Of a stretch of 64,000 nucleotides of DNA, positions 1 to 64,000 are shown in pieces. Within the stretch, counting starts at the first letter, position 1. Each line of letters begins with the position of its first letter. The DNA is from Rhodospirillaceae bacterium (GTDB taxonomy: Bacteria; Pseudomonadota; Alphaproteobacteria; Rhodospirillales; UBA2165): contig CANIGJ010000014.1 in assembly GCA_947467145.1 (NCBI GenBank), positions 1 through 64,000 of the forward strand, written 5' to 3'. The notes under the pieces were generated by a model. It was given only the letters and a program-made list of their open reading frames with translations, did no database searches and had not been told where the DNA came from. The position numbers and the translations under genes are program-made.

Positions 1-129
1 AAGGAAGGCAAGATCAACGAGTACCTAGACAAGTATGTCTACGGTCCGAAGGATCATTGGGAATATCTGGAGCTGGTCGGCGGCATGAAGCGCATGACCG
101 AGCTGCAGACCATGCTGTCAATCAACTAA
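1..129 (+). CDS. CoA-transferase subunit alpha, C-terminal end (partial)
   Basis: This is the last 42 codons of a gene that begins upstream of the window; frame 1 is open from base 1 and closes with TAA at 127-129. The residues (ending in a KRMTELQTML-type helix) fit the C-terminus of the alpha subunit of class I CoA-transferases of the glutaconate/IpdA kind, but so little is visible that the assignment rests mainly on the next gene, a beta subunit starting 15 bases downstream. Alpha and beta subunits of this family form one enzyme that moves CoA between acids, or in IpdAB acts as a hydrolase. Confidence 0.7.
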   Translation, partial: KEGKINEYLDKYVYGPKDHWEYLELVGGMKRMTELQTMLSIN

Positions 130-144
130 GGGAGCGCTCAGACA

Positions 145-990
145 ATGGCTGGTAAACAGGCTTATCCCGGAACCGACCGCTACTCGATGGCGGAGTTGAT
201 GACTGTGTGCATGGCGCGCGCGCTCTCCGGTGAAGAAGAAAAACGCGGCGGCGGCGGTGCGAACTCGGTCATTCCGCTGGCGGCGGGCCGTCTCGCCCAG
301 ATCACCACGGCGCCGAACTTGTGGCTGACCACGGGCGGTGCGGGTTCGATCAACGGTAAGTTCGACCGTCTGCCGATCGGCACGTGGGATCCGCGTTGCG
401 ACTCGGGCGCAGAATGCAAAAGCTACATGATGGACGTGGTCGATAATGCGATCAAAGGCCGCAAGCAGGGCCGTCGCATGAACTTTGCCTCGATCGCCGG
501 TCTGGGCGGCATGCAGATCGACAAGCACGGCAATTCGAACATGATCGGCATCGGCTCGCACCCGCATCTTAAGGTGCGCGGACCGGGTACGGTCGGCACG
601 ATCTGGCTCGGTTCGGGTCCGACGTCGAATTACACCGAACATCATTCCAAGCGCATCTTCGTCGACAAGGTCTTCTTCCGGTCGGGCGCCGGCTGGATGG
701 AAGGCGGTAACAGCCGTCACGAGACGTTGGACGGCCGCGACGGCCCCGGCTATTGCTGGTCGCCGATCTGCGTGTGCGACTACACCGAAGACACCAAGCA
801 TATGCGCCTCGTCTCGGTGCATCCTGGCTACACGGTGCAGGACGTCATCGACAACACCGGCTTCCAACTGGTGATCGAGGGCGACGTGCCGCAGACGACC
901 GAACCGACGGATTGGGAACTGCATGTTCTGCGGACCCGCGTCGATCGCGACGGCCGCCTCAAGAAGCGCCGCGTCACCGTCGGGGAATAA
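145..990 (+). CDS. CoA-transferase subunit beta (IpdB/glutaconate type)
   Basis: A 281-residue protein of the class I CoA-transferase beta family. An N-terminal segment around residues 10-60 (YSMAELMTVCMARAL, then a long ANSVIPLAAGRLAQ stretch) and the GSHPHLKVRGPGTVG region near residue 140 are typical. These subunits pair with alpha to transfer or hydrolyse CoA thioesters in the cytoplasm during catabolism of dicarboxylic or ring-derived acids. ATG at 145 follows a GGGAGCG-type site directly after the alpha gene, so the two are co-transcribed. An acyl-CoA ligase starts 45 bases further on. The substrate cannot be told from sequence; IpdB of steroid breakdown and glutaconate CoA-transferase B are the nearest described types. 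Confidence 0.85.
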   Translation: MAGKQAYPGTDRYSMAELMTVCMARALSGEEEKRGGGGANSVIPLAAGRLAQITTAPNLWLTTGGAGSINGKFDRLPIGTWDPRCDSGAECKSYMMDVVDNAIKGRKQGRRMNFASIAGLGGMQIDKHGNSNMIGIGSHPHLKVRGPGTVGTIWLGSGPTSNYTEHHSKRIFVDKVFFRSGAGWMEGGNSRHETLDGRDGPGYCWSPICVCDYTEDTKHMRLVSVHPGYTVQDVIDNTGFQLVIEGDVPQTTEPTDWELHVLRTRVDRDGRLKKRRVTVGE

Positions 991-1034
991 CAGGCTAACA
1001 GACCCGCCGCGCGGTCGGGGAAAAGGACAAGAAG

Positions 1035-2591
1035 ATGCTGGTTGGCGATAGTCTGGCTCAGAACGTCCGTCTCCAACCCGACCGCACGGCGCTGGTCTTC
1101 GGCGATCAGCGTTTCACTTGGCGCGAACTGAACGACGGCGCCAACCGCTTCGCCAACGCCATGCTAAAGCGTGGCGTGAAAGCGGGCGACCGGGTCGTCT
1201 ATCCGCTCGAGAACGGCGTCGAGTTCGTCCACATCTTTTTCGGCCTGTCCAAGATCGGCGCTATCGGCGCGCCGGTCATGCCCAATCAAGTGGGCAGCGA
1301 GATCGCCCACGTCATCGACGATCTGGAGGCGAAATACGTCATCGTCGGCCAGACGGCCAAACAGACCGTCAACGACATCGCGGGTGCGCGCAAAACCCTC
1401 GAAGGCGTCGTCGGCATCGGCGAGCATTCCTTCGGCCTCGACTATGCCAAGCTGACGCATGATGCCTCGACCGAAGAGCCGGACATCATGCGCGATCCGG
1501 ATGCTCACCTGACCATCAAATACACCAGCGGCACGACCGGCACGCCGAAAGGCTGCATCAAGACGCATCGCCAGATCCTGTCGTGCGGCATAATCAATCT
1601 GTTCCATACGCCGTTCATCGACGGTGACGCTGCCTGCATCGCCGGGCCGATGGCGGCGGGCGCCAACCTGTCGATGCTGTCGCTCTATGTGCTGGGCGGG
1701 GCGAAGATCGTCATGCTGCCGAAGTTCGACGCGACGCACCTGCTGGAAACGATCCAGGAGGAACGGCTGAGCATCGTGCATGCCAGCCAATCGACCTTCA
1801 CGCGCTTCACCGGTCATCCGGACCTCGGCAAATACGATCTCTCCAGCGTGCGCTATTATTCGGGTTCCTCGCCGGTCGGCGGCAACGATGTCGGCATGAG
1901 CAACCTGCGCGCCAACAAGACCTTCAAGGGCCAGTTCTTCTGCGCCTATGCCTCAAGCGAGGCGGGTGGGCGTATCACCTATCTGTTGCCCGACGATATC
2001 GATGCGGCCTATGCGCCCGGCGGGCGGCGCGAAATCGTGGAATCGGTCGGCCGCGCCGCGCGCCTGTGCCGGATCGAGGCGATGGACGACAACATGAAAC
2101 CGGTGCCGACGGGCGAGATCGGCCTGATGGCGGTCAAAGCGCCGCAGGTGTTCAGCGGTTATTGGCGCCGTCCTGAAGAAACCAAAGAAGTCTTCCGCGA
2201 CGGCTGGTTCATGACCGGCGACTTGCTGAAGAAAGACGCCGACGGTTTCATCTATCTGTCCGGCCGCTCGCGCGACGTGGTGCGTACTGGCGGCATGAAC
2301 GTCTATCCGGCCGAGATCGAGCCAGTGTTCCGCTCGCACCCCAAGGTGAAGGAAGTCGCCGTTGTCGGCGTGCCGCATCCGGACTGGGGCGAAATGGTCG
2401 TGGCCTGCGTCGTACCCGAGCCGGGCCAGACCGTGGGCGAGGCGGAACTGATCGATTATGCGCGCGAGCGTTTGGCGCCGTACAAGCGGCCTAAGCAGGT
2501 GAAACTATTGAACGCGCTGCCGGAAAATCAGATCGGCAAGGTTCTCAAAAAGGACCTGCGTGATATGCTGGTCGCGGAAAGCAAGAAGTAA
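1035..2591 (+). CDS. AMP-dependent acyl-CoA synthetase/ligase (first of three)
   Basis: A 518-residue ANL-superfamily adenylate-forming enzyme. It has the P-loop-like YTSGTTGTPKG at residues 163-173, a YASSEAGG A5 motif near residue 310, an MTGDLL A7 motif, a GRSRDVVRTGG hinge and a C-terminal GKVLKKDL segment with the catalytic lysine. It should activate a carboxylic acid to an acyl-AMP and then an acyl-CoA in the cytoplasm. It closely resembles the 517-residue ligase at 3299-4852 along its whole length, so the two look like paralogues separated by a flavin reductase gene. It sits in an operon with CoA-transferases, which suggests an acid catabolic pathway. The substrate is unknown. Confidence 0.9.
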   Translation: MLVGDSLAQNVRLQPDRTALVFGDQRFTWRELNDGANRFANAMLKRGVKAGDRVVYPLENGVEFVHIFFGLSKIGAIGAPVMPNQVGSEIAHVIDDLEAKYVIVGQTAKQTVNDIAGARKTLEGVVGIGEHSFGLDYAKLTHDASTEEPDIMRDPDAHLTIKYTSGTTGTPKGCIKTHRQILSCGIINLFHTPFIDGDAACIAGPMAAGANLSMLSLYVLGGAKIVMLPKFDATHLLETIQEERLSIVHASQSTFTRFTGHPDLGKYDLSSVRYYSGSSPVGGNDVGMSNLRANKTFKGQFFCAYASSEAGGRITYLLPDDIDAAYAPGGRREIVESVGRAARLCRIEAMDDNMKPVPTGEIGLMAVKAPQVFSGYWRRPEETKEVFRDGWFMTGDLLKKDADGFIYLSGRSRDVVRTGGMNVYPAEIEPVFRSHPKVKEVAVVGVPHPDWGEMVVACVVPEPGQTVGEAELIDYARERLAPYKRPKQVKLLNALPENQIGKVLKKDLRDMLVAESKK

Positions 2592-2622
2592 GGCCGTCCG
2601 CTGCGACGGCGGAAGGGAGCCA

Positions 2623-3297
2623 ATGTTCTACGAACCCGGGCGCACGCCCCATAATCTGCCCTACGATCCGTTCAAGTCGTGCGTCGTGCCGCGCCCGATC
2701 GGCTGGATTTCGACCCTGTCGGCCGACGGCGTGCCGAACCTCGCCCCCTTCAGCCAGTTCCAGATGCTGACGCCGCGCCCGCCCTTCGTGATGTTCGGCG
2801 CGAACCAGACCCATCATCCGCGCCGCAAGGATTCGGTGACCAACGCCGAGGCGACCGGCGAATTCGTCTGCAACATGGCGACCTACGATCTGCGTGAAGC
2901 GGTGAACCTGTCCTCCGCACGTTCCGAGCCCGATGTCGATGAGTTTGAGGCTGCCGGTCTGACCAAGGCACCATCGGAATTGGTGAAGCCGTGGCGCGTG
3001 GCGGAATCCAAGGTGCATATCGAATGCAAATATCACATGACCGTGCGGCTCCCGGGAACGCCTGCGTCGGAAGCCATGGATATCGTGTTCGGCCAAGTTG
3101 TCGGCGTGCATATCGACGATAGCGTGCTGACCGAAAACGGCCGCCTCGACGTGCTTAAGCTGCGTCCGTTGTCGCGCATCGGCTACATGGACTATACGAC
3201 GATCGAAAGCATCTTCGAGCTGCTGCCGCCCGGTAATTCCGATGAAGTCGCCAAGCGTCTCGCCGGCAGTCATATAAAGACCAAAGCGGCCGAATAA
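2623..3297 (+). CDS. flavin reductase family protein (FMN-binding split barrel)
   Basis: A 224-residue protein with the flavin-reductase-like FMN-binding split-barrel signature. The early PRPIGWISTLSADGVPNLAPFS stretch (about residues 25-45) binds FMN, and an FVCNMATYDLREAVNLSS segment follows. ATG at 2623 is preferred over an upstream in-frame start because GGAAGGGAG lies just before it. Family members reduce free flavin for a partner monooxygenase or act as flavin-dependent oxidoreductases. No monooxygenase gene is visible here, so a partner may lie upstream of the window or elsewhere. The next ligase begins two bases after its stop, which implies tight co-expression. Confidence 0.85.
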   Translation: MFYEPGRTPHNLPYDPFKSCVVPRPIGWISTLSADGVPNLAPFSQFQMLTPRPPFVMFGANQTHHPRRKDSVTNAEATGEFVCNMATYDLREAVNLSSARSEPDVDEFEAAGLTKAPSELVKPWRVAESKVHIECKYHMTVRLPGTPASEAMDIVFGQVVGVHIDDSVLTENGRLDVLKLRPLSRIGYMDYTTIESIFELLPPGNSDEVAKRLAGSHIKTKAAE

Positions 3298-3298
3298 G

Positions 3299-4852
3299 AT
3301 GTTGATCGGCGACGCGCTCGCCTTCAATGCCCGCAACGCACCGGCCGCACCCGCGCTGGTGTTCGAGGATCGCCGCCTCGATTGGCGCGGCCTCAATGTC
3401 GGGGCCAATCGTCTCGCCAATGCACTGACCAAGCTTGGCCTCAGGACCGGCGATCGCGTCGTCTATATCATGGACAACAGCGTTGAGTTCCTTGAGGTGT
3501 TCTACGGCCTCGCCAAGCTCGGCATTGTCGGGGCACCGGTGATGACCAGTTCGGTGGCGCGTGAGATCGCCTATGTCGCGCGCGATCTGGATGCGCGCGT
3601 GATCATCTGCCAGGCGTCCGCGGCGGCGGCCGTGGTCGAGGCCGCACCCGACATGCCGGGCGTGGCCGAGGTGATCGGCTTCGGCGCCGGCCATCCGTTC
3701 GGATTGGATTACGAAACGTTGACGCGTGCGGCATCGGACGCCGAGCCCGATGCGGAGCAGACGCCCGATCACGACCTGACGGTGAAATACACGAGCGGCA
3801 CGACGGGCGAACCCAAGGGATGCCTACGCACCCATCGCCAGCTGCTGGCGGCGAATGTCGGCAATCTGTTCGAGGTGCCGCATTTCGCGACCGACAAGTT
3901 CGCAATCGCCTCGCCCCTGGCGGCCGGGATCGGATTGTCCCTGGTGTCGATGCATATCCTGGCCGGCCATCCCATCGTGATGCTGCGCAAGTTCGATGCG
4001 ACCGAGGTGCTCGAAACCTATATGCGGGAGAAGATCACGATCGGGCATTCGAGCTTTACCATCTTCAAGCGCGTCACCTCGCATCCCGATCTGAATTCGT
4101 ATGACCTCAGCGCGCTGCGGCTGTTCAGCGGCACGGGCTCGACCGGCGGCGAAACGCGCGATGGGCTGTTGCGCTTGCGCCAGAATAAAACCTTCAAGGG
4201 ACGTTTCTATACCGGCTTCGGCGCGACCGAAGCGGGCGGGCGCGTCACCTACCTGCTACCCGACGATTGCGACATGGCGCTCGCCGATCCCGCCAAGATG
4301 CATCTGCTGGAATCGCTGGGGCGCGAGGCGCGCATGTGTCAGGTCGCGGCGCTGGATGAAAACATGAAGCGCGTGCCCGACGGCGAGATCGGCATGATGG
4401 CGGTCAAAGCGCCGTGTGTGTTCAAGGGTTATTGGAACCGCCCGGAGGAAAGCCAAAAGGCGTTCCGCGACGGCTGGCTGATGACCGGCGATCTGTTGAA
4501 ACGCGACGCGGACGGCTTCATGACCCTCGCCGGGCGCATGGCCGATATGATCAAGACCGGCGGCGTGAACGTCTATCCGGCCGAGATCGAACCGGTGCTG
4601 ATGGCGAGCGAGCATGTGGCCCATGCGGCTGTCGTCGGCATTCCCGATGCGGATTGGGGCGAAAAGGTTGTGGCTTGTGTGGTGCGCCAGCGTGATTGCA
4701 CCGAGGCCGATATTCTCGAATACTGCCGTAGCCGCCTCGCACCCTATAAACGGCCGAAGGCGGTAGCGTTCTTCGATGCCTTGCCCGAAACCGCGACCGG
4801 CAAGGTGCAGAAAAGCGAACTCAAGAAAGCCCTCATGGGCCAAAAGATATAA
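3299..4852 (+). CDS. AMP-dependent acyl-CoA synthetase/ligase (second of three)
   Basis: A 517-residue ANL ligase, paralogous to the one at 1035-2591. It has YTSGTTGEPKG near residue 164, a GFGATEAGG A5 motif, MTGDLLKRDADG, and GGVNVYPAEIEP near the hinge. A C-terminal TGKVQKSEL segment carries the expected lysine. It should form acyl-CoA from a free acid with ATP. Start at 3299 follows the flavin reductase stop almost directly, a mark of translational coupling. Two such similar ligases in one operon may handle successive or alternative acids in the same route, which is an inference. Confidence 0.9.
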   Translation: MLIGDALAFNARNAPAAPALVFEDRRLDWRGLNVGANRLANALTKLGLRTGDRVVYIMDNSVEFLEVFYGLAKLGIVGAPVMTSSVAREIAYVARDLDARVIICQASAAAAVVEAAPDMPGVAEVIGFGAGHPFGLDYETLTRAASDAEPDAEQTPDHDLTVKYTSGTTGEPKGCLRTHRQLLAANVGNLFEVPHFATDKFAIASPLAAGIGLSLVSMHILAGHPIVMLRKFDATEVLETYMREKITIGHSSFTIFKRVTSHPDLNSYDLSALRLFSGTGSTGGETRDGLLRLRQNKTFKGRFYTGFGATEAGGRVTYLLPDDCDMALADPAKMHLLESLGREARMCQVAALDENMKRVPDGEIGMMAVKAPCVFKGYWNRPEESQKAFRDGWLMTGDLLKRDADGFMTLAGRMADMIKTGGVNVYPAEIEPVLMASEHVAHAAVVGIPDADWGEKVVACVVRQRDCTEADILEYCRSRLAPYKRPKAVAFFDALPETATGKVQKSELKKALMGQKI

Positions 4853-4892
4853 GTCCGGGCACGTAACGCCCCGAACAGGAAAGGCGTTCCGC

Positions 4893-5822
4893 GTGAACAC
4901 ACCCGAACAGGAGTTCGCCCAAAAGGTCCGGGGAATCCTGTTCATGCTGGCCTCGACGGTGACGTTCGCGGTCATGTCGGGCATCGTGCGCAAGCTCGCC
5001 GGTTACGGCGACGTCCACGCCTTCGAGATCGCGTTCTTTCGCAATTTTTTCGGCTTCTTGATGTTCGTGCCCGTGCTGATGCGCGTCGGCGTTGGGCCGT
5101 TGAAGACCCGGAAGCTCGGCCTGCTTGGCGTGCGCAGCATCTGCAACGGCGTGTCGATGAGCCTGTTCTTCTTAGGGCTCGCCTATATGCCGCTGGTCGA
5201 GGTGACCGCGCTTAATTTCACTATTCCGCTGTTCGTGACCGTCGGCGCGGTCGTGTTTCTGCGCGAGAAATTGGGGATCGCCCGTACGCTCGGTCTGGCG
5301 GTCGGTTTCGCCGGTGCGCTGATCATTGTGCAGCCCGGTGCGGCCGTCATCAGCTTCGGCGCGATCCTGGTTCTGCTGTCGGCGGCGATCTGGGCCGTGG
5401 CGGTCATCGATATCAAGGTGCTGTCGCGCACCGAATCGAGCCTGACCATCACGATTTACGGCGTGCTGTTCAACGCCGTGATCACGCTCGCGCTGGCGGT
5501 GTTTGTGTGGACCTGGCCGACTTGGGAACAATTGGGCTGGCTCGTCGGGGTCGGCATTTTCGGCACCATCGGCCATCTGCTGTTCGCGCAGGCTTTGAAA
5601 TTGACCGATGCCAGCCTCGTGTCCGCGTTCGATTTCACCAAGATCCTGTGGGCGTCGTTGATCGGTTACGTCTTTTTTGCTGAAGTTCCCCAGGTCACCA
5701 CCTGGATCGGCGCCATCGTGATTTTCGCGGCGGCGACCTATATCACCTGGCGTGAACGCGCCGCCGAACAGGCGCGCAAGAGTGCCGCGGCGCTCGCACC
5801 GGCGACGCGGCCTGCTGAATAA
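4893..5822 (+). CDS. DMT-superfamily permease (two EamA domains)
   Basis: A 309-residue inner-membrane protein with about ten hydrophobic helices arranged as two EamA repeats, for example GILFMLASTVTFAVMSG near the N-terminus and FAQALKLTDASLVSAFDFTK in the second repeat. DMT/EamA proteins export or import small metabolites. The GTG at 4893 is chosen because AGGAAAGG lies about 10 bases upstream and the protein then starts just before the first helix; an earlier in-frame ATG would overlap the previous ligase by 77 bases. Inside this ligase operon it may move the acid or a pathway intermediate, but nothing in the sequence names the cargo. Confidence 0.85.
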   Translation: MNTPEQEFAQKVRGILFMLASTVTFAVMSGIVRKLAGYGDVHAFEIAFFRNFFGFLMFVPVLMRVGVGPLKTRKLGLLGVRSICNGVSMSLFFLGLAYMPLVEVTALNFTIPLFVTVGAVVFLREKLGIARTLGLAVGFAGALIIVQPGAAVISFGAILVLLSAAIWAVAVIDIKVLSRTESSLTITIYGVLFNAVITLALAVFVWTWPTWEQLGWLVGVGIFGTIGHLLFAQALKLTDASLVSAFDFTKILWASLIGYVFFAEVPQVTTWIGAIVIFAAATYITWRERAAEQARKSAAALAPATRPAE

Positions 5823-5828
5823 GTCTCG

Positions 5829-7640
5829 ATGCGTTTCGACTCCCACCCGCCGATCCGCTCGATAGCCGATATCGAAGCGATCGAACGCGCGCCGTTGGGT
5901 CAGGCGATCGATGTGTGGACGACGCGCGATCTGATCGCCAAGAGTGCGGTCGATTTTGCCGATAAGCCGGCCTTTCATTTCCTGACCGAAGGCAACGCCG
6001 ACGAGACGCCGCTGACGGTGAGTTATGGCGAGCTTGGGCAGCGTATGATCCAGGCGGCCAATATGTTCCATGCGATGGGCGTGGGCCCCAACGATACCGT
6101 CGCTTATCTGCTGCCGAACCTGCCCGAAACGATCTACACGATCCTGGGCGGCACGGCGGTGGCGCGGGTGGCGCCGGTCAATTGGATGCTCGAGCCCGAT
6201 CACATCATCCACATCCTGGATTCCATCGGCGCCAAGGTTCTGGTCACCATCGGGCCGACGCCGGGGTTCGAGATTTGGGACAAGGTGCAGGCGGTGCTGC
6301 CGCGTTTGGCGAAAAAGCCGAAGGTGCTGCGGCTCCGCTGCTTCAACAAACTCATAAACCGCCAACGCAGCGACGCGTTCGACTTCGATCGCACGATCGA
6401 TCCCAACGAGCCCGCGCTGTTCCTGCATACGGGTGGCACGACCGGCAAGCCCAAGCTTGCACGGCTGACCCATCGCGGCATCGCCTATCATTGCTGGGCC
6501 AATGCCATCGCCAAGGGGCTATCGCATACCGATACGGTCTTCGCGGGCGGACCGCTCTATCACACGGGCGGCGTGATCCTCGATGTCTTTTCGACCTACG
6601 GCATCGGCACCACGAGCGTGATGCTGACGCCCATGGGCTTTCGCAACCGCGCCGTCATCGCCAATTACTGGACCATCGCGGCGCGTTATGGCCTGACGGT
6701 GCTCAACGCCGTGCCGACGGTGCTGGCGACCTTGGTTAACAATGCGGGGGACGGTGTGCGGCACAATCTGCGTCCATACATGGGCACCGGTTCCGCGCCG
6801 CTACCGGTCGAGGTCGCCAAGCGTGCCGAGGCGGTCCTTGGTATCCGTCCGCTGTCGACTTATGGCGCAACCGAGTTCACCTGCCTGATCACCTGTCCGC
6901 CGCGCGACGGCGATCCGAAATACGGCTCCTGCGGGCTGCCCTATGCACATTCACGCTTTCGCACCGTCATTCTGGATGGCGACGGCAGATATCTGCGCGA
7001 TAGCGCGACGGACGAGATCGGCGTCATCGTGCTGAAAGGGCCGGGCGTCATTCCGGGTTATGTCGATGACGCGGACAATGCCAAGCTGTTCGTCGATACG
7101 GACTGGCTGGTCAGCGGCGATCTCGGCCGCATCGATGCCGACGGTTATCTGTGGATCACCGGGCGACTGAAGGATGTCATCATTCGCGGCGGCCACAATA
7201 TCGATTCCCGCGTGATCGAGGAAACGCTCGCCGCGCATCCGGCTGTGGCGCTCGCCGCCGCCGTCGGCAAGCCCGATGCCTATGCCGGTGAACTGCCGGT
7301 CGCCTATGTGCAGTTAAAGCCGGGCGTGACCGCGGACGCGGACGAGATCAAAGAGTTTGCTAAGGCGCATATCCCGGAACGGGCGGCGGCGCCGGTGGCA
7401 GTGACGATCCTGGCGGCACTTCCGCTCACCAGCATCGGCAAAATCTATAAGCCGCCGCTGCGTCACGACGCGGCACAGCTGGCGTTCGAAATGGCGCTCG
7501 GTGATCTGGTAACGGCAATTGTCATCACGGATGATGATAAGACTGGCACGCGCGCGGTGGTCACGTTGCGCGATCCGAAGAATAGGGAACAGGTGCGTGA
7601 CTTGATGGGCCGCTATACCATGGCCTTTGAAATAATATAG
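5829..7640 (+). CDS. AMP-dependent acyl-CoA synthetase/ligase (third of three, distinct subtype)
   Basis: A 603-residue ANL ligase from a different branch from the two upstream. The P-loop reads LHTGGTTGKPKLARLTH, followed by GGPLYHTGG, STYGATEFTC (A5), LVSGDLGRIDADGYLWITGRLKD (A7/A8) and a C-terminal TSIGKIYKP with the catalytic lysine. The longer N-terminus (about 60 extra residues) is usual for this subtype, annotated in Rhizobiales and Rhodospirillales simply as acyl-CoA synthetase. It starts 6 bases after the permease gene and ends 11 bases before the cupin gene, so it belongs to the same operon. Confidence 0.88.
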   Translation: MRFDSHPPIRSIADIEAIERAPLGQAIDVWTTRDLIAKSAVDFADKPAFHFLTEGNADETPLTVSYGELGQRMIQAANMFHAMGVGPNDTVAYLLPNLPETIYTILGGTAVARVAPVNWMLEPDHIIHILDSIGAKVLVTIGPTPGFEIWDKVQAVLPRLAKKPKVLRLRCFNKLINRQRSDAFDFDRTIDPNEPALFLHTGGTTGKPKLARLTHRGIAYHCWANAIAKGLSHTDTVFAGGPLYHTGGVILDVFSTYGIGTTSVMLTPMGFRNRAVIANYWTIAARYGLTVLNAVPTVLATLVNNAGDGVRHNLRPYMGTGSAPLPVEVAKRAEAVLGIRPLSTYGATEFTCLITCPPRDGDPKYGSCGLPYAHSRFRTVILDGDGRYLRDSATDEIGVIVLKGPGVIPGYVDDADNAKLFVDTDWLVSGDLGRIDADGYLWITGRLKDVIIRGGHNIDSRVIEETLAAHPAVALAAAVGKPDAYAGELPVAYVQLKPGVTADADEIKEFAKAHIPERAAAPVAVTILAALPLTSIGKIYKPPLRHDAAQLAFEMALGDLVTAIVITDDDKTGTRAVVTLRDPKNREQVRDLMGRYTMAFEII

Positions 7641-7651
7641 GGAGGGTAAGA

Positions 7652-8131
7652 ATGGATTTTCCGATCCGCCGCGTGGTCACGGGGCACGACAAGGAGGGTA
7701 AGGCCATCGTCCTGTTCGACGAGATATCGAAGACGGCGATCTCGCGCCGCCCCGGCCAGACCGGCTGCGTCGTCTGGACGACCGAAGGATTTCCGGTGAA
7801 CAACGACGGCAGCGCCGACGACGGCGCCCGCGAAGTGCAGACGGGCCTGCCCAACGGCACAATCCTGCGCGTCAATAAATTCGATCCGGGCGTCACGCCC
7901 CGCATGCATCGCACCGATACGATCGACTACGCCATCGTGATGTCGGGCGCTATCGACATGACCTTGGATGACGGCTTGGTGGTCCCGCTGAAGGCGGGCG
8001 ACGTGCTGGTGCAGCGCGGCACCATCCACAATTGGATCAATAATCATGCGGAGCCTTGCATGATCGCCTTCATCCTGATCGATGCGAAGCCGGTCGAGAT
8101 CGACGGCAAGCGTTTGGACAAGACTGGCTGA
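7652..8131 (+). CDS. cupin domain protein
   Basis: A 159-residue protein with a single cupin barrel. The first cupin motif is seen at TPRMHRTDTIDYAIVMSG and the second at LKAGDVLVQRGTIHNWIN, so candidate metal ligands include the histidines of these motifs and an aspartate in place of the more usual glutamate. Good GGAGGGTAAGA spacing supports ATG at 7652. Its stop overlaps the CoA-transferase start (TGATG), so the two are translationally coupled. Cupins of this size may be dioxygenases, isomerases or sensors; the operon suggests action on a pathway intermediate, but the reaction is not known. Confidence 0.85.
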   Translation: MDFPIRRVVTGHDKEGKAIVLFDEISKTAISRRPGQTGCVVWTTEGFPVNNDGSADDGAREVQTGLPNGTILRVNKFDPGVTPRMHRTDTIDYAIVMSGAIDMTLDDGLVVPLKAGDVLVQRGTIHNWINNHAEPCMIAFILIDAKPVEIDGKRLDKTG

Positions 8132-9354
8132 TGAGCGCTCCCCTAAAAGGTCTGCGCGTCCTGGATCTATCGCGTGTGTTGGCGGGGCCGTGGTGCGGCC
8201 AGATCCTCGCTGATCTCGGCGCCGAGGTGATCAAGATTGAACGTCCGATCAAGGGCGACGACACGCGCGAATGGGGCCCGCCGTTTCTGAAAGACAAGGA
8301 CGGCAGGGAAACGCGAGAATCGGCTTATTTCCTGTCGGCCAATCGCGGCAAGCGTTCGGTCACGGTCGATATCACGAAAGAGGCTGGCCGCGATCTGATC
8401 CGCGCTCTGGCGCGCAAGTGCGACATCCTGATCGAGAATTACAAGGTCGGCGATCTGGCCGGCAAAGGTCTCGGCTACGACGATATCGCCAAGATCAATC
8501 CTGCCATCATCTATTGCTCGATCACGGGCTTTGGCCAGACTGGACCGCGCGCCCAGGAGCCGGGTTACGATTATCTCGCTCAAGGCATGGGCGGCTTGAT
8601 GAGCATCACCGGTGTCGTCGATGGCGAGCCGGGTGCGGGGCCGCAGCGCGCCGGCATGGCGGTCGCCGATCTGACCACCGGCATGTATTCGGTGATCGGC
8701 ATTATGGCGGCGCTGCGCCATCGCGATGCCACGGGGCGCGGCCAACGCCTCGACATGGCCTTGCTCGACACCCAAGTCGGCTGGCTCGCCAATCAGGCGC
8801 AGAATTATTTCGTCGGCGGCACGGTGCCGACGCGCACCGGGTCGTGGCATCCGAACCTGGCGCCCTATCAGCCGTTCAAAACGAGCGACGGTTACGTCAT
8901 CCTCGCGGTCGGCAACGATCTGCAATTCGGACGGCTGTGTACGTTCCTGGGATTGTCGGGTCTCATCAGCGACGAACGCTTTTCGACCAATCCGGCCCGC
9001 GTCGCCAACCGTATCGTTCTGGCCGACGCGTTGGAGGCAGCGACGCAAGGCAAGCCGAGTGCCCATTGGCTGGCCGAATTGCCGCGCGCCGGTGTGCCCT
9101 GCGGTGCGGTGAATACGATCGACAAGGTGTTCGAGGAACCGCAGGTCATCCATCGCGGTATGAAGGTGACTTTGGACCATACCGCGGCCGGTCCGATCCC
9201 TGCCGTCGGCCTGCCGATCAAGTTTTCCGAAAGCGAGGTCGCCTACGAATTGCCGCCGCCGATGCTCGGCGAGCACAATGACGACGTGCTGAATCGCGTT
9301 CTGGGGCTCGACGCGGCTGCGATCGCGAAGCTGAAAGACGCGAAGATTATTTAG
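8131..9354 (+). CDS. class III CoA-transferase (CaiB/BaiF family)
   Basis: A 407-residue CaiB/BaiF-family enzyme. The N-terminal GLRVLDLSRVLAGPWCGQILADLGAEVIK block, NRGKRSV, and the conserved aspartate-containing NYKVGDLAGKGLGYDD region (the family nucleophile is an Asp in this part of the fold) are visible, as are GYDYLAQGMGG and the C-terminal LGEHNDDVL. Such enzymes move CoA from one acyl-CoA to another acid. ATG at 8131 overlaps the cupin stop. It is the last gene of the operon, and its 3' end overlaps the convergent hydrolase gene by 8 bases. Confidence 0.93.
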   Translation: MSAPLKGLRVLDLSRVLAGPWCGQILADLGAEVIKIERPIKGDDTREWGPPFLKDKDGRETRESAYFLSANRGKRSVTVDITKEAGRDLIRALARKCDILIENYKVGDLAGKGLGYDDIAKINPAIIYCSITGFGQTGPRAQEPGYDYLAQGMGGLMSITGVVDGEPGAGPQRAGMAVADLTTGMYSVIGIMAALRHRDATGRGQRLDMALLDTQVGWLANQAQNYFVGGTVPTRTGSWHPNLAPYQPFKTSDGYVILAVGNDLQFGRLCTFLGLSGLISDERFSTNPARVANRIVLADALEAATQGKPSAHWLAELPRAGVPCGAVNTIDKVFEEPQVIHRGMKVTLDHTAAGPIPAVGLPIKFSESEVAYELPPPMLGEHNDDVLNRVLGLDAAAIAKLKDAKII

Positions 9355-10054
9355 ACGCGTCGATCAGGATATCGATCAGCAGCTTCGGCTCGTCGACCAT
9401 CACATCGTGGCCGCACGGCACGCCCGTCACTTGCCAGCGGGGATTGCTCTTAAGCCGTTCGGCGATGGGGCCGAAGGGGGAGGGATCGTAGCCTTCGGCG
9501 CGCACATAGACCGCCTTGCGCACGCTTTCCCAGGGCCGGCTATGGCTGAGCGGTTGGCTCATGGTCGCGGCCGGATGCGGGGTGGTGCGGCGATCGATCC
9601 AATTCTGGTCTTCGGCCGAGCGGACTTTCCACGCGGTGGCCGGCGGCGATTCGGTCATCCAGCCGCTTGCGGCGGTGTTCTCGCGGATCATGCGTTGGCG
9701 TTCCGGCGGTAAGCAGTCGATCAGCGACTGGCCGGGTTCGGGCAGGAAGGCGTCGAGATAGACCATGGCGTCGATGCGATGCCGGCCAGCGTCGGCGGCG
9801 CCCGTGATAACCATGCCGCCATAGCTGTGGCCACACAGCACGACCTTGTCCAATTCCTCGGCCTCGATGACGCCGACCACGTCGCGCACATGGGTGATGA
9901 GATCGACCCGCGGATCAAGCAGGTGCGCCCGCTCGCCGAGCCCGGTCAGGGTGGGGGTGAAGACACGGTGGCCGAGCGCACGTAACGGTTCGGCGACGCG
10001 CGGCCAGCACCAGCCGCCATGCCATGCGCCATGGATGAGTACGAACGTCGCCAT
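9347..10054 (-). CDS. alpha/beta hydrolase (EstC/salicylate-esterase-like)
   Basis: A 235-residue alpha/beta hydrolase. It opens with the FVLIHGAWHGGWCW oxyanion region, has the nucleophile elbow GHSYGG (Ser77) and a late VPCGHDVMVDEP histidine (His216). This N-terminal pattern is typical of the small esterase group that includes EstC and plant methyl-salicylate esterases and hydroxynitrile lyases. No signal peptide is seen, so it is cytoplasmic. It converges on the CoA-transferase gene with an 8-base overlap. It could hydrolyse an ester feeding the neighbouring ligases, but that is inference from position only. Confidence 0.88.
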   Translation of the reverse strand: MATFVLIHGAWHGGWCWPRVAEPLRALGHRVFTPTLTGLGERAHLLDPRVDLITHVRDVVGVIEAEELDKVVLCGHSYGGMVITGAADAGRHRIDAMVYLDAFLPEPGQSLIDCLPPERQRMIRENTAASGWMTESPPATAWKVRSAEDQNWIDRRTTPHPAATMSQPLSHSRPWESVRKAVYVRAEGYDPSPFGPIAERLKSNPRWQVTGVPCGHDVMVDEPKLLIDILIDASK

Positions 10055-10194
10055 ATGAGAATTCCCCCTGAAATATGGCAGGTATTATAGCGGATCGGGC
10101 AAGCCTCGCGAACCTGTGCAAAATGACAATGCCCGCGACATGGCCCGCCTGCGCGGCCTTGATACCGCGTATTTCCCTGCGCAGAATGCCGCCC

Positions 10195-12225
10195 ATGCTC
10201 TTTTATGCCCCGACGATCTTCATCAGCGCGTTCCTGCTGTTCCTCATCCAGCCGATCATTGCGAAGCAGATTCTCCCGTGGTTCGGTGGATCGGCCTCGG
10301 TCTGGACGACGGCCTTGGTGTTCTTCCAGGTCATGCTGCTGGCGGGCTACGCTTATTGCGATGCAACAACCCGCCTCGTCGGTCGGCGCGTCCAAGCCTA
10401 TGTGCATATCGGGCTCCTGATCGTCTCGCTGGTCTTCCTGCCGGTGATGGCGAACCCGGCCTGGAAGCCGCTGGGTGACGAGAATCCGAGCTGGCAGATC
10501 ATCGGCCTGTTGCTGGTCACCATCGGCTTGCCGTTTTTCCTGCTGTCGTCGACCGGCCCGATGGTCCAGTCCTGGTTCGCGCAAAGCTTTGCCAAAGGCC
10601 GCGTCTATCGCCTATTCGCGCTGTCAAATCTCGCCTCGCTCCTGGGGCTCGTCTCCTATCCGTTCGCGATCGAACCTTGGATCACGATGCAGCATCAGGT
10701 CTGGATCTGGTCCGCCGGATACGCAGTGTTTGCCGTCGCCTGCGCGAGTGCTGCGCTCTACGGCCTGTATGGCGCCGGCGCTACGGCCGAGCCCGTAACG
10801 CCGCAACGCGATGAAGTTATATTGTCGCCCGAAGCACCACCCACTATCGGACGGATGGCGACCTGGGTCCTGCTTGCGGCGCTTGGTTCGCTGTTGCTGC
10901 TGGCGACGACCAATCACATCACGCGCGACATCGCCTCGATCCCGTTCCTGTGGATCTTGCCGCTATCGCTTTATCTGCTGACCTTCGTTTTGTGTTTCGA
11001 CAGCGACTTCTGGTATCGCCGCTGGCTGTTCCTGCCGTTGACGGCGCTGTTCCTCGTCGCTTGCGCCTGGGGTCTGCAGGCCAGTTCCATCACCTATAAT
11101 GTACGCATCCTGCTGCCCCTGTACGTGGTGGGCATGTTCGTGCTGTGCATGTTCGCACATGGCGAACTCGCCCAGGATCGGCCGGCGCCTAAGTATCTGA
11201 CGCGCTTCTATCTGATGGTGTCGTTGGGCGGTGCGGTCGGCGGGCTCTTCGTCGGCCTGATCGCGCCCTATATCTTCCCGGACAATTTCGAAACGGGACT
11301 GGGCTATGTCGTTCTGGCCGCCGCCGCCATCTGGGTGCTATGCAAGGAAGGCGTCGTGGTGATGGGGGCCGCCGCCGGCGTCATGGTCGCGTGCGGTGTG
11401 TTCTACGGTATGCAGATCAACGCCGAGGTCGCGGGCAACCGCGTCCTGATGCGCAATTTTTATGCGACCCTGCAGACGCACGATACCACCCCCGATCAGG
11501 CGACGGGTTCGGGGACGCGCGTGCTGATCGACGGCGTGATCATCCATGGCGAACAATATCTGCAAGAGCCCTGGCGTTCGCGCCCCGTCACCTATTACGG
11601 CGTCAATTCGGGTGTCGGCCGGGTCATGGACGTCAAACGCGAGGGCCCGCGTAAGGTTGCGGTCGTCGGGCTCGGTGCGGGCACGATGGCGGCGTTCGGC
11701 AAGGAAGGCGATCAATATCGCTTCTACGAGATCAATCCGCAGATGGTCTGGGTCGCCGAGAACGAATTCTCGTACCTAAAGGATTCGAAAGCGACGAGCA
11801 CGATCGCCATGGGCGATGCGCGCCTGAGTCTCGAGCGCGAAGAGGGCAATAATTTCGACGTCATGGTGATCGACGCGTTCTCCAGCGATTCGGTGCCGAT
11901 GCATCTGATGAGCGCGGAGGCGATGGAAGTTTTCCTCAAGCATCTGGCGCCGGATGGGGTGATCGTGTTCAACGTCACCAACCGCTATCTGAACCTGACC
12001 CCGCCGATCCAATTGATCGCGAAGGAATACGGGCTGGTTTCGGCCTATATCAGCGACGAGCCGACGGACCGTATCCATTACGATTCAGAATTCGTTCTGG
12101 TGTCGCGCGACCCCGCCGTGCTGGGCGATACGCGCATCGCGTCGGGCGCCACGCCGGTCGAGGAAATCCCCAAGCTCGGTGTGTGGACCGACAACTACAA
12201 CAATCTGTTCCGGATCTTGCGTTAG
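10195..12225 (+). CDS. membrane-anchored spermidine-synthase-like protein (fused MFS/SpeE type)
   Basis: About 676 residues. The first 420 or so form about ten to twelve hydrophobic helices, starting with FYAPTIFISAFLLFLIQPIIAKQILPWFGG, the usual opening of this family. The remainder is a spermidine-synthase-like Rossmann domain with GLGAGTMAAFG (SAM/nucleotide loop), YRFYEINPQM and a DVMVIDAFSSDSVPMHL segment. Many bacteria carry such fusions. They are annotated as spermidine synthases but their reaction is unproven, and no decarboxylase partner lies nearby. The start is uncertain: ATG 10195 is nearest the first helix, ATG 10186 and 10075 are also in frame, and no strong ribosome site separates them. 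Confidence 0.85.
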   Translation: MLFYAPTIFISAFLLFLIQPIIAKQILPWFGGSASVWTTALVFFQVMLLAGYAYCDATTRLVGRRVQAYVHIGLLIVSLVFLPVMANPAWKPLGDENPSWQIIGLLLVTIGLPFFLLSSTGPMVQSWFAQSFAKGRVYRLFALSNLASLLGLVSYPFAIEPWITMQHQVWIWSAGYAVFAVACASAALYGLYGAGATAEPVTPQRDEVILSPEAPPTIGRMATWVLLAALGSLLLLATTNHITRDIASIPFLWILPLSLYLLTFVLCFDSDFWYRRWLFLPLTALFLVACAWGLQASSITYNVRILLPLYVVGMFVLCMFAHGELAQDRPAPKYLTRFYLMVSLGGAVGGLFVGLIAPYIFPDNFETGLGYVVLAAAAIWVLCKEGVVVMGAAAGVMVACGVFYGMQINAEVAGNRVLMRNFYATLQTHDTTPDQATGSGTRVLIDGVIIHGEQYLQEPWRSRPVTYYGVNSGVGRVMDVKREGPRKVAVVGLGAGTMAAFGKEGDQYRFYEINPQMVWVAENEFSYLKDSKATSTIAMGDARLSLEREEGNNFDVMVIDAFSSDSVPMHLMSAEAMEVFLKHLAPDGVIVFNVTNRYLNLTPPIQLIAKEYGLVSAYISDEPTDRIHYDSEFVLVSRDPAVLGDTRIASGATPVEEIPKLGVWTDNYNNLFRILR

Positions 12226-12231
12226 ACGCCG

Positions 12232-13506
12232 TTAGGCGGCCGCACCACGGATGATGCCGCCGGCCAAAGTGGCGTTGGTCGCGGGATCGAGCACGACGAA
12301 CGCGCCGGTCGCGCGATTATCCTCATAAAGATCGAACGGTACGTCGGTGCCGATGCGCAAGGTGACGCGCCCGATTTCGTTGGTCGCGAGTTGTCCTTCG
12401 GCGTCGATCTGCGACAAGGTGGTGATGTCGAGTAGATTGTCGAGGGATTCGACCTTCGCCTGATGCGTGCGCGCACCGTGCTTGATCAGATAGGGCCGGC
12501 GCATGTCGAGGTTGGCGCGATCCAGCCAGACGAGATCGGCGCTCAGGCGGCGCGCTACCTGGGGTGCGTTCGCCGGATCGGCGATCAGATCGCCGCGGCT
12601 CACGTCCAATTCGTCGGCCACCGTAATGCAGACCGACGTCGGCGCTTCGGCGCGCTGCACCGACGTGGCGCCGATATAGATGCCGGTCACGACGGTCGAA
12701 AGACCGGCCGGATAGACGGAAATCTTTTGGCCGACTTCGACCGAGCCCGATTCGATGCGGCCCATATAGCCACGGAAGTCGTGATATTCCTTGGTCTGCG
12801 GACGATTGACGCCTTGGACCGGCATGCGCAGCGGCAATTCGGCGCGGTACGATTCGCCGGGTGCGGCGTCGAGCAGGTCGAGCAGCGGCGGGCCGTCATA
12901 CCACGACATCTCGCCCGATTTGGTCACGACGTTTTCGCCGGCGAGCGCCGAGATCGGAACGGTTTCAGGAATGGCGCGACCGAGACGCTGCGAGAAATCG
13001 GCGATCTCGTCGCGGATGGTGGTGAAGCGGCGTAGATCGTGGCCGATCAGGTCCATTTTGTTGACCGCGATGATTTGCGTACGCACGTTGAGCAATGCCG
13101 AGATGCACAGGTGACGGCGCGTCTGCACGGTCACGCCGCGCCGCGCATCGATCAGGGTGACGGCGCAATCGGCACGCGACGCGCCCGTCGCCATGTTACG
13201 CGTATATTGTTCGTGACCCGGCACGTCGGCGACGATGTATTTGCGCTTCGGGCTAGCGAAGTAACGGTACGCCACATCGACGGTGATGCCCTGTTCGCGT
13301 TCGGCAAGCAGGCCGTCGGTGAGCAGCGCGAAATCGGGGATCGTGCGGCCCTTGCGCTCCATGTCGCGTTCGAGATTGGCGCGTTGATCGATGGGGACGG
13401 CATCGAGATCCCACAGCAGACGCCCGATGAGCGTGCTTTTGCCGTCGTCGACACTGCCCGCGGTGGTGACGCGCAGCGGCGCGCGAAGAATGTGATTGTC
13501 GTTCAT
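12232..13506 (-). CDS. cysN: sulfate adenylyltransferase subunit 1 (GTPase)
   Basis: A 424-residue CysN, the GTPase subunit that drives ATP sulfurylase. The G1 motif AGSVDDGKSTLIGRLL is at about residues 16-31, G3 is DVPGHEQYTRNM, and G4 is NKMDL. Translation-factor-like beta-barrel domains follow. Unlike many proteobacterial CysN/C proteins it has no APS-kinase domain, which fits assimilation through direct APS reduction by the CysH in this operon. Its ATG overlaps the cysD stop by one base. The 3' end lies six bases from the convergent spermidine-synthase-like gene. Confidence 0.96.
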   Translation of the reverse strand: MNDNHILRAPLRVTTAGSVDDGKSTLIGRLLWDLDAVPIDQRANLERDMERKGRTIPDFALLTDGLLAEREQGITVDVAYRYFASPKRKYIVADVPGHEQYTRNMATGASRADCAVTLIDARRGVTVQTRRHLCISALLNVRTQIIAVNKMDLIGHDLRRFTTIRDEIADFSQRLGRAIPETVPISALAGENVVTKSGEMSWYDGPPLLDLLDAAPGESYRAELPLRMPVQGVNRPQTKEYHDFRGYMGRIESGSVEVGQKISVYPAGLSTVVTGIYIGATSVQRAEAPTSVCITVADELDVSRGDLIADPANAPQVARRLSADLVWLDRANLDMRRPYLIKHGARTHQAKVESLDNLLDITTLSQIDAEGQLATNEIGRVTLRIGTDVPFDLYEDNRATGAFVVLDPATNATLAGGIIRGAAA

Positions 13507-14423
13507 CAGAAATAACCCGCGCGCTTACGTTCTTCCATGGCCGACTCGCTGGCCTGATCGTCCATGCGGGTCGCGCCGCGTTCCGACACGCGGGCCGAGA
13601 TCACTTCTTCGAGGATCTCGTCCATGGTGCTGGCCGTCGAGGCGACCGGGCAGGTGCAGGTGATATCGCCGACGGTGCGGAAGCGCACCGTGCGGATCTG
13701 CGATTTTTCGCGTGGGCCAATCGGCGTCAGGTTGGTGATCGGCACTAGGACGCCGGAGCGTTCCACCACTTCGCGCTCGTGGGCAAAATACAGCGACGGC
13801 AGATGAATGCCTTCGGCGGCGATGTAACGCCACACGTCGGCTTCGGTCCAATTGCTGATCGGGAAGACACGCATATTTTCGCCCTTGGCGAGGCGTGGAT
13901 TGTAGAGATCCCACAGCTCGGGGCGCTGGCTGCGCGGTTCCCACTGGCCGAACTCGTTACGCACCGAGAAGACGCGTTCCTTGGCGCGTGCCTTTTCTTC
14001 GTCGCGACGTGCGCCGCCGATGCAGGCGTCGATCTTCAATTCGTCGATGGCTTCCAGCAGGGTGACGGCCTGATGCGGATTGCGGCTTTCGTCCTCGCGG
14101 CCCAGCACGACCGTGCCGCGCGCGATCGAATCGCCGACGCTGCGTACCATCAGCTTGGCGCCGTAACGCTTCGCCGTGTCATCGCGGAATTGGATGACCT
14201 CTTCGAAATTATGTTCGGTGTCGATGTGCAGCAGCGTGAACGGGATCGGTGACGGCCAGAACGCCTTGTAGGCGAGATGGACGATGACGGCCGAATCCTT
14301 GCCACCGGAGAACAGCAAGGTGGGATTGCGGAATTCCGCTGCCGTTTCGCGCAGGATATGCATCGCTTCGCTCTCGATCGAGCGGAAGGCGATGTCGGTG
14401 TAGTTATGTGATACGGCGTTCAT
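13506..14423 (-). CDS. cysD: sulfate adenylyltransferase subunit 2
   Basis: A 305-residue CysD, the catalytic ATP-sulfurylase subunit of the PAPS-reductase/adenine-hydrolase fold. The PP-loop reads LLFSGGKDSAVIVHL at about residues 35-49, and the C-terminal RERKRAGYF-like ending (EERKRAGYF) is the family hallmark. The open frame continues 128 codons upstream, but that part is an antisense shadow of cysH; the real ATG at 14423 gives the standard length and overlaps the cysH stop (ATGA). With CysN it makes APS from sulfate and ATP in the cytoplasm. Confidence 0.97.
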   Translation of the reverse strand: MNAVSHNYTDIAFRSIESEAMHILRETAAEFRNPTLLFSGGKDSAVIVHLAYKAFWPSPIPFTLLHIDTEHNFEEVIQFRDDTAKRYGAKLMVRSVGDSIARGTVVLGREDESRNPHQAVTLLEAIDELKIDACIGGARRDEEKARAKERVFSVRNEFGQWEPRSQRPELWDLYNPRLAKGENMRVFPISNWTEADVWRYIAAEGIHLPSLYFAHEREVVERSGVLVPITNLTPIGPREKSQIRTVRFRTVGDITCTCPVASTASTMDEILEEVISARVSERGATRMDDQASESAMEERKRAGYF

Positions 14424-15181
14424 TTTGGTCCTAGCGCGCGATGGGCTTTGGCGGGATCGAAGTGCAGTCCGCATTCCTTGGTTTCGGGATTCTCCCACCA
14501 CCAGCGCCCGGCGCGGATATCCTCGCCGACGGTGATGGCGCGCGTGCAGGGCGCGCAGCCGAGGCTGGGGTAACCCTGGTCGTGCAAGGCGTTGTAGGGG
14601 ACGTGGTGACGGCGGATGTAGTTCCAGACGTCGTCGGTGGTCCACTCGATCAGCGGATTGAATTTTTCGAGTTTGTGGTCGGCGTCCCATTCGCGCACGC
14701 CAAGATCGGCGCGCGTCACCGATTGCTCGCGGCGCAGGCCCGTGAGCCAAGCCTTCTTGCCGACCAACGCATGATTGAGCGGCACGAGCTTGCGGATGCG
14801 GCAGCATTCCTTGCGCAGTTCGATCGAGCCGTAGAATGCGTTCGGGCCGTTGGTGAGGACGTAATTTTCGACGTCCGCGCGTTCGGGAGCATAGGGGCGG
14901 ATCGCAATGCCGTAATGCTCGCGGACCTCTTGGATCACGCGATAGGTCTCTTCGGGCAAGCGGCCGGTATCGAGGGTGAAGATGTCGATGGCAGCGCCGC
15001 TGCGCGCGATCAGATCGGTGAGCACCTGATCTTCGGCGCCGAGGCTTGTCGCGAACGACGCGGGTGAAAAGTCGCGCGCGATGTCGGCGAGGAGCCGTAG
15101 CGCGTCGGCTTCTTTTGCATCGAGCTGCGCCGCGTCTGCTGCACTGAGAGGTGCCTGATCCGCCGGGGATACATGATCCAT
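14420..15181 (-). CDS. cysH: phosphoadenylyl/adenylyl-sulfate reductase (APS-type)
   Basis: A 253-residue CysH. It has FATSLGAEDQVLTDL, TLDTGRLPEETY, and both cysteine pairs of iron-sulfur APS reductases: ECCRIRK and GCAPCTR, which ligate a [4Fe-4S] cluster. It therefore should reduce APS directly to sulfite. ATG at 15181 is chosen; a GTG at 15229 is in frame but would add 16 residues encoded by the AT-rich promoter zone. It heads a cysH-cysD-cysN operon in which every junction overlaps. Confidence 0.95.
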   Translation of the reverse strand: MDHVSPADQAPLSAADAAQLDAKEADALRLLADIARDFSPASFATSLGAEDQVLTDLIARSGAAIDIFTLDTGRLPEETYRVIQEVREHYGIAIRPYAPERADVENYVLTNGPNAFYGSIELRKECCRIRKLVPLNHALVGKKAWLTGLRREQSVTRADLGVREWDADHKLEKFNPLIEWTTDDVWNYIRRHHVPYNALHDQGYPSLGCAPCTRAITVGEDIRAGRWWWENPETKECGLHFDPAKAHRALGPK

Positions 15182-15242
15182 CACGGGATGCCTTAAAACA
15201 TAATTGGAATGTATATTAAACTTAATCACACCATAGTTTGTA

Positions 15243-15274
15243 TGAATTGTTCATTCAACACATATTTATTATGT
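15243..15274 (-). promoter_or_regulatory. two short inverted repeats upstream of cysH
   Basis: In the AT-rich gap before cysH lie TGAAT-N5-ATTCA (15243-15257) and ACATA-N5-TATGT (15260-15274), both perfect 5-bp arms with 5-bp spacers, two bases apart. They stand 62-93 bases upstream of the cysH start, where an operator for a sulfur-responsive regulator would be expected. The regulator is not known. With arms this short, one such repeat could be chance in AT-rich DNA; the adjacency of two is what makes it worth noting. Confidence 0.45.
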
Positions 15275-15319
15275 TAAATAGATGCAAAAAGCGCGATATA
15301 CCGCAGAAAGGCGGGTTTA

Positions 15320-17908
15320 TTAGGCGGTTTTACGCAGGCGGAGAAAGCGCGACAGCGGACGGGCGTGTTCGAGCGCGGCGACCACCGGGGTCGACAGGAA
15401 GGCGATGGCCTGCACCACCAGGGTGGCGGCGAACACGTTCACTTCCAGGGTGTTGAAGGTGATGTGGTTATAGCCCCACAGCACGGCGGCGCTGATCATC
15501 AGCAGGCAGCCGAAGATCGTCTCGTTGCGCGCCGGATACGGCTGACCGGTTTTGACCTTCGCCTTGGTGCCGCTCGCCTTGTTGCCCTTGTCGGTGCGGC
15601 TGAAGCCGAGCTGCTTACCGAACAGGCCTTCGGCGACGGCTTTGGCCACGGTCGCCTGCAGGCTCATGGCGGCCAGGGCGGCGCCCAGGATGCGATGGCC
15701 CGGAATGCGGACGCGCACGCCGTACAAGGTCAGGCAGTGCAGGAAATTGACGACGAAGGCGACGAGGATCGGCACCGTGAACGGCAGCATCGGGATCAGC
15801 ACGCCGACGAACAGGATCATCGGCACCCAGATCAGGTTCAGGAAGGCGGCGAGCACGCCGAAGGAATCCGACAGCCAGTAACTCCAGCCGGTGACGAATT
15901 GGATCTTCTGGTGTTTCGTCAGCGTCTTGTCGTTCGGCAGCATGTGACGCCAATGCTTGCGGATGATCTGCATGGCGCCGAACGCCCAGCGATGACGCTG
16001 CGTCTTATAGGCACGGAAGGTGTCGGGCAGCATGCCCCAGCCGTAGCGGCGATTGGTGTACTGGGCTTCGTAGCCGGCTTCGTACAGGCGCAGGCCAAGC
16101 TCGGTATCTTCGGTGATGGTGTCGGTGTGCCACGATCCGACTTCCTCAAACGCTGAGCGGCGCAGCAGCAGCATCGTGCCGTGCGCGATGATCGCGTTGG
16201 TCTCGTTGCGCTGCACCATACCGATATCGAAGAAGCCGGCATATTCGCTGTTCATCACCGACTTGAAGAGTGAATCTTCGCCATCGCGATGATCCTGCGG
16301 CGCCTGCACCAGCGCGATCTTCGGATCGGCGAACAGTGGCACGAGATCCTTCAGCCAGTTGGGATCGACGACGTAGTCGGCATCCAGAAGTGCGATGATC
16401 CTGGCTTCTTCTGCCATCTGCGGCATGGCGGCGTTCAGCGCACCCGCCTTGAAGCCGGCGACCTGCGGCAGGAATACGAACTTGAAGCGCGGGCCGAGTG
16501 CCCGGCAATGCGACTCGATCGGCTGCCAGAAAGCTTCTTCGGGCGTGTTGTTGACGATGACGAGGGCTTCGAAATCCGGATAGTCGAGACGCGCGATGCT
16601 ATCGAGTGTCTCTTTCAGCATGTCCGGATTTTCGCGGTACGCCGGAATGTGGATCGACACCTTCGGCCATTCGAAGCCCTCCGGCGGTTCGACCGGCTTG
16701 CGGATCAGGCGTTTCGGTCGATGGCCAAGCGTCACTTCGGCAACCTCGTGGACCTTTACCAAGGTCGTACCCGTTAGCAGCACCATCAAGATGAAGCCGA
16801 GCACCCAGGCGAAGGCGGAGCCGAAATTCAGATAATTCTCGAACGGATAGAGTGCGGCCATCGCCATGCCGACCGACAGAGTGTTGGCAGCCAATGAAAA
16901 GACGAAGGCATGCGCGAGGGTCGGATTCATCCACATCATGCCGAAGATGCTGATGAGTGCGCCGAAGGCGAGGGCGAGGGCCATGCGCTGGAAGAACAGC
17001 TTGCGCTCCACCTTGCCCTCGAGCGGGAACTTCAGGTTCCGGTCGGCATCGAACATGCCCCAATAGGCGCCGACGCTGCCTTCGACGACTTTCCACGGCT
17101 GGTCGTAAGCTTCGATGATATTGACCGTGATGCCGCGCCGCGCCGCTTCGGCGACGAAGGTGCGGATGAGATTCGCCTGACGCACCTGACCGGTTTCGGC
17201 GCGCTGGAAGTTGTAGCCCTGCGACGGCCAGCCGAATTCGGCGATGACGATGCGCTTGCCGGGATAGGCGGCGCGCAAGGCCTCGTAACGGCCCAATGAA
17301 TATTCGACGACCTCTTCGACGGGGATGCCTTCCCAGTAGGGCAGGATGTGCGCTGCGATGTAATCGACTTCACGCACGAGTTCGGGATGCTTCAACCAAA
17401 TGTCCCAGGTCTCGCCGGTGGTCACCTGTTTCTTGACCTGACGGCGGACCTTGCGGATCGCTTGGATCAATTCTTCGGGCTTACGTTCCAGGCGTAGGAT
17501 GGTTTCGTTGCCGACGACGACCGAACGGATGTTCGGATGCCGGTTGGTCAATTCGATCGCGGCTTTGATCTCGGCTTCGTTGTGGACTTCGTCCGAACCG
17601 ATCCAGGCGCCCGCGACGACGGTCATGCCGTATTTATCTGCGATCGACGGAACCGCTGCCGCCGTACCTGTGCTTTGATAAAGACGCACGCCCGAGGTGA
17701 TCTGCGAAACCGCCGCAAGGTCTGCATCGATGCGATCGACGTCTTCTTGTGTCGGCTGTTTGTTCGAATCCTTCGGCGCACCCAGGGAGTAGGAAACCGA
17801 CGCGATGGAATCGCGCACAGACGGAGCCATCACGCTTTCGCGCGCGATGAACCAACCCGTGGCATGCAAGGCCGCAGCGATGATGGCAGCGGCCAGGATC
17901 TTTTTCAT
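15320..17908 (-). CDS. GH17-GT2 fusion, beta-1,3-glucan synthase (Bradyrhizobium NdvB-like)
   Basis: An 862-residue membrane protein. After an N-terminal anchor (residues 2-20), residues about 30-295 form a GH17-like domain with both expected glutamates: VVVGNE (Glu135) and VIAEFGWPS (Glu224). Hydrophobic helices follow at about 307-380, then a GT2 domain from 415 with DAD (509-511), TED (599-601) and QRHRW (637-641). Four or more C-terminal helices end the protein. This architecture matches the cyclic beta-1,3/1,6-glucan synthases of Bradyrhizobium. It should polymerise glucose from UDP-glucose at the inner membrane while the GH17 part transfers or cyclises chains in the periplasm. Its partner gene lies 39 bases upstream. 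Confidence 0.9.
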   Translation of the reverse strand: MKKILAAAIIAAALHATGWFIARESVMAPSVRDSIASVSYSLGAPKDSNKQPTQEDVDRIDADLAAVSQITSGVRLYQSTGTAAAVPSIADKYGMTVVAGAWIGSDEVHNEAEIKAAIELTNRHPNIRSVVVGNETILRLERKPEELIQAIRKVRRQVKKQVTTGETWDIWLKHPELVREVDYIAAHILPYWEGIPVEEVVEYSLGRYEALRAAYPGKRIVIAEFGWPSQGYNFQRAETGQVRQANLIRTFVAEAARRGITVNIIEAYDQPWKVVEGSVGAYWGMFDADRNLKFPLEGKVERKLFFQRMALALAFGALISIFGMMWMNPTLAHAFVFSLAANTLSVGMAMAALYPFENYLNFGSAFAWVLGFILMVLLTGTTLVKVHEVAEVTLGHRPKRLIRKPVEPPEGFEWPKVSIHIPAYRENPDMLKETLDSIARLDYPDFEALVIVNNTPEEAFWQPIESHCRALGPRFKFVFLPQVAGFKAGALNAAMPQMAEEARIIALLDADYVVDPNWLKDLVPLFADPKIALVQAPQDHRDGEDSLFKSVMNSEYAGFFDIGMVQRNETNAIIAHGTMLLLRRSAFEEVGSWHTDTITEDTELGLRLYEAGYEAQYTNRRYGWGMLPDTFRAYKTQRHRWAFGAMQIIRKHWRHMLPNDKTLTKHQKIQFVTGWSYWLSDSFGVLAAFLNLIWVPMILFVGVLIPMLPFTVPILVAFVVNFLHCLTLYGVRVRIPGHRILGAALAAMSLQATVAKAVAEGLFGKQLGFSRTDKGNKASGTKAKVKTGQPYPARNETIFGCLLMISAAVLWGYNHITFNTLEVNVFAATLVVQAIAFLSTPVVAALEHARPLSRFLRLRKTA

Positions 17909-17947
17909 GTGTGTTCCGGCCTTCGGGTTACGGTCCCGCCCGCGATC

Positions 17948-18586
17948 TTATCTGGGCTTGGGGTCCGGATAATTGGGCGTCGAGCCGCCTGTGCCGCTTG
18001 CGGCGGGCGGCGCCGATTTGGCTCCACCCGACTTGGGCTGTGCAGCGGCGCCGGCCGCAGCACCAGCCGCCGCTCCGCTACCCGCTTGCGTGTCGTTCGC
18101 CGGTGCGATTTTCATCGCCTTTGTGTCGAATTTGGGGTCGGTCCAGCAGCTATCGACGCGGGTCTGGGCCTCGGCTGCGGTCGGCAAGGCACCGATGGCG
18201 ACCGTGCAATCGAAGGCGGCGCGCAGATGATCCGGCGAGCAGGCGAAGGTCTGATAGAGGCGATCGTAATCCTGCGCGGTCACGGCGTCGTCGCGTAGCA
18301 GCGAATGGATGGCGCGTTTGCCGATCCAGGCGCAGCCCGGCGTGCTGGCGGGCGCCATGGTTTCTGGCGCCGCCGGAACGGTCTGATTGCGCTTCGGGGC
18401 GGCGGCCTTGGGCGCCTGGTTCGGGTTCTGGCCTTTGTCTTGGCCTCGGTCCTGACTTTGGGTCGGGCTTTTGGGCGCAGGGGCCTGCTCTTGTGCAAAA
18501 GAAGGCGTCCACGAAAGAAGGGCGACAGCGCCAAAGACGAACATTGGCACGAATATCACCGCTGGCGTGAGGCGTTGGGCGCTCAT
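17948..18586 (-). CDS. small secreted Pro/Ala-rich protein, possible glucan-biosynthesis accessory
   Basis: A 212-residue protein with an N-terminal signal-like hydrophobic segment (residues about 9-30, ending SFAQEQ). A low-complexity Pro/Gln/Lys linker leads to a compact centre of about 65 residues with three cysteines (CAWIGKRAI, FACSPDH, FDCTVAI) and a fourth in SCWTDP, and a Gly/Ala/Pro-rich tail follows. Even cysteine number suggests two disulfides in the periplasm. It lies 39 bases upstream of the GH17-GT2 gene on the same strand, so they form an operon. Short proteins of this sort in rhizobia are annotated as beta-1-3, beta-1-6-glucan biosynthesis proteins; that label is recalled, not proved here. 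Confidence 0.75.
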   Translation of the reverse strand: MSAQRLTPAVIFVPMFVFGAVALLSWTPSFAQEQAPAPKSPTQSQDRGQDKGQNPNQAPKAAAPKRNQTVPAAPETMAPASTPGCAWIGKRAIHSLLRDDAVTAQDYDRLYQTFACSPDHLRAAFDCTVAIGALPTAAEAQTRVDSCWTDPKFDTKAMKIAPANDTQAGSGAAAGAAAGAAAQPKSGGAKSAPPAASGTGGSTPNYPDPKPR

Positions 18587-18789
18587 GACCTGATTTTTAA
18601 GTCCCCGGTAGCAAAGATTGTTTGTGTATTAATGCCGACCGATCCTTTTTATTGCGCTTGGATCGGACGTGCAATCGGTCGCCGCTAAATTATTTTATGG
18701 TACCGGCACTTAGAGCACATTTGGGCGTACACCGGCGATCCATATCCACCAATATAACGCCCTGGCGGCCGTTTTATGCCGATACAAGA

Positions 18790-18823
18790 GAGGGGTTAGC
18801 CCCTTTTCGGTGACTAACCCCTC
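18790..18823 (-). terminator. hairpin terminator after the tRNA pair
   Basis: A perfect 10-bp stem (GAGGGGTTAG with CTAACCCCTC) and a 14-base loop begin five bases beyond the 3' end of tRNA-Asn. No long T-run follows, so termination may be partly factor-dependent. Between this hairpin and the secreted-protein gene (18587-18789) I see only a weak 7-bp repeat (18639-18645 with 18660-18666) and no gene. Confidence 0.65.
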
Positions 18824-18827
18824 ATTT

Positions 18828-18902
18828 TGGCTCCGGCGGTAGGGCTCGAACCTACAACCTACGGATTAACAGTCCGTTGCTCTACCATTGAGCTACGCCG
18901 GA
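18828..18902 (-). tRNA. tRNA-Asn (GTT)
   Basis: Read on the minus strand the 75 bases start TCCGGCGTAGCTCAATGG and end CGCCGGA-G-CCA, giving a 7-bp acceptor stem and an encoded CCA. The anticodon loop CTGTTAATC has anticodon GTT, and the TPsiC arm is GGTTCGAGCC. It is transcribed after tRNA-Cys, six bases downstream of it. Confidence 0.96.
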
Positions 18903-18908
18903 AAAATC

Positions 18909-18982
18909 TGGAGGCGCGGATCGGAATCGAACCGATATACACGGCTTTGCAGGCCGCTGCGTAGCCACTCCGCCACCGCGCC
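18909..18982 (-). tRNA. tRNA-Cys (GCA)
   Basis: Minus-strand 74 bases starting GGCGCGGTGGCGGAGTGG and ending CCGCGCC-T-CCA, with encoded CCA. The anticodon loop CTGCAAA carries GCA, and GGTTCGATTCC forms the T arm. It is first in a two-tRNA transcript. Confidence 0.96.
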
Positions 18983-19047
18983 TGGAAAGCGCATCCTCGC
19001 CCAGGAAGCGACCGTGTACATGGTCGGCCGACCCCCGGAAAGCGCGG

Positions 19048-19076
19048 AAATTAGACGCCCTTCGGCAGCGGGTCAA
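19048..19076 (-). promoter_or_regulatory. sigma-70 type promoter of the tRNA-Cys/tRNA-Asn transcript
   Basis: On the minus strand TTGACC (19076-19071) is followed by a 17-base spacer and TAATTT (19053-19048). The start of transcription would fall near 19041, about 60 bases before the tRNA-Cys 5' end. The rest of 18983-19207 holds no gene that I can support. Confidence 0.6.
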
Positions 19077-19207
19077 GGTTAACAAATCGCTTTTAGGGGC
19101 CGGGGCCAGAGTTTTTTCATCCGCCCGTGCGTCGGCTGTGGAAACCTGATGAAGTGGCGGTTCAACGATGCTAAGAGTGTCGCGTTTCAGTTTCACGAGG
19201 GGCCAAG

Positions 19208-19861
19208 ATGGATTACGCAGCGGCACGCCACGCAATGGTCGAAAGCCAAATTCGCACCAACCGCGTCGTGGATCCCGCGATCGTGGCCGCGCTGGGCGAG
19301 GTCCCGCGCGAGGCGTTTGTTGCCGCCCAATTGCGCACCGTCGCTTATGTCGACGAAGCGGTCCCACTGGGCCAAGGGCGCTATCTCATGGAACCGCTGG
19401 CCTTTGCATCCTTGCTGCAGGCGGCCGCGATCCGGCCGAGCGACGTGGTGCTCGATGTCGGCTGCGGCACCGGTTATTCCAGCGCCATCCTGGCGCGGTT
19501 GGCGGCCACGGTTGTCGCGGTCGAGGACGTTGCGGACTTCGCCCGTGAGGCGAATCGTCTGTTCGCCGAGTTGTCCGTGCTCAACGCCGCCGTCATGGAA
19601 TCGCGCCTGATCGACGGTTGCCCCAAGCAGGCCCCGTATGACGTCATCGTGATCGAAGGCGGCGTCGAGGACGTGCCCGAAGCCTTACTCAACCAGCTGG
19701 GCGACGGCGGGCGCTTGGTCTGTATCGTCCTGGGGGCCGGCGGCTTCGGCAAGGGAACGCTGTTCACGCGGGTCGGGGCCACGACGACGCGCCGCAATGT
19801 GTTCGATGCCGGTAGCCCGTTATTGCCGGGCTTCAAGCGCGCACCCAGTTTCGTCTTCTAG
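19208..19861 (+). CDS. PCMT-like methyltransferase, divergent, upstream of tolC
   Basis: A 217-residue protein of the protein-L-isoaspartate O-methyltransferase fold, with SAM motif VLDVGCGTGYSSAIL at about residues 81-95. The pre-motif that in true Pcm reads GQTLS/GQTIS (seen in the second copy at 53152) here reads GQGRYLMEP, so the residues that hold the isoaspartyl substrate are changed. It may therefore not repair isoaspartate. ATG at 19208 has a GAGGGGC site. It is followed after 235 bases by tolC, a pairing common in alphaproteobacteria. Confidence 0.85.
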   Translation: MDYAAARHAMVESQIRTNRVVDPAIVAALGEVPREAFVAAQLRTVAYVDEAVPLGQGRYLMEPLAFASLLQAAAIRPSDVVLDVGCGTGYSSAILARLAATVVAVEDVADFAREANRLFAELSVLNAAVMESRLIDGCPKQAPYDVIVIEGGVEDVPEALLNQLGDGGRLVCIVLGAGGFGKGTLFTRVGATTTRRNVFDAGSPLLPGFKRAPSFVF

Positions 19862-19927
19862 GTGCTAAAAGCCGCGTCGCGGCAGCCCGAAAACCTTTAA
19901 AAACAGCCAGTTGGGTCTTGATCTTTC

Positions 19928-19956
19928 TTGACCCAAATTGACACTTTATATAGTGT
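19928..19956 (+). promoter_or_regulatory. candidate tolC promoter and operator
   Basis: In the 235-base gap before tolC, TTGACC (19928-19933) precedes TATAGT (19949-19954) with a short 15-base spacer. The latter lies within a perfect inverted repeat ACACT-TTATAT-AGTGT (19941-19956). A further ACACTAT half-site lies near 19972. A repressor bound to the repeat would block the -10 element. The regulator is unknown. Confidence 0.45.
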
Positions 19957-20096
19957 AACGCGAATCGCCGTACACTATTGCTTGATGTGTGCGTCGAGCG
20001 TTGTTTGCGGTTTATTCATAGATTTGCGGCAACATCTATCAGCCGAATCTGGGGATAGGCTGGACGTCTCGGCGATGCCGCCGATGAGGGGACACG

Positions 20097-21497
20097 ATGA
20101 AATCGTACAATAAGGCGTTGGGTGGATTTGTCGTCGCGGGGGTCATGGCGTCGATTTCACTGGCGTCCGGGCCGGCCTTCGCACAGACGCTGCGTGACGC
20201 TCTGGCCGCTGCTTACACCAACAATGCTGAATTGCTCTCGCAGCGCGAGACCCTGCGGTCCACCATCGAAGGTGTGCCCCAAGCGCTGTCGAATTGGCGC
20301 CCCAGCGTCACGTTGTCGGGCGACTACAGCAAGCAGTGGTCCCATTTGAATACGCGAGAATCGACCGGATCGCGCGATCAGCGGCGCTGGCCGCATTCCG
20401 CCGGTATCGATCTCACGCAGCCGCTTTATCGCGGTGGGCGGACGGATGCGGCCGTCGGCCAAGCCGAATATAACGTGCTGGCGTCGAAGGCGACCTTGGA
20501 TGGCAAGGAGCAGGACACCTTGCTCGCCGCCGTCGTCGCTTTCATGAACGTCGTGCGCGACAAAGCCTTGCTGGATCTGCGTCTCAACAACGAGCAGGTG
20601 TTGAATCGGCAGTTGAGCGCGACACGCGATCGCTTCAATGTCGGCGAAATCACGCGGACCGACGTCAGCCAATCCGAAGCGCGTTTGGCCGGCGCCGTCG
20701 CGCAGCGCATCGCTGCCGCAGGCACGTTGCAGAATTCGCGCGCGGCTTATCTGAATGTCATTGGCGAAGCACCAGGTGCGTTGGTGCCGCCGACGGTGCC
20801 GGCCGATCTGCCGGCCAGCCTTGATGCGACGCTCGCCTCGGCGCGCGTGAATCATCCGGACGTCGTGGCGGCGCAATATTCCGAGCAGGCGTCGAAGGAA
20901 AACGTCAAACTTGTCGGTGGCGAATTGTTGCCGACATTGAATCTGGTCGGTTCGACCACGCGTCTGTGGCAGAACAGCACCGCCGACAGCCAGCAGACGA
21001 CCTCGACGGTCGGTCTCGATCTGACGGTGCCGATTTATGAAAAAGGCGCGGTCTATTCGCGCCTCCGTTCGGCCAAGATTCTCGCCGGTCGCAGCCGTCT
21101 CGATCTCGACAACGTGCGCAGCGACACCATTCAGGCCGCCAGCTCGGCGTGGGAAAATCTGAATTCCGCGCGCGCGCAGATCCAATCGTTCGATTCGCAG
21201 ATTGCCGCCGCCGAGATCGCTCTCGAGGGCGTGCAGCGTGAAGCAGCCGTCGGATCGCGCACCGTACTCGACGTCTTGGACGCCGAACAGGAACTGTTGA
21301 ATGCGCGCGTGAGCTTGGTCAGCGCGCGGCGCGACGAAATCGTCGCGGCTTACAGCCTCAAGGAATCGGTTGGCGAGTTTACGGCGCAGCGTCTCGACCT
21401 GGCGGTGAATATCTACAATCCAATGGAATACTACGATCGTGCCCGCAACAAATGGTGGGGTACAGAACCGCCAGGCGGCACGAAGGACGACCAATAA
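20097..21497 (+). CDS. tolC: TolC-family outer membrane channel
   Basis: A 466-residue outer membrane efflux protein. The signal peptide (residues 1-29, cleavage after GPAFA) is followed by two OEP repeats: TLRDALAAAYTNNAELLSQRETL starts the first, and DATLASARVNHPDVVAAQY the second. VLDVLDAEQELLNARVSLVSARRDEIVAAYSL is the conserved C-terminal helix region. It forms a trimeric tunnel that couples to inner-membrane pumps or type I secretion. No pump genes adjoin, so it probably serves several. GAGGGGACACG gives the ribosome site. The gap to popZ (21498-21641) has no recognisable gene. Confidence 0.95.
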   Translation: MKSYNKALGGFVVAGVMASISLASGPAFAQTLRDALAAAYTNNAELLSQRETLRSTIEGVPQALSNWRPSVTLSGDYSKQWSHLNTRESTGSRDQRRWPHSAGIDLTQPLYRGGRTDAAVGQAEYNVLASKATLDGKEQDTLLAAVVAFMNVVRDKALLDLRLNNEQVLNRQLSATRDRFNVGEITRTDVSQSEARLAGAVAQRIAAAGTLQNSRAAYLNVIGEAPGALVPPTVPADLPASLDATLASARVNHPDVVAAQYSEQASKENVKLVGGELLPTLNLVGSTTRLWQNSTADSQQTTSTVGLDLTVPIYEKGAVYSRLRSAKILAGRSRLDLDNVRSDTIQAASSAWENLNSARAQIQSFDSQIAAAEIALEGVQREAAVGSRTVLDVLDAEQELLNARVSLVSARRDEIVAAYSLKESVGEFTAQRLDLAVNIYNPMEYYDRARNKWWGTEPPGGTKDDQ

Positions 21498-21641
21498 TAT
21501 AATGGGGGTGAAACAATTGCCCTCGCATCACCAGGCCTTGCCGTTCCGTCCGATGTTTGCGGAGGAGACCGGCGCTCTTTCGATCGTGCCGCCGCAAGCG
21601 GCGCCGATATTTAGTCATTACGTGTAATCGAAAGTCGACTG

Positions 21642-22409
21642 ATGGCCGAACAGAACGCACCTGCAGGACAAGAGCCCTCGATGGAGGACATCCTTGCGTC
21701 GATCCGGCGCATCTTGTCCGAAGACGATCAGGCCGAAGCTGCTCCGCCCCCGCCGGCGCCGGTGGCCAAACCTGCTGCTCCGCCACCTGTTGCCAAGGCT
21801 GCCCCTCCGCCGCCCCCGCCACCTGAGCCGGAACCCGAGCCCGAATTGGAGCCGGAGGAGGAAGAGGAACAGATCGATCTGGCTGAGGTCATGCGCAATA
21901 TGCGTGGCCGTCCTGCGCCGGAACCCGAGCCCGAACCGGAGCCGGAAATCGCGTTCGAAGATGCGCCGGAGCCTGAACCGGAGCCCGAGCCGGAGCCGGA
22001 GCCAGAACCCGAATACGAGCCGGAACCCGAGCCGGAGCCGGAATACGAACCCGAACCCCTGCCGCCGCCGCGTCGCGCGCCGCCGCGTCCGATGGTGGAC
22101 GATATCCTGGAGCTGACGCAGCAGATGATCGCTCAACCGCTTCGCGACATGGGTGCGGGATCGCCGATCCTGTCGGCGCCCACCCAGCAGCATTCCACAG
22201 ATGCGTTGCAGGAATTGGCGAAAGCGCTCCTCAACAAGCGCGATATCGCCATCGGCAGCCGCGAGATGACCCTGGAGGGCCTGATCCGCGAAATCCTGCG
22301 TCCCCTGCTGCGCGAATGGCTGGACCAGAATTTGCCGTATCTGATTGAACGGCTGGTCAAAAAGGAAATCGACCATATGGTCAATCGGGCCGAACGGCTC
22401 GACCTTTAA
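21642..22409 (+). CDS. popZ: polar organizing protein PopZ (DUF2497)
   Basis: A 255-residue PopZ-like protein with its three parts: an N-terminal helix with [17 protein letters not shown] (residues 12-28), which binds client proteins; a long acidic-proline linker (about 33-150) made largely of Glu-Pro repeats; and a C-terminal oligomerisation region (about 210-253) with [22 protein letters not shown]. PopZ self-assembles into a pole-localised condensate that anchors the centromere and signalling proteins. The DNA of the linker is repetitive (GAGCCGGAACCC-like units), so its length probably varies between strains. Confidence 0.93.
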
Positions 22410-22434
22410 ACCATATTGGACGCCTGATATGGTG

Positions 22435-22462
22435 CGCGCCCCTCAAGGGCGCGTATTTTTTT
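22435..22462 (+). terminator. rho-independent terminator after popZ
   Basis: A perfect 7-bp stem CGCGCCC-CTCAA-GGGCGCG is followed by TA and seven T residues. It stands 25 bases after the popZ stop and separates that unit from valS. Confidence 0.88.
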
Positions 22463-22506
22463 GACCCGATCGCAGCGGGCCCCCACACAGATCATTTTGG
22501 CGAACC

Positions 22507-25152
22507 ATGCTGGATAAGACGTTCAATCCGAAGGATGTAGAGGCGAAACACTACGCGGAGTGGGAGGAGAGCGGCGCGTTCGCGGCCGATCCTCTGTCCA
22601 ATGCCGAGCCTTATACGATCGTCATTCCGCCGCCGAACGTTACCGGCAGCCTGCATATGGGCCATGCGCTCAACAACACCCTGCAGGACATCCTGATCCG
22701 CTTCCGTCGCATGCAGGGGCGCGATGCGCTGTGGCAGCCGGGCACCGATCATGCCGGCATCGCGACGCAGATGGTCGTCGAGCGCCAATTGGAAGCCCAA
22801 GGCAAGACGCGCCACGATCTCGGCCGCGCCGCCTTCATCGATACCGTGTGGAAATGGAAAGCCGAGTCCGGCGGCACAATCGTCAATCAGCTGCGTCGCC
22901 TGGGCGCCTCGCCCGATTGGTCGCGTGAACGTTTCACGATGGACGAAGGCTTGTCCGAGGCGGTGCGCACGGTCTTCGTGCAGCTGCACAAGGAAGGGCT
23001 GATCTATCGCGACAAGCGCCTGGTGAATTGGGACCCAAAGTTGCACACCGCGATTTCGGATCTTGAGGTCGAGCAGCGCGAGACGGTCGGAAAGCTGTGG
23101 TATTTCCGTTATCCGGTCGAAGGCCAGGACGGGCGTTTCATTTCGGTCGCAACGACGCGCCCCGAAACCATGCTGGGCGATACCGGCGTTGCGGTGCATC
23201 CAAGCGACGAGCGCTATACCGATCTGGTCGGTAAGTTCGTGATCCTGCCGATCGTCGGGCGTCGTATCCCGATCGTCGCCGACGAATATTCCGATCCGGA
23301 AAAAGGTTCGGGCGCGGTGAAGATCACCCCGGCGCACGACTTCAATGACTTCGCCGTCGGTCAGCGCCAGAATCTCGATCGCATCAATATCTTCGATATG
23401 AATGCGACCTTGAACGAGAACGTGCCCGACGCCTATCGCGGACTCGACCGGTTCGTCGCGCGCGAAAAGATCGTGGCCGAGATGGACAGCCTCGGCCTGC
23501 TCGAGAAGGTCGAGGACAATCCGATGACGGTGCCCTATGGCGACCGTTCGGGGGTCGTGATCGAACCGTGGCTCACCGATCAATGGTTCGTCGATGCGGC
23601 GAAGCTCGCCATCCCCGCGATCAAGGCGGTGGAAGAGGGGCGCACCCAGTTCGTACCCAAGCATTGGGAGAACACCTATTACGACTGGATGCGCAACATC
23701 CAGCCGTGGTGCGTGTCGCGCCAGATTTGGTGGGGTCATCAGGTGCCGGCGTGGTACGGGCCCGACGGACATATCTTCGTCGAAATGACGGAAGCCGAAG
23801 CCTTGGCCGCCGCCGACAAACATTACGGCAAGCGTGAGACGCTCAAACGCGACGAGGATGTGCTCGACACCTGGTTCTCCTCGGCACTGTGGCCGTTCTC
23901 GACGCTCGGTTGGCCGGAGAAAACACCTGAACTCGCGCGTTATTATCCGACTCACGTCCTGGTCACCGGTTTCGACATCATCTTCTTCTGGGTTGCCCGC
24001 ATGATGATGATGGGCCTGCACTTCATGAAGGATGTGCCGTTCCGCACCGTCTACATCCATGCTCTCGTGCGTGACGAGAAGGGCCAGAAGATGTCCAAGT
24101 CGAAGGGGAACGTGATTGATCCCCTTCAGCTCATCGATAAGTTCGGCACCGACGCGCTGCGCATGACCTTGGCCGCGCACGCAGCACAAGGCCGCGATAT
24201 CAAGCTGAGCGAGAATCGCGTCGAGGGCTATCGCAACTTTGCGACCAAGCTGTGGAACGCCGCGCGCTTCTGCGAGGTGAACAGCTGCAAGCTCGACCCC
24301 AATTTCGATCCCAAGCGCGTCACGCAGACGCTGAATAAATGGATCGTAGGCAAGGTCGCGGAAGCCGCGAAGAATGTCGCGCGCGGCATCGACGATTACA
24401 AATTCAACGAAGCCGCCACGGGTATCTATCAATTCACCTGGGGTTCGTTCTGCGATTGGTATATCGAATTCGCCAAGCCGATCTTCCAGGGTACGGATGC
24501 GGCGGCGGCTGCCGAAACGCGCGCGACCGCGGCCTGGGTGCTCGACCAATTGCTGGTCCTGCTGCATCCCTTCATGCCGTTCATTACCGAGGAATTGTGG
24601 GCGCAGACGGCGGACGCTCGCCCACATGGCCTGATCGCGGCCGAGTGGCCGGATTATGCCGGGCTCGGCGACGCAACGGCCGAAGCCGAGATGGATTGGG
24701 TGGTGAACCTGATCTCGCAGGTTCGTTCGGTGCGCGCTGAAATGAACGTGCCGCCAGGCGTGCAGATTCCGCTTTTCTTACGCAATGCCGATGCCGAGGT
24801 TTTGGCGCGCGCGGCGCGTCATGACGGCTTGATCAAGCGGCTGGCGCGGGTCACCGAACTCACCGCCCTCACCGGCGAGGTGCCGAAAGGTTCGGTACAG
24901 GACGTGCTGGGCACGACGACGTTGGTGCTGCCGATCGGCGACGTCATCGACATCGCGCAGGAGCGCGCGCGCCTGAAGAAGGAAATTGATAAGCTCGATG
25001 GCGAGGTCAAGAAGATCGATGCCAAGCTGGGCAACGAGGCCTTCGTCGCCAAAGCGCCGCCCGAAGTCGTCGAGGAACAGCGTGAGCGCCGCGACGCCGC
25101 CAATGCGTCCAAGGCAAAAATCGGCGAAGCGCTCGCGCGGCTCGCCGACTAA
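22507..25152 (+). CDS. valS: valyl-tRNA synthetase
   Basis: An 881-residue class I synthetase. PPNVTGSLHMGHALNN carries the HIGH motif at about residues 40-55, and GQKMSKSKGNV is the KMSKS loop near residue 525. The long CP1 editing insert lies between them (VATTRPETMLGDTGVAVHP), and a C-terminal coiled-coil arm (about 810-880) is rich in Lys and Glu. It charges tRNA-Val and edits Thr-tRNA-Val. ATG at 22507 lies just downstream of the popZ terminator. Confidence 0.98.
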   Translation: MLDKTFNPKDVEAKHYAEWEESGAFAADPLSNAEPYTIVIPPPNVTGSLHMGHALNNTLQDILIRFRRMQGRDALWQPGTDHAGIATQMVVERQLEAQGKTRHDLGRAAFIDTVWKWKAESGGTIVNQLRRLGASPDWSRERFTMDEGLSEAVRTVFVQLHKEGLIYRDKRLVNWDPKLHTAISDLEVEQRETVGKLWYFRYPVEGQDGRFISVATTRPETMLGDTGVAVHPSDERYTDLVGKFVILPIVGRRIPIVADEYSDPEKGSGAVKITPAHDFNDFAVGQRQNLDRINIFDMNATLNENVPDAYRGLDRFVAREKIVAEMDSLGLLEKVEDNPMTVPYGDRSGVVIEPWLTDQWFVDAAKLAIPAIKAVEEGRTQFVPKHWENTYYDWMRNIQPWCVSRQIWWGHQVPAWYGPDGHIFVEMTEAEALAAADKHYGKRETLKRDEDVLDTWFSSALWPFSTLGWPEKTPELARYYPTHVLVTGFDIIFFWVARMMMMGLHFMKDVPFRTVYIHALVRDEKGQKMSKSKGNVIDPLQLIDKFGTDALRMTLAAHAAQGRDIKLSENRVEGYRNFATKLWNAARFCEVNSCKLDPNFDPKRVTQTLNKWIVGKVAEAAKNVARGIDDYKFNEAATGIYQFTWGSFCDWYIEFAKPIFQGTDAAAAAETRATAAWVLDQLLVLLHPFMPFITEELWAQTADARPHGLIAAEWPDYAGLGDATAEAEMDWVVNLISQVRSVRAEMNVPPGVQIPLFLRNADAEVLARAARHDGLIKRLARVTELTALTGEVPKGSVQDVLGTTTLVLPIGDVIDIAQERARLKKEIDKLDGEVKKIDAKLGNEAFVAKAPPEVVEEQRERRDAANASKAKIGEALARLAD

Positions 25153-25202
25153 CTTGTTGGTCAAAGTAGAATCGTGATATCTCCTCGTTGGGGAGAATCG
25201 GC

Positions 25203-26672
25203 TTGCGAATTCGCTGTTCGTTGGTTTTTGGCGCAGCTGTTGTCGGACTCAGCCTGCCCGCATCTGCTGCGGACGGCATTCCTTTCACTATCGATCCGAT
25301 CCAATTCAACGCCACATTGGATGCCAGTGCTGGCGCGATGAGCGTTCGCAACGCGCAATTTGGGCAGGGCAGCACCAGCCGGACCGGCCAGATCGAGGGC
25401 GGCCGCACATGGTACGAAGGTTACGTGAAGCCCGGCCTCGATTTCGAATGGGCGGGCGACGGGCACGACAGTATTTACGGCGGCCTATCGTTTGTCGCGG
25501 CGGCAACCCGCGGCGCCGGCGAGCCGGTGGCCAATTCAACCACCTCGGATCAGCCCGAACATGTGGGACTGGAAAAGGCCATGATTGGCTGGCGGTCCGG
25601 CACCGTATTCGATTGGGCGCCGACCGATGCATTTGATCTATCGCTCGGAAATCAGGAATTTACGTTGGGAGACGGTTTCCTGATCGCGAACGGTACGGCG
25701 GATGGCGCCCGGCGCGGCGCGCTTTACCTCGGCCCGCGCGCGACCTTCGAAAAGACTGTCATCCTGCGCGCAAACACCGATCCCGTTCGTGTCGATCTGT
25801 TCCACCTGTCAGGCACGGTCGATCAGGTCCTCATGCGCGGCGGCGACAATCCCGATACCCGTCTGTATGGCGCGAATATCGAGTGGTTCGAATCCAAGGA
25901 TAGCGGCCGGGGGCGCTTCGATTATGACGAGCGTCTACGCTATATCGGCCTGACCGCGCTCAAAGTTTATGAAGCGGACCGCGCCTATTCTTTTTCGGGT
26001 AGCCAAGGCGGTGGTGTCGTAAACGCCAATAGGGATGGATTGGAGGTCGTTTCGGCCCGGTTCGGCGGAAGCTTCATTCCCGATCTGGACGATCTGTCGC
26101 TCTACGGCGAATGGGGGATCGAGCGCAACGACGATGGCTCCACCGGCGGACGCGTACGCGCAAGCGCTTGGTATCTGCAACCGCAGTATAATTTCTCGGC
26201 GTTGCCTTGGACGCCGACGTTGACCGCGCGTTACGCGCATTTTAGCGGCGACAAGAATACCGGCGACAGGGTCGATCGCTCGTGGGATCCGCTGTTCAGC
26301 GATGCAGGTCCACGCGGGTCGCAGACCTGGGTTCAAGGTCTGATCTACGGCAACTACATCGGGTCCAACAGCAATCTCAATAGTCTTTATGCTGGAGCCG
26401 AAGTCGTTCCGATCGACGACGTGCTGCGTATCGGCCTGGCTTTCTATCACCATGAGTACGACCATCCGTCCCAGGCCGGGGCGTCGTCCAAGCATCTGAT
26501 GGACGAGGTCGATTTATATGCCGAATGGTCGACCCCGGTTCCTGGCCTGTCGCTCGCGCCGGGCTTTGCGATGGGGCGTTCCGGTCAGGGGCAGCGCGAG
26601 GCGCTGGGGATTGCGTCCGGCGACGCGCGGACGATCTGGCTGGGTCAGGTCGTTCTGGCCTACCGGTTCTGA
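25203..26672 (+). CDS. outer-membrane beta-barrel protein (porin-like, alginate-export-like)
   Basis: About 489 residues. TTG at 25203 is taken as the start because GGGGAGA lies 7 bases before it and it yields a signal peptide (RCSLVFGAAVVGLSLPASAADG); a TTG at 25188 is also in frame. The mature part has alternating beta-strand sequence with many aromatic ends, DFSLG-like turns such as LSLGNQEFTLGDGFLI, and the terminal phenylalanine of outer-membrane proteins (VVLAYRF). The pattern resembles alginate-export/OprD-like barrels. The cargo is unknown. It is separated from valS by 50 bases. Confidence 0.75.
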   Translation: MRIRCSLVFGAAVVGLSLPASAADGIPFTIDPIQFNATLDASAGAMSVRNAQFGQGSTSRTGQIEGGRTWYEGYVKPGLDFEWAGDGHDSIYGGLSFVAAATRGAGEPVANSTTSDQPEHVGLEKAMIGWRSGTVFDWAPTDAFDLSLGNQEFTLGDGFLIANGTADGARRGALYLGPRATFEKTVILRANTDPVRVDLFHLSGTVDQVLMRGGDNPDTRLYGANIEWFESKDSGRGRFDYDERLRYIGLTALKVYEADRAYSFSGSQGGGVVNANRDGLEVVSARFGGSFIPDLDDLSLYGEWGIERNDDGSTGGRVRASAWYLQPQYNFSALPWTPTLTARYAHFSGDKNTGDRVDRSWDPLFSDAGPRGSQTWVQGLIYGNYIGSNSNLNSLYAGAEVVPIDDVLRIGLAFYHHEYDHPSQAGASSKHLMDEVDLYAEWSTPVPGLSLAPGFAMGRSGQGQREALGIASGDARTIWLGQVVLAYRF

Positions 26673-26688
26673 GTGGTTTCATATAATT

Positions 26689-26704
26689 TTCCTCATATGA
26701 GGAA
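26689..26704. promoter_or_regulatory. 16-bp perfect palindrome before the dienelactone hydrolase gene
   Basis: TTCCTCATATGAGGAA reads identically on both strands. It lies 17 bases after the porin stop and 79 bases before the next start. It may be an operator or a weak bidirectional hairpin. A second repeat, AATAGGG (26703-26709) with CCCTATT (26729-26735), overlaps its edge. Confidence 0.5.
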
Positions 26705-26782
26705 TAGGGAGCGGGTCTGTGGTGTTCGCCCTATTGAGCCGAATTGCGCGTAACTGCCTTAATTAACTCAGTGGAGGACAGA

Positions 26783-27652
26783 ATGGACCAAATGGTCATC
26801 AGCCAAGAAATCTACGATCTTTTCGACGAATTCACCCATTCGACCATGCAGCGCCGGGTGTTCATGCGCCGTCTGGCCAAGCTGGCCGGCGGCACGGCCG
26901 CCGCGACGGTCATCGCGCCGATGCTGACCTGCAACTATGCCCATGCGGCGGTTGCCGAAAACGATCCCCGCATCAAGGTGAGCCGCGTGACCTTCAAGGG
27001 CGCCTCGGGCGACGTGACGGGCTACCTCGCGATGCCGGCGAACGGCACCAAGTTCCCGGCGATCGTCGTGACCCACGAAAATCGCGGCCTCAATCCGCAC
27101 ATCGAAGACGTGACGCGTCGCTTCGCCACCGAAGGTTTCCTGGCGCTCGGCGTCGATTACATGTCGCAGATCGGCGGCACGCCGAAGGACGACGACGCGG
27201 CGGCCAAGGAATTCTCGAAAATGGATGCGGGTAAGGCGGTCGCCGATGGCGTCGCGGCGGTGTCCTATCTGAAGGGCCACGCGAATTCCAACGGCAAGGT
27301 CGGCACCGTCGGCTTCTGCTGGGGCGGCGGCATGTCGAACCAGATCGCCGTCAATTCGCCCGATCTCGCGGCCGGCGTTTCCTACTACGGCATCCAGCCG
27401 AAGGCGGAAGAGGCTTCGAAGATCAAAGCGAAGATGATGCTGCATTATGCCGGCGAAGACGCCCGCATCAATGAGCGCATGGACGAATGGAAAAAGGCAC
27501 TCGATGCTGCGAAGGTTGAGAACCAGCAGTTCGTCTATGCCGGTCAGCAACATGGCTTCAACAACGACACCAGCTCGGCGCGCTACAATAAAGAAGCTGC
27601 CGATCTCGCCTGGAGCCGCACGGTCGACTTCTTCAAGAAGAACCTGTCGTAA
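26783..27652 (+). CDS. dienelactone hydrolase family protein with Tat signal
   Basis: A 289-residue hydrolase. The N-terminus carries a twin-arginine motif QRRVFMRR (residues 23-30) followed by an AGGTAAATVIA core and AHA cleavage site near residue 55. The DLH fold then has GFCWGGG (Cys179 nucleophile), Asp226 in GEDARIN and His257 in GQQHGF. ATG at 26783 follows GTGGAGGACAG, a good ribosome site. It resembles the YghX-type exported hydrolases. It should act in the periplasm on lactones or esters; the substrate is unknown. The tatABC genes at 50165-51725 would export it. Confidence 0.92.
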   Translation: MDQMVISQEIYDLFDEFTHSTMQRRVFMRRLAKLAGGTAAATVIAPMLTCNYAHAAVAENDPRIKVSRVTFKGASGDVTGYLAMPANGTKFPAIVVTHENRGLNPHIEDVTRRFATEGFLALGVDYMSQIGGTPKDDDAAAKEFSKMDAGKAVADGVAAVSYLKGHANSNGKVGTVGFCWGGGMSNQIAVNSPDLAAGVSYYGIQPKAEEASKIKAKMMLHYAGEDARINERMDEWKKALDAAKVENQQFVYAGQQHGFNNDTSSARYNKEAADLAWSRTVDFFKKNLS

Positions 27653-27675
27653 CGCTGCGATCTAGAGTCTAAGCG

Positions 27676-27701
27676 ATGGCCCGGTGGTAACGCCGGGCCA
27701 T
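27676..27701. terminator. bidirectional terminator between convergent genes
   Basis: ATGGCCCGG and CCGGGCCAT form a 9-bp stem with an 8-base loop, with TTT after it on the plus strand. It lies between the hydrolase stop (27652) and the 3' end of the ABC ATPase gene (27708). Confidence 0.75.
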
Positions 27702-27707
27702 TTGCTT

Positions 27708-28460
27708 TTAGTGCGCAAGGATGCGGCTGAGGAACAGCTTCGTGCGGTCGTGGCGCGGGTTGGTGAAGAATTCGCTGGGCGCATTCTCTTCGAGGATTTC
27801 GCCGTGATCCATGAAGATCACACGGTCCGCCACCGTCTTGGCGAAACCCATTTCATGGGTGACGACGATCATGGTCATGCCGCTCTCGGCCAGTTCGACC
27901 ATGACGTCGAGGACTTCTTTGATCATCTCGGGATCGAGCGCCGAGGTCGGCTCGTCGAACAGCATGATCTTGGGATTCATGGCGAGGGCGCGCGCGATGG
28001 CGACGCGCTGCTGTTGGCCGCCCGATAGCTGGCCGGGATATTTCTGCGCTTGATCGGGAATCTGCACGCGTTCGAGCAGATGCATGGCCGTCTTTTCGGC
28101 ATCAATCTTGGCCTGTTTGCGCACATTGATCGGGGCGAGGGTCAGGTTCTCCAGCACTGTCAGATGCGGGAACAGATTGAACTGCTGGAACACCATGCCG
28201 ACCTCGCGGCGGATCTGTTCGATCTGCTTGATGTCTTGGGTCAGCTCGACCCCATCGACGACGATGCTGCCTTTTTGATGGTCCTCAAGCTGGTTGATGC
28301 AGCGGATCAGGGTCGATTTGCCCGAGCCCGAGGGGCCGCAAACCACGATGCGTTCGCTTTTGCCGACGGCTAGGTTGATGTCCTTGAGCACGTGGAACTT
28401 GTCGTACCACTTGTTCACGCCGCTCATGCGGATGATCGGGTCGGCCGTTATATCGCTCAA
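27708..28460 (-). CDS. amino-acid ABC transporter ATP-binding protein (GlnQ/AapP-like), orphan
   Basis: A 250-residue ABC ATPase of the polar amino acid class. Walker A is GPSGSGKST near residue 42, the signature is [17 protein letters not shown], Walker B is [12 protein letters not shown], and the H-loop is [10 protein letters not shown]. The short Q-loop [18 protein letters not shown] is characteristic of the GlnQ/AapP group. No permease or binding-protein gene lies beside it, so its membrane partners must be elsewhere. It is divergent from the small membrane-protein gene at 28567 with a 106-base shared promoter region. Confidence 0.93.
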
Positions 28461-28566
28461 TCCAGGTCTCCGGTGGCGGGCTTATCAAACACGATTGTCC
28501 ACGACATGTTCCGTCCGCGCAATGGCCCGGCTTCCCTTTTGCGCGACGCTTAGGCAGAATCGGGCC

Positions 28567-29106
28567 ATGGCCGACGACGAATCCTCGACGCTTGAAAAAC
28601 TCATGGGCAAGAACCCGACGCCCGAGGAACGCGCGCATGTCATCATCAAGCGGCTGGAGAAATTCATCCGCGAGGGGCGCTCGGATCGCGGCGGTATCGC
28701 GTTCAAGCGCTGGCAGGAATTGGCGGTGCATGAGGTGTGCAACGCCATCCGCGATGCCGAAAAACATTGGCGTGGCGACCAGCGGTTCCTGACGCGCGGC
28801 CTCGCGGTCGGCGCGGTGAGCCTGATCACCTTGGGGGTGTGGGGTTCGGTCCTGGCGGCTCAGGTCGCCCCCGACCGGCAAACGGCGGCCCTGATCCTGA
28901 TCGTGGCGGGTGGCCTGATGGTCACCGTACTGGCGCTGTGGGGCATCAAGCGCGCCGATAAGTATTATCAATCGACCCGCCGGCTCGATCATTTCCGCCG
29001 CATTTTCGATTTCGACCGGCAATTGGCGCAGCTCGACAAAGACCTGGAAAAGCGCCTCAAGGACCTCGAAGAAACCCTCGACGAAGCGACCAAGATCGGG
29101 CGCTGA
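28567..29106 (+). CDS. small two-helix membrane protein of unknown function
   Basis: A 179-residue protein that I do not recognise. Residues about 1-75 are charged and helical (TPEERAHVIIKRLEKFIREGR). Two hydrophobic helices follow at about 79-99 and 107-124 (GLAVGAVSLITLGVWGSVLAAQ and ALILIVAGGLMVTVLALWGI), and a charged tail of about 50 residues (FDRQLAQLDKDLEKRLKDLEE) is likely a coiled coil. Both ends should face the cytoplasm. ATG at 28567 is selected because the upstream frame runs through antisense of the ABC ATPase gene. Confidence 0.75.
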   Translation: MADDESSTLEKLMGKNPTPEERAHVIIKRLEKFIREGRSDRGGIAFKRWQELAVHEVCNAIRDAEKHWRGDQRFLTRGLAVGAVSLITLGVWGSVLAAQVAPDRQTAALILIVAGGLMVTVLALWGIKRADKYYQSTRRLDHFRRIFDFDRQLAQLDKDLEKRLKDLEETLDEATKIGR

Positions 29107-29144
29107 CGCGCATCCAATCATTCCGCCGCAATCGCCCATTTGAC

Positions 29145-29188
29145 ATTATCTGTATATGCAAGTATATATGGCTGCATATACAGATAAT
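29145..29188 (+). promoter_or_regulatory. 44-bp perfect dyad operator before the MarR-family gene
   Basis: ATTATCTGTATATGCA (29145-29160) and its exact reverse complement (29173-29188) flank a 12-base AT-rich spacer, AGTATATATGGC. The dyad ends 13 bases before the regulator's ATG and stands out as AT-rich in a GC-rich setting. This is the expected place and form for autoregulation by a MarR dimer; the region also supplies the only plausible -10 sequences (TATATA-like) for the MarR-MATE transcript. Confidence 0.8.
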
Positions 29189-29201
29189 ATTGGGCGAGTA
29201 C

Positions 29202-29639
29202 ATGGCGGACGCGACGACAAATGAATTGGGCTGCACGTGCTCGCGGTTGCGCCGCTTGGCGCGCCGGGTGACGCAGATCTACGACGGCCATCTCGAAGGG
29301 GCAGGGCTCAGTGTTGGGCAATTCGGCTTGCTGGCGCCGCTCAATGCGCGGGGTTCGCTGTCGATGGGCATGTTCGCCGAACGCGCGGTGATGGACCCGA
29401 CGACTCTGACCCGCAATCTGGCGCCGCTGCAGCGCGATGGCTACGTCAAGATCGCGCCCGATCCGGACGATCGCCGCCGCCGCATGGTGTCAATCACGCC
29501 GAAAGGCCGGCGCGCGTTCCAGGATGCTCTCCCGGCGTGGCGTGCGGCGCAGAGCGAACTCGAAACCACTTTGGGTGAGGCCGGCATCGGCCAATTGAAC
29601 GGCGCGCTCGTTCAGACCCTCGATCAACTCGTGAAGTAA
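29202..29639 (+). CDS. MarR-family transcriptional regulator
   Basis: A 145-residue winged-helix protein. TLTRNLAPLQRDGYVKIAPDPDDRRRRMVSITPKGRR is the classical MarR recognition helix and wing (about residues 65-102). The N-terminal CTCSRLRRLARRV helix carries two cysteines (Cys11 and Cys13) that could sense oxidants. ATG at 29202 is favoured; a TTG at 29190 is in frame. It lies 11 bases upstream of a MATE efflux gene and just below a large dyad, so it most likely represses itself and the pump until a ligand binds. Confidence 0.93.
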   Translation: MADATTNELGCTCSRLRRLARRVTQIYDGHLEGAGLSVGQFGLLAPLNARGSLSMGMFAERAVMDPTTLTRNLAPLQRDGYVKIAPDPDDRRRRMVSITPKGRRAFQDALPAWRAAQSELETTLGEAGIGQLNGALVQTLDQLVK

Positions 29640-29649
29640 GGTAAAAACC

Positions 29650-31083
29650 ATGGCCCCCCTCGACGGCAGCTCGCTGCCCAACACTGCGACGCTCGACCCG
29701 ATCGCAATCGCACCGGGATCCACGGCGACGATTTCGCCGATGGCGCGCGCGATCCTGACCGCGCCGATCCTGCCGACCTTGGTGCGGCTCGCCTGGCCGA
29801 CGGTGATCGTGCTTGTGATCCAGACATCGGTTGGCGTGATGGAGACTTATTTCCTCGGTCATCTCGGCACGGCGGCGCTGGCCGGCGCGGCGCTAGTGTT
29901 TCCCGTCCTCATGCTGATGCAGACGATGTCGAACGGCGGTATCGGCGGTGGCGTGTCGTCGGCGGTGGCGCGCGCATTGGGCGCAGGCCGCAAGGACGAT
30001 GCCGATGCGTTGGCCTTTCACGCGCTCATTCTGGCGATCGGCTTCGGCGCGATCTTTTCGCTCGCCGTCATCGGTGGCGGGACGTGGCTTTATTCGGCGC
30101 TCGGCGGTCACAGCGAAGCGCTGGCGGCCGCGCTGCTGTATTCCAACCTCGTCTTCATCGGCGCGATCCCGCTGTGGATCATGGCGCTGATGGCGTCCGT
30201 GCTGCGCGGATCGGGCAACGTCAAGTTTCCGGCCGTGATCACCCTGGCCGGCGGTATCCTTCTGGTTCCGCTGTCGGCGGCGTTGATCTTCGGCTGGGGC
30301 CCGGTGCCGCGCTTCGAGATCGCGGGCGCCGGTATCGCGGTGCTCACCTATTACATCGCCTCGGCCGCCGCACTGCTCGTTTACCTGCGTAGCGGGACCA
30401 GCGTCGTGCGCTTGCGGCGCATGCCGCTGGAGTGGCGCCACTTCAAGGCGATCCTCGGCGTCGGCGCCTTGTCGGCTTTCGGCACGATCCAGACCAACCT
30501 GACGGTGGCGCTGGTCACCGCGAGCATCGGCCTGCTGGGCATCGAGGCGATCGCGGGTTATGGCGCGGCCGTGCGCTTGGATTACTTCCTGGTCCCGATG
30601 CTGTTCGGCATCGGTGCTGCGGCTATCACAATGGTCGCAACCAATATCGGTGCGGGGCAGATTGCACGCGCGCGCCGCATCAGCTGGGTCAGTGCCGCCA
30701 TCGGCGTCGCGATCACCGAAGTCATCGGCCTCGCGGCGGCGGTCTTTCCGGAAATTTGGATCGGCCTGTTCAGCGAGGATCCGACCATCTTGGAAACCGG
30801 CGCGCAGTACCTGCGCATCGTCGGGCCGACCTACGGCTTCTTCGGTTTGGGCCTGATGCTGTATTTCACCAGCCAAGGAGCCGGGCGCGTGTTCTGGCCA
30901 GTGATGGCAGGCACGGTGCGTCTGTTCGTTGCCGGGTTCGGCACCTGGATCGCCGCGTCCATGTTCGGCGCCAGCGAGCAGGTGGTCTTCATCACCGTTG
31001 CGGCTGCGACGGTTGCCTACGGTTTGATGTCGCTGCTCGCCGTCCGTCTCACGCCGTGGGGTATCGGTAAGCCGGTCCGTTAG
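29650..31083 (+). CDS. MATE-family multidrug efflux transporter
   Basis: A 477-residue protein with about twelve hydrophobic helices in two MatE halves; the first begins PILPTLVRLAWPTVIVLVIQTSVGVMETYFLGHLG. These antiporters expel cationic drugs or metabolites using sodium or proton gradients across the inner membrane. A 35-residue hydrophilic leader precedes the first helix. It is co-transcribed with the MarR gene. Its stop lies one base from the 3' end of the convergent sigma-factor gene. Confidence 0.95.
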   Translation: MAPLDGSSLPNTATLDPIAIAPGSTATISPMARAILTAPILPTLVRLAWPTVIVLVIQTSVGVMETYFLGHLGTAALAGAALVFPVLMLMQTMSNGGIGGGVSSAVARALGAGRKDDADALAFHALILAIGFGAIFSLAVIGGGTWLYSALGGHSEALAAALLYSNLVFIGAIPLWIMALMASVLRGSGNVKFPAVITLAGGILLVPLSAALIFGWGPVPRFEIAGAGIAVLTYYIASAAALLVYLRSGTSVVRLRRMPLEWRHFKAILGVGALSAFGTIQTNLTVALVTASIGLLGIEAIAGYGAAVRLDYFLVPMLFGIGAAAITMVATNIGAGQIARARRISWVSAAIGVAITEVIGLAAAVFPEIWIGLFSEDPTILETGAQYLRIVGPTYGFFGLGLMLYFTSQGAGRVFWPVMAGTVRLFVAGFGTWIAASMFGASEQVVFITVAAATVAYGLMSLLAVRLTPWGIGKPVR

Positions 31084-31084
31084 G

Positions 31085-32335
31085 TCAATTGCGTAACACA
31101 GCCCGGCGGCGTTGCAGGAAACGGCGCGCCGCCGGATCGCTTTCTAAACCAATAGCGATCTCATAGGCCGTATCGGCTTCTACTACATCACCTTTGCGGG
31201 CCAGCAGTTCGGCGCGCGCCGCCCAATAAGGCTGATAGGTAGCCAGGCGCGGATCGCTCGCGACGGCATCCAACACCACCAGCCCCGCCGCAGCACCCCG
31301 ATTTTCCGCGACGGCGATGGCGCGATTGATCTCGATGACGGGCGAGTCATCGAGCCCGGCCAGCGCATCGTACAAGCTTTCGATGGCGGCCCAGTCGGCT
31401 TGCCCGGTTCGGCGGCGCACCACATGCGCCGATTGGATCGCGGCTTCGAGCTGATAGCGCCCGATGACGCCAAGACGGCTGGCGGCGAGCAGATGCATCT
31501 CCGCTTCGTCGATCAGGCCGTTGTTCCACAGCGTCGTGTCCTGCTCGGCGAGCGGAACGTAACTGCCGTCTGCACTGCGGCGCGCTGCCCGGCGGGCATC
31601 GGCATGCAGCATCAAGGATAACAGGCCGAGCGTTTCGGCTTCATCCGGTAGCAACGAGGCGACGAGACGGCCGAGCCAGATGCCTTCCTCGGCCAAGGAC
31701 CGCCCACGGATCTCTGTTCCTGCAGCGTCGGACCAGCCCTCGGCAAATGTCGCATAGATCGCTTCCAACACGGCGTCGAGACGTTTGGCCAGATCGGTGC
31801 GCTCAGGCACGCGGAAAGGAATGCCGGCCTGTTTGATCTTGTTCTTCGCGCGCACCAGGCGCTGGCCCATGGTCGCGGGCGACACGAGAAACGCGGATGC
31901 GATGGCCGCCGCATCGAAGCCGAGCACGGTCTGCAACATCAGTGGCGCACGCATCGCGGCATCGATGGCGGGATGCGCACAGGCGAACATGAGGGCCAGG
32001 CGTTCGTCGGGGATGTCGTTGGCTTGCATGTTGGCGGCCTCCAACTCGTCCGTGATCAGTTTCAGGTGATCGGCCCCGGCGTCGGCACTTTTGCGCCGCC
32101 GCATCGCATCGATCATCTTGCGGCGCGCGACGGTGAGCAGCCAGGCGGCAGGCTTGTCCGGCACGCCGCCTTTCGGCCATTCGGCCAGCGCAGATGCAAA
32201 AGCTTCGCTGAGTGCATCCTCGGCGGCGGCGACGTCGCGCGTACGCGCCGCAAGATAGGCGACAAGTTTGCCGTAGCTGTCGCGCGCGACCTTCTCAGCG
32301 GCCGCGCGCGCGAACTCATCGCCGTCTTGCGTCAT
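31085..32335 (-). CDS. ECF sigma factor, ECF42 type with C-terminal TPR-like domain
   Basis: A 416-residue protein. Sigma2 lies at about residues 10-80 (DVAAAEDALSEAFASALAEWPKGGVPDKPAAWLLTVARRK), and sigma4 at about 115-175 (VSPATMGQRLVRAKNKI). A roughly 230-residue helical extension follows, typical of the ECF42/SigJ-like group (DUF6596, TPR-like). This group lacks a classical anti-sigma factor and is linked to DGPF/YciI proteins, one of which is encoded 15 bases upstream on the same strand. The extension is thought to control activity. Confidence 0.92.
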   Translation of the reverse strand: MTQDGDEFARAAAEKVARDSYGKLVAYLAARTRDVAAAEDALSEAFASALAEWPKGGVPDKPAAWLLTVARRKMIDAMRRRKSADAGADHLKLITDELEAANMQANDIPDERLALMFACAHPAIDAAMRAPLMLQTVLGFDAAAIASAFLVSPATMGQRLVRAKNKIKQAGIPFRVPERTDLAKRLDAVLEAIYATFAEGWSDAAGTEIRGRSLAEEGIWLGRLVASLLPDEAETLGLLSLMLHADARRAARRSADGSYVPLAEQDTTLWNNGLIDEAEMHLLAASRLGVIGRYQLEAAIQSAHVVRRRTGQADWAAIESLYDALAGLDDSPVIEINRAIAVAENRGAAAGLVVLDAVASDPRLATYQPYWAARAELLARKGDVVEADTAYEIAIGLESDPAARRFLQRRRAVLRN

Positions 32336-32350
32336 CGTGCGGATGCGAAC

Positions 32351-32704
32351 TCAGCCCATCATGATGACGGGGCGGACTTCCATGGCGCCATAGGTCGCAC
32401 CCGGGCATTTGGCCGCCCAGGACAGCGCCGCGTCGGCATCCGCCACATCGATGATGTAGTAGCCGGCGAGCTGTTCCTTGGTCTCGGCATAGGGGCCGTC
32501 CAGGACCTTGGTCTTGCCGCCTTCGATACGGACCGTCGTGGCGCTCGTGCTGTCCTTGAGCTGATCGCCGGCCTTCATCACGCCGGCTTTGATCAGCGCC
32601 TGGGTGTAGGCGCCGTAGGCGGCGTGGAGTTCCTTGCCCTCCGGCTTGCCCTGCATGGATTTGTAGGCGTTTTCGTTGCCATAGATCAGCAGCATGTATT
32701 GCAT
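32351..32704 (-). CDS. YciI/DGPF-domain protein, partner of ECF42 sigma factor
   Basis: A 117-residue protein of the YciI-like (DGPF) family with MQYMLLIYGNE at the start and DGPYAETKEQLAGYYIID, the family's naming motif. ATG at 32704 is chosen because GGAG lies just upstream; ATG 32716 is also possible. The ferredoxin-like fold is found beside ECF42 sigma genes in many bacteria and is believed to be a regulon member. The exact reaction is unproven. Confidence 0.9.
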   Translation of the reverse strand: MQYMLLIYGNENAYKSMQGKPEGKELHAAYGAYTQALIKAGVMKAGDQLKDSTSATTVRIEGGKTKVLDGPYAETKEQLAGYYIIDVADADAALSWAAKCPGATYGAMEVRPVIMMG

Positions 32705-32928
32705 GTTCGTCTCCATATTTTCCGGCCGGGCACATCGCACCGCCGATACAATGACGCGCGGCCCCCGTTGATTTCGACAGGGTGCGGGAAAAAAACAGCA
32801 TACTCCCGCTATGGGGCGGATTTGCTACGTTTTTTGGCCGGATTCGACGGTTGGTCTGGCGTAAACTTTTCCACAGGTCTATTTAAAGAGCCTCATAAAC
32901 AACCCCCCAAATGGCGGGAGATAAGAGT

Positions 32929-34809
32929 ATGCCCGAGCTCCGATCCAAAACCTCTACCCACGGCCGCAATATGGCGGGTGCGCGCGGCCTCTGGCGCGCC
33001 ACCGGCATGAAGGACGGCGATTTCGGCAAGCCGATTGTCGCCATCGCGAATTCGTTCACCCAGTTCGTGCCCGGTCACGTGCATCTGCAGAACCTGGGCC
33101 AGCTGGTCGCGCGCGAGGTCGAAAAGGCCGGCGGCGTCGCCAAGGAATTCAACACCATCGCCGTCGATGACGGCATCGCCATGGGCCATGACGGCATGCT
33201 CTATTCGCTGCCGTCGCGCGAGATCATCGCGGACTCCGTCGAATATATGGTGAATGCGCACTGCGCCGACGCCATGGTCTGCATCTCCAACTGCGACAAG
33301 ATCACGCCCGGCATGCTGATGGCCGCCATGCGCCTCAACATCCCCGTCGTGTTCGTCTCGGGCGGGCCGATGGAAGCCGGCAAGATCATCCTGAAGGGCA
33401 AGGAAACCGCGATCGACCTGATCGATGCGATGATCCAAGGCGCCAATCCGGATGTGTCGGACGAACTGGCCGAAGAATACGAACGCTCGGCATGCCCGAC
33501 CTGCGGTTCGTGCTCCGGCATGTTCACCGCCAATTCGATGAACTGTCTGGCTGAGGCCCTGGGCCTTGGCTTGCCGGGCAACGGCTCGGTGCTGGCGACG
33601 CATTCCGATCGCAAAGAGCTGTTCCTCAAGGCGGGGCATCTGATCGTCGATCTGTGCAAACGCTATTATGAAAAGAACGATGCCTCGGTCCTGCCGCGCG
33701 CCGTGGGCATGAAGGGTTTCGAGAATGCGATGACCCTCGATATCGCCATGGGTGGTTCGACCAACACGGTCCTGCATCTGCTCGCCATCGCATCGGAAGG
33801 CGAGATCCCCTTCACCATGAGCGATATCGACCGTCTGTCGCGCAAGGTGCCGAACGTCTGCAAGGTAGCGCCGGCGACGCAGGATTATCACCTGGAAGAC
33901 GTGCACCGCGCGGGGGGCATCATGTCGATCCTGGGCGAGCTGGAAAAAGGCGGCCTGATCGATCGGAACGTGCCGTGCGTGCATTCCGGCACCATCGGCG
34001 CGGCCATTGACGCGTGGGACATCACGCGCACGAACGACGCCAAGGTGCATGAATTCTATCGCGCTGGCCCCGGCGGCGTGCCGACCCAGGAAGCGTTCAG
34101 CCAGTCGCGCCGTTACAAGGACCTCGACCTCGACCGCGAGAACGGCTGTATCCGTTCGGTGAAGAACGCTTATTCGAAAGACGGCGGTCTTGCGGTTCTG
34201 TTCGGCAATATCGCGCTCGAAGGCTGCATCGTGAAGACGGCGGGCGTGGATTCTTCTGTCCTGAAATTCAAAGGCCCGGCGCGCATTTTTGAGAGTCAGG
34301 ACACGGCCTGCACAAGTATCCTTGGTCGCAAGATCAAGAAGGGCGACGTGGTGGTCATCCGCTACGAAGGCCCGAAGGGCGGCCCCGGCATGCAGGAAAT
34401 GCTCTATCCCACGAGTTATCTGAAATCGATGGGCATGGGCAAGGATTGCGCGCTGATCACCGACGGGCGGTTCTCGGGCGGCACGTCCGGGCTGTCCATC
34501 GGGCACGTTTCGCCGGAAGCCGCCGAGGGCGGCGCCATCGGCCTGATCGAGGAAGGCGATATCGTCGAGATCGATATTCCGGGTCGCACGCTCAACATCG
34601 CGGTGTCCGATGCGGAAATGGCCAAACGCCGCGCCGCCATGGACAATCGTGGCGACGAAGCTTGGGCGCCGCGCGAAGTACGCCCGCGCAAGGTCACCAC
34701 GGCGCTGCGGGCTTATGCTGCACTGACGACAAGTGCAGCGCGCGGCGCGGTGCGCGATGTCGTCCAGGTCGAACGCAAGCGTGGACCAAAAGCGCAAGCG
34801 GCCGAATAA
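32929..34809 (+). CDS. ilvD: dihydroxy-acid dehydratase
   Basis: A 626-residue IlvD. It opens [26 protein letters not shown], aligned with the well-known start of the family, and has the iron-sulfur/catalytic motifs NCDKITPGM and [17 protein letters not shown] and the late [15 protein letters not shown]. It dehydrates dihydroxy acids in isoleucine and valine synthesis. ATG at 32929 is set by GGGAGATAAG and by family length; an in-frame ATG at 32911 adds six residues. The 188-base upstream gap holds only promoter-like DNA. Confidence 0.98.
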
Positions 34810-34831
34810 GTTTCGACGTTCGTACAATAAC

Positions 34832-34857
34832 AAGCCCGGCCGAAAGGCCGGGCTTTT
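34832..34857 (+). terminator. rho-independent terminator after ilvD
   Basis: A perfect 10-bp stem AAGCCCGGCC-GAAA-GGCCGGGCTT with a stable GAAA tetraloop, followed by two more T residues. It begins 23 bases after the ilvD stop. Confidence 0.88.
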
Positions 34858-34887
34858 CGCACAAGAAATAGGTTGGGGGAGAGTACC

Positions 34888-35673
34888 ATGGATCTGCAAG
34901 GACGCGCCGCCATTGTGACGGGCTCGGCCACCGGCATCGGCGCGGAAACCGCGAAGCTGCTGGCCGAGATGGGCTGCAATGTCGTGGTCAATTATTCGCG
35001 CAGCAAAACCGAAGCCGAGGAAACGGCGGACGAATGCCGCCTGGCCGGCGCCGATGTCCTGCTGCTCGCGGGCGATGTTTCCAAGGACGAGGATTGCCGC
35101 GCCATGGCCAAGGCGGCGCTCGACAAATGGGGACGGATTGACGTGCTGGTGAACAGCGCGGGCCGTACCAAGGCCGCCACGCCGGGCGATTATGAATCGC
35201 TCAGCGCGCAGGATTTCCACGACGTCTATGCGGTCAATGTGATCGGCGCCTATCAGATGATCCGCGCGGTCGTGCCGACCATGAAGGCGGCGGGCAATGG
35301 GGCGATCGTCAGCGTGTCGGCTTTGGCGGCGCTGACGGGCGAGGGCAGCTCCATCGCCTATGCGGCATCGAAGGGGGCGCTCAATTCCATGACGATTTCC
35401 TTCGCGCGCCAGCTGGCGCCGCATATCCGGGTCAATGCGGTGTGCCCGGGCTTCGTCGCCACGCGCTGGATGAAGAACCTGCTGGGCGAGGAAAAATTCA
35501 ACGAGCGCATTCGCGGCATGGCTGAGACGACGCCGGTCGGGAAGACCGCCTTCGCCGAGGATATCGCCGAGATCGTGCTGTGGTACATCGCCGGGCCGGA
35601 CCTGATCACCGGCGAGGTCGTGCCGGTCGATTACGGCACGCGCTTCGGGATGCGAACGCCGGCTCCGAAATAG
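34888..35673 (+). CDS. SDR-family NAD(P)-dependent oxidoreductase
   Basis: A 261-residue short-chain dehydrogenase. The cofactor loop is VTGSATGIGAET near residue 10, and NSAG appears near residue 92. The catalytic Ser-Tyr-Lys set is seen in IVSVSALAALTGEGSSIAYAASKGAL, with the PG motif in VCPGFVATRW. It resembles FabG-like reductases. ATG at 34888 follows GGGGGAGAG. It starts an operon with a fumarylacetoacetate-hydrolase-like gene (10 bases later) and a solute-binding protein gene. Confidence 0.92.
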   Translation: MDLQGRAAIVTGSATGIGAETAKLLAEMGCNVVVNYSRSKTEAEETADECRLAGADVLLLAGDVSKDEDCRAMAKAALDKWGRIDVLVNSAGRTKAATPGDYESLSAQDFHDVYAVNVIGAYQMIRAVVPTMKAAGNGAIVSVSALAALTGEGSSIAYAASKGALNSMTISFARQLAPHIRVNAVCPGFVATRWMKNLLGEEKFNERIRGMAETTPVGKTAFAEDIAEIVLWYIAGPDLITGEVVPVDYGTRFGMRTPAPK

Positions 35674-35683
35674 GGGGCGTTAT

Positions 35684-36646
35684 ATGTCTGAAATCCGTTT
35701 TGGTGTCGGCACCGCACGCACCGCGCAAGGGCCGAGCGTGGTCGTCGTTGTCGAGGACCGCGCCCTGCGGCTCAGCGAGATCGTCGCGCGGCATGGTTCG
35801 CCCGGTGCTGTAGCATCGAACAAAGTCAGCGATGTGCTGGCTGATTGGGCGCGATGGCATGAATGGCTGCGTGGGCTTGATCTGAAATCCGATGAAGGTT
35901 GGACGACGCTCGATAGCGTGCAGTTTCACGCCCCTGTGCCGGAGCCCTGGAACGTCTTCCAGACCTATCACAACTTCACCCGTCCCAGCCGCGTCACCGG
36001 CAAGCACGATCCGTCGAAAGAAGAACGCGTGCTGCCCGATATTTTCTTCGGGTCGCGCTCGGCACTCGCCGGTTACGGCGACACCGTCATGCGCGAACAT
36101 GGCGGCACGCAGTTCGATTTCGAGGTCGAGATCACGGCCGTGATCGGCGCGCGGGCTCATCGCGTGCCGGCGGCGAAATGGCGTGATCACGTGGCGGGGT
36201 TTGTGATCGCAAACGATTACACCATGCATCATTCGTGGTGGCGGCCGATCCGGCGCAAATCGCCGATCAACGACAATATCCGCATGAAGAACTTCCCGGG
36301 CTATACCCCGGTCAGCCGCGCGATTATCCCGTGCGATCTGGTCGGCGATCCGCACGATCTGGCGGTCAAATGTGCCGTCGATGGCAAGCTGCGTCAGGAT
36401 ACCCGCACCAATAAGATGCTGTGGCATATCGGCGAACTGGTCGAATACTTGTCGCACATCATGCCGCTTGAACCCGGCGATATGATCATGGCGGGTTCGC
36501 CCGAAGAATTGCCGCTGCCCGAGGGCGAAAAGAAGGGTCTGCTACCCGGCCAGACCGTGATCGCCGAGATCGAGAATATCGGCACCTTGAAGAACATCAT
36601 CGGCGAACAGGCCGAGCGCCAGCCGAACGAGGGGACCTACGAATGA
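35684..36646 (+). CDS. fumarylacetoacetate hydrolase family protein
   Basis: A 320-residue FAH-fold protein. The metal site is seen in TQFDFEVEITAVIG (acidic pair) and the later DYTMHHSW region. GDMIMAGSPEELPL and PGQTVIAEIENIGTL form the conserved C-terminal sheet. Family members hydrolyse or decarboxylate beta-diketo and 2-oxo acids in aromatic and sugar-acid breakdown. Good spacing to GGGGGCG supports ATG 35684. Its stop overlaps the next start (ATGA). Confidence 0.9.
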   Translation: MSEIRFGVGTARTAQGPSVVVVVEDRALRLSEIVARHGSPGAVASNKVSDVLADWARWHEWLRGLDLKSDEGWTTLDSVQFHAPVPEPWNVFQTYHNFTRPSRVTGKHDPSKEERVLPDIFFGSRSALAGYGDTVMREHGGTQFDFEVEITAVIGARAHRVPAAKWRDHVAGFVIANDYTMHHSWWRPIRRKSPINDNIRMKNFPGYTPVSRAIIPCDLVGDPHDLAVKCAVDGKLRQDTRTNKMLWHIGELVEYLSHIMPLEPGDMIMAGSPEELPLPEGEKKGLLPGQTVIAEIENIGTLKNIIGEQAERQPNEGTYE

Positions 36647-38166
36647 AATCCGCTTACCGCATCGCCGTTGCCGCCGGATTCGCCGCGCTGCTCGCCACGC
36701 CCGCTTTGGCGCAGAAATCGAAAGATACCCTGCGCCTACCGATCGAAGATCCGTTCAGCTCGTTCGATTCCTATCTCTATCCGAACGACGAGGTCGGCGA
36801 TTTCGTCCGCAACATGTATTCCAACCTGATTGCGTATGACGAGCATACCGGCAAATACGTGCCCGATCTCGCCAAGGCGTGGCGCCGCATCGATCCGACG
36901 ACTTTGGAATTCGATCTGCGCGAAGACGTCACCTTCCACAGCGGCAACAAGTTCACGTCGGACGACGTGAAATATATGTTCGATTACCTGAAGGATCCGG
37001 CGTCGAAAATCCGCTTTCCCCAACGCTACACCTGGGTGAAAGAGGTGGAGATACTGGGGCCCTACAAGTTGCGCATCGTCACCAACGGCGTTTACGCGAC
37101 CGACATGTCCACCATCGCCTATCGCATCTTCCAATACGATTCTAAGATTCATAAGCAGAATCCGGAGAATTTCGGGCGCGTGTCGGCATCGGGCAGCGGG
37201 CCGTTCAAGATGGTCTCGCTCGATCGCAATGCCGGCAATGTCGTCGAACGTTTCGATGGTTTTTTCGGCTCGCCCTATCGTCGCGCACCCATCAAGCGCA
37301 TCCACGCCATTCCGATGGCCGACGAGCAGACCCAGATCGCCCAGCTTCTGACCGGCGGGCTCGATGTGCTGCGCAACGTGACCGGCGATAACGCGCGTGA
37401 ACTGGCGGGTAAGCCCAACATCAAGATCACGGCGGCCGGCAGCAAACAGCTGATCTATATCCTGCTCGACGCGCAGGGCCGCTCCGCCAACAAGGTCTTC
37501 ACCGACGAGCGCGTGCGCAAGGCCTTCACGATGGCGATCGATCGCGCGATGATCATCAAGACCTTCGTTGCGGGCGGTGAATTGGCCGAGCAGCCAGCCG
37601 GCATCTGCTTCAAATCGACCGTGGCCTGCGCGCCGACGACCCAGCCGATAGCGTACGATCCGGCAGCGGCAAAGAAGCTGCTGGCCGAGGCGGGCCATCC
37701 GGACGGCGTCGATATCACCTTGAGCGTCTATAATCCCATCAACGATATCGCCATCGCGCTGTCGGGCGAATTGCGCAAGGTCGGCTTCCGCGCTTCGGTC
37801 GAGCCGCTGCCGACCAGCGTCTATGTCAAGAAGCGCGACGATGGCGGTATGACGGCCTTCATGGCGACCTATCCGACGGGCGCGCAGCCGACGCTCGACA
37901 ACCTGCTGGATCTGTTCTTCGTCGGCAATCGCGATTACTGGAAAGATCCGGTGATCGCCGAGGCGATGAAGGAAGGTGCCATGGTTCAAGACGAAGTCGC
38001 GCGCGGCAAGATCTACGCCCGGGCGCTGGATCAGGTGAACCAGAAGGCCTACATCTATCCGTTCTCGGAGTTGCCGATTGTCTACGCGCATACCTCGGAG
38101 GTTCGGATCGAGGCCAATCCGCTGACCACGGGCGAGCGCCGCATCGGCGACTACTTCTGGAATTAA
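36643..38166 (+). CDS. ABC transporter solute-binding protein, family 5 (dipeptide/nickel type), orphan
   Basis: A 507-residue periplasmic binding protein with a Sec signal (MKSAYRIAVAAGFAALLATPALA) and the family-5 core: PDLAKAWRRIDPTTLEFDLREDVTFHSGNKFTSDDVKY near residues 70-110, and later VRKAFTMAIDRAMII. It binds a peptide, glycan or other solute for an ABC importer. No permease or ATPase gene is beside it, so it must share a transporter or have become a receptor. It is the third gene of the SDR-FAH operon, whose genes suggest an organic acid or sugar-derived substrate. Confidence 0.92.
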   Translation: MKSAYRIAVAAGFAALLATPALAQKSKDTLRLPIEDPFSSFDSYLYPNDEVGDFVRNMYSNLIAYDEHTGKYVPDLAKAWRRIDPTTLEFDLREDVTFHSGNKFTSDDVKYMFDYLKDPASKIRFPQRYTWVKEVEILGPYKLRIVTNGVYATDMSTIAYRIFQYDSKIHKQNPENFGRVSASGSGPFKMVSLDRNAGNVVERFDGFFGSPYRRAPIKRIHAIPMADEQTQIAQLLTGGLDVLRNVTGDNARELAGKPNIKITAAGSKQLIYILLDAQGRSANKVFTDERVRKAFTMAIDRAMIIKTFVAGGELAEQPAGICFKSTVACAPTTQPIAYDPAAAKKLLAEAGHPDGVDITLSVYNPINDIAIALSGELRKVGFRASVEPLPTSVYVKKRDDGGMTAFMATYPTGAQPTLDNLLDLFFVGNRDYWKDPVIAEAMKEGAMVQDEVARGKIYARALDQVNQKAYIYPFSELPIVYAHTSEVRIEANPLTTGERRIGDYFWN

Positions 38167-38176
38167 TCCGGACATA

Positions 38177-38205
38177 AAAATGGCCGGTCTGGGACCGGCC
38201 ATTTT
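38177..38205. terminator. bidirectional terminator between convergent operons
   Basis: AAAATGGCCGGTC and its complement GACCGGCCATTTT form a 13-bp stem around a 3-base loop. A-runs and T-runs on both sides serve both strands. It lies between the solute-binding protein gene and the 3' end of the anti-sigma gene. Confidence 0.9.
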
Positions 38206-38228
38206 CATATCTACTTTGATTTATTTTT

Positions 38229-39011
38229 TTACGTCGAAGCGCGCGCTTCGATGGCCTGAGAGATCGTCTTCTTGATGATCTTCAGCTCGTTTTCCTTCAT
38301 CTCGCCGGCCAGCGCGTAGTCGAGGGCGCGGTCGCTCCAATAGATCGCGGTCTTATGCTGCTGCGCGAGCGTCTTGAAGCTGGTGCCCAGCACGCCCGAA
38401 CTGCGACGCACATACAGGGTCACGCGTCCGCCGCTGTCGTTCTCATACATCAGCAGCGCCGCCGGTTCGCCCCGGTCGTTGACCAGGCGTCCGCCGATCA
38501 ATTCGAATCCCGCCGGGGTCAAATCCGGTGTACGGATGGGTTGGCCGAGTCGATCCGACAACCAGGTGACGTAATCGGTCTCGTCGTTGGCGCTGATCTC
38601 GACCGGGCGGGCCCCTTCGTAGGCATAGACCGCATAGGCATTGATCGCGCGGTTGACGAACTGGTTGCTTGGGTCGGCCTGTAACTGACCGACATTGTTG
38701 CCCCAGAAACCGCCGGCGCCGCCGATGGCCAGCAGCATCACGCCCGCGGCGATCTGGCGCCAGCCAGGAAGCCAGCGACGTACGCCGGAGTCGGCGAGGG
38801 CTTCACGCACGCCCGGCGGCAAGGGCATATCCTTGGGTAGGTCGTACAGCATGTGGAGCTGCAGGCGCTGGAGCTTGTAAGCATGGACCCGCGCCGCATC
38901 CAGTGGATGGTCGGCCAGCCAGATTTCGATCTGCGCCAACTCCTGGGCATCGAGTTCGCCATCGACGTAGGCGTTGATGTCCATATCGGACAGATGTTCG
39001 GCTTCGGTCAT
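38229..39011 (-). CDS. transmembrane anti-sigma factor
   Basis: A 260-residue protein with one membrane helix (about residues 86-103, IAAGVMLLAIGGAGGFWG). The cytoplasmic N-terminus has the zinc-less anti-sigma pattern (SDMDINAYVDGELDAQELAQIEIWLADHP), as in RsiW/FecR-neighbour types. The periplasmic part (about 105-260) contains PAGFELIGGRLV and GVTLYVRRS-like beta strands that may sense a signal. Its ATG overlaps the sigma gene stop (ATGA), so the two are translationally coupled and likely made in fixed ratio. It should hold the sigma factor at the membrane until a periplasmic stress releases it. Confidence 0.9.
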   Translation of the reverse strand: MTEAEHLSDMDINAYVDGELDAQELAQIEIWLADHPLDAARVHAYKLQRLQLHMLYDLPKDMPLPPGVREALADSGVRRWLPGWRQIAAGVMLLAIGGAGGFWGNNVGQLQADPSNQFVNRAINAYAVYAYEGARPVEISANDETDYVTWLSDRLGQPIRTPDLTPAGFELIGGRLVNDRGEPAALLMYENDSGGRVTLYVRRSSGVLGTSFKTLAQQHKTAIYWSDRALDYALAGEMKENELKIIKKTISQAIEARAST

Positions 39012-39517
39012 GTTACGCTCCTCAACTGGGGTCGGCTTTGCCCTTCAACGGCCTTGCGCAGACGTTCGCGGGCGCGGGCAAGGCGAGACATCACCGTGCC
39101 GACCGGAATACCGAGAGCGGTCGCCGTGTCCTGGTAGGACATGTCCTCCAGACTGATCATCAGCAGGACCTGGCGTTGTTCCTCGGGTAGCTCGGCCATG
39201 GCGCGATCGAGATCGCGCAGCGCCAGGCGCTGGGTCGCATCGTCAACGGCGGCGATGCGGTTTTCGATCTCCTCGCTGATCTGCGTCGGCGCGGCGCGGC
39301 GGGACGACTTACGTAAATTCTGGCGATGCAGGTTGTGCATCACGGTGAAAAGCCAGGCGCGCATGTTGGTGCCGGCCTGGAACAGGTTGAGGCGGGACAG
39401 GGCACGGGTTGTCGTGTCCTGAACGAGGTCGTTCGCCTGATCCGCATCGCGCGTCAAGGAGCGCGCGTAACGCATGAGATGCGGCAGTTCGGCGACGAGA
39501 GCTGTGCGTTTGTCCAT
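39008..39517 (-). CDS. ECF-type RNA polymerase sigma factor
   Basis: A 169-residue sigma factor. Region 2 includes DQANDLVQDTTTRALSRLNLF and MRAWLFTVMHNLHRQ (about residues 24-70), and region 4 includes LPEEQRQVLLMISLEDMSYQDTATALGIPVGTVMSRLARARERL (about 113-155). It directs RNA polymerase to stress promoters and is paired with the downstream anti-sigma gene. No strong ribosome site is visible before ATG 39517. A 13-bp hairpin ends about 24 bases before that codon, so translation may depend on RNA structure. Confidence 0.93.
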   Translation of the reverse strand: MDKRTALVAELPHLMRYARSLTRDADQANDLVQDTTTRALSRLNLFQAGTNMRAWLFTVMHNLHRQNLRKSSRRAAPTQISEEIENRIAAVDDATQRLALRDLDRAMAELPEEQRQVLLMISLEDMSYQDTATALGIPVGTVMSRLARARERLRKAVEGQSRPQLRSVT

Positions 39518-39541
39518 CTGTTTTTGTGTCCGATTGCGAGG

Positions 39542-39580
39542 AGGCGTTTCCCGGTTTTTCAGGGGGGCCGGGAAACGCCT
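39542..39580 (-). other. 13-bp intercistronic hairpin between secreted-peptide gene and sigma gene
   Basis: AGGCGTTTCCCGG (39542-39554) and its exact complement CCGGGAAACGCCT (39568-39580) flank a 13-base loop. On the minus strand, in the direction of transcription, it follows the small secreted protein gene and precedes the sigma gene start by 24 bases. No T-run follows, so it may be a weak terminator, a processing site or a structure that lowers sigma translation. Confidence 0.75.
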
Positions 39581-39607
39581 ACCGTCGTTATCTTATCACT
39601 TGTTCCG

Positions 39608-39907
39608 TTATTTCTTCACGGGCGCTTCGACTTTGGCTTTCGCGTCGGCTTTGGCGTCGATCTTCGCGCCGTTGGCCTTCACGTCGGTCTTCGCTTTCGC
39701 GTGTTCAGCGACCTTACCCTTTTCCTCAACCTTCGTTGCCTTCGATTCGACACTGACGTTGGTGGCGGGCGCCTTGGATTTCTCCATGGTCGCGCCAGCC
39801 TGGGCCTTCTGTTCGATCTTGGGCGCGGTCGCCGAGGTTTCGGCGAACGCTGCGGTACCGGAGGCCAACAAAACCGCGCTAACGGCAGCAGCCAACAGGG
39901 TCTTCAT
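39608..39907 (-). CDS. small secreted Ala/Lys/Glu-rich protein
   Basis: A 99-residue protein with a clear Sec signal (MKTLLAAAVSAVLLASGTAAFAE). The mature part of about 75 residues is made almost entirely of Ala, Lys, Glu, Val and Thr, with units such as KAKTDVKANGAKIDAKADAKAKVEA, and lacks cysteine and aromatic residues. It is predicted to be disordered or helical in the periplasm. I recognise no family. It lies upstream of the ECF sigma and anti-sigma genes on the same strand and could be a target or a signal component of that system. GAAGGAAATTTCACCC gives a ribosome site. Confidence 0.75.
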   Translation of the reverse strand: MKTLLAAAVSAVLLASGTAAFAETSATAPKIEQKAQAGATMEKSKAPATNVSVESKATKVEEKGKVAEHAKAKTDVKANGAKIDAKADAKAKVEAPVKK

Positions 39908-40033
39908 GGGTGAAATTTCCTTCGTTTTGACACGCTTGGACCGAAATGGCCGGCGTTCACTAAACCAATGCCGATAGGGCCTGGTTATTCCGTGTCATCG
40001 AAAAGAAGGGAAATGGCCGAAAACCGAGGTTTT

Positions 40034-40816
40034 TTAGTTATCCGAAAGCTCGCACCAGGCGGGTGTGTGGTCGGATGCCTTCTCCCAGCCGCGTGGGGTG
40101 CGGTCCACCCCGGCGGCGACCAGCCGGTCGGCGGCCTGCGGCGACAGCAGCAGGTGATCGATCCGGATGCCGTTGTCGCGCTGCCAGGCGCCGGCCTGGT
40201 AGTCCCAGAAGGTAAAAATGCCGTGTTCGGGATGCAGCGAGCGGATCGCGTCGGTTAGCCCCAGATAACGCATCTTGCGATAGAAGCCGCGCGTTTCGGG
40301 CTGGTACAGCGCATCGCCGACCCAGGCGGCCGGGTTCATCGCATCGATCGGCTCGGGGATGATGTTGTAGTCGCCGGCGAGGATGAAGGCGTCCTCGGTT
40401 TGGAGTAGCTCCTTGGCGCGGGCGTACAGCCGTTCCTGGAAGTTGAGCTTGTAGGGAAACTTCTCGGTATCGACCGGATTGCCGTTGGGCGCGTAGATCG
40501 AGGCGACGCGCAGCCCGGCGGTGAAGACCTCCAGATAGCGCGCGTGGGTATCTTCGTCGAAGCCGGGGCCGAGCAGGCCGCGCTGCTCGACCTCCATCGG
40601 GCTTTTGGAGAGCACGGCGACGCCGTTGTAGGTCTTCTGGCCGAGGATCTCGACGTTATAACCGGCGTCTTCGACCTGCTCGCGCGGGAATTGCTCCTCG
40701 ACGCATTTGAGCTCCTGGAGCAGCACGATGTCGGGTTTGAAGTCGCCCAGCCATTGCAGCAGATGCTGCGTGCGGGCGCGGACCGAGTTCACATTCCAGG
40801 TGGCGATTTTGACCAT
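40034..40816 (-). CDS. xthA: exodeoxyribonuclease III
   Basis: A 260-residue member of the exonuclease-endonuclease-phosphatase fold. It has IATWNVNSVRAR near the start, LLQELKC (metal-binding Glu), SIYAPNGNPV, AGDYNIIPEPIDA, the FTFWDYQAGAWQRDNGIRIDHLLLS region and the catalytic SDHTPAWCEL end. It cleaves at abasic sites and degrades 3' ends in base-excision repair. It follows erpA on the same strand, 59 bases downstream. Confidence 0.95.
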   Translation of the reverse strand: MVKIATWNVNSVRARTQHLLQWLGDFKPDIVLLQELKCVEEQFPREQVEDAGYNVEILGQKTYNGVAVLSKSPMEVEQRGLLGPGFDEDTHARYLEVFTAGLRVASIYAPNGNPVDTEKFPYKLNFQERLYARAKELLQTEDAFILAGDYNIIPEPIDAMNPAAWVGDALYQPETRGFYRKMRYLGLTDAIRSLHPEHGIFTFWDYQAGAWQRDNGIRIDHLLLSPQAADRLVAAGVDRTPRGWEKASDHTPAWCELSDN

Positions 40817-40875
40817 GGGCGCGTCTTAGCACACGCCGCAGGGGACGTCATCGCTGGAAGACGGCGAAAGGGAGC

Positions 40876-41208
40876 TTAAATCGAGAAGGAGACGCCGCAG
40901 CCGCAGGACGACGAGGCGTTCGGGTTGCTCAACTTGAAGAACGACCCGACCAAGTTATCCACATAGTCGAGCTCGGCACCTTTCACCAATTCCAGCGAGG
41001 TTTCATCGACCACAACTTTGACACCTTCGGCTTCGAAGATCTTGTCTTCGGCCGTGGTTTCCTTGTCGAGATCGAAGCCAAGCTGAAAGCCGGAGCAGCC
41101 CCCCGATGAGACGGAGACGCGCATCATCAGCGAATCGTCGCCTTCGAGAGCGACCAGTTCACGAATGCGCTTGGCGGCATTGGATGTAACGGCGATGTCG
41201 GTTTGCAT
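40876..41208 (-). CDS. erpA: iron-sulfur cluster insertion protein (ErpA/IscA family)
   Basis: A 110-residue A-type carrier with all three cysteines: SVSSGGCSGFQLGF and SCGCGVSF at the C-terminus. It accepts clusters and hands them to apoproteins; CysH, IlvD and others in the window need such clusters. ATG at 41208 with AGGGTC upstream is preferred over an in-frame start at 41286. It is divergent from dgt, with a 149-base shared upstream region. Confidence 0.93.
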   Translation of the reverse strand: MQTDIAVTSNAAKRIRELVALEGDDSLMMRVSVSSGGCSGFQLGFDLDKETTAEDKIFEAEGVKVVVDETSLELVKGAELDYVDNLVGSFFKLSNPNASSSCGCGVSFSI

Positions 41209-41357
41209 TTTGACCCTACGAACAATCCGGTTAAGTCTTTGCCAGATAACCGCGAATCCTGACCCAAATGTAGTCCGGATCGGCATTTTGTCAAATAGTG
41301 GCCAGGGGGATGCTTGTAACGTTGCCTCCCCAACCGGGCACGGTTAGGTTGCCCCCA

Positions 41358-42548
41358 ATGCCCAATGACCTAGCCCCTCGCAATCTGGCGGTTTATGCCT
41401 GCCAGCCGTCCCGTAGCCGGGGCCGGCTGCATCCGGAGCCGGAGAGCGCCACGCGCGATGCCTTCCAGCGCGACCGCGACCGGATCATCCATTCGGTCGC
41501 CTTCCGCCGCCTGGAATACAAGACCCAGGTCTTCGTGAACCACGAGGGCGATCATTTCCGCACGCGTCTGACCCATACGCTCGAGGTGGCGCAGATTGCC
41601 CGCTCGATCGCGCGCTATCTGCGCCTGAACGAGGATCTGGCCGAAGCCCTGGCGCTTGCCCACGATCTCGGCCATCCGCCGTTCGGCCATGCGGGCGAGG
41701 ATGCGCTCTCGGTCGAGATGGAGCCCTTCGGCGGGTTCGATCACAATGCGCAGTCGCTCAAGGTCGTCACCAATCTCGAACGCCGTTATCCCGCTTTCGA
41801 CGGTCTGAACCTGACGTGGGAGACACTCGAGGGCATCGTGAAGCATAACGGCCCGCTGCTCGGCGGCAAGATGGAGCGCGAGGTGCCGCGCGATATCCGC
41901 GAATATAACGCCGGGCACGATCTCGAACTCGGCACCTATGCGTCCGCCGAGGCGCAGGTCGCCGCACTCGCCGACGACATCGCCTACAACAACCACGACA
42001 TCGACGATGGTCTGCGCGCCGGGCTGTTCACCGTTGCCGAGTTGATGGAACTGCCGCTGGTCGGGCGAATTTTTCGCGACGTGCAGGCCGAATACACCAA
42101 CATCGATCCCTCCATCGCCATCCACGAGGCGATCCGCCGCATGATCGGCGAATGGGTCGAGGATTGCCTGACGGAGTCGATGAATCGTCTCGAACGCGTG
42201 GCACCGCGCTCGGTCGAGGAATTGCGCGTTCTGCCCCATCCCATCATCGCGGTGAGCTTCAACATGGTGCGCCACGATCAGGCGATCCGCGAATTCCTGC
42301 ATGAGCATATGTATCGTCATTACAAGGTTAATCGCATGACAAGTAAGGCGCGCCGCGTTGTGCGCGACCTGTTCCGCCTCTTGATCGCGGAACCGCAAAG
42401 TTTACCCCCCGAATGGCAAAAGCGCGCCGGCAAGCCGGGCGACGAACGCACGGCGCGCACGGTCGCGGACTATATCGGCGGCATGACCGATCGTTATGCC
42501 ATCGACGAACATGTGCGCTTGATCGACGTGACCGCGAGGGCGTCATGA
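41358..42548 (+). CDS. dgt: deoxyguanosinetriphosphate triphosphohydrolase-like protein
   Basis: A 396-residue HD-domain dNTPase. [20 protein letters not shown] and [18 protein letters not shown] carry the metal-binding His and His-Asp residues, and [20 protein letters not shown] the later Asp. It splits dNTPs into nucleoside and triphosphate. ATG 41358 fits the usual [16 protein letters not shown] opening; an in-frame start at 41298 is less likely. It starts an operon whose next gene, argS, overlaps its stop. Confidence 0.95.
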
Positions 42549-44299
42549 CCACGCTCAACGCGTTCGAGATCATGCGCGGGCGGATTGAAGCCGCACTGAC
42601 CGATCTGGTGCCGGCCGGCACCGATGTGTCGCGCGTCACGGTCGAGCCGCCGCGCGATGCGACGCATGGCGATGTGGCGACCAATGCGGCGATGGTGTTG
42701 TGCAAGGCCATCGGTGCGAAGCCGCGCGACCTTGCAGACAAGATCGTGGCCAAGCTTGCGGACGACGCAGACGTGACGAAAGCCGAGGTCGCGGGACCCG
42801 GCTTCATCAATCTCACCTTGTCCGATCGCTTCTGGCACGCGCGCCTCGGCGAGATCCTGGGTGCGGGCACCGATTACGGTACGTCCAAGGCTGGCGCAGG
42901 CAGACGCGTGAACGTCGAATATGTCTCGGCGAATCCGACGGGCCCGATGCATGTCGGCCACGGCCGCGGCGCGGTGGTCGGCGACGCGCTGGCCGGGCTG
43001 CTCGCCAAGGCGGGCTTCGACGTCACGCGCGAATATTACATCAACGATGCCGGCTCGCAGGTCGATACCCTGGCGCGCTCGCTCCATTTGCGCTACCGCC
43101 AGGCGCTCGGCGAACAGATCGGCGAGATCCCCGAGGGCTATTACCCCGGCGATTATCTGATCCCGATCGGCGCAGCGCTCGCCAAACGCGACGGCGCCAA
43201 ATGGCATAATCAGCCCGAAAGCGAATGGCTGGCGCCGCTGCGCCACTTCGCCGTCGACGAGATGATGAAGCTGATCCGCGAGGATTTGAAGGCGCTCGGC
43301 GTCGTGCACGATGTCTTCACGTCGGAACGCGCGCTTGTGGAAGCGGGCGAGGTGACGAACGCCATCGCGGAACTTGAATCGCGCGACCTGATCTATACCG
43401 GCACCCTGGACCCGCCCAAGGGCAAGGTCATCGAGGATTACGAAGCGCGTCCGCAGAAATTGTTCCGCGCCTCGCAGTTCGGCGACGATGTCGATCGCCC
43501 GGTGGCGAAATCGGACGGTAGCTGGACCTATTTCGCGACCGACATGGCCTATCACCGCGACAAGTTCCGCCGCGGCTTCAGCGAGATGGTCGATGTCTGG
43601 GGCGCCGACCATGGCGGTTATGTGAAGCGCATGAACGCCGCCGTCCAGGCGCTGACCGAAAAGAAGGGGCGCATCGACGTACAGCTCTGTCAGATGGTCA
43701 ATCTGATGCAGAACGGCGAGCCGGTGAAGATGTCCAAGCGCTCGGGCACGTTCGTGACCTTGCGCGATCTGATCGACGATGTCGGCAAGGATGTCGTGCG
43801 TTTCATCATGCTGACGCGCAAGAACGATGCGCAGCTCGAATTCGATCTGGCGAAGGCCGTCGAGCAGAGCCGCGAGAACCCCGTCTTCTACGTGCAATAT
43901 TCGCACGCGCGCTGCCATTCGGTGCTGCGTCACGCCGCCGAGATGTTCACGGCGGATGAATTGACTGCGGACGCTTTGGCCAAAGGCGCTTTGAATCGAC
44001 TGACCGATCCGGCCGAGCTGGCGCTGATCAAGACGATGGCCGATTGGCCGCGCACCGTCGAAAGCGCCGCCGTCGCGCACGAGCCGCATCGCATCGCTTA
44101 TTATCTGCAGGATCTATCGTCGTATTTCCACGCACTCTGGACCAAGGGTGCGCGGGAAGATGTCAGCCTGCGCTTCCTCAACGAGGACGACCGCGAGATT
44201 ACGCGCGCGCGCCTCGCGTTGGTGAAGGCGCTGGCGACCGTGATCGCATCCGGACTAGCGGTCATGGGGGTTGAACCCGTCGAGGAGCTGCGCGCATGA
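42545..44299 (+). CDS. argS: arginyl-tRNA synthetase
   Basis: A 584-residue class I synthetase. Its HIGH-like motif is [17 protein letters not shown] near residue 125. KMSKRSGTF replaces KMSKS near residue 395. The C-terminal anticodon-binding helical domain has [17 protein letters not shown] at 42545 overlaps the dgt stop (ATGA), as in many alphaproteobacteria; the upstream extension of the frame belongs to dgt in another frame. Confidence 0.97.
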
Positions 44300-45420
44300 G
44301 TCCAGCCGATCGCTTGCCGCCGATTTTACCGTCACCTGGTTCGGGATCCGGCGATGCCGGCCGCGAACCGTATCTTCGCCCGCGCATTGAGCCGGAACTC
44401 GAAGCGGACGCCGAGCCGCCCTTTGCCACGATGCCGGAAGTCACCGAGCGCGAGCTGCAAGCCGACACCCTGGCGTTCGAGCAGGTCGGACGGCGCCGTC
44501 CGCGCAACTGGGGCTGGCTGAAGCTCGTGCTGGTGCTGTGCGTGATCGGCGGCGGCGCCTATGCCGGTTGGCGCAAATGGGGTGCGGATCTGGTGGCGCC
44601 GACCGGCGACGATATTCCGACGGTGCGTGCGCCTGACGGTCCGTTCAAGGTGCGCCCCGAAGCGCCGGGCGGACAGGATATTCCCAACCGCGACAAGGAC
44701 GTTTACGGCCTGCTCGAAAAGGGCAAGGGCGAAGCGCCTGCAAAGGGGAAGGGCAAAGGCGAAAACCTGTTGCCGCGCCCCGAAGCGCCGCTGCCGCCGC
44801 CGGCTCCCAAGGCGGGAGCCAAGTCGGCCCCATCGGCGGGCCAAGCCGCCGAGATATCGGAGGAGGGCTCGCCGCAGATGGTGATCGAGCCTGGTGAGGA
44901 CGACGACGACACCGAGATGGTCGAAGCGCCGGACACGCTGCCGCCGGCACCTCCGCCAGCTGCCGCCAAAGGTGCGCCACCGGCGGCCACCAAGGGTGCT
45001 GCAGCGCCGAGCGCGCCCGCTGTTGTGATCCCCACCACGCCGGGTGCGACGCCGACGCCGGAACAAGTGCGCGCGGCCGCCAAGCCGTCGGCGCCACCCG
45101 CGCCACCCGCCGTCAAATCCGAAGAGCAGATCGCGTCGGCTCCGGCCACCGCGCCGATCGGTGCCAAAGCCTTCAAGATCCAGTTGAGCGCGGTGCGCAG
45201 CGACGCGGCGGCGAAAACCGAATGGGATAAGCTGAAGAAGACCCATCCGTCGGTGCTCGGCCGCCTGTCGCTCAATGTCGAAAAAGCCGATCTCGGTCAG
45301 AAGGGCGTCTATTATCGCATTCAGGCCGGGCCGTTTGCCGATCGTGCCGCCGCGGACGCCGCCTGTCAGGAACTGACCAAGCAAAAAGCGTCCTGCTTGG
45401 TCATCCGTCCCGAAGGATGA
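44296..45420 (+). CDS. SPOR-domain protein, single-pass inner membrane
   Basis: A 374-residue bitopic protein. A cytoplasmic N-terminus of about 70 residues is followed by one helix (about 75-95, [18 protein letters not shown]). A long Pro/Ala/Lys/Gly-rich periplasmic linker (about 110-285) leads to a C-terminal SPOR domain (about 290-372, [23 protein letters not shown]). SPOR domains bind denuded glycan strands at the division site. Its start overlaps argS and its end overlaps nagZ, the usual alphaproteobacterial order. Confidence 0.93.
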
Positions 45421-46445
45421 CCGTGGCGAACGTAACTCCCCGTGCGGTCATCTTCGGCTGTAAATCCTACGATCTCAGCGATGACGAGCGCGCGTTCTTC
45501 GCCGAGGTCGATCCGGTCGGGTTCATCCTGTTCGAACGCAATTGCCAATCGCCGGATCAGATACGGCGACTCTGCGCGGATTTGCGCAGCTCAGTCGGTC
45601 GCGCCGAAGCGCCGATCCTGATCGACCAGGAAGGCGGGCGCGTACGCCGTCTGAAACCGCCGCACTGGCGCATGGCGCAATCGGCCAAGACATTCGCCGA
45701 CCTCGCGGGCCGCGACAGTACAAAAGGCATCGAGGCGATCCGGCTTAACGCGCAATTGATGGCGCGCGAATTGGCCGATCTCGGTATCGATGTCGATTGC
45801 ACGCCGGTCCTCGACCTGCCGCAAAGCGATGCCGATCCGATCATCGGCGATCGTGCCTATGGCACCGCACCCGCCGACGTCGTGCGCAATGCCCGCGCGG
45901 TGATCGATGGGCTCGTCGCGGGCGGGGCCATCCCGGTGATCAAGCATATCCCCGGGCATGGCCGCGCGCGCGCCGACAGCCACAAGGAATTGCCGCGCGT
46001 CGAAACGTCCCATGCCGAATTGAGCGCGCACGATTTCCGCACCTTCCGCGAACTTTCCGACGCACCCATGGGCATGACGGCGCATGTCGTCTACGAGGCC
46101 ATCGACGCGACCGCGCCGGCGACATTGTCGCGCAAGGTAATCGACACGATCATCCGCGGCGAGATCGGTTTCGACGGCTGGTTGATGTCGGACGATCTAT
46201 CCATGAAGGCCTTGTCGGGCAGTTTCGAAGATCGCGCGCGCGCCTCGCTCGATGCCGGCTGCGACGTCGTGCTGCATTGCAATGGCGATATGGATGAAAT
46301 GCGGGCGGTGGCGTCGGCAACGCGTGTCATGGATGATAACAGCATGCGCCGGTTGGCCCGCGCGCGTGCGTTGATCGATGCACCGCGTGCGCAGATCGAT
46401 ATGGTTGCGGGCGAAGCGCGTCTCGCTCAACTGCTCAGCGCATGA
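45417..46445 (+). CDS. nagZ: beta-N-acetylhexosaminidase (NagZ)
   Basis: A 342-residue GH3 enzyme. The substrate loop KHIPGHGRARADSHKELP (about residues 177-194) and LMSDDLSMKALSG carry the catalytic His-Asp and the Asp nucleophile of NagZ. ILIDQEGGRVRRLKPPHW is also typical. It cleaves GlcNAc from anhydro-muropeptides in cell-wall recycling. It overlaps the SPOR gene (ATGA) and the protease gene that follows. Confidence 0.96.
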   Translation: MTVANVTPRAVIFGCKSYDLSDDERAFFAEVDPVGFILFERNCQSPDQIRRLCADLRSSVGRAEAPILIDQEGGRVRRLKPPHWRMAQSAKTFADLAGRDSTKGIEAIRLNAQLMARELADLGIDVDCTPVLDLPQSDADPIIGDRAYGTAPADVVRNARAVIDGLVAGGAIPVIKHIPGHGRARADSHKELPRVETSHAELSAHDFRTFRELSDAPMGMTAHVVYEAIDATAPATLSRKVIDTIIRGEIGFDGWLMSDDLSMKALSGSFEDRARASLDAGCDVVLHCNGDMDEMRAVASATRVMDDNSMRRLARARALIDAPRAQIDMVAGEARLAQLLSA

Positions 46446-47125
46446 CCGGTATAATCTACGACATCTCCATCTGGTTGGTTCCGGTTATCCTGGCGATCAC
46501 CCTGCACGAAGCTTCACATGGCTTCGTGGCCCTGCGCTTCGGCGACGACACGGCGTTGCAGGCCGGGCGGGTGACGTTCAATCCGATCCGCCATATCGAT
46601 CCGTTCGGCACGGTGATCCTGCCGATCATGCTGCTGGTGGCGTCCAACGGCACCATGGCGTTCGGCGCGGCGAAGCCCGTTCCGGTCAATTTCGGCCGCC
46701 TGCGCCCCTGGCGTTTGGGGGTGATTGCGGTGGCCTTTGCCGGCCCCGGATCGAACCTCATCCTGGCATTTGTATCGGCGCTTCTCTTGCATTTGGTGCC
46801 GAGCGGATCGGGGCTGGTTGGCGAGTGGATGGTTAACGCGCTGGTGGCCTCCATGCGCATAAATTTGATTCTCTTCTTTTTTAATCTTATCCCCATCCCC
46901 CCCCTCGATGGCGGGCGCATTTTAGTGGCGGTTTTGCCCCAGAATCTGGCCCGTCCGGTGGCTCGATTGGAGCGGGCTGGATTTGTCATTATTTTATTGG
47001 CGCTATTCGTGTTGCCGCTGCTCGGCGAGCAGTTGGGGGTAGATCTCAACATTTTCCAGTGGATCGTTGGGATCCCGGCATATGAAACGATGATGTGGAT
47101 CATCGATCTGGTGGGATTGCGTTGA
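46442..47125 (+). CDS. site-2 protease family membrane metallopeptidase (M50)
   Basis: A 227-residue polytopic protein with about five helices. The zinc motif is HEASHGF (HExxH) at about residues 21-25, and the third ligand motif is IPIPPLDGGRI near residue 150 (LDG). It lacks a PDZ domain, so it is the short Zn-metallopeptidase type rather than RseP. It may cleave a membrane regulator within the bilayer. The start overlaps nagZ (ATGA) and the stop lies one base before scpA. Confidence 0.92.
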   Translation: MTGIIYDISIWLVPVILAITLHEASHGFVALRFGDDTALQAGRVTFNPIRHIDPFGTVILPIMLLVASNGTMAFGAAKPVPVNFGRLRPWRLGVIAVAFAGPGSNLILAFVSALLLHLVPSGSGLVGEWMVNALVASMRINLILFFFNLIPIPPLDGGRILVAVLPQNLARPVARLERAGFVIILLALFVLPLLGEQLGVDLNIFQWIVGIPAYETMMWIIDLVGLR

Positions 47126-47126
47126 G

Positions 47127-47954
47127 ATGATCGATCGCGTCGATAAGTTCGAGGAAGATACCGGCCGCCCGGAGGTTGCCCCCGGCGAAGAGCTGGTGAT
47201 CGACGTCGCCGGTTTCGAAGGCCCGATCGACGTTCTGCTGACCCTCGCGCGCGACCAGAAGGTCGACATTACGCAGATTTCGATCCTGGCGCTGGCCGAG
47301 CAATATCTGGTCTGGGTCGCCAAGGTGCGCGCGCACAACCTAGAACTCGCCGCCGATTATCTCGTGATGGCGGCGTGGCTCGCCTATCTCAAATCGCGTC
47401 TGCTGTTGCCGCCGGAAGTGAGCAACGCCGAAGAGCCCACCGGCGAGATGATGGCGGAGGCGCTGGCCTATCAGATGCGCCGGCTCGAGGCGATGCAGAC
47501 GGCGGGGCAGAACCTCATCTTGCTGCCGCAACTCGGCAAAGATTATTTCCGCCGGGGTGCGCCGGAATCGTTCGGCTATACCTCGACGACCAAATACAAC
47601 GTCACGCTCTACGATCTGTTGAGCGCCTATGGCGATCAGGCGCGGCGCTCCAACATCCGCACACTCCGCGTCGCCCCCACCGAACTTTATTCGATGGACC
47701 AGGCGATCCAGCGTCTGACCGGGATGCTCGGCAAGATGCCGGACTGGTCGAACCTGATGCAATTCCTGCCCGTCGAAATGCGCGGCGATCTGGTCAGCCG
47801 TTCGGCGCTGGCCGCGACGTTCCTGGCCGCCTTGCAGATGACCAAGGACGGCCGGTTGCGCATCCGCCAGGGCGAAACTTTCGGCCCGGTCTATATCCGG
47901 GCGGCGACCGAACTAGAAACAGCCGCTTCGAACAGTACAGAAGAGATAAGGTGA
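47127..47954 (+). CDS. scpA: segregation and condensation protein A
   Basis: A 275-residue ScpA kleisin. LVIDVAGFEGPIDVLLTLARDQKVDITQISILALAEQYL is the N-terminal SMC-neck-binding part, AADYLVMAAWLAYLKSRLLLP the middle, and the C-terminal winged helix has GDLVSRSALAATFLAALQMTKDGRLRIRQGE. It bridges SMC heads in chromosome condensation. ATG at 47127 follows the protease stop. Confidence 0.96.
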   Translation: MIDRVDKFEEDTGRPEVAPGEELVIDVAGFEGPIDVLLTLARDQKVDITQISILALAEQYLVWVAKVRAHNLELAADYLVMAAWLAYLKSRLLLPPEVSNAEEPTGEMMAEALAYQMRRLEAMQTAGQNLILLPQLGKDYFRRGAPESFGYTSTTKYNVTLYDLLSAYGDQARRSNIRTLRVAPTELYSMDQAIQRLTGMLGKMPDWSNLMQFLPVEMRGDLVSRSALAATFLAALQMTKDGRLRIRQGETFGPVYIRAATELETAASNSTEEIR

Positions 47955-47961
47955 TCGTCAT

Positions 47962-48888
47962 ATGGATCTGAACACTTCCGAACCCGACGTAAAGCAGGCT
48001 CCGGATTTAACGCAGGCGATCGTCGCCATGCGCGACGAAGACCCCGAAACGATCGAAGATCAAATGGAAACGCAAAGCGAAGACCAAGTCGACGAGGCAG
48101 ACGCCCCGGCCGAGCCTGAGAGCGAAGAACAGGCGCCGGCCCAAGAGGCCGTAGCCGAAGACGAGATCGCGCCGGAAGACGATCTGGCGCCCGAGGAATT
48201 GCCGGAACCGACCGCAGAGGTCGATCCCGAGCATCTGCATTTGCTCGAAGCGCTGATCTTTGCCTCCGTCGATCCGGTGCCGCAGCACATCTGCAAGATG
48301 CGCCTGCCCGAGGACGCCAATGTTCCGGCGCTGCTGGCGCGTCTGCGCGCCGACTATTCGACGCGTGGCGTCAATCTGATGAAGATCGGCAAGGGCTGGG
48401 CGTTCCGCACCGCGGCTGAACTCGCGCCGCAGCTTGCCACCCAACGCGAGGTGACGCGCAAGATGTCGCGCGCCGCCGTCGAGACGCTCGCCGTTATCGC
48501 CTATCACCAGCCGGTGACGCGCGCCGAGATCGAAGAGATCCGCGGCGTGTCCATCAGCAAGGGTTCGATGGACATCCTGTTCGAGTCGGGCTGGATTCGT
48601 CCGCGCGGCCGTCGCCGTACGCCGGGCCGCCCGGTGACCTGGGGCACCAGCGAAGGCTTCCTCGATCACTTCGGTCTGGAAACGCTCGACGATCTGCCCG
48701 GCGTGGAAGATCTGCGCGCCGCCGGCCTGCTCGACAAGCGTCCCGCCATCCAGACGCTCGGCATCACCGATCCGAAGACGCCGCTGGATCCGGATGCGCT
48801 GCCGGAACCCGAGGGTGAAGAGGTCGATCTCACCGAAGATCCGCTCGATCCGGAAGACGGCGATCTGCGCAAGCTGATGCAGGAATAG
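47962..48888 (+). CDS. scpB: segregation and condensation protein B
   Basis: A 308-residue ScpB with two winged-helix domains in the middle (about 90-250): HLHLLEALIFASVDPV, YSTRGVNLMKIGKGWAFRTA, AVETLAVIAYHQPVTRAEIEEIRGVSISKGSMDILFESGWI and GRPVTWGTSEGFLDHFGLE. The N-terminal 85 residues and C-terminal 50 are very acidic and probably disordered; the N-terminal extension is longer than in the Bacillus protein. It acts with ScpA and SMC. Confidence 0.94.
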   Translation: MDLNTSEPDVKQAPDLTQAIVAMRDEDPETIEDQMETQSEDQVDEADAPAEPESEEQAPAQEAVAEDEIAPEDDLAPEELPEPTAEVDPEHLHLLEALIFASVDPVPQHICKMRLPEDANVPALLARLRADYSTRGVNLMKIGKGWAFRTAAELAPQLATQREVTRKMSRAAVETLAVIAYHQPVTRAEIEEIRGVSISKGSMDILFESGWIRPRGRRRTPGRPVTWGTSEGFLDHFGLETLDDLPGVEDLRAAGLLDKRPAIQTLGITDPKTPLDPDALPEPEGEEVDLTEDPLDPEDGDLRKLMQE

Positions 48889-48898
48889 GCGGATCGGG

Positions 48899-50041
48899 TT
48901 GCGCGTCGACGTTTACGTCACCGTTTGGGGTGCGGCGTACGTCGACAAGTACCTGACCTATTCGCTGGCGAGCCAAATGACGCCGGGCAATATTCCGGCG
49001 TTGGTGCGCGACGGCATCGAACTCGTCTATCACATCTACACCGAACGCGCGTCCGAAGCACATTTCCATCCGGGCATCGATGGGCTCGCTCGTCATGCCG
49101 ACGTTCGGTTCCATTATTACGAGGACATTCCCTACAAGGGCGTGAGCCTCGCCGAGGCGATGGCGAATTCGCCGCCGGAAACGGTGAAGCACAACGTCCA
49201 GCGGCTGACGTCGCTGCGTTTTCTCGCCGATGCTGGCGAAGCGAAATCCGATGCGGCCATTCTGCTCGATTCCGATTTTGTGTTTTCCGAAGGTTCCTGG
49301 CCCGCGATGATCGCGGCGCGGCGTGCCGGCGCCGAGGCCTTCTGCGCCATGTTCCTGCGGCTGGATGAAAACGCCGCGGCGCCACGCCTCAAGGATCGTA
49401 TCGGCGCTGGCCTATCGGGGCGCGAGATCGTCGCGATCGGTCTGGAGGCGCTACATCCGATCGCGGCCGGGATGTTCGTCGATGCCGATCCGTTCACATC
49501 CTATCCGTCGCAGCTCAATTGGCGCGCCGGGCCGGATGGGCAAGCCGGCTTCGTGACGCACTGCTACTTTCCCCATCCGATGCTGACCAAACCGCGTGCC
49601 GGGCTGCGCTATACCGGGACGATGGATTACGAATATGCGCTGCGTGCGGTCAGCGACGATGCCAAGATCGTGCTGGCGCGCAACTCGGACGACTTCCTGG
49701 TCTGCAAGATGACGCCGTCGTCGTATCTCGCGACACTGCCGCGCGGCGGCAAGGTGAACCTCGCCGATCTCGCCAGCTTCGCCGTCTCCAATACCAATCT
49801 GCGCCATCGCCTGTTCATGGCCCAGCCGATCCGGTTTGTGGCCGGCGGCAGCGAGGCCGAGTGGGAGGATGTGGAAGCGCAATCGACCCGTCTGGTGGAG
49901 GCGATTTATGCGGCGGTCGAGGTGATCCTGGGGACGGCACGGACCGACGTCCGCACCATGGTGTTTCTCAAATCGTTTCTGGGCCCGATCGAGGATTTCG
50001 CCTCGCCCCAGACGTCCGCCCGTCGCGACGGCTGGATGTAG
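48899..50041 (+). CDS. unrecognised GT-A-like protein between scpB and tatA
   Basis: About 380 residues, not a family I can name. It starts at a TTG (48899) with GGCGGA upstream; no suitable ATG lies nearby. The N-terminus (VDVYVTVWGAAYVDKYLTYSLASQM) resembles the beta-strand/helix opening of GT-A glycosyltransferases, and ILLDSDFVFSEGSWPAM near residue 125 has a DSD resembling a DXD metal motif. A late DYEYALRAVSDDAKIVLARNSDDFLV segment also recalls sugar-nucleotide enzymes. There is no signal or membrane helix. It lies 10 bases after scpB and 123 before tatA. The function is unknown. Confidence 0.7.
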   Translation: MRVDVYVTVWGAAYVDKYLTYSLASQMTPGNIPALVRDGIELVYHIYTERASEAHFHPGIDGLARHADVRFHYYEDIPYKGVSLAEAMANSPPETVKHNVQRLTSLRFLADAGEAKSDAAILLDSDFVFSEGSWPAMIAARRAGAEAFCAMFLRLDENAAAPRLKDRIGAGLSGREIVAIGLEALHPIAAGMFVDADPFTSYPSQLNWRAGPDGQAGFVTHCYFPHPMLTKPRAGLRYTGTMDYEYALRAVSDDAKIVLARNSDDFLVCKMTPSSYLATLPRGGKVNLADLASFAVSNTNLRHRLFMAQPIRFVAGGSEAEWEDVEAQSTRLVEAIYAAVEVILGTARTDVRTMVFLKSFLGPIEDFASPQTSARRDGWM

Positions 50042-50164
50042 GGGCCCAACATGACGCGATGGGCAAAAATGCCTTAATTCAGAGGGGCTTGCGTCGTTGC
50101 CCTGGCCTGTTTCATCTGCCATTATGCGCCAACTTCCTGACAACGTACGAGAAAGTCGTCGGCT

Positions 50165-50440
50165 ATGGGTAGCTTTAGCTTATGGCATTGGTTGATCGTC
50201 CTCGCTGTCGTGCTTCTGCTGTTCGGCGGACGCGGCAAGATCTCTTCGATCATGGGGGACTTCGGCAAAGGCCTGAAATCCTTTAAAAAGGGCATGAAGG
50301 ACGAAGAAGAGGAGGCCGCTGCGGCCGCCGCAGCGGCGTCGGCGCAACAGCCGCAGTCGCGCGTCGCGACGGAGCCTCAGCCGCATCCTGAGGGCCAGCC
50401 CCTGGGGACTTCGGCGTTCGATCCGAACAAGAAACCCTGA
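50165..50440 (+). CDS. tatA: twin-arginine translocase subunit TatA
   Basis: A 91-residue TatA with the membrane helix [21 protein letters not shown] (about residues 6-26), the FGGRGKISS hinge, an amphipathic helix [18 protein letters not shown] and an acidic then Ala-rich tail. It oligomerises to form the passage for folded Tat substrates. ATG at 50165. Two proteins of the window carry Tat signals (26783 and 62439). Confidence 0.95.
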
Positions 50441-50448
50441 TTTAGCCA

Positions 50449-50469
50449 TCGGCACCCCATCGGTGCCGA
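50449..50469 (+). other. tatA-tatB intercistronic hairpin
   Basis: TCGGCACC and GGTGCCGA form an 8-bp perfect stem with a 5-base loop (CCATC), nine bases after the tatA stop and 45 bases before tatB. No T-run follows, so it is not a standard terminator. It may block 3' decay and so raise TatA over TatB, as is needed in other bacteria. Confidence 0.65.
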
Positions 50470-50514
50470 CGCTTCCACCACCCATACCATTCGCCCCTAG
50501 GATCGTGGGCAGCC

Positions 50515-50904
50515 ATGTTCGATAGCTGGTCAGAGATGTTCGTCATCGCCTTGGTTGCCTTGGTCGTGATCGGACCAAAGGACCTGCCGAAGGTGCTGCG
50601 CACGATCGGCCAATGGGTCGGCAAGGCTAAACGCGTCAGTTACGAATTCAAGCGCCATGTAGATGACATGGTCCGCGAATCCGAACTCGACGAAGTCCGC
50701 CAGCAGATCACGGCCGCGACGAACACCGATCCCGGTAAGTATGTCGAGAACACCATCGATCCGGACAAGAAGCTCCGCGAGGCGATCGAATTCGGCGGCG
50801 AAGAACTGGTGAACGTGAAGCTGCCCGAAAACGCACCGGTGAATGCGCCGGCCGCGCCGACGACGCCTCCTGCTCCTGTGCCCGGTAAAGAGCCCCAGCC
50901 GTGA
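50515..50904 (+). CDS. tatB: twin-arginine translocase subunit TatB
   Basis: A 129-residue TatB. It opens MFDSWSEMFVIALVALVVIGPKDLPKVLRTIGQWVGKAKRVSYEFKRHVDDM, with the single helix, the Glu near its start and the GPKDLP hinge that separate TatB from TatA. The C-terminal tail is rich in Pro and Ala. It forms the receptor with TatC, whose start overlaps its stop. Confidence 0.95.
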   Translation: MFDSWSEMFVIALVALVVIGPKDLPKVLRTIGQWVGKAKRVSYEFKRHVDDMVRESELDEVRQQITAATNTDPGKYVENTIDPDKKLREAIEFGGEELVNVKLPENAPVNAPAAPTTPPAPVPGKEPQP

Positions 50905-51725
50905 GTGGCGTCGACGAATCCAAAAAGATGCCGCTGCTCGATCATCTGATCGAACTGCGCGACCGCCTGATCAAATCCTTCATCGCGGTCATCGTCTTGT
51001 TCATGATCTGCTACGCGTTCTCGGACCATATCTACGCCTTCCTGGTTCATCCGCTGGCCAACGTCATTCACGAGCAAGGCGAAAACCGTCGCCTGATCTA
51101 TACCGCGCTGCACGAAGCCTTCTTCACCTACCTGAAGGTGTCATTCTTCGCCGCGATGTTCATTGCGTTTCCCTTTATCGCGGCGCAGTTCTGGCGCTTC
51201 GTGGCGCCCGGCCTGTATCAGAACGAGAAGAAGGCGCTGCTGCCCTATCTCGTGGTGTCGCCGATCCTGTTCTTCATGGGTGGCGCGCTGGTCTATTATT
51301 TGATCTTCCCGATGGCGTGGAAATTCTTCCTGAGTTTCGAATCGCCGGGCGGCGTCGACATGCTGCCGATCCAGCTCGAAGCGAAGGTCAACGAATACCT
51401 GTCGCTTGTGATGCAGCTCATCTTCGCGTTCGGCATCACCTTCCAACTGCCCATCGTTTTGATGCTGGCGGCGCGTGCCGGCCTGACGACGGCTGCTGGT
51501 CTCGCCGAAAAGCGGCGCTACGCCATCGTGATCGCCTTTATCGCGGCGGCGATCCTTACCCCGCCCGACGTTATCAGTCAGGTCGGACTCGCCATCCCGA
51601 TGATCATCCTGTATGAGGCCTCGATCATCGGCGTGCGGCTCGCCGAACGCAGCCGGCGCAAGGAAGAAATCGCCGAAGCCAAAAGTGCGGCGGCGGTCGA
51701 CGATACCGATTTCAACGAGGCCTAG
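50901..51725 (+). CDS. tatC: twin-arginine translocase subunit TatC
   Basis: A 274-residue protein with six helices. LLDHLIELRDRLIKSFIAV near residue 14 is the conserved N-terminal motif that binds Tat signals, and FRLFFVAPGLYQNEKK-like sequence (WRFVAPGLYQNEKKALLPYL) follows. The start (GTG at 50901) overlaps the tatB stop. The C-terminal tail is charged and cytoplasmic. Confidence 0.96.
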   Translation: MSGVDESKKMPLLDHLIELRDRLIKSFIAVIVLFMICYAFSDHIYAFLVHPLANVIHEQGENRRLIYTALHEAFFTYLKVSFFAAMFIAFPFIAAQFWRFVAPGLYQNEKKALLPYLVVSPILFFMGGALVYYLIFPMAWKFFLSFESPGGVDMLPIQLEAKVNEYLSLVMQLIFAFGITFQLPIVLMLAARAGLTTAAGLAEKRRYAIVIAFIAAAILTPPDVISQVGLAIPMIILYEASIIGVRLAERSRRKEEIAEAKSAAAVDDTDFNEA

Positions 51726-51734
51726 CAGACTGCC

Positions 51735-53012
51735 ATGCACGACATCCGTTTCATTCGCGAGCAGCCAGAGGCGTTCGACGCCGGCCTGAAGCGCCGCGGG
51801 CTTGCCCCGCTGGCGGTGGAGTTGCTCGAGATCGACAGACGCCGCCGCGAAGCGGTGACACGCGCGCAGGAACTGCAGACGCGCCGCAACGAATTGTCGA
51901 AGCTGATCGGCCAGAAGAAAGCCAAGAAAGAAGACGCGCAGGCCGAGATGGACGAGGTTGCGCGCTCCAAGGATGCGCAGGCCGAAGCCGAGCTACTGAG
52001 CAAAGCGGCCGACGACGACCTCAACGCCATTCTGGCGACCTTGCCCAATATTCCTTCTGACGAAACGCCGGACGGCAAGGACGAGGCCGACAACAAGGAA
52101 CTGCGTAAGGTCGGCGAGCCGCGCAAGTTCAACTTCGAGGCCAAAGACCATATCGCCATCGGCGCCGGTCTCGGCATGATGGATTTCGAACGTGCGGCGA
52201 AACTGTCCGGCGCGCGCTTCGTGATCCTGTCCGGCGCCTTGGCGCGGCTCGAACGCGCGCTCGGCGCTTTCATGCTCGACCTGCACACCGGTACCAACGG
52301 CTACACCGAAGTGAACCCGCCGGTGCTGGTGCGCGATGCGGCGCTCTACGGCACAGGACAATTACCCAAATTTACCGAAGACCTGTTCACCACCGAACAG
52401 GGGCTTTGGCTGATCCCGACAGCCGAAGTCTCGCTCACCAATCTCGTCAATGACGAGATCGTCGACGATGCCACCCTGCCGCGCCGCTACACCGCGCAGA
52501 CGCTGTGCTTCCGCTCCGAAGCGGGGGCGGCTGGCAAGGACACGCAGGGCATGATCCGCCAGCACCAGTTCGTGAAGGTCGAGATGGTGTCGATCGCGCG
52601 GCCCGAGGAATCGGACGCGGAACACGAACGCATGACGGCTTGCGCGGAAGAAGTGCTGAAGCGCCTCGGTTTGCCGTTCCGCACCATCGTGCTGTGCACC
52701 GGCGATATGGGTTTCTCGGCGCGCAAGACCTACGACATCGAAGTCTGGCTGCCCGGCCAGGATCGCTACCGCGAAATCTCGTCCTGCTCCAATTGCGGGG
52801 ACTTCCAGGCGCGGCGCATGAATGCGCGCTACCGCCCGGCGGGTGAGAAGGGCACGAAGTTCGTCCATACCCTGAATGGGTCCGGCCTCGCGGTCGGGCG
52901 TACCTTGATCGCGGTGCTGGAGAACTACCAGCAGGCGGACGGCTCGGTGACGATCCCCGCGGTGCTGCGGCCCTATATGGGCGGGCTCGAGGTTATTCAA
53001 CCGACTCGTTAG
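51735..53012 (+). CDS. serS: seryl-tRNA synthetase
   Basis: A 425-residue class II synthetase. The N-terminal coiled-coil arm (about residues 28-105) is rich in Lys and Glu, followed by the catalytic core: [11 protein letters not shown] (motif 1), [31 protein letters not shown] (motif 2) and [19 protein letters not shown] (motif 3). It charges tRNA-Ser and tRNA-Sec. The start is 9 bases after tatC. Confidence 0.97.
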
Positions 53013-53151
53013 CTAAGCGACCTCGCGTCGCCAACGAAAGCGGTAACCTCTGGTTAACCAATTCATGAAAGCTTGAACTCGGGATACTCCGCGCCCGGGT
53101 CCGTTCGTGGCCTGTACTGGGGTGGGCCAGGGGACGAGTGACGGCGGATTT

Positions 53152-53859
53152 ATGGATCGAATTCAACAAGATAACAGCCCACACGCTGGTTCTAAGGCCC
53201 GTGAGAACGGGCGCGCCAACCACGAGGACCGCGCGCGCTTGGTGCTGGCGCTGCGCAAGGCGGGCGTCACCGATACGCGGGTTCTGACCGTCATCGAACA
53301 ATTGCCGCGCGAAGTGTTCGTGCCGGCGCCGTTCCGCCATGCCGCCTTCGACGATGTGGCTTTGCCCATTGGGCACGGCCAGACGCTCAGCCGTCCGGCG
53401 GTCGTCGGCTTGATGACCGAAGCGCTGCAACTGACGCCGCGCACCAAGGTTTTGGAGATCGGCACGGGCTCGGGCTACCAGACTTCGGTTCTCGCGATGC
53501 TGTCGCGCCGCGTCTATACGATCGAGCGCCATCGCCCACTGCTGGCCATGGCAGAACAGCGCTTCGATCAGCTCAAGCTGTTCAACATCACCACCAAGGC
53601 CGGCGACGGAACTTTGGGGTGGAAGGAACAAGCGCCGTTCCAAAGCATTATTGTAACAGCGGCGGCGGCCGATGTGCCGCCGGTGCTGGCCGATCAACTG
53701 GCCGAAGGCGGCGTGATGATCGTTCCGATCGGGAACGATGCATCTAGCCAAGCCATGTTGAAGGTCGTGCGTGTGGGGACGGGGTTCACCACAAAAGAAA
53801 TGCGTGCCGTGCCGTTCGTGCCCTTGGTGCCGGCGGATACGAAGAAGGAGGCCGTGTGA
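53152..53859 (+). CDS. pcm: protein-L-isoaspartate O-methyltransferase
   Basis: A 235-residue Pcm. GHGQTLSRPAVVGLMTEAL is the canonical substrate-binding block and VLEIGTGSGYQTSVLA the SAM motif, and late RRVYTIERHRPL is also typical. It starts repair of isoaspartyl residues. ATG at 53152 is chosen; an upstream GTG (53107) is in frame. The gap from serS (53013-53151) lacks the surE gene that usually stands here. It overlaps the start of the M23 gene. Confidence 0.92.
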   Translation: MDRIQQDNSPHAGSKARENGRANHEDRARLVLALRKAGVTDTRVLTVIEQLPREVFVPAPFRHAAFDDVALPIGHGQTLSRPAVVGLMTEALQLTPRTKVLEIGTGSGYQTSVLAMLSRRVYTIERHRPLLAMAEQRFDQLKLFNITTKAGDGTLGWKEQAPFQSIIVTAAAADVPPVLADQLAEGGVMIVPIGNDASSQAMLKVVRVGTGFTTKEMRAVPFVPLVPADTKKEAV

Positions 53860-55088
53860 TGCTGCGCGGAGTCGCGTTGGCATGTGTTGCCCTGACATTA
53901 TCGGCGTGCGGCGGTCTGCAATGGCCGCCACCGCCGCAACAATCGGCGACTGCGCCACGTCCCAACGTGGCATCCGCGCCGGTGCAATCGAGTGCTACGC
54001 GCAATATCACCGTGCAGGACGGCGAGACCTTGTATGACGTCGCCAAGCGCACAGGTTCTTCCCCACGCGCCATCATCGATGCCAACAACCTGCAGCCACC
54101 CTATCGCGTCAATAAGGGCCAAAGCCTGATCCTGCCGGCGGCACGTTCGCACACGGTCGTGCGGGGCGACACGCTGTACGGTGTATCGCGCCAATACGGC
54201 ATCGATTCCTTTGAACTCGCGCGCCTGAACAATCTGCAGCCGCCCTACAATATCCGCGTGAACCAGCAACTCGTGCTGCCCGGCGGCGATACGCGCCCGG
54301 GTGTCGAGGTTGTCGACCGCACCAATGGCTCGATGCCGACGATCGCACCGGTGCCGCGCAGCACGGTGCAGGTGGAAGAATCCAAACCGATTTCCGGCGG
54401 TATTTCGAGCAGCGCTTTACCGCCGCTGGTGTCGTCGTCACCGAGCGCAGTTAAGGAAATCCCGGCACCCGTTGTGCCGCCGAGTGTGCAGAGCAGCACA
54501 CAGTCCTTGCCGACCTATATCCCGTCGGCCGAAGTCCGTGCCCCTGTTTCCGCCACGGCACCCGCCGCCCCGGAAGTTGCGCACGTGCCGGCCACCACAC
54601 CCATCGAGCGCCCGGCTGCGGCGACGACGGCAGAGCCCGAACAAGAAAAAGCGCAACTCGCCAGCCTGCCGCGCTCCAACGCCAAGCCGCGCGCTGGCGG
54701 CAAATTCATCTGGCCGACCGAAGGCAAGCTGTTGTCGGAATACGGCTCCAAGGGCGACGGCCTGCATAACGACGGCATCAATATCGCGGCCCCCAAAGGC
54801 GCGCCGGTCTTCGCCGCGGCGCCCGGTGTGGTCGCCTATGCCGGTAACGAGATCCGCGGCTTCGGCAATCTATTGCTGATCCAGCATGCCGACGGTTGGA
54901 TGACGGCCTACGCGCATAACGACAAGCTGTTGGTCAAGCGCGGCGACAAGGTGGCGCAGGGCCAACAGATCAGCGCAGTCGGTGCGACCGGGAATGTCGC
55001 CAGCCCGCAGCTGCATTTCGAAATCCGCCGCGGCAAGCGCGCGGTCGATCCACTCGATCAGCTTGGCACGGCGAGCGCCCGTTCTTAG
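53859..55088 (+). CDS. LysM/M23 lipoprotein (NlpD/DipM-like amidase activator)
   Basis: A 409-residue lipoprotein with a lipobox LTLSAC (Cys17). Two LysM modules (about residues 48-92 and 97-142) bind peptidoglycan, a long Pro/Ser/Ala linker follows, and a C-terminal M23/LytM domain spans about 280-405. Of the zinc ligands, the first His and the Asp are replaced by Asn (LHNDGINIAAPKG), while the later YAHND and QLHFEIR histidines remain. A degenerate site of this kind, as in E. coli NlpD, points to activation of amidases rather than peptidase activity. ATG 53859 overlaps the pcm stop with AAGGAGG upstream. Confidence 0.93.
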   Translation: MLRGVALACVALTLSACGGLQWPPPPQQSATAPRPNVASAPVQSSATRNITVQDGETLYDVAKRTGSSPRAIIDANNLQPPYRVNKGQSLILPAARSHTVVRGDTLYGVSRQYGIDSFELARLNNLQPPYNIRVNQQLVLPGGDTRPGVEVVDRTNGSMPTIAPVPRSTVQVEESKPISGGISSSALPPLVSSSPSAVKEIPAPVVPPSVQSSTQSLPTYIPSAEVRAPVSATAPAAPEVAHVPATTPIERPAAATTAEPEQEKAQLASLPRSNAKPRAGGKFIWPTEGKLLSEYGSKGDGLHNDGINIAAPKGAPVFAAAPGVVAYAGNEIRGFGNLLLIQHADGWMTAYAHNDKLLVKRGDKVAQGQQISAVGATGNVASPQLHFEIRRGKRAVDPLDQLGTASARS

Positions 55089-55099
55089 AGCGATATGGC

Positions 55100-57046
55100 T
55101 TAATTCTGTCGTGTCGCGCCGCGTTCGTTCGTGCGCTCGTTGCCGATGATGGTCGCGGCACAGAATCCTTTACATTTTTTCTTGGCCAGCTTTTTCAGCT
55201 CGGCGAAATGCATCGACAGGCTGTCGACCATAGCGCTGCGCGAGCCCGCTTCGCCCGCCGGCATTTCAATGACGGCGGCCGAGACGCCCATCAACGGGAA
55301 GCGACGGAACTCGTCACTGCGGTCCTTGACCTCGATGAAACCCGCTTCGCGATGTTCCGGGCTGTAGAAGCTTTCGACATCCTGGCGGAAGGATTCGAGG
55401 AGGTTGAGGATCTGATCCTGAACATCGACAAGCGAGCGATTACGAATCCCTAAGAAGAAATCGTCACCACCGACATGGCCGAGGAAGGCGTCGCCGGTGC
55501 CGAAGCGTTTCTTCATCAGATCGGTGAACAGCATGATCGCGCGATCGCCCTGGCGGAAGCCGTAGGTGTCGTTGAACGGTTTGAAATTGTCGAAGTCGAA
55601 ATAGACCATCACCGCGGTCTCGTTTTCGGTCGCGATGGCCTCGTTGACGAAATCGATAATGGTCGCGTTGCCGGGCAGGCCGGAGAGCGGGTTCTGGTTC
55701 TGCGCGGTGAACAGGTTGCGCTCGTTGATGACGCGGATCATCGAGATCGCGGATAGGAAGCCGAGATATTTCGAGTTCTCAAGAATCACGATGCCGTCGG
55801 AATCCTGGCTCTGATGCATGACCTCCAGGATTTTTTCGAGGCCCAGGCCGATATCGGCGACCGGGAAGTAACTGACGAAATCGGCGAGCTTCTTGCCGTA
55901 ATATTTATTCTCCAGCAGCTCTTTGCCGAACGGCGAATAGATGTAGTAGCGAATGTTGGGTTCGCGCACGATACCGACGAACGATCCGGTCTTGCTGTCG
56001 ACGACGGGCAGGTAGGAATTCTGCGGCGAACGGCGGAACGCTTCGTAGATTTCCATGAAGGTCGAACCGAGCGGGATCGGCGGGATGATGTCGAGCTTTT
56101 CCTCGATGAACTGGCGGTCGCGCGCCGACTTGCTGCCGCTCGCCAGGCGCTTGTCGCCGACCGAAACCATTTCGATTTCTTCGTAACGTAAACGCACCTT
56201 GTCGAGATCGGTTTCCGGGCGCGCGACGAAATAGCCCTGCGCCAGATCGCAGCCGATATCCTTGGCGGCGAGATATTCGTCCTTGGTCTCCACACCTTCG
56301 GCGATGACCAGAACGCCCAGCGCATGCGCGAGGTTGACGATGGTCGAGACGAACAGCTTCTTCTTATGATCGCTGTGCAGGTTCGACATGAAGAAGCGGT
56401 CGATCTTCACGAAATCGGGATGCTGTTCATAGAACAGCGAGAGCCCAGCGAAGCCCGCGCCGAAATCGTCGATGGCCAAGGAATAGCCCTGGTCCTGATA
56501 GCGCCGCAGCACACGGCCGGCATCGACATATTCGGCGAAGGAATGGCGCTCGGAGATTTCGAAGCAGATCGCGTTGATCGGCAGATTATGCTTTTCGATC
56601 AGGCGGCGCGTATTGCCACGCTTGTAGTCGGGCGCGTTGATGATGCGATTGTCGAGATTGTAGAACAGCTTGTAGTGATGTTCGCCGGACGAGATCTTGG
56701 CGAATTTGGCGAGCGCGATATCGCGCAGCACGGTGTCGGCCGTATAGAGCATGCCGGATTCATGCAGCGCATCGAACAGGTCGTGGATGCCGGCGAAGCC
56801 CAGCTTGGCCTGGCCGCGCAGCAGCGCCTCGAATGCGAACACGGTGCCGGTATGGATGTTCACGATCGGCTGCAGGGCGAAATCGATATGCGCCGTTAAT
56901 CCGTCGAGCAGCGCCAATTTCGCCTTTTCGGACCCCAGTCCACCGGCGAAGGTCATCGGTCGCGCGACCGAATCATAGTCCAGCATGGTCGGCGGAGCGC
57001 TCCGGTTGGCAGCCTGCAGCCGCGCGATATCGAAATGGTCGGTCAT
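55100..57046 (-). CDS. EAL-CBS-GGDEF cyclic-di-GMP protein
   Basis: A 648-residue protein in the order EAL, CBS pair, GGDEF. The EAL domain (about 45-290) keeps EALLRG, NLDNR, ICFEISER, IDDFGAGFAG, VKIDRFF, AEGVETKDE and AQGYFVARP, so it looks active. Two CBS motifs (about 300-450) could bind nucleotides. The GGDEF domain (about 465-630) has FDFDNFKPFND and GGDDF in place of GGDEF, and lacks the RxxD inhibitory site. ATG 57046 is supported by AAGGGGGAACG. It has no membrane helix. It converges on the M23 gene, and its 5' side faces an MFS gene. Confidence 0.93.
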   Translation of the reverse strand: MTDHFDIARLQAANRSAPPTMLDYDSVARPMTFAGGLGSEKAKLALLDGLTAHIDFALQPIVNIHTGTVFAFEALLRGQAKLGFAGIHDLFDALHESGMLYTADTVLRDIALAKFAKISSGEHHYKLFYNLDNRIINAPDYKRGNTRRLIEKHNLPINAICFEISERHSFAEYVDAGRVLRRYQDQGYSLAIDDFGAGFAGLSLFYEQHPDFVKIDRFFMSNLHSDHKKKLFVSTIVNLAHALGVLVIAEGVETKDEYLAAKDIGCDLAQGYFVARPETDLDKVRLRYEEIEMVSVGDKRLASGSKSARDRQFIEEKLDIIPPIPLGSTFMEIYEAFRRSPQNSYLPVVDSKTGSFVGIVREPNIRYYIYSPFGKELLENKYYGKKLADFVSYFPVADIGLGLEKILEVMHQSQDSDGIVILENSKYLGFLSAISMIRVINERNLFTAQNQNPLSGLPGNATIIDFVNEAIATENETAVMVYFDFDNFKPFNDTYGFRQGDRAIMLFTDLMKKRFGTGDAFLGHVGGDDFFLGIRNRSLVDVQDQILNLLESFRQDVESFYSPEHREAGFIEVKDRSDEFRRFPLMGVSAAVIEMPAGEAGSRSAMVDSLSMHFAELKKLAKKKCKGFCAATIIGNERTNERGATRQN

Positions 57047-57222
57047 TCTGATCGTTCCCCCTTGGCCGCATCGGCTCGCTTTCATCGAAAAAGACGAGAA
57101 AGCGTCCCCGGCTACAACTTGTCGCCTCAGCGGGTAAGTTCGATTAACGAAATGTTAAGGTTTGGCGTCACGGGGCGATTTCTGTAAGCCTGACAGGGTA
57201 CTTAGGGGATTTATCCGTCGTC

Positions 57223-58410
57223 ATGGTTGTAACCCGGCTCCAGCACGCCACCATCGTTATCGTCGTCATCACGGTGGTCGGGCTGTTCGGTTTCCAGGCG
57301 GTGTCGCCGGCACTGCCGGGTATGCGCGACGCGCTCGATATCTCGACCCAGAATATCGGCTGGGTGATGACGGCCTATGCCATCCCGGCGTTCATTTTCG
57401 TGCCCCTGGCCGGGCTGTGGGCGGATCGCTACGGCAAGAAGATCGTCCTGATCGTATCCTTGCTGATCTACGGCATCGCGGGCGGCCTGATCGTGCATGC
57501 GCCCGATGCGATGACTGTGTTCATCCTGCGCTTCATCCAGGGCATTGGCGGCTCGGCCATCATCACGCTCAATTATGCGCTGCTCGGCGATCTGTTCACC
57601 GGGCCGACGCGCACGCGTCTCGCGGGTTGGCTGGGCGCGATCCAGAATGTCGGCTCGTCGGCGGTGCCGATCCTCGCCGGGGCGTTGGCCACCGTCGCCT
57701 GGTACTGGCCGTTCGCCATGTTGTGGATCGCCGTGCCGTCCGCCATCCACGCGTTGTTCTATCTGGACGAAACCAACGAACAGAAGCCGACGGCGAAGGG
57801 TGGGGCGTTCCTCGGCCATGCCTGGACGCATCTGGCCAGCCGCCCGGTGGTCGAAACCCTGATCATGACCGGCGGTTTCATCTTCGTCGGTTTCGGCGCG
57901 CTGATCACATATCTGCCGCTCTATATGAAGGATACCTTCAATGCGCCCGAAATCCTGATCGGCGTCGTGATGGGTGCCAGGGCAATTTCCGGTGTCTTCA
58001 TGGCGGCCATGCTCGCCTGGGCCGAGGCGCGCTTTTCGCAGCGCTCGCTGGCCGCGGTGTCCTTCGTCGGCATGGCGGTCTCCAGCGGGATCGTGCCCTT
58101 CGCGCCGAATATCTGGGGGCTGCTGGCATCCTCGATCATCTATGGCGCGGCCTTCGGCATCGTGCGGCCGATGCTGCAGCTCAAATTGCTCGATCTGTCG
58201 CCGCCGGATTTGCGTACGACCCTGTCCTCGGCGGGCACCTTCGCGCTCCGGGTGGGCCAGGCGATTTCACCGGTCGCGGCGGGGGCCTACCTTGCGTTCG
58301 GCACCTACGAGGGGATGTATTTCCTGTTTGCGGTTATCGCCTTGGGATTCGCCGTCTATTCGTTTTGGGCGAAATGCCTGCAGCCGGGGATAAAAAGCGA
58401 GCCGAAATAG
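57223..58410 (+). CDS. MFS transporter
   Basis: A 395-residue protein with twelve hydrophobic helices. The MFS loop motif reads [13 protein letters not shown] between helices 2 and 3, and helix 5 has the export-type pattern ([21 protein letters not shown]), so it is probably an exporter of the DHA1 type. The cargo is unknown. ATG at 57223 with TTAGGGGATT upstream. It is divergent from the cyclic-di-GMP gene over 176 bases. Confidence 0.92.
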
Positions 58411-58418
58411 TAGTCGCA

Positions 58419-58454
58419 GCCCGCACGGGGATTGGCGGGGTCGGCCGTGCGGGC
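58419..58454 (+). terminator. hairpin after the MFS gene
   Basis: GCCCGCACGG and CCGTGCGGGC form a perfect 10-bp stem with a 16-base loop, eight bases after the stop. No T-run follows. The region 58455-58588 shows no LexA-type direct repeat before uvrA. Confidence 0.5.
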
Positions 58455-58588
58455 GTCTCGTCGCACAATTTCGTGCGGCATCCGTGCGATTCTTCGGCGT
58501 GAAGACGGCCGCGCGCCAGCCAAACCATCCCGCGCGGCCTGCACTCGGGGGACTCGCTTTTTGCGGTGCAACGAGCCATATATGGACG

Positions 58589-61441
<2,853 letters not shown>

Positions 61442-61644
61442 TTCGGGCGATTTCCTCAAAATTTTCATAAAATTTGAAGTAATTTACGCACACTATTTTG
61501 CGTAGGTCCAAATTTTGTCTCTCGCCTTACGTGCCGAACCCCATTAATTAATTCACCATAATTTAAAGCGATCATCACAAAAATAGATCGCGACACTGAG
61601 GGTGACTACGCCACGTACCGTAACCAACAGGCGGGTCATAGACG

Positions 61645-61887
61645 ATGTTGTTTCGTCGCAATTGGGAAACGAATACCTGGCACTGGCGTGCGCAATGCGG
61701 CCAGTGGCCACAGCAAAGTGCCGATGAGCGGGCCGGTCTGCCGCGTGGCGGCCAGCTGTGCAAGGAATGCGAGGCGCTCGATCTGCGCTCGGCCCTGCAA
61801 CGCCTGACGGCGGAGGAAGAGGCCGAGTTGCAACGCTATCGCAACGTCGCGCAAAAGCAGCGCCAGCGCCAAGGCAGCCGCCGATAA
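61645..61887 (+). CDS. small hypothetical protein with CxxC
   Basis: An 80-residue protein that I do not recognise. The N-terminal half has a Trp-rich patch and a possible metal site: QCGQWPQ (Cys18) and GGQLCKECEAL (CxxC, Cys39 and Cys42). The C-terminal half is a highly charged, Arg/Gln-rich helix (AEEEAELQRYRNVAQKQRQRQ). ATG at 61645 has AGGCGGG upstream. It overlaps nothing and stands alone between uvrA and a convergent acetyltransferase. The 203-base stretch before it is AT-rich with only a weak AT hairpin (61459-61475). Confidence 0.6.
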   Translation: MLFRRNWETNTWHWRAQCGQWPQQSADERAGLPRGGQLCKECEALDLRSALQRLTAEEEAELQRYRNVAQKQRQRQGSRR

Positions 61888-61888
61888 G

Positions 61889-62371
61889 CTAAAGCCGCCG
61901 GTACATCACGAAAGCGTCGACATCGCCGAGATGCGGGTGTGCGAACGCTCCCGCCAATTTTCCCACGATTTCCATCCCGCAACTCTGCCAGAGATGCACC
62001 GCCGCCGCGTTGGTGCTGATGACGAGATTGAATTGCATGGCGCGATAACCGCGCGCTTTCGCCTGCGCGAAGGAATCCATGCACATGGCGCGCGCTACGC
62101 CGCGTCCCCAGGCCCAGGGCCCGGTCATGTAGCCGCAATTGGCGACATGTGATCCGCCCGCCGTCGAATTCGCTTTCAGGTAATAGCTGCCGAGCACTTC
62201 GCCATCCGCCTCGGCGACGAACACGGTATGCGCGGGCGCGAACCAATAGGCGAAGGCATCCTCGCGGCTCATATCGCGCGGGCAGGGATAGGTTTCGCCG
62301 GCGCGGATGGTCGGCTCCAGGATGCGCCAGATAGCAGCGCGGTCGGTATCTTCCGCTCGTCGAATATTCAT
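61889..62371 (-). CDS. GNAT-family N-acetyltransferase
   Basis: A 160-residue GNAT. FVAEADGEVLGSYYLKANSTAGGSHVANCGYMTGPWAWGRGVARAMCMDSFAQAKARGYRAMQFNLV contains the beta4 strand and the acetyl-CoA loop (WGRGVA in place of Q/RxxGxG/A), and STNAAAVHLWQSCGMEIVGKL is the C-terminal motif. It transfers acetyl to an amine of unknown identity. Its 3' end is one base from the small protein gene. Confidence 0.92.
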   Translation of the reverse strand: MNIRRAEDTDRAAIWRILEPTIRAGETYPCPRDMSREDAFAYWFAPAHTVFVAEADGEVLGSYYLKANSTAGGSHVANCGYMTGPWAWGRGVARAMCMDSFAQAKARGYRAMQFNLVISTNAAAVHLWQSCGMEIVGKLAGAFAHPHLGDVDAFVMYRRL

Positions 62372-62438
62372 GGGTGATCTTTACCCGGTCCCGTCCTGAA
62401 AGGGTATAGTGCGGCTCGTCTTTTCGGGGGAATTCATC

Positions 62439-64000
62439 ATGCAGTCTGGCTATCGCGCGGCGCGCACACCGTTGTTCCGCTCCGTCGTGCGCGCGTTGCG
62501 CATTGCGTCGCACTCGGTTGCAACCGGCCGCCCACCGGCCGAGATCGTGGGCGAAGCCTTGTCACGTCGCACGATGCTGAAAGGCGCCGGTGCGGGCGCG
62601 TTTATGCTTGCAGGTTCCCCGTTGCTGGCAGCGTGCGCACAGGTCGCCAAAGGCTCGGGCGCCCCGCGCATCGCCATCGTCGGCGCGGGTGTCGCCGGAT
62701 TGAATGCCGCCTACACGCTGCAAAAGGCCGGGCTGCAGGCTGAGCTGTTCGACGCCAACCGGCGCAGCGGCGGGCGCATGTTCACCGGGCGTGACGTGCT
62801 GGGTCCGGGCCTGACGGTCGAGCTGGGCGGCGAATTCATCGACACCACACATCTGGACATCCTGGCGCTCGCCAAGGAATTCAATCTGGAGCTGATCGAT
62901 ACGCGCACGCCGGCGGAAAGCCATTTGATCGGCGAGGCCTATTTCTTCGAGGGCCGCCATTATAGCCCGGACGAAGTGATCGCGGCGTTCCTGCCGCTGG
63001 TCCCGCGCCTGAAGGCGGACGCGGATTCCATCGGCGACGTCGTCAATTTCCAAAACGACGGCGGCGCGAAGGCGCTGGATAACATGACGATGGCGCAATA
63101 TTTCGACCGCATCGGGGCGAGCGGTTGGTTCCGCAAACTCTTAGAGGTCGCCTACGTCACCGAGTTCGGCCTGGATGCGAGCGAACAGTCGGCGCTCAAC
63201 TTCCTGGATATGATCCCGACGGAAGCGCCCGACGATGGGCCGCTTGAACTGCTGGGCGATAGCGACGAGCGTTACAAAATTCTGGGCGGCAACCAGAAGA
63301 TCGTCGACGAGCTGGCGCGTCGCCTGGACGGCCAGATCCGCCTGGAACATCGCCTAACGCGCATCGCGGGCGGCAACGCCGGTTACGATCTGAGTTTCGA
63401 TGTGGCGGGCGGCAAGCCGCTGCAGGTCCGTGCCGATATCGTCATCATCGCCATTCCGTTCACCCTGCTGCGCGAGGTCGACATTCAGGTCGCCCTGCCG
63501 GGGGTGAAGACGAAAGCGATCCGCGAACTGGGTTACGGCATGTGCGCCAAGGTGATGGCGGGCTTCACTGCGCGGCCGTGGCGCGAGCAGGGCTTCGCCG
63601 GCAATATCTTCTCCGACGAGCCGTTCCAGCTCGCCTGGGAAAACAGCCGCCTGCAACCGGCCGCCGGGCCGCAGGCGGGGGTTACCTTCTATTCGGGTGG
63701 AGCGGCGACGATGCGGGCCATATCCGGCACGCCGGAAGAGCAGGCCCAGCGCTTCATGGCCGCGTTCGAAAAGGCCTATCCGGGCAGCTGGAAGCAGTTC
63801 AACGGCAAGACGGCGCGGATGGATTGGCCGAACTACGCCTGGACCAGGGCGGCCTATGCCTGTTACCGCCCGGGCCAGTGGACGACGATTTCCGGCGCGG
63901 AATTCATGCCGGTGGGCAATCTCCACTTCGCGGGCGAGCATACTAGCCCGGATTTTCTCGGCTTCATGAACGGCGGGGCGGAAACCGGGCGTCGGGCGGC
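62439..64000 (+). CDS. flavin amine oxidase family protein, Tat lipoprotein-like (partial at 3' end)
   Basis: At least 520 residues; the frame is open to the window end. After an unusual 42-residue N-region there is a twin-arginine motif SRRTML (Arg43-Arg44), a hydrophobic core and a lipobox-like LLAAC (Cys66), so it may be a Tat-exported lipoprotein. The FAD dinucleotide motif is IAIVGAGVAGLNAAYTL (about 78-94), followed by GGRMFTG, VELGGEFID and the C-terminal GEHTSPDFLGFMNGGAETGRR, which is the last conserved part of the family. Only a few residues should be missing. It oxidises an amine, perhaps in the periplasm. ATG 62439 has GGGGGAATTC upstream. Confidence 0.9.
   Translation, partial: MQSGYRAARTPLFRSVVRALRIASHSVATGRPPAEIVGEALSRRTMLKGAGAGAFMLAGSPLLAACAQVAKGSGAPRIAIVGAGVAGLNAAYTLQKAGLQAELFDANRRSGGRMFTGRDVLGPGLTVELGGEFIDTTHLDILALAKEFNLELIDTRTPAESHLIGEAYFFEGRHYSPDEVIAAFLPLVPRLKADADSIGDVVNFQNDGGAKALDNMTMAQYFDRIGASGWFRKLLEVAYVTEFGLDASEQSALNFLDMIPTEAPDDGPLELLGDSDERYKILGGNQKIVDELARRLDGQIRLEHRLTRIAGGNAGYDLSFDVAGGKPLQVRADIVIIAIPFTLLREVDIQVALPGVKTKAIRELGYGMCAKVMAGFTARPWREQGFAGNIFSDEPFQLAWENSRLQPAAGPQAGVTFYSGGAATMRAISGTPEEQAQRFMAAFEKAYPGSWKQFNGKTARMDWPNYAWTRAAYACYRPGQWTTISGAEFMPVGNLHFAGEHTSPDFLGFMNGGAETGRRA

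Follow-up and report, generated by a model that had tools for sequence, protein, structure and literature searches.

The gene between scpB and tatA in the window (the whole stretch of 64,000 nt analysed here) specifies a protein, called X below, that is quite likely a soluble glycosyltransferase of the GT-A fold, probably metal-dependent and inverting, that may act on an envelope glycan. A conserved gene that is missed by searches of Pfam and NCBIfam and by sequence searches of the PDB can thereby be placed in a likely biochemical class. The class assignment extends to a wider superfamily scattered through the Alphaproteobacteria, and the locus points to a lineage where housekeeping genes have taken in a probable glycan enzyme.

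Gene organisation

The positions of X, its neighbours and its conserved motifs are given in Table 1. Gene names such as scpB and tatA come from the earlier note and from our reading of the open reading frames, and relatives of these proteins occur in the same order in other genomes. X starts 10 nt past the scpB stop (48888), and its start codon, length and coordinates are as claimed in the earlier note; the LLDSDF motif reported there near residue 125 holds D124-S125-D126. Among the 15 orthologues with a visible start the position of the start codon is common (six TTG, one GTG and seven ATG), the remaining one (L006) having an ATG two codons earlier. The highest 19-residue hydropathy of X is 1.52, at residue 177, compared with 2.29 for TatC. 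Since this peak is low and lies away from the N terminus, the description of the protein as cytosolic is reasonable. No glycan gene was found directly beside X. The window also carries a GT2 domain (PF00535) at nt 16139–16657 (minus strand), within an open frame of 875 residues.

Table 1. Gene X, its neighbours and its conserved motifs in the window
Feature	Position (nt)	Strand	Remarks
scpB, upstream neighbour of X	47962–48888	+	name from the earlier note; order conserved
X, 380 aa, predicted GT-A fold protein	48899–50041	+	TTG start
D124-S125-D126, DxD-like motif	49268–49276	+	DSD in 16/16 aligned orthologues
H186	49454–49456	+	16/16 aligned orthologues; 27/28 distant domains
D243 in TMDY[DE], candidate xED-type base	49625–49627	+	16/16 orthologues; 22/28 distant domains
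KSFLGPIEDFxSPQ, C-terminal signature	49970–50011	+	common to X and the paralogue group (alignments A1, A2)
tatA, downstream neighbour of X	50165–50440	+	name from the earlier note; order conserved
tatB	50515–50904	–	follows tatA
tatC	50901–51725	–	follows tatB

Predicted fold and structural matches

Pfam returned no family for X at E up to 1, NCBIfam gave no match, and the PDB, searched by sequence and by profile, gave nothing up to E 10. The Glycos_transf_2 family (PF00535) was touched by two of 27 members, with a best E of 0.017, and its curated cut-off was not reached. A single match in PHROGs (E 0.11) was taken as chance, and a literature search covering largely open-access papers gave no pointer to X among the matches listed. 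The GT-A family of X lacks a name in the libraries searched (Pfam and NCBIfam).

An AlphaFold2 model of X, computed from a 24-row alignment of the window and the named loci (mean pLDDT 91.7, pTM 0.90), has a GT-A fold, predicted with high model confidence. The earlier note had called the protein GT-A-like and had named a fold unlike GT-A as grounds for giving up that idea; structure prediction and fold comparison bear the idea out, as the model matches GT-A sugar transferases with Z values of 12–14. Using VIA-align, these included AvpGT (Z 14.2, 4.5 Å, 215 residues aligned), CgT (Z 13.4, 6.3 Å, 221 aligned), K4 chondroitin polymerase or K4CP (Z 13.3, 3.8 Å, 205 aligned), TarS (Z 13.1, 3.4 Å, 187), SpsA (Z 13.1, 4.2 Å, 198) and TarP (Z 13.1, 3.5 Å, 185 aligned), all exceeding the range of 7 to 8 that VIA-align quotes as typical for models with no clear match. 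Among the 50 matches listed, all were sugar transferases or proteins carrying such a domain, the latter presumably the case for LH3. Searched with Foldseek, the PDB yielded 90 matches with an E of 0.001 or lower, and the best 50 of these were nearly all glycosyltransferases, with TM-scores that are low when taken by query length (0.20–0.36). One match of another kind, a GMPPA/GMPPB complex at rank 26 among the matches listed, is what would be expected if X were a GT-A-fold enzyme of other chemistry, for example a sugar-1-phosphate nucleotidyltransferase, but nearly all the other matches listed are glycosyltransferases and DSD aligns with a GT2 DxD (see below), which makes this reading very improbable. 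X is probably an active glycosyltransferase.

Like SpsA, TarP, TarS, the N-domain of K4CP and AvpGT, the first four of which we take to be of GT2 type, X is predicted to have a GT-A fold, with 185–215 residues aligned at Z 13–14. Unlike these enzymes, with which it shares 9–14% identity, X has no match to PF00535, no clear C-His, and a C-terminal helical part of its own that includes KSFLGPIEDF.

Conserved residues and proposed mechanism

According to PMC7185993, GT-A enzymes share the DxD, G-loop, xED and C-His motifs (G335 and H386 are given for 2z87), and the C-His has been lost in several known GT-A clades. In profile alignments, the DSD of X falls on the DxD of the GT2 proteins of its own genome, the comparison set being 11 of the 12 GT2 loci. 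The A3 profile alone aligned with GT2 just over residues 117–149 or 150, with DSD on DxD, and weakly (E 0.07). A second profile was made by adding 28 distant domains to A3, some of these domains being tandem copies within one genome. Its comparison with GT2, which is weak by itself (probability 9–13%, E 0.002–0.004), kept the same register, with a raw score of 28.8 under the 50% column rule (E 0.0035) and 29.8 under the first-sequence rule (E 0.0023), and E values of 0.016 and 0.065 in global mode. As controls, the best of 100 column shuffles scored 15.4, and six unrelated families of the window scored 12.2 to 18.2. D126 is kept in all 28 distant domains but D124 is not kept there; the same domains retain G11 and N31 in 28 cases and W10 in 27.

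Residue D243 stands just before helix 246–250 in the model, and was not paired with a GT2 base in low-threshold profile alignments. G217 is present in 15 of 16 orthologues. By order and spacing only, G217 may correspond to the G-loop and D243 to the xED motif. Residues 150–390 of K4CP align with residues 1–274 of the X model, and H386 of K4CP would therefore lie near residues 264–270 of X. No histidine occurs at residues 263–270, where the C-His is expected; S-D-D and K270 are found there instead.

Taken as a glycosyltransferase, X would use D126 (with D124) to bind a divalent metal together with the diphosphate of the nucleotide sugar, and D243, which lies between the HPL strand and the next helix, just before the latter, would be the xED-type base, in which case transfer would be inverting. 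The fold itself leaves the mechanism unsettled, because the Foldseek matches include what we take to be both inverting and retaining enzymes. The helical C terminus (residues ~319–380, with KSFLGPIEDF) may bind the acceptor or a partner, or may serve in oligomer formation. The reaction would most likely be the addition of a sugar to an intermediate of a cell-envelope glycan, for example a precursor of the LPS core or of the O-chain, although we put forward the envelope glycan as acceptor only tentatively.

Distribution and conservation of gene order

X was detected in 17 of the 24 genomes seen of the family, its own included (16 of the 23 others), and a profile search agrees. One genome (G019) carries a broken remnant and the other six have no match. 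Directly upstream of X lies scpB in 15 of the 16 other genomes, the 16th being truncated at the end of its contig. Downstream, 15 of the 16 have tatA or tatB; the exception (L033) is a contig that stops 2.7 kb further on with no tat gene. The gene is thus conserved at this site, a point on which the earlier note had sought a check. In several relatives, extra ORFs separate X from tatA by up to 2.2 kb. A small gene, BolA-like by eye, lies between the two at L035:5656-5976, L036:10530-10844, L037:3335-3664, L042:9237-9557, L044:9237-9548 and L045:9226-9537, so the gene content of this stretch varies among relatives.

The genus g11 accounts for three of the six genomes without X, and these are 98–99% complete. 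In two of them (G017 and G011; loci L057 and L058) scpB and tatA are 0.4–0.6 kb apart with no X between them; in the third (G015, L059) tatA lies outside the stretch covered. Among the other genomes without X, G005 and G020 have no ScpA match either, and the G023 locus ends in scpA. The reading frame, whose breakage in relatives would have counted against the gene according to the earlier note, is intact in most, and two of 18 copies (own included) are broken: the G006 orthologue has an internal TAA, and the G019 remnant, which spans about 94 residues and contains stops, still adjoins scpB. The latter is a loss of X caught in progress. The G003 copy is cut by a contig edge. Being missing from g11 and decayed in G019, X is a gene that can be lost.

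The stable site of X between scpB and tatABC (in the window it starts 10 nt after scpB) might suggest that it glycosylates a protein linked to its neighbours, for example the Scp complex or a substrate of the Tat system. We consider this unlikely: the two g11 loci have scpB and tatA close together without X, the paralogue and distant relatives described below sit elsewhere, and position in an operon often signifies shared expression only. The place of X beside scpAB and tatABC more likely secures steady expression than points to a direct role in segregation or export.

Seven loci were available from other families of the order. In two (L060 and L063) scpB and tatA are separated by under 150 bp, in another (L062) the gap is 0.8 kb, and the remaining four have no tatA in the ~0.8 kb covered. 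No full-length X was found outside the family among 317 genomes of the order, and the gene was therefore probably acquired close to the family's root. The group bearing X is presumably marine, since MarineAlpha3, TMED and similar isolate names point to sea water.

Selection and descent

The dN/dS values of X were 0.10–0.29 for six orthologue pairs (counting method, dS 0.09 to 1.6), a range that shows purifying selection. A chance ORF is ruled out, and X is a real gene, because it is conserved, has these dN/dS values and keeps a stable gene order. Protein distances for X correlate with those for ScpA, ScpB, TatC, NagZ, SerS and the site-2 protease (r 0.78–0.93; 12 to 15 genomes, with none of 1000 permutations as high), and the mean protein distance is 0.52 for X compared with 0.33 for ScpB, the latter calculated on its best-aligned part. 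Judged by these distances, X is an old gene of the family that has diverged in step with its neighbours. Since its distances follow those of six neighbours, a recent horizontal insertion within the family is unsupported. The earlier note had described X as an insertion among housekeeping genes, and the short scpB–tatA spacing without X in two of the seven loci from other families fits this picture, but within the family the gene is old.

A paralogue of X

A paralogue in the same genome (L002/L090, C15:18029-19129) shares 38% identity with X. At the site of the DSD motif, eight of nine aligned paralogues (L002/L090 and L022-L028) have DSN or DPN, with asparagine at 126 in place of the aspartate found in all 28 distant domains, whereas a divergent ninth copy (L029) has TAD. 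A second copy was found in 10 of the 17 genomes bearing X versus none of the seven others, counts that come from incomplete assemblies; the ten consist of the nine aligned paralogues and one fragment (G018). As second copies occur only in genomes with X, the two proteins may work together.

Such a pairing could mean that X has lost catalysis and assists an active relative as its scaffold or chaperone, in the way that COSMC assists T-synthase; GT-A proteins can take on roles of this kind (PMC7185993). It is X, however, that retains DSD and D243, both present in 16 of 16 aligned orthologues, and if one of the two were inactive then the DSN paralogue would be the better candidate, leaving only a slim chance that X is the scaffold. 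A bolder form of the glycosyltransferase reading, which we rate as rather improbable, is that X, established next to scpAB and tatABC in a single bacterial lineage, founds an undescribed GT-A family and works as a pair with the paralogue, in which X would have the DSD metal site and its DSN partner would be metal-independent or inactive, the two building or capping one lineage-specific envelope glycan.

A CgeB-like gene lies just upstream of the paralogue in five of seven named loci and, as judged by eye, in the own genome (L090); in both loci tested with Pfam (L049 and L052) it is PF13524. The paralogue is thus often next to a second glycosyltransferase gene. At these two loci the paralogue is also flanked by genes that are weakly methyltransferase-like, below Pfam cut-offs. 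Of the others, L050 has a TPR protein upstream instead, and L053 is without a CgeB-like gene.

Distant relatives

The superfamily of X was found in 24 of 385 genomes of the class, own included, and in 33 of 317 genomes of the order, 18 of them from the family of X; in a sample of 398 genomes of the phylum it occurred in the own genome only. X shares with this uncharacterised alphaproteobacterial superfamily W10, G11, N31, D126, H186 and, for the most part, D243 and S263-D264. Unlike in X, D124 is replaced in the superfamily, and some members are fused to other domains or in tandem. No match outside the family extended beyond position 352 of 380.

A close viral match was detected at the level of predicted structure. 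The model of X superposes on that of A0A6J5PWU5, an uncharacterised protein of an uncultured Caudovirales phage (BFVD), over 349 columns (TM 0.75/0.83, E 3e-25), with 18% sequence identity, and the next viral structure match was at 3.9e-6. With regard to a phage origin of X, tblastn searches of phage records with X and one distant relative gave no match, and a scan of viral contigs with A2 gave no confirmed relative.

Ten neighbours of the distant relatives, chosen by eye rather than by systematic survey, are genes for GT2, an ABC exporter, WbqC, asparagine synthase, GT41, TylF, an epimerase and FkbM; some distant relatives adjoin surface-glycan genes. Ten distant proteins were scanned for domains; two have a fasciclin domain, in one case together with a HAD domain, and another has TPRs. 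The fasciclin-fused relatives are at L077:511-2520 and L076:721-2130. Tandem relatives occur at L067/L091 and L069/L093, and L082 consists of two copies in a single long reading frame.
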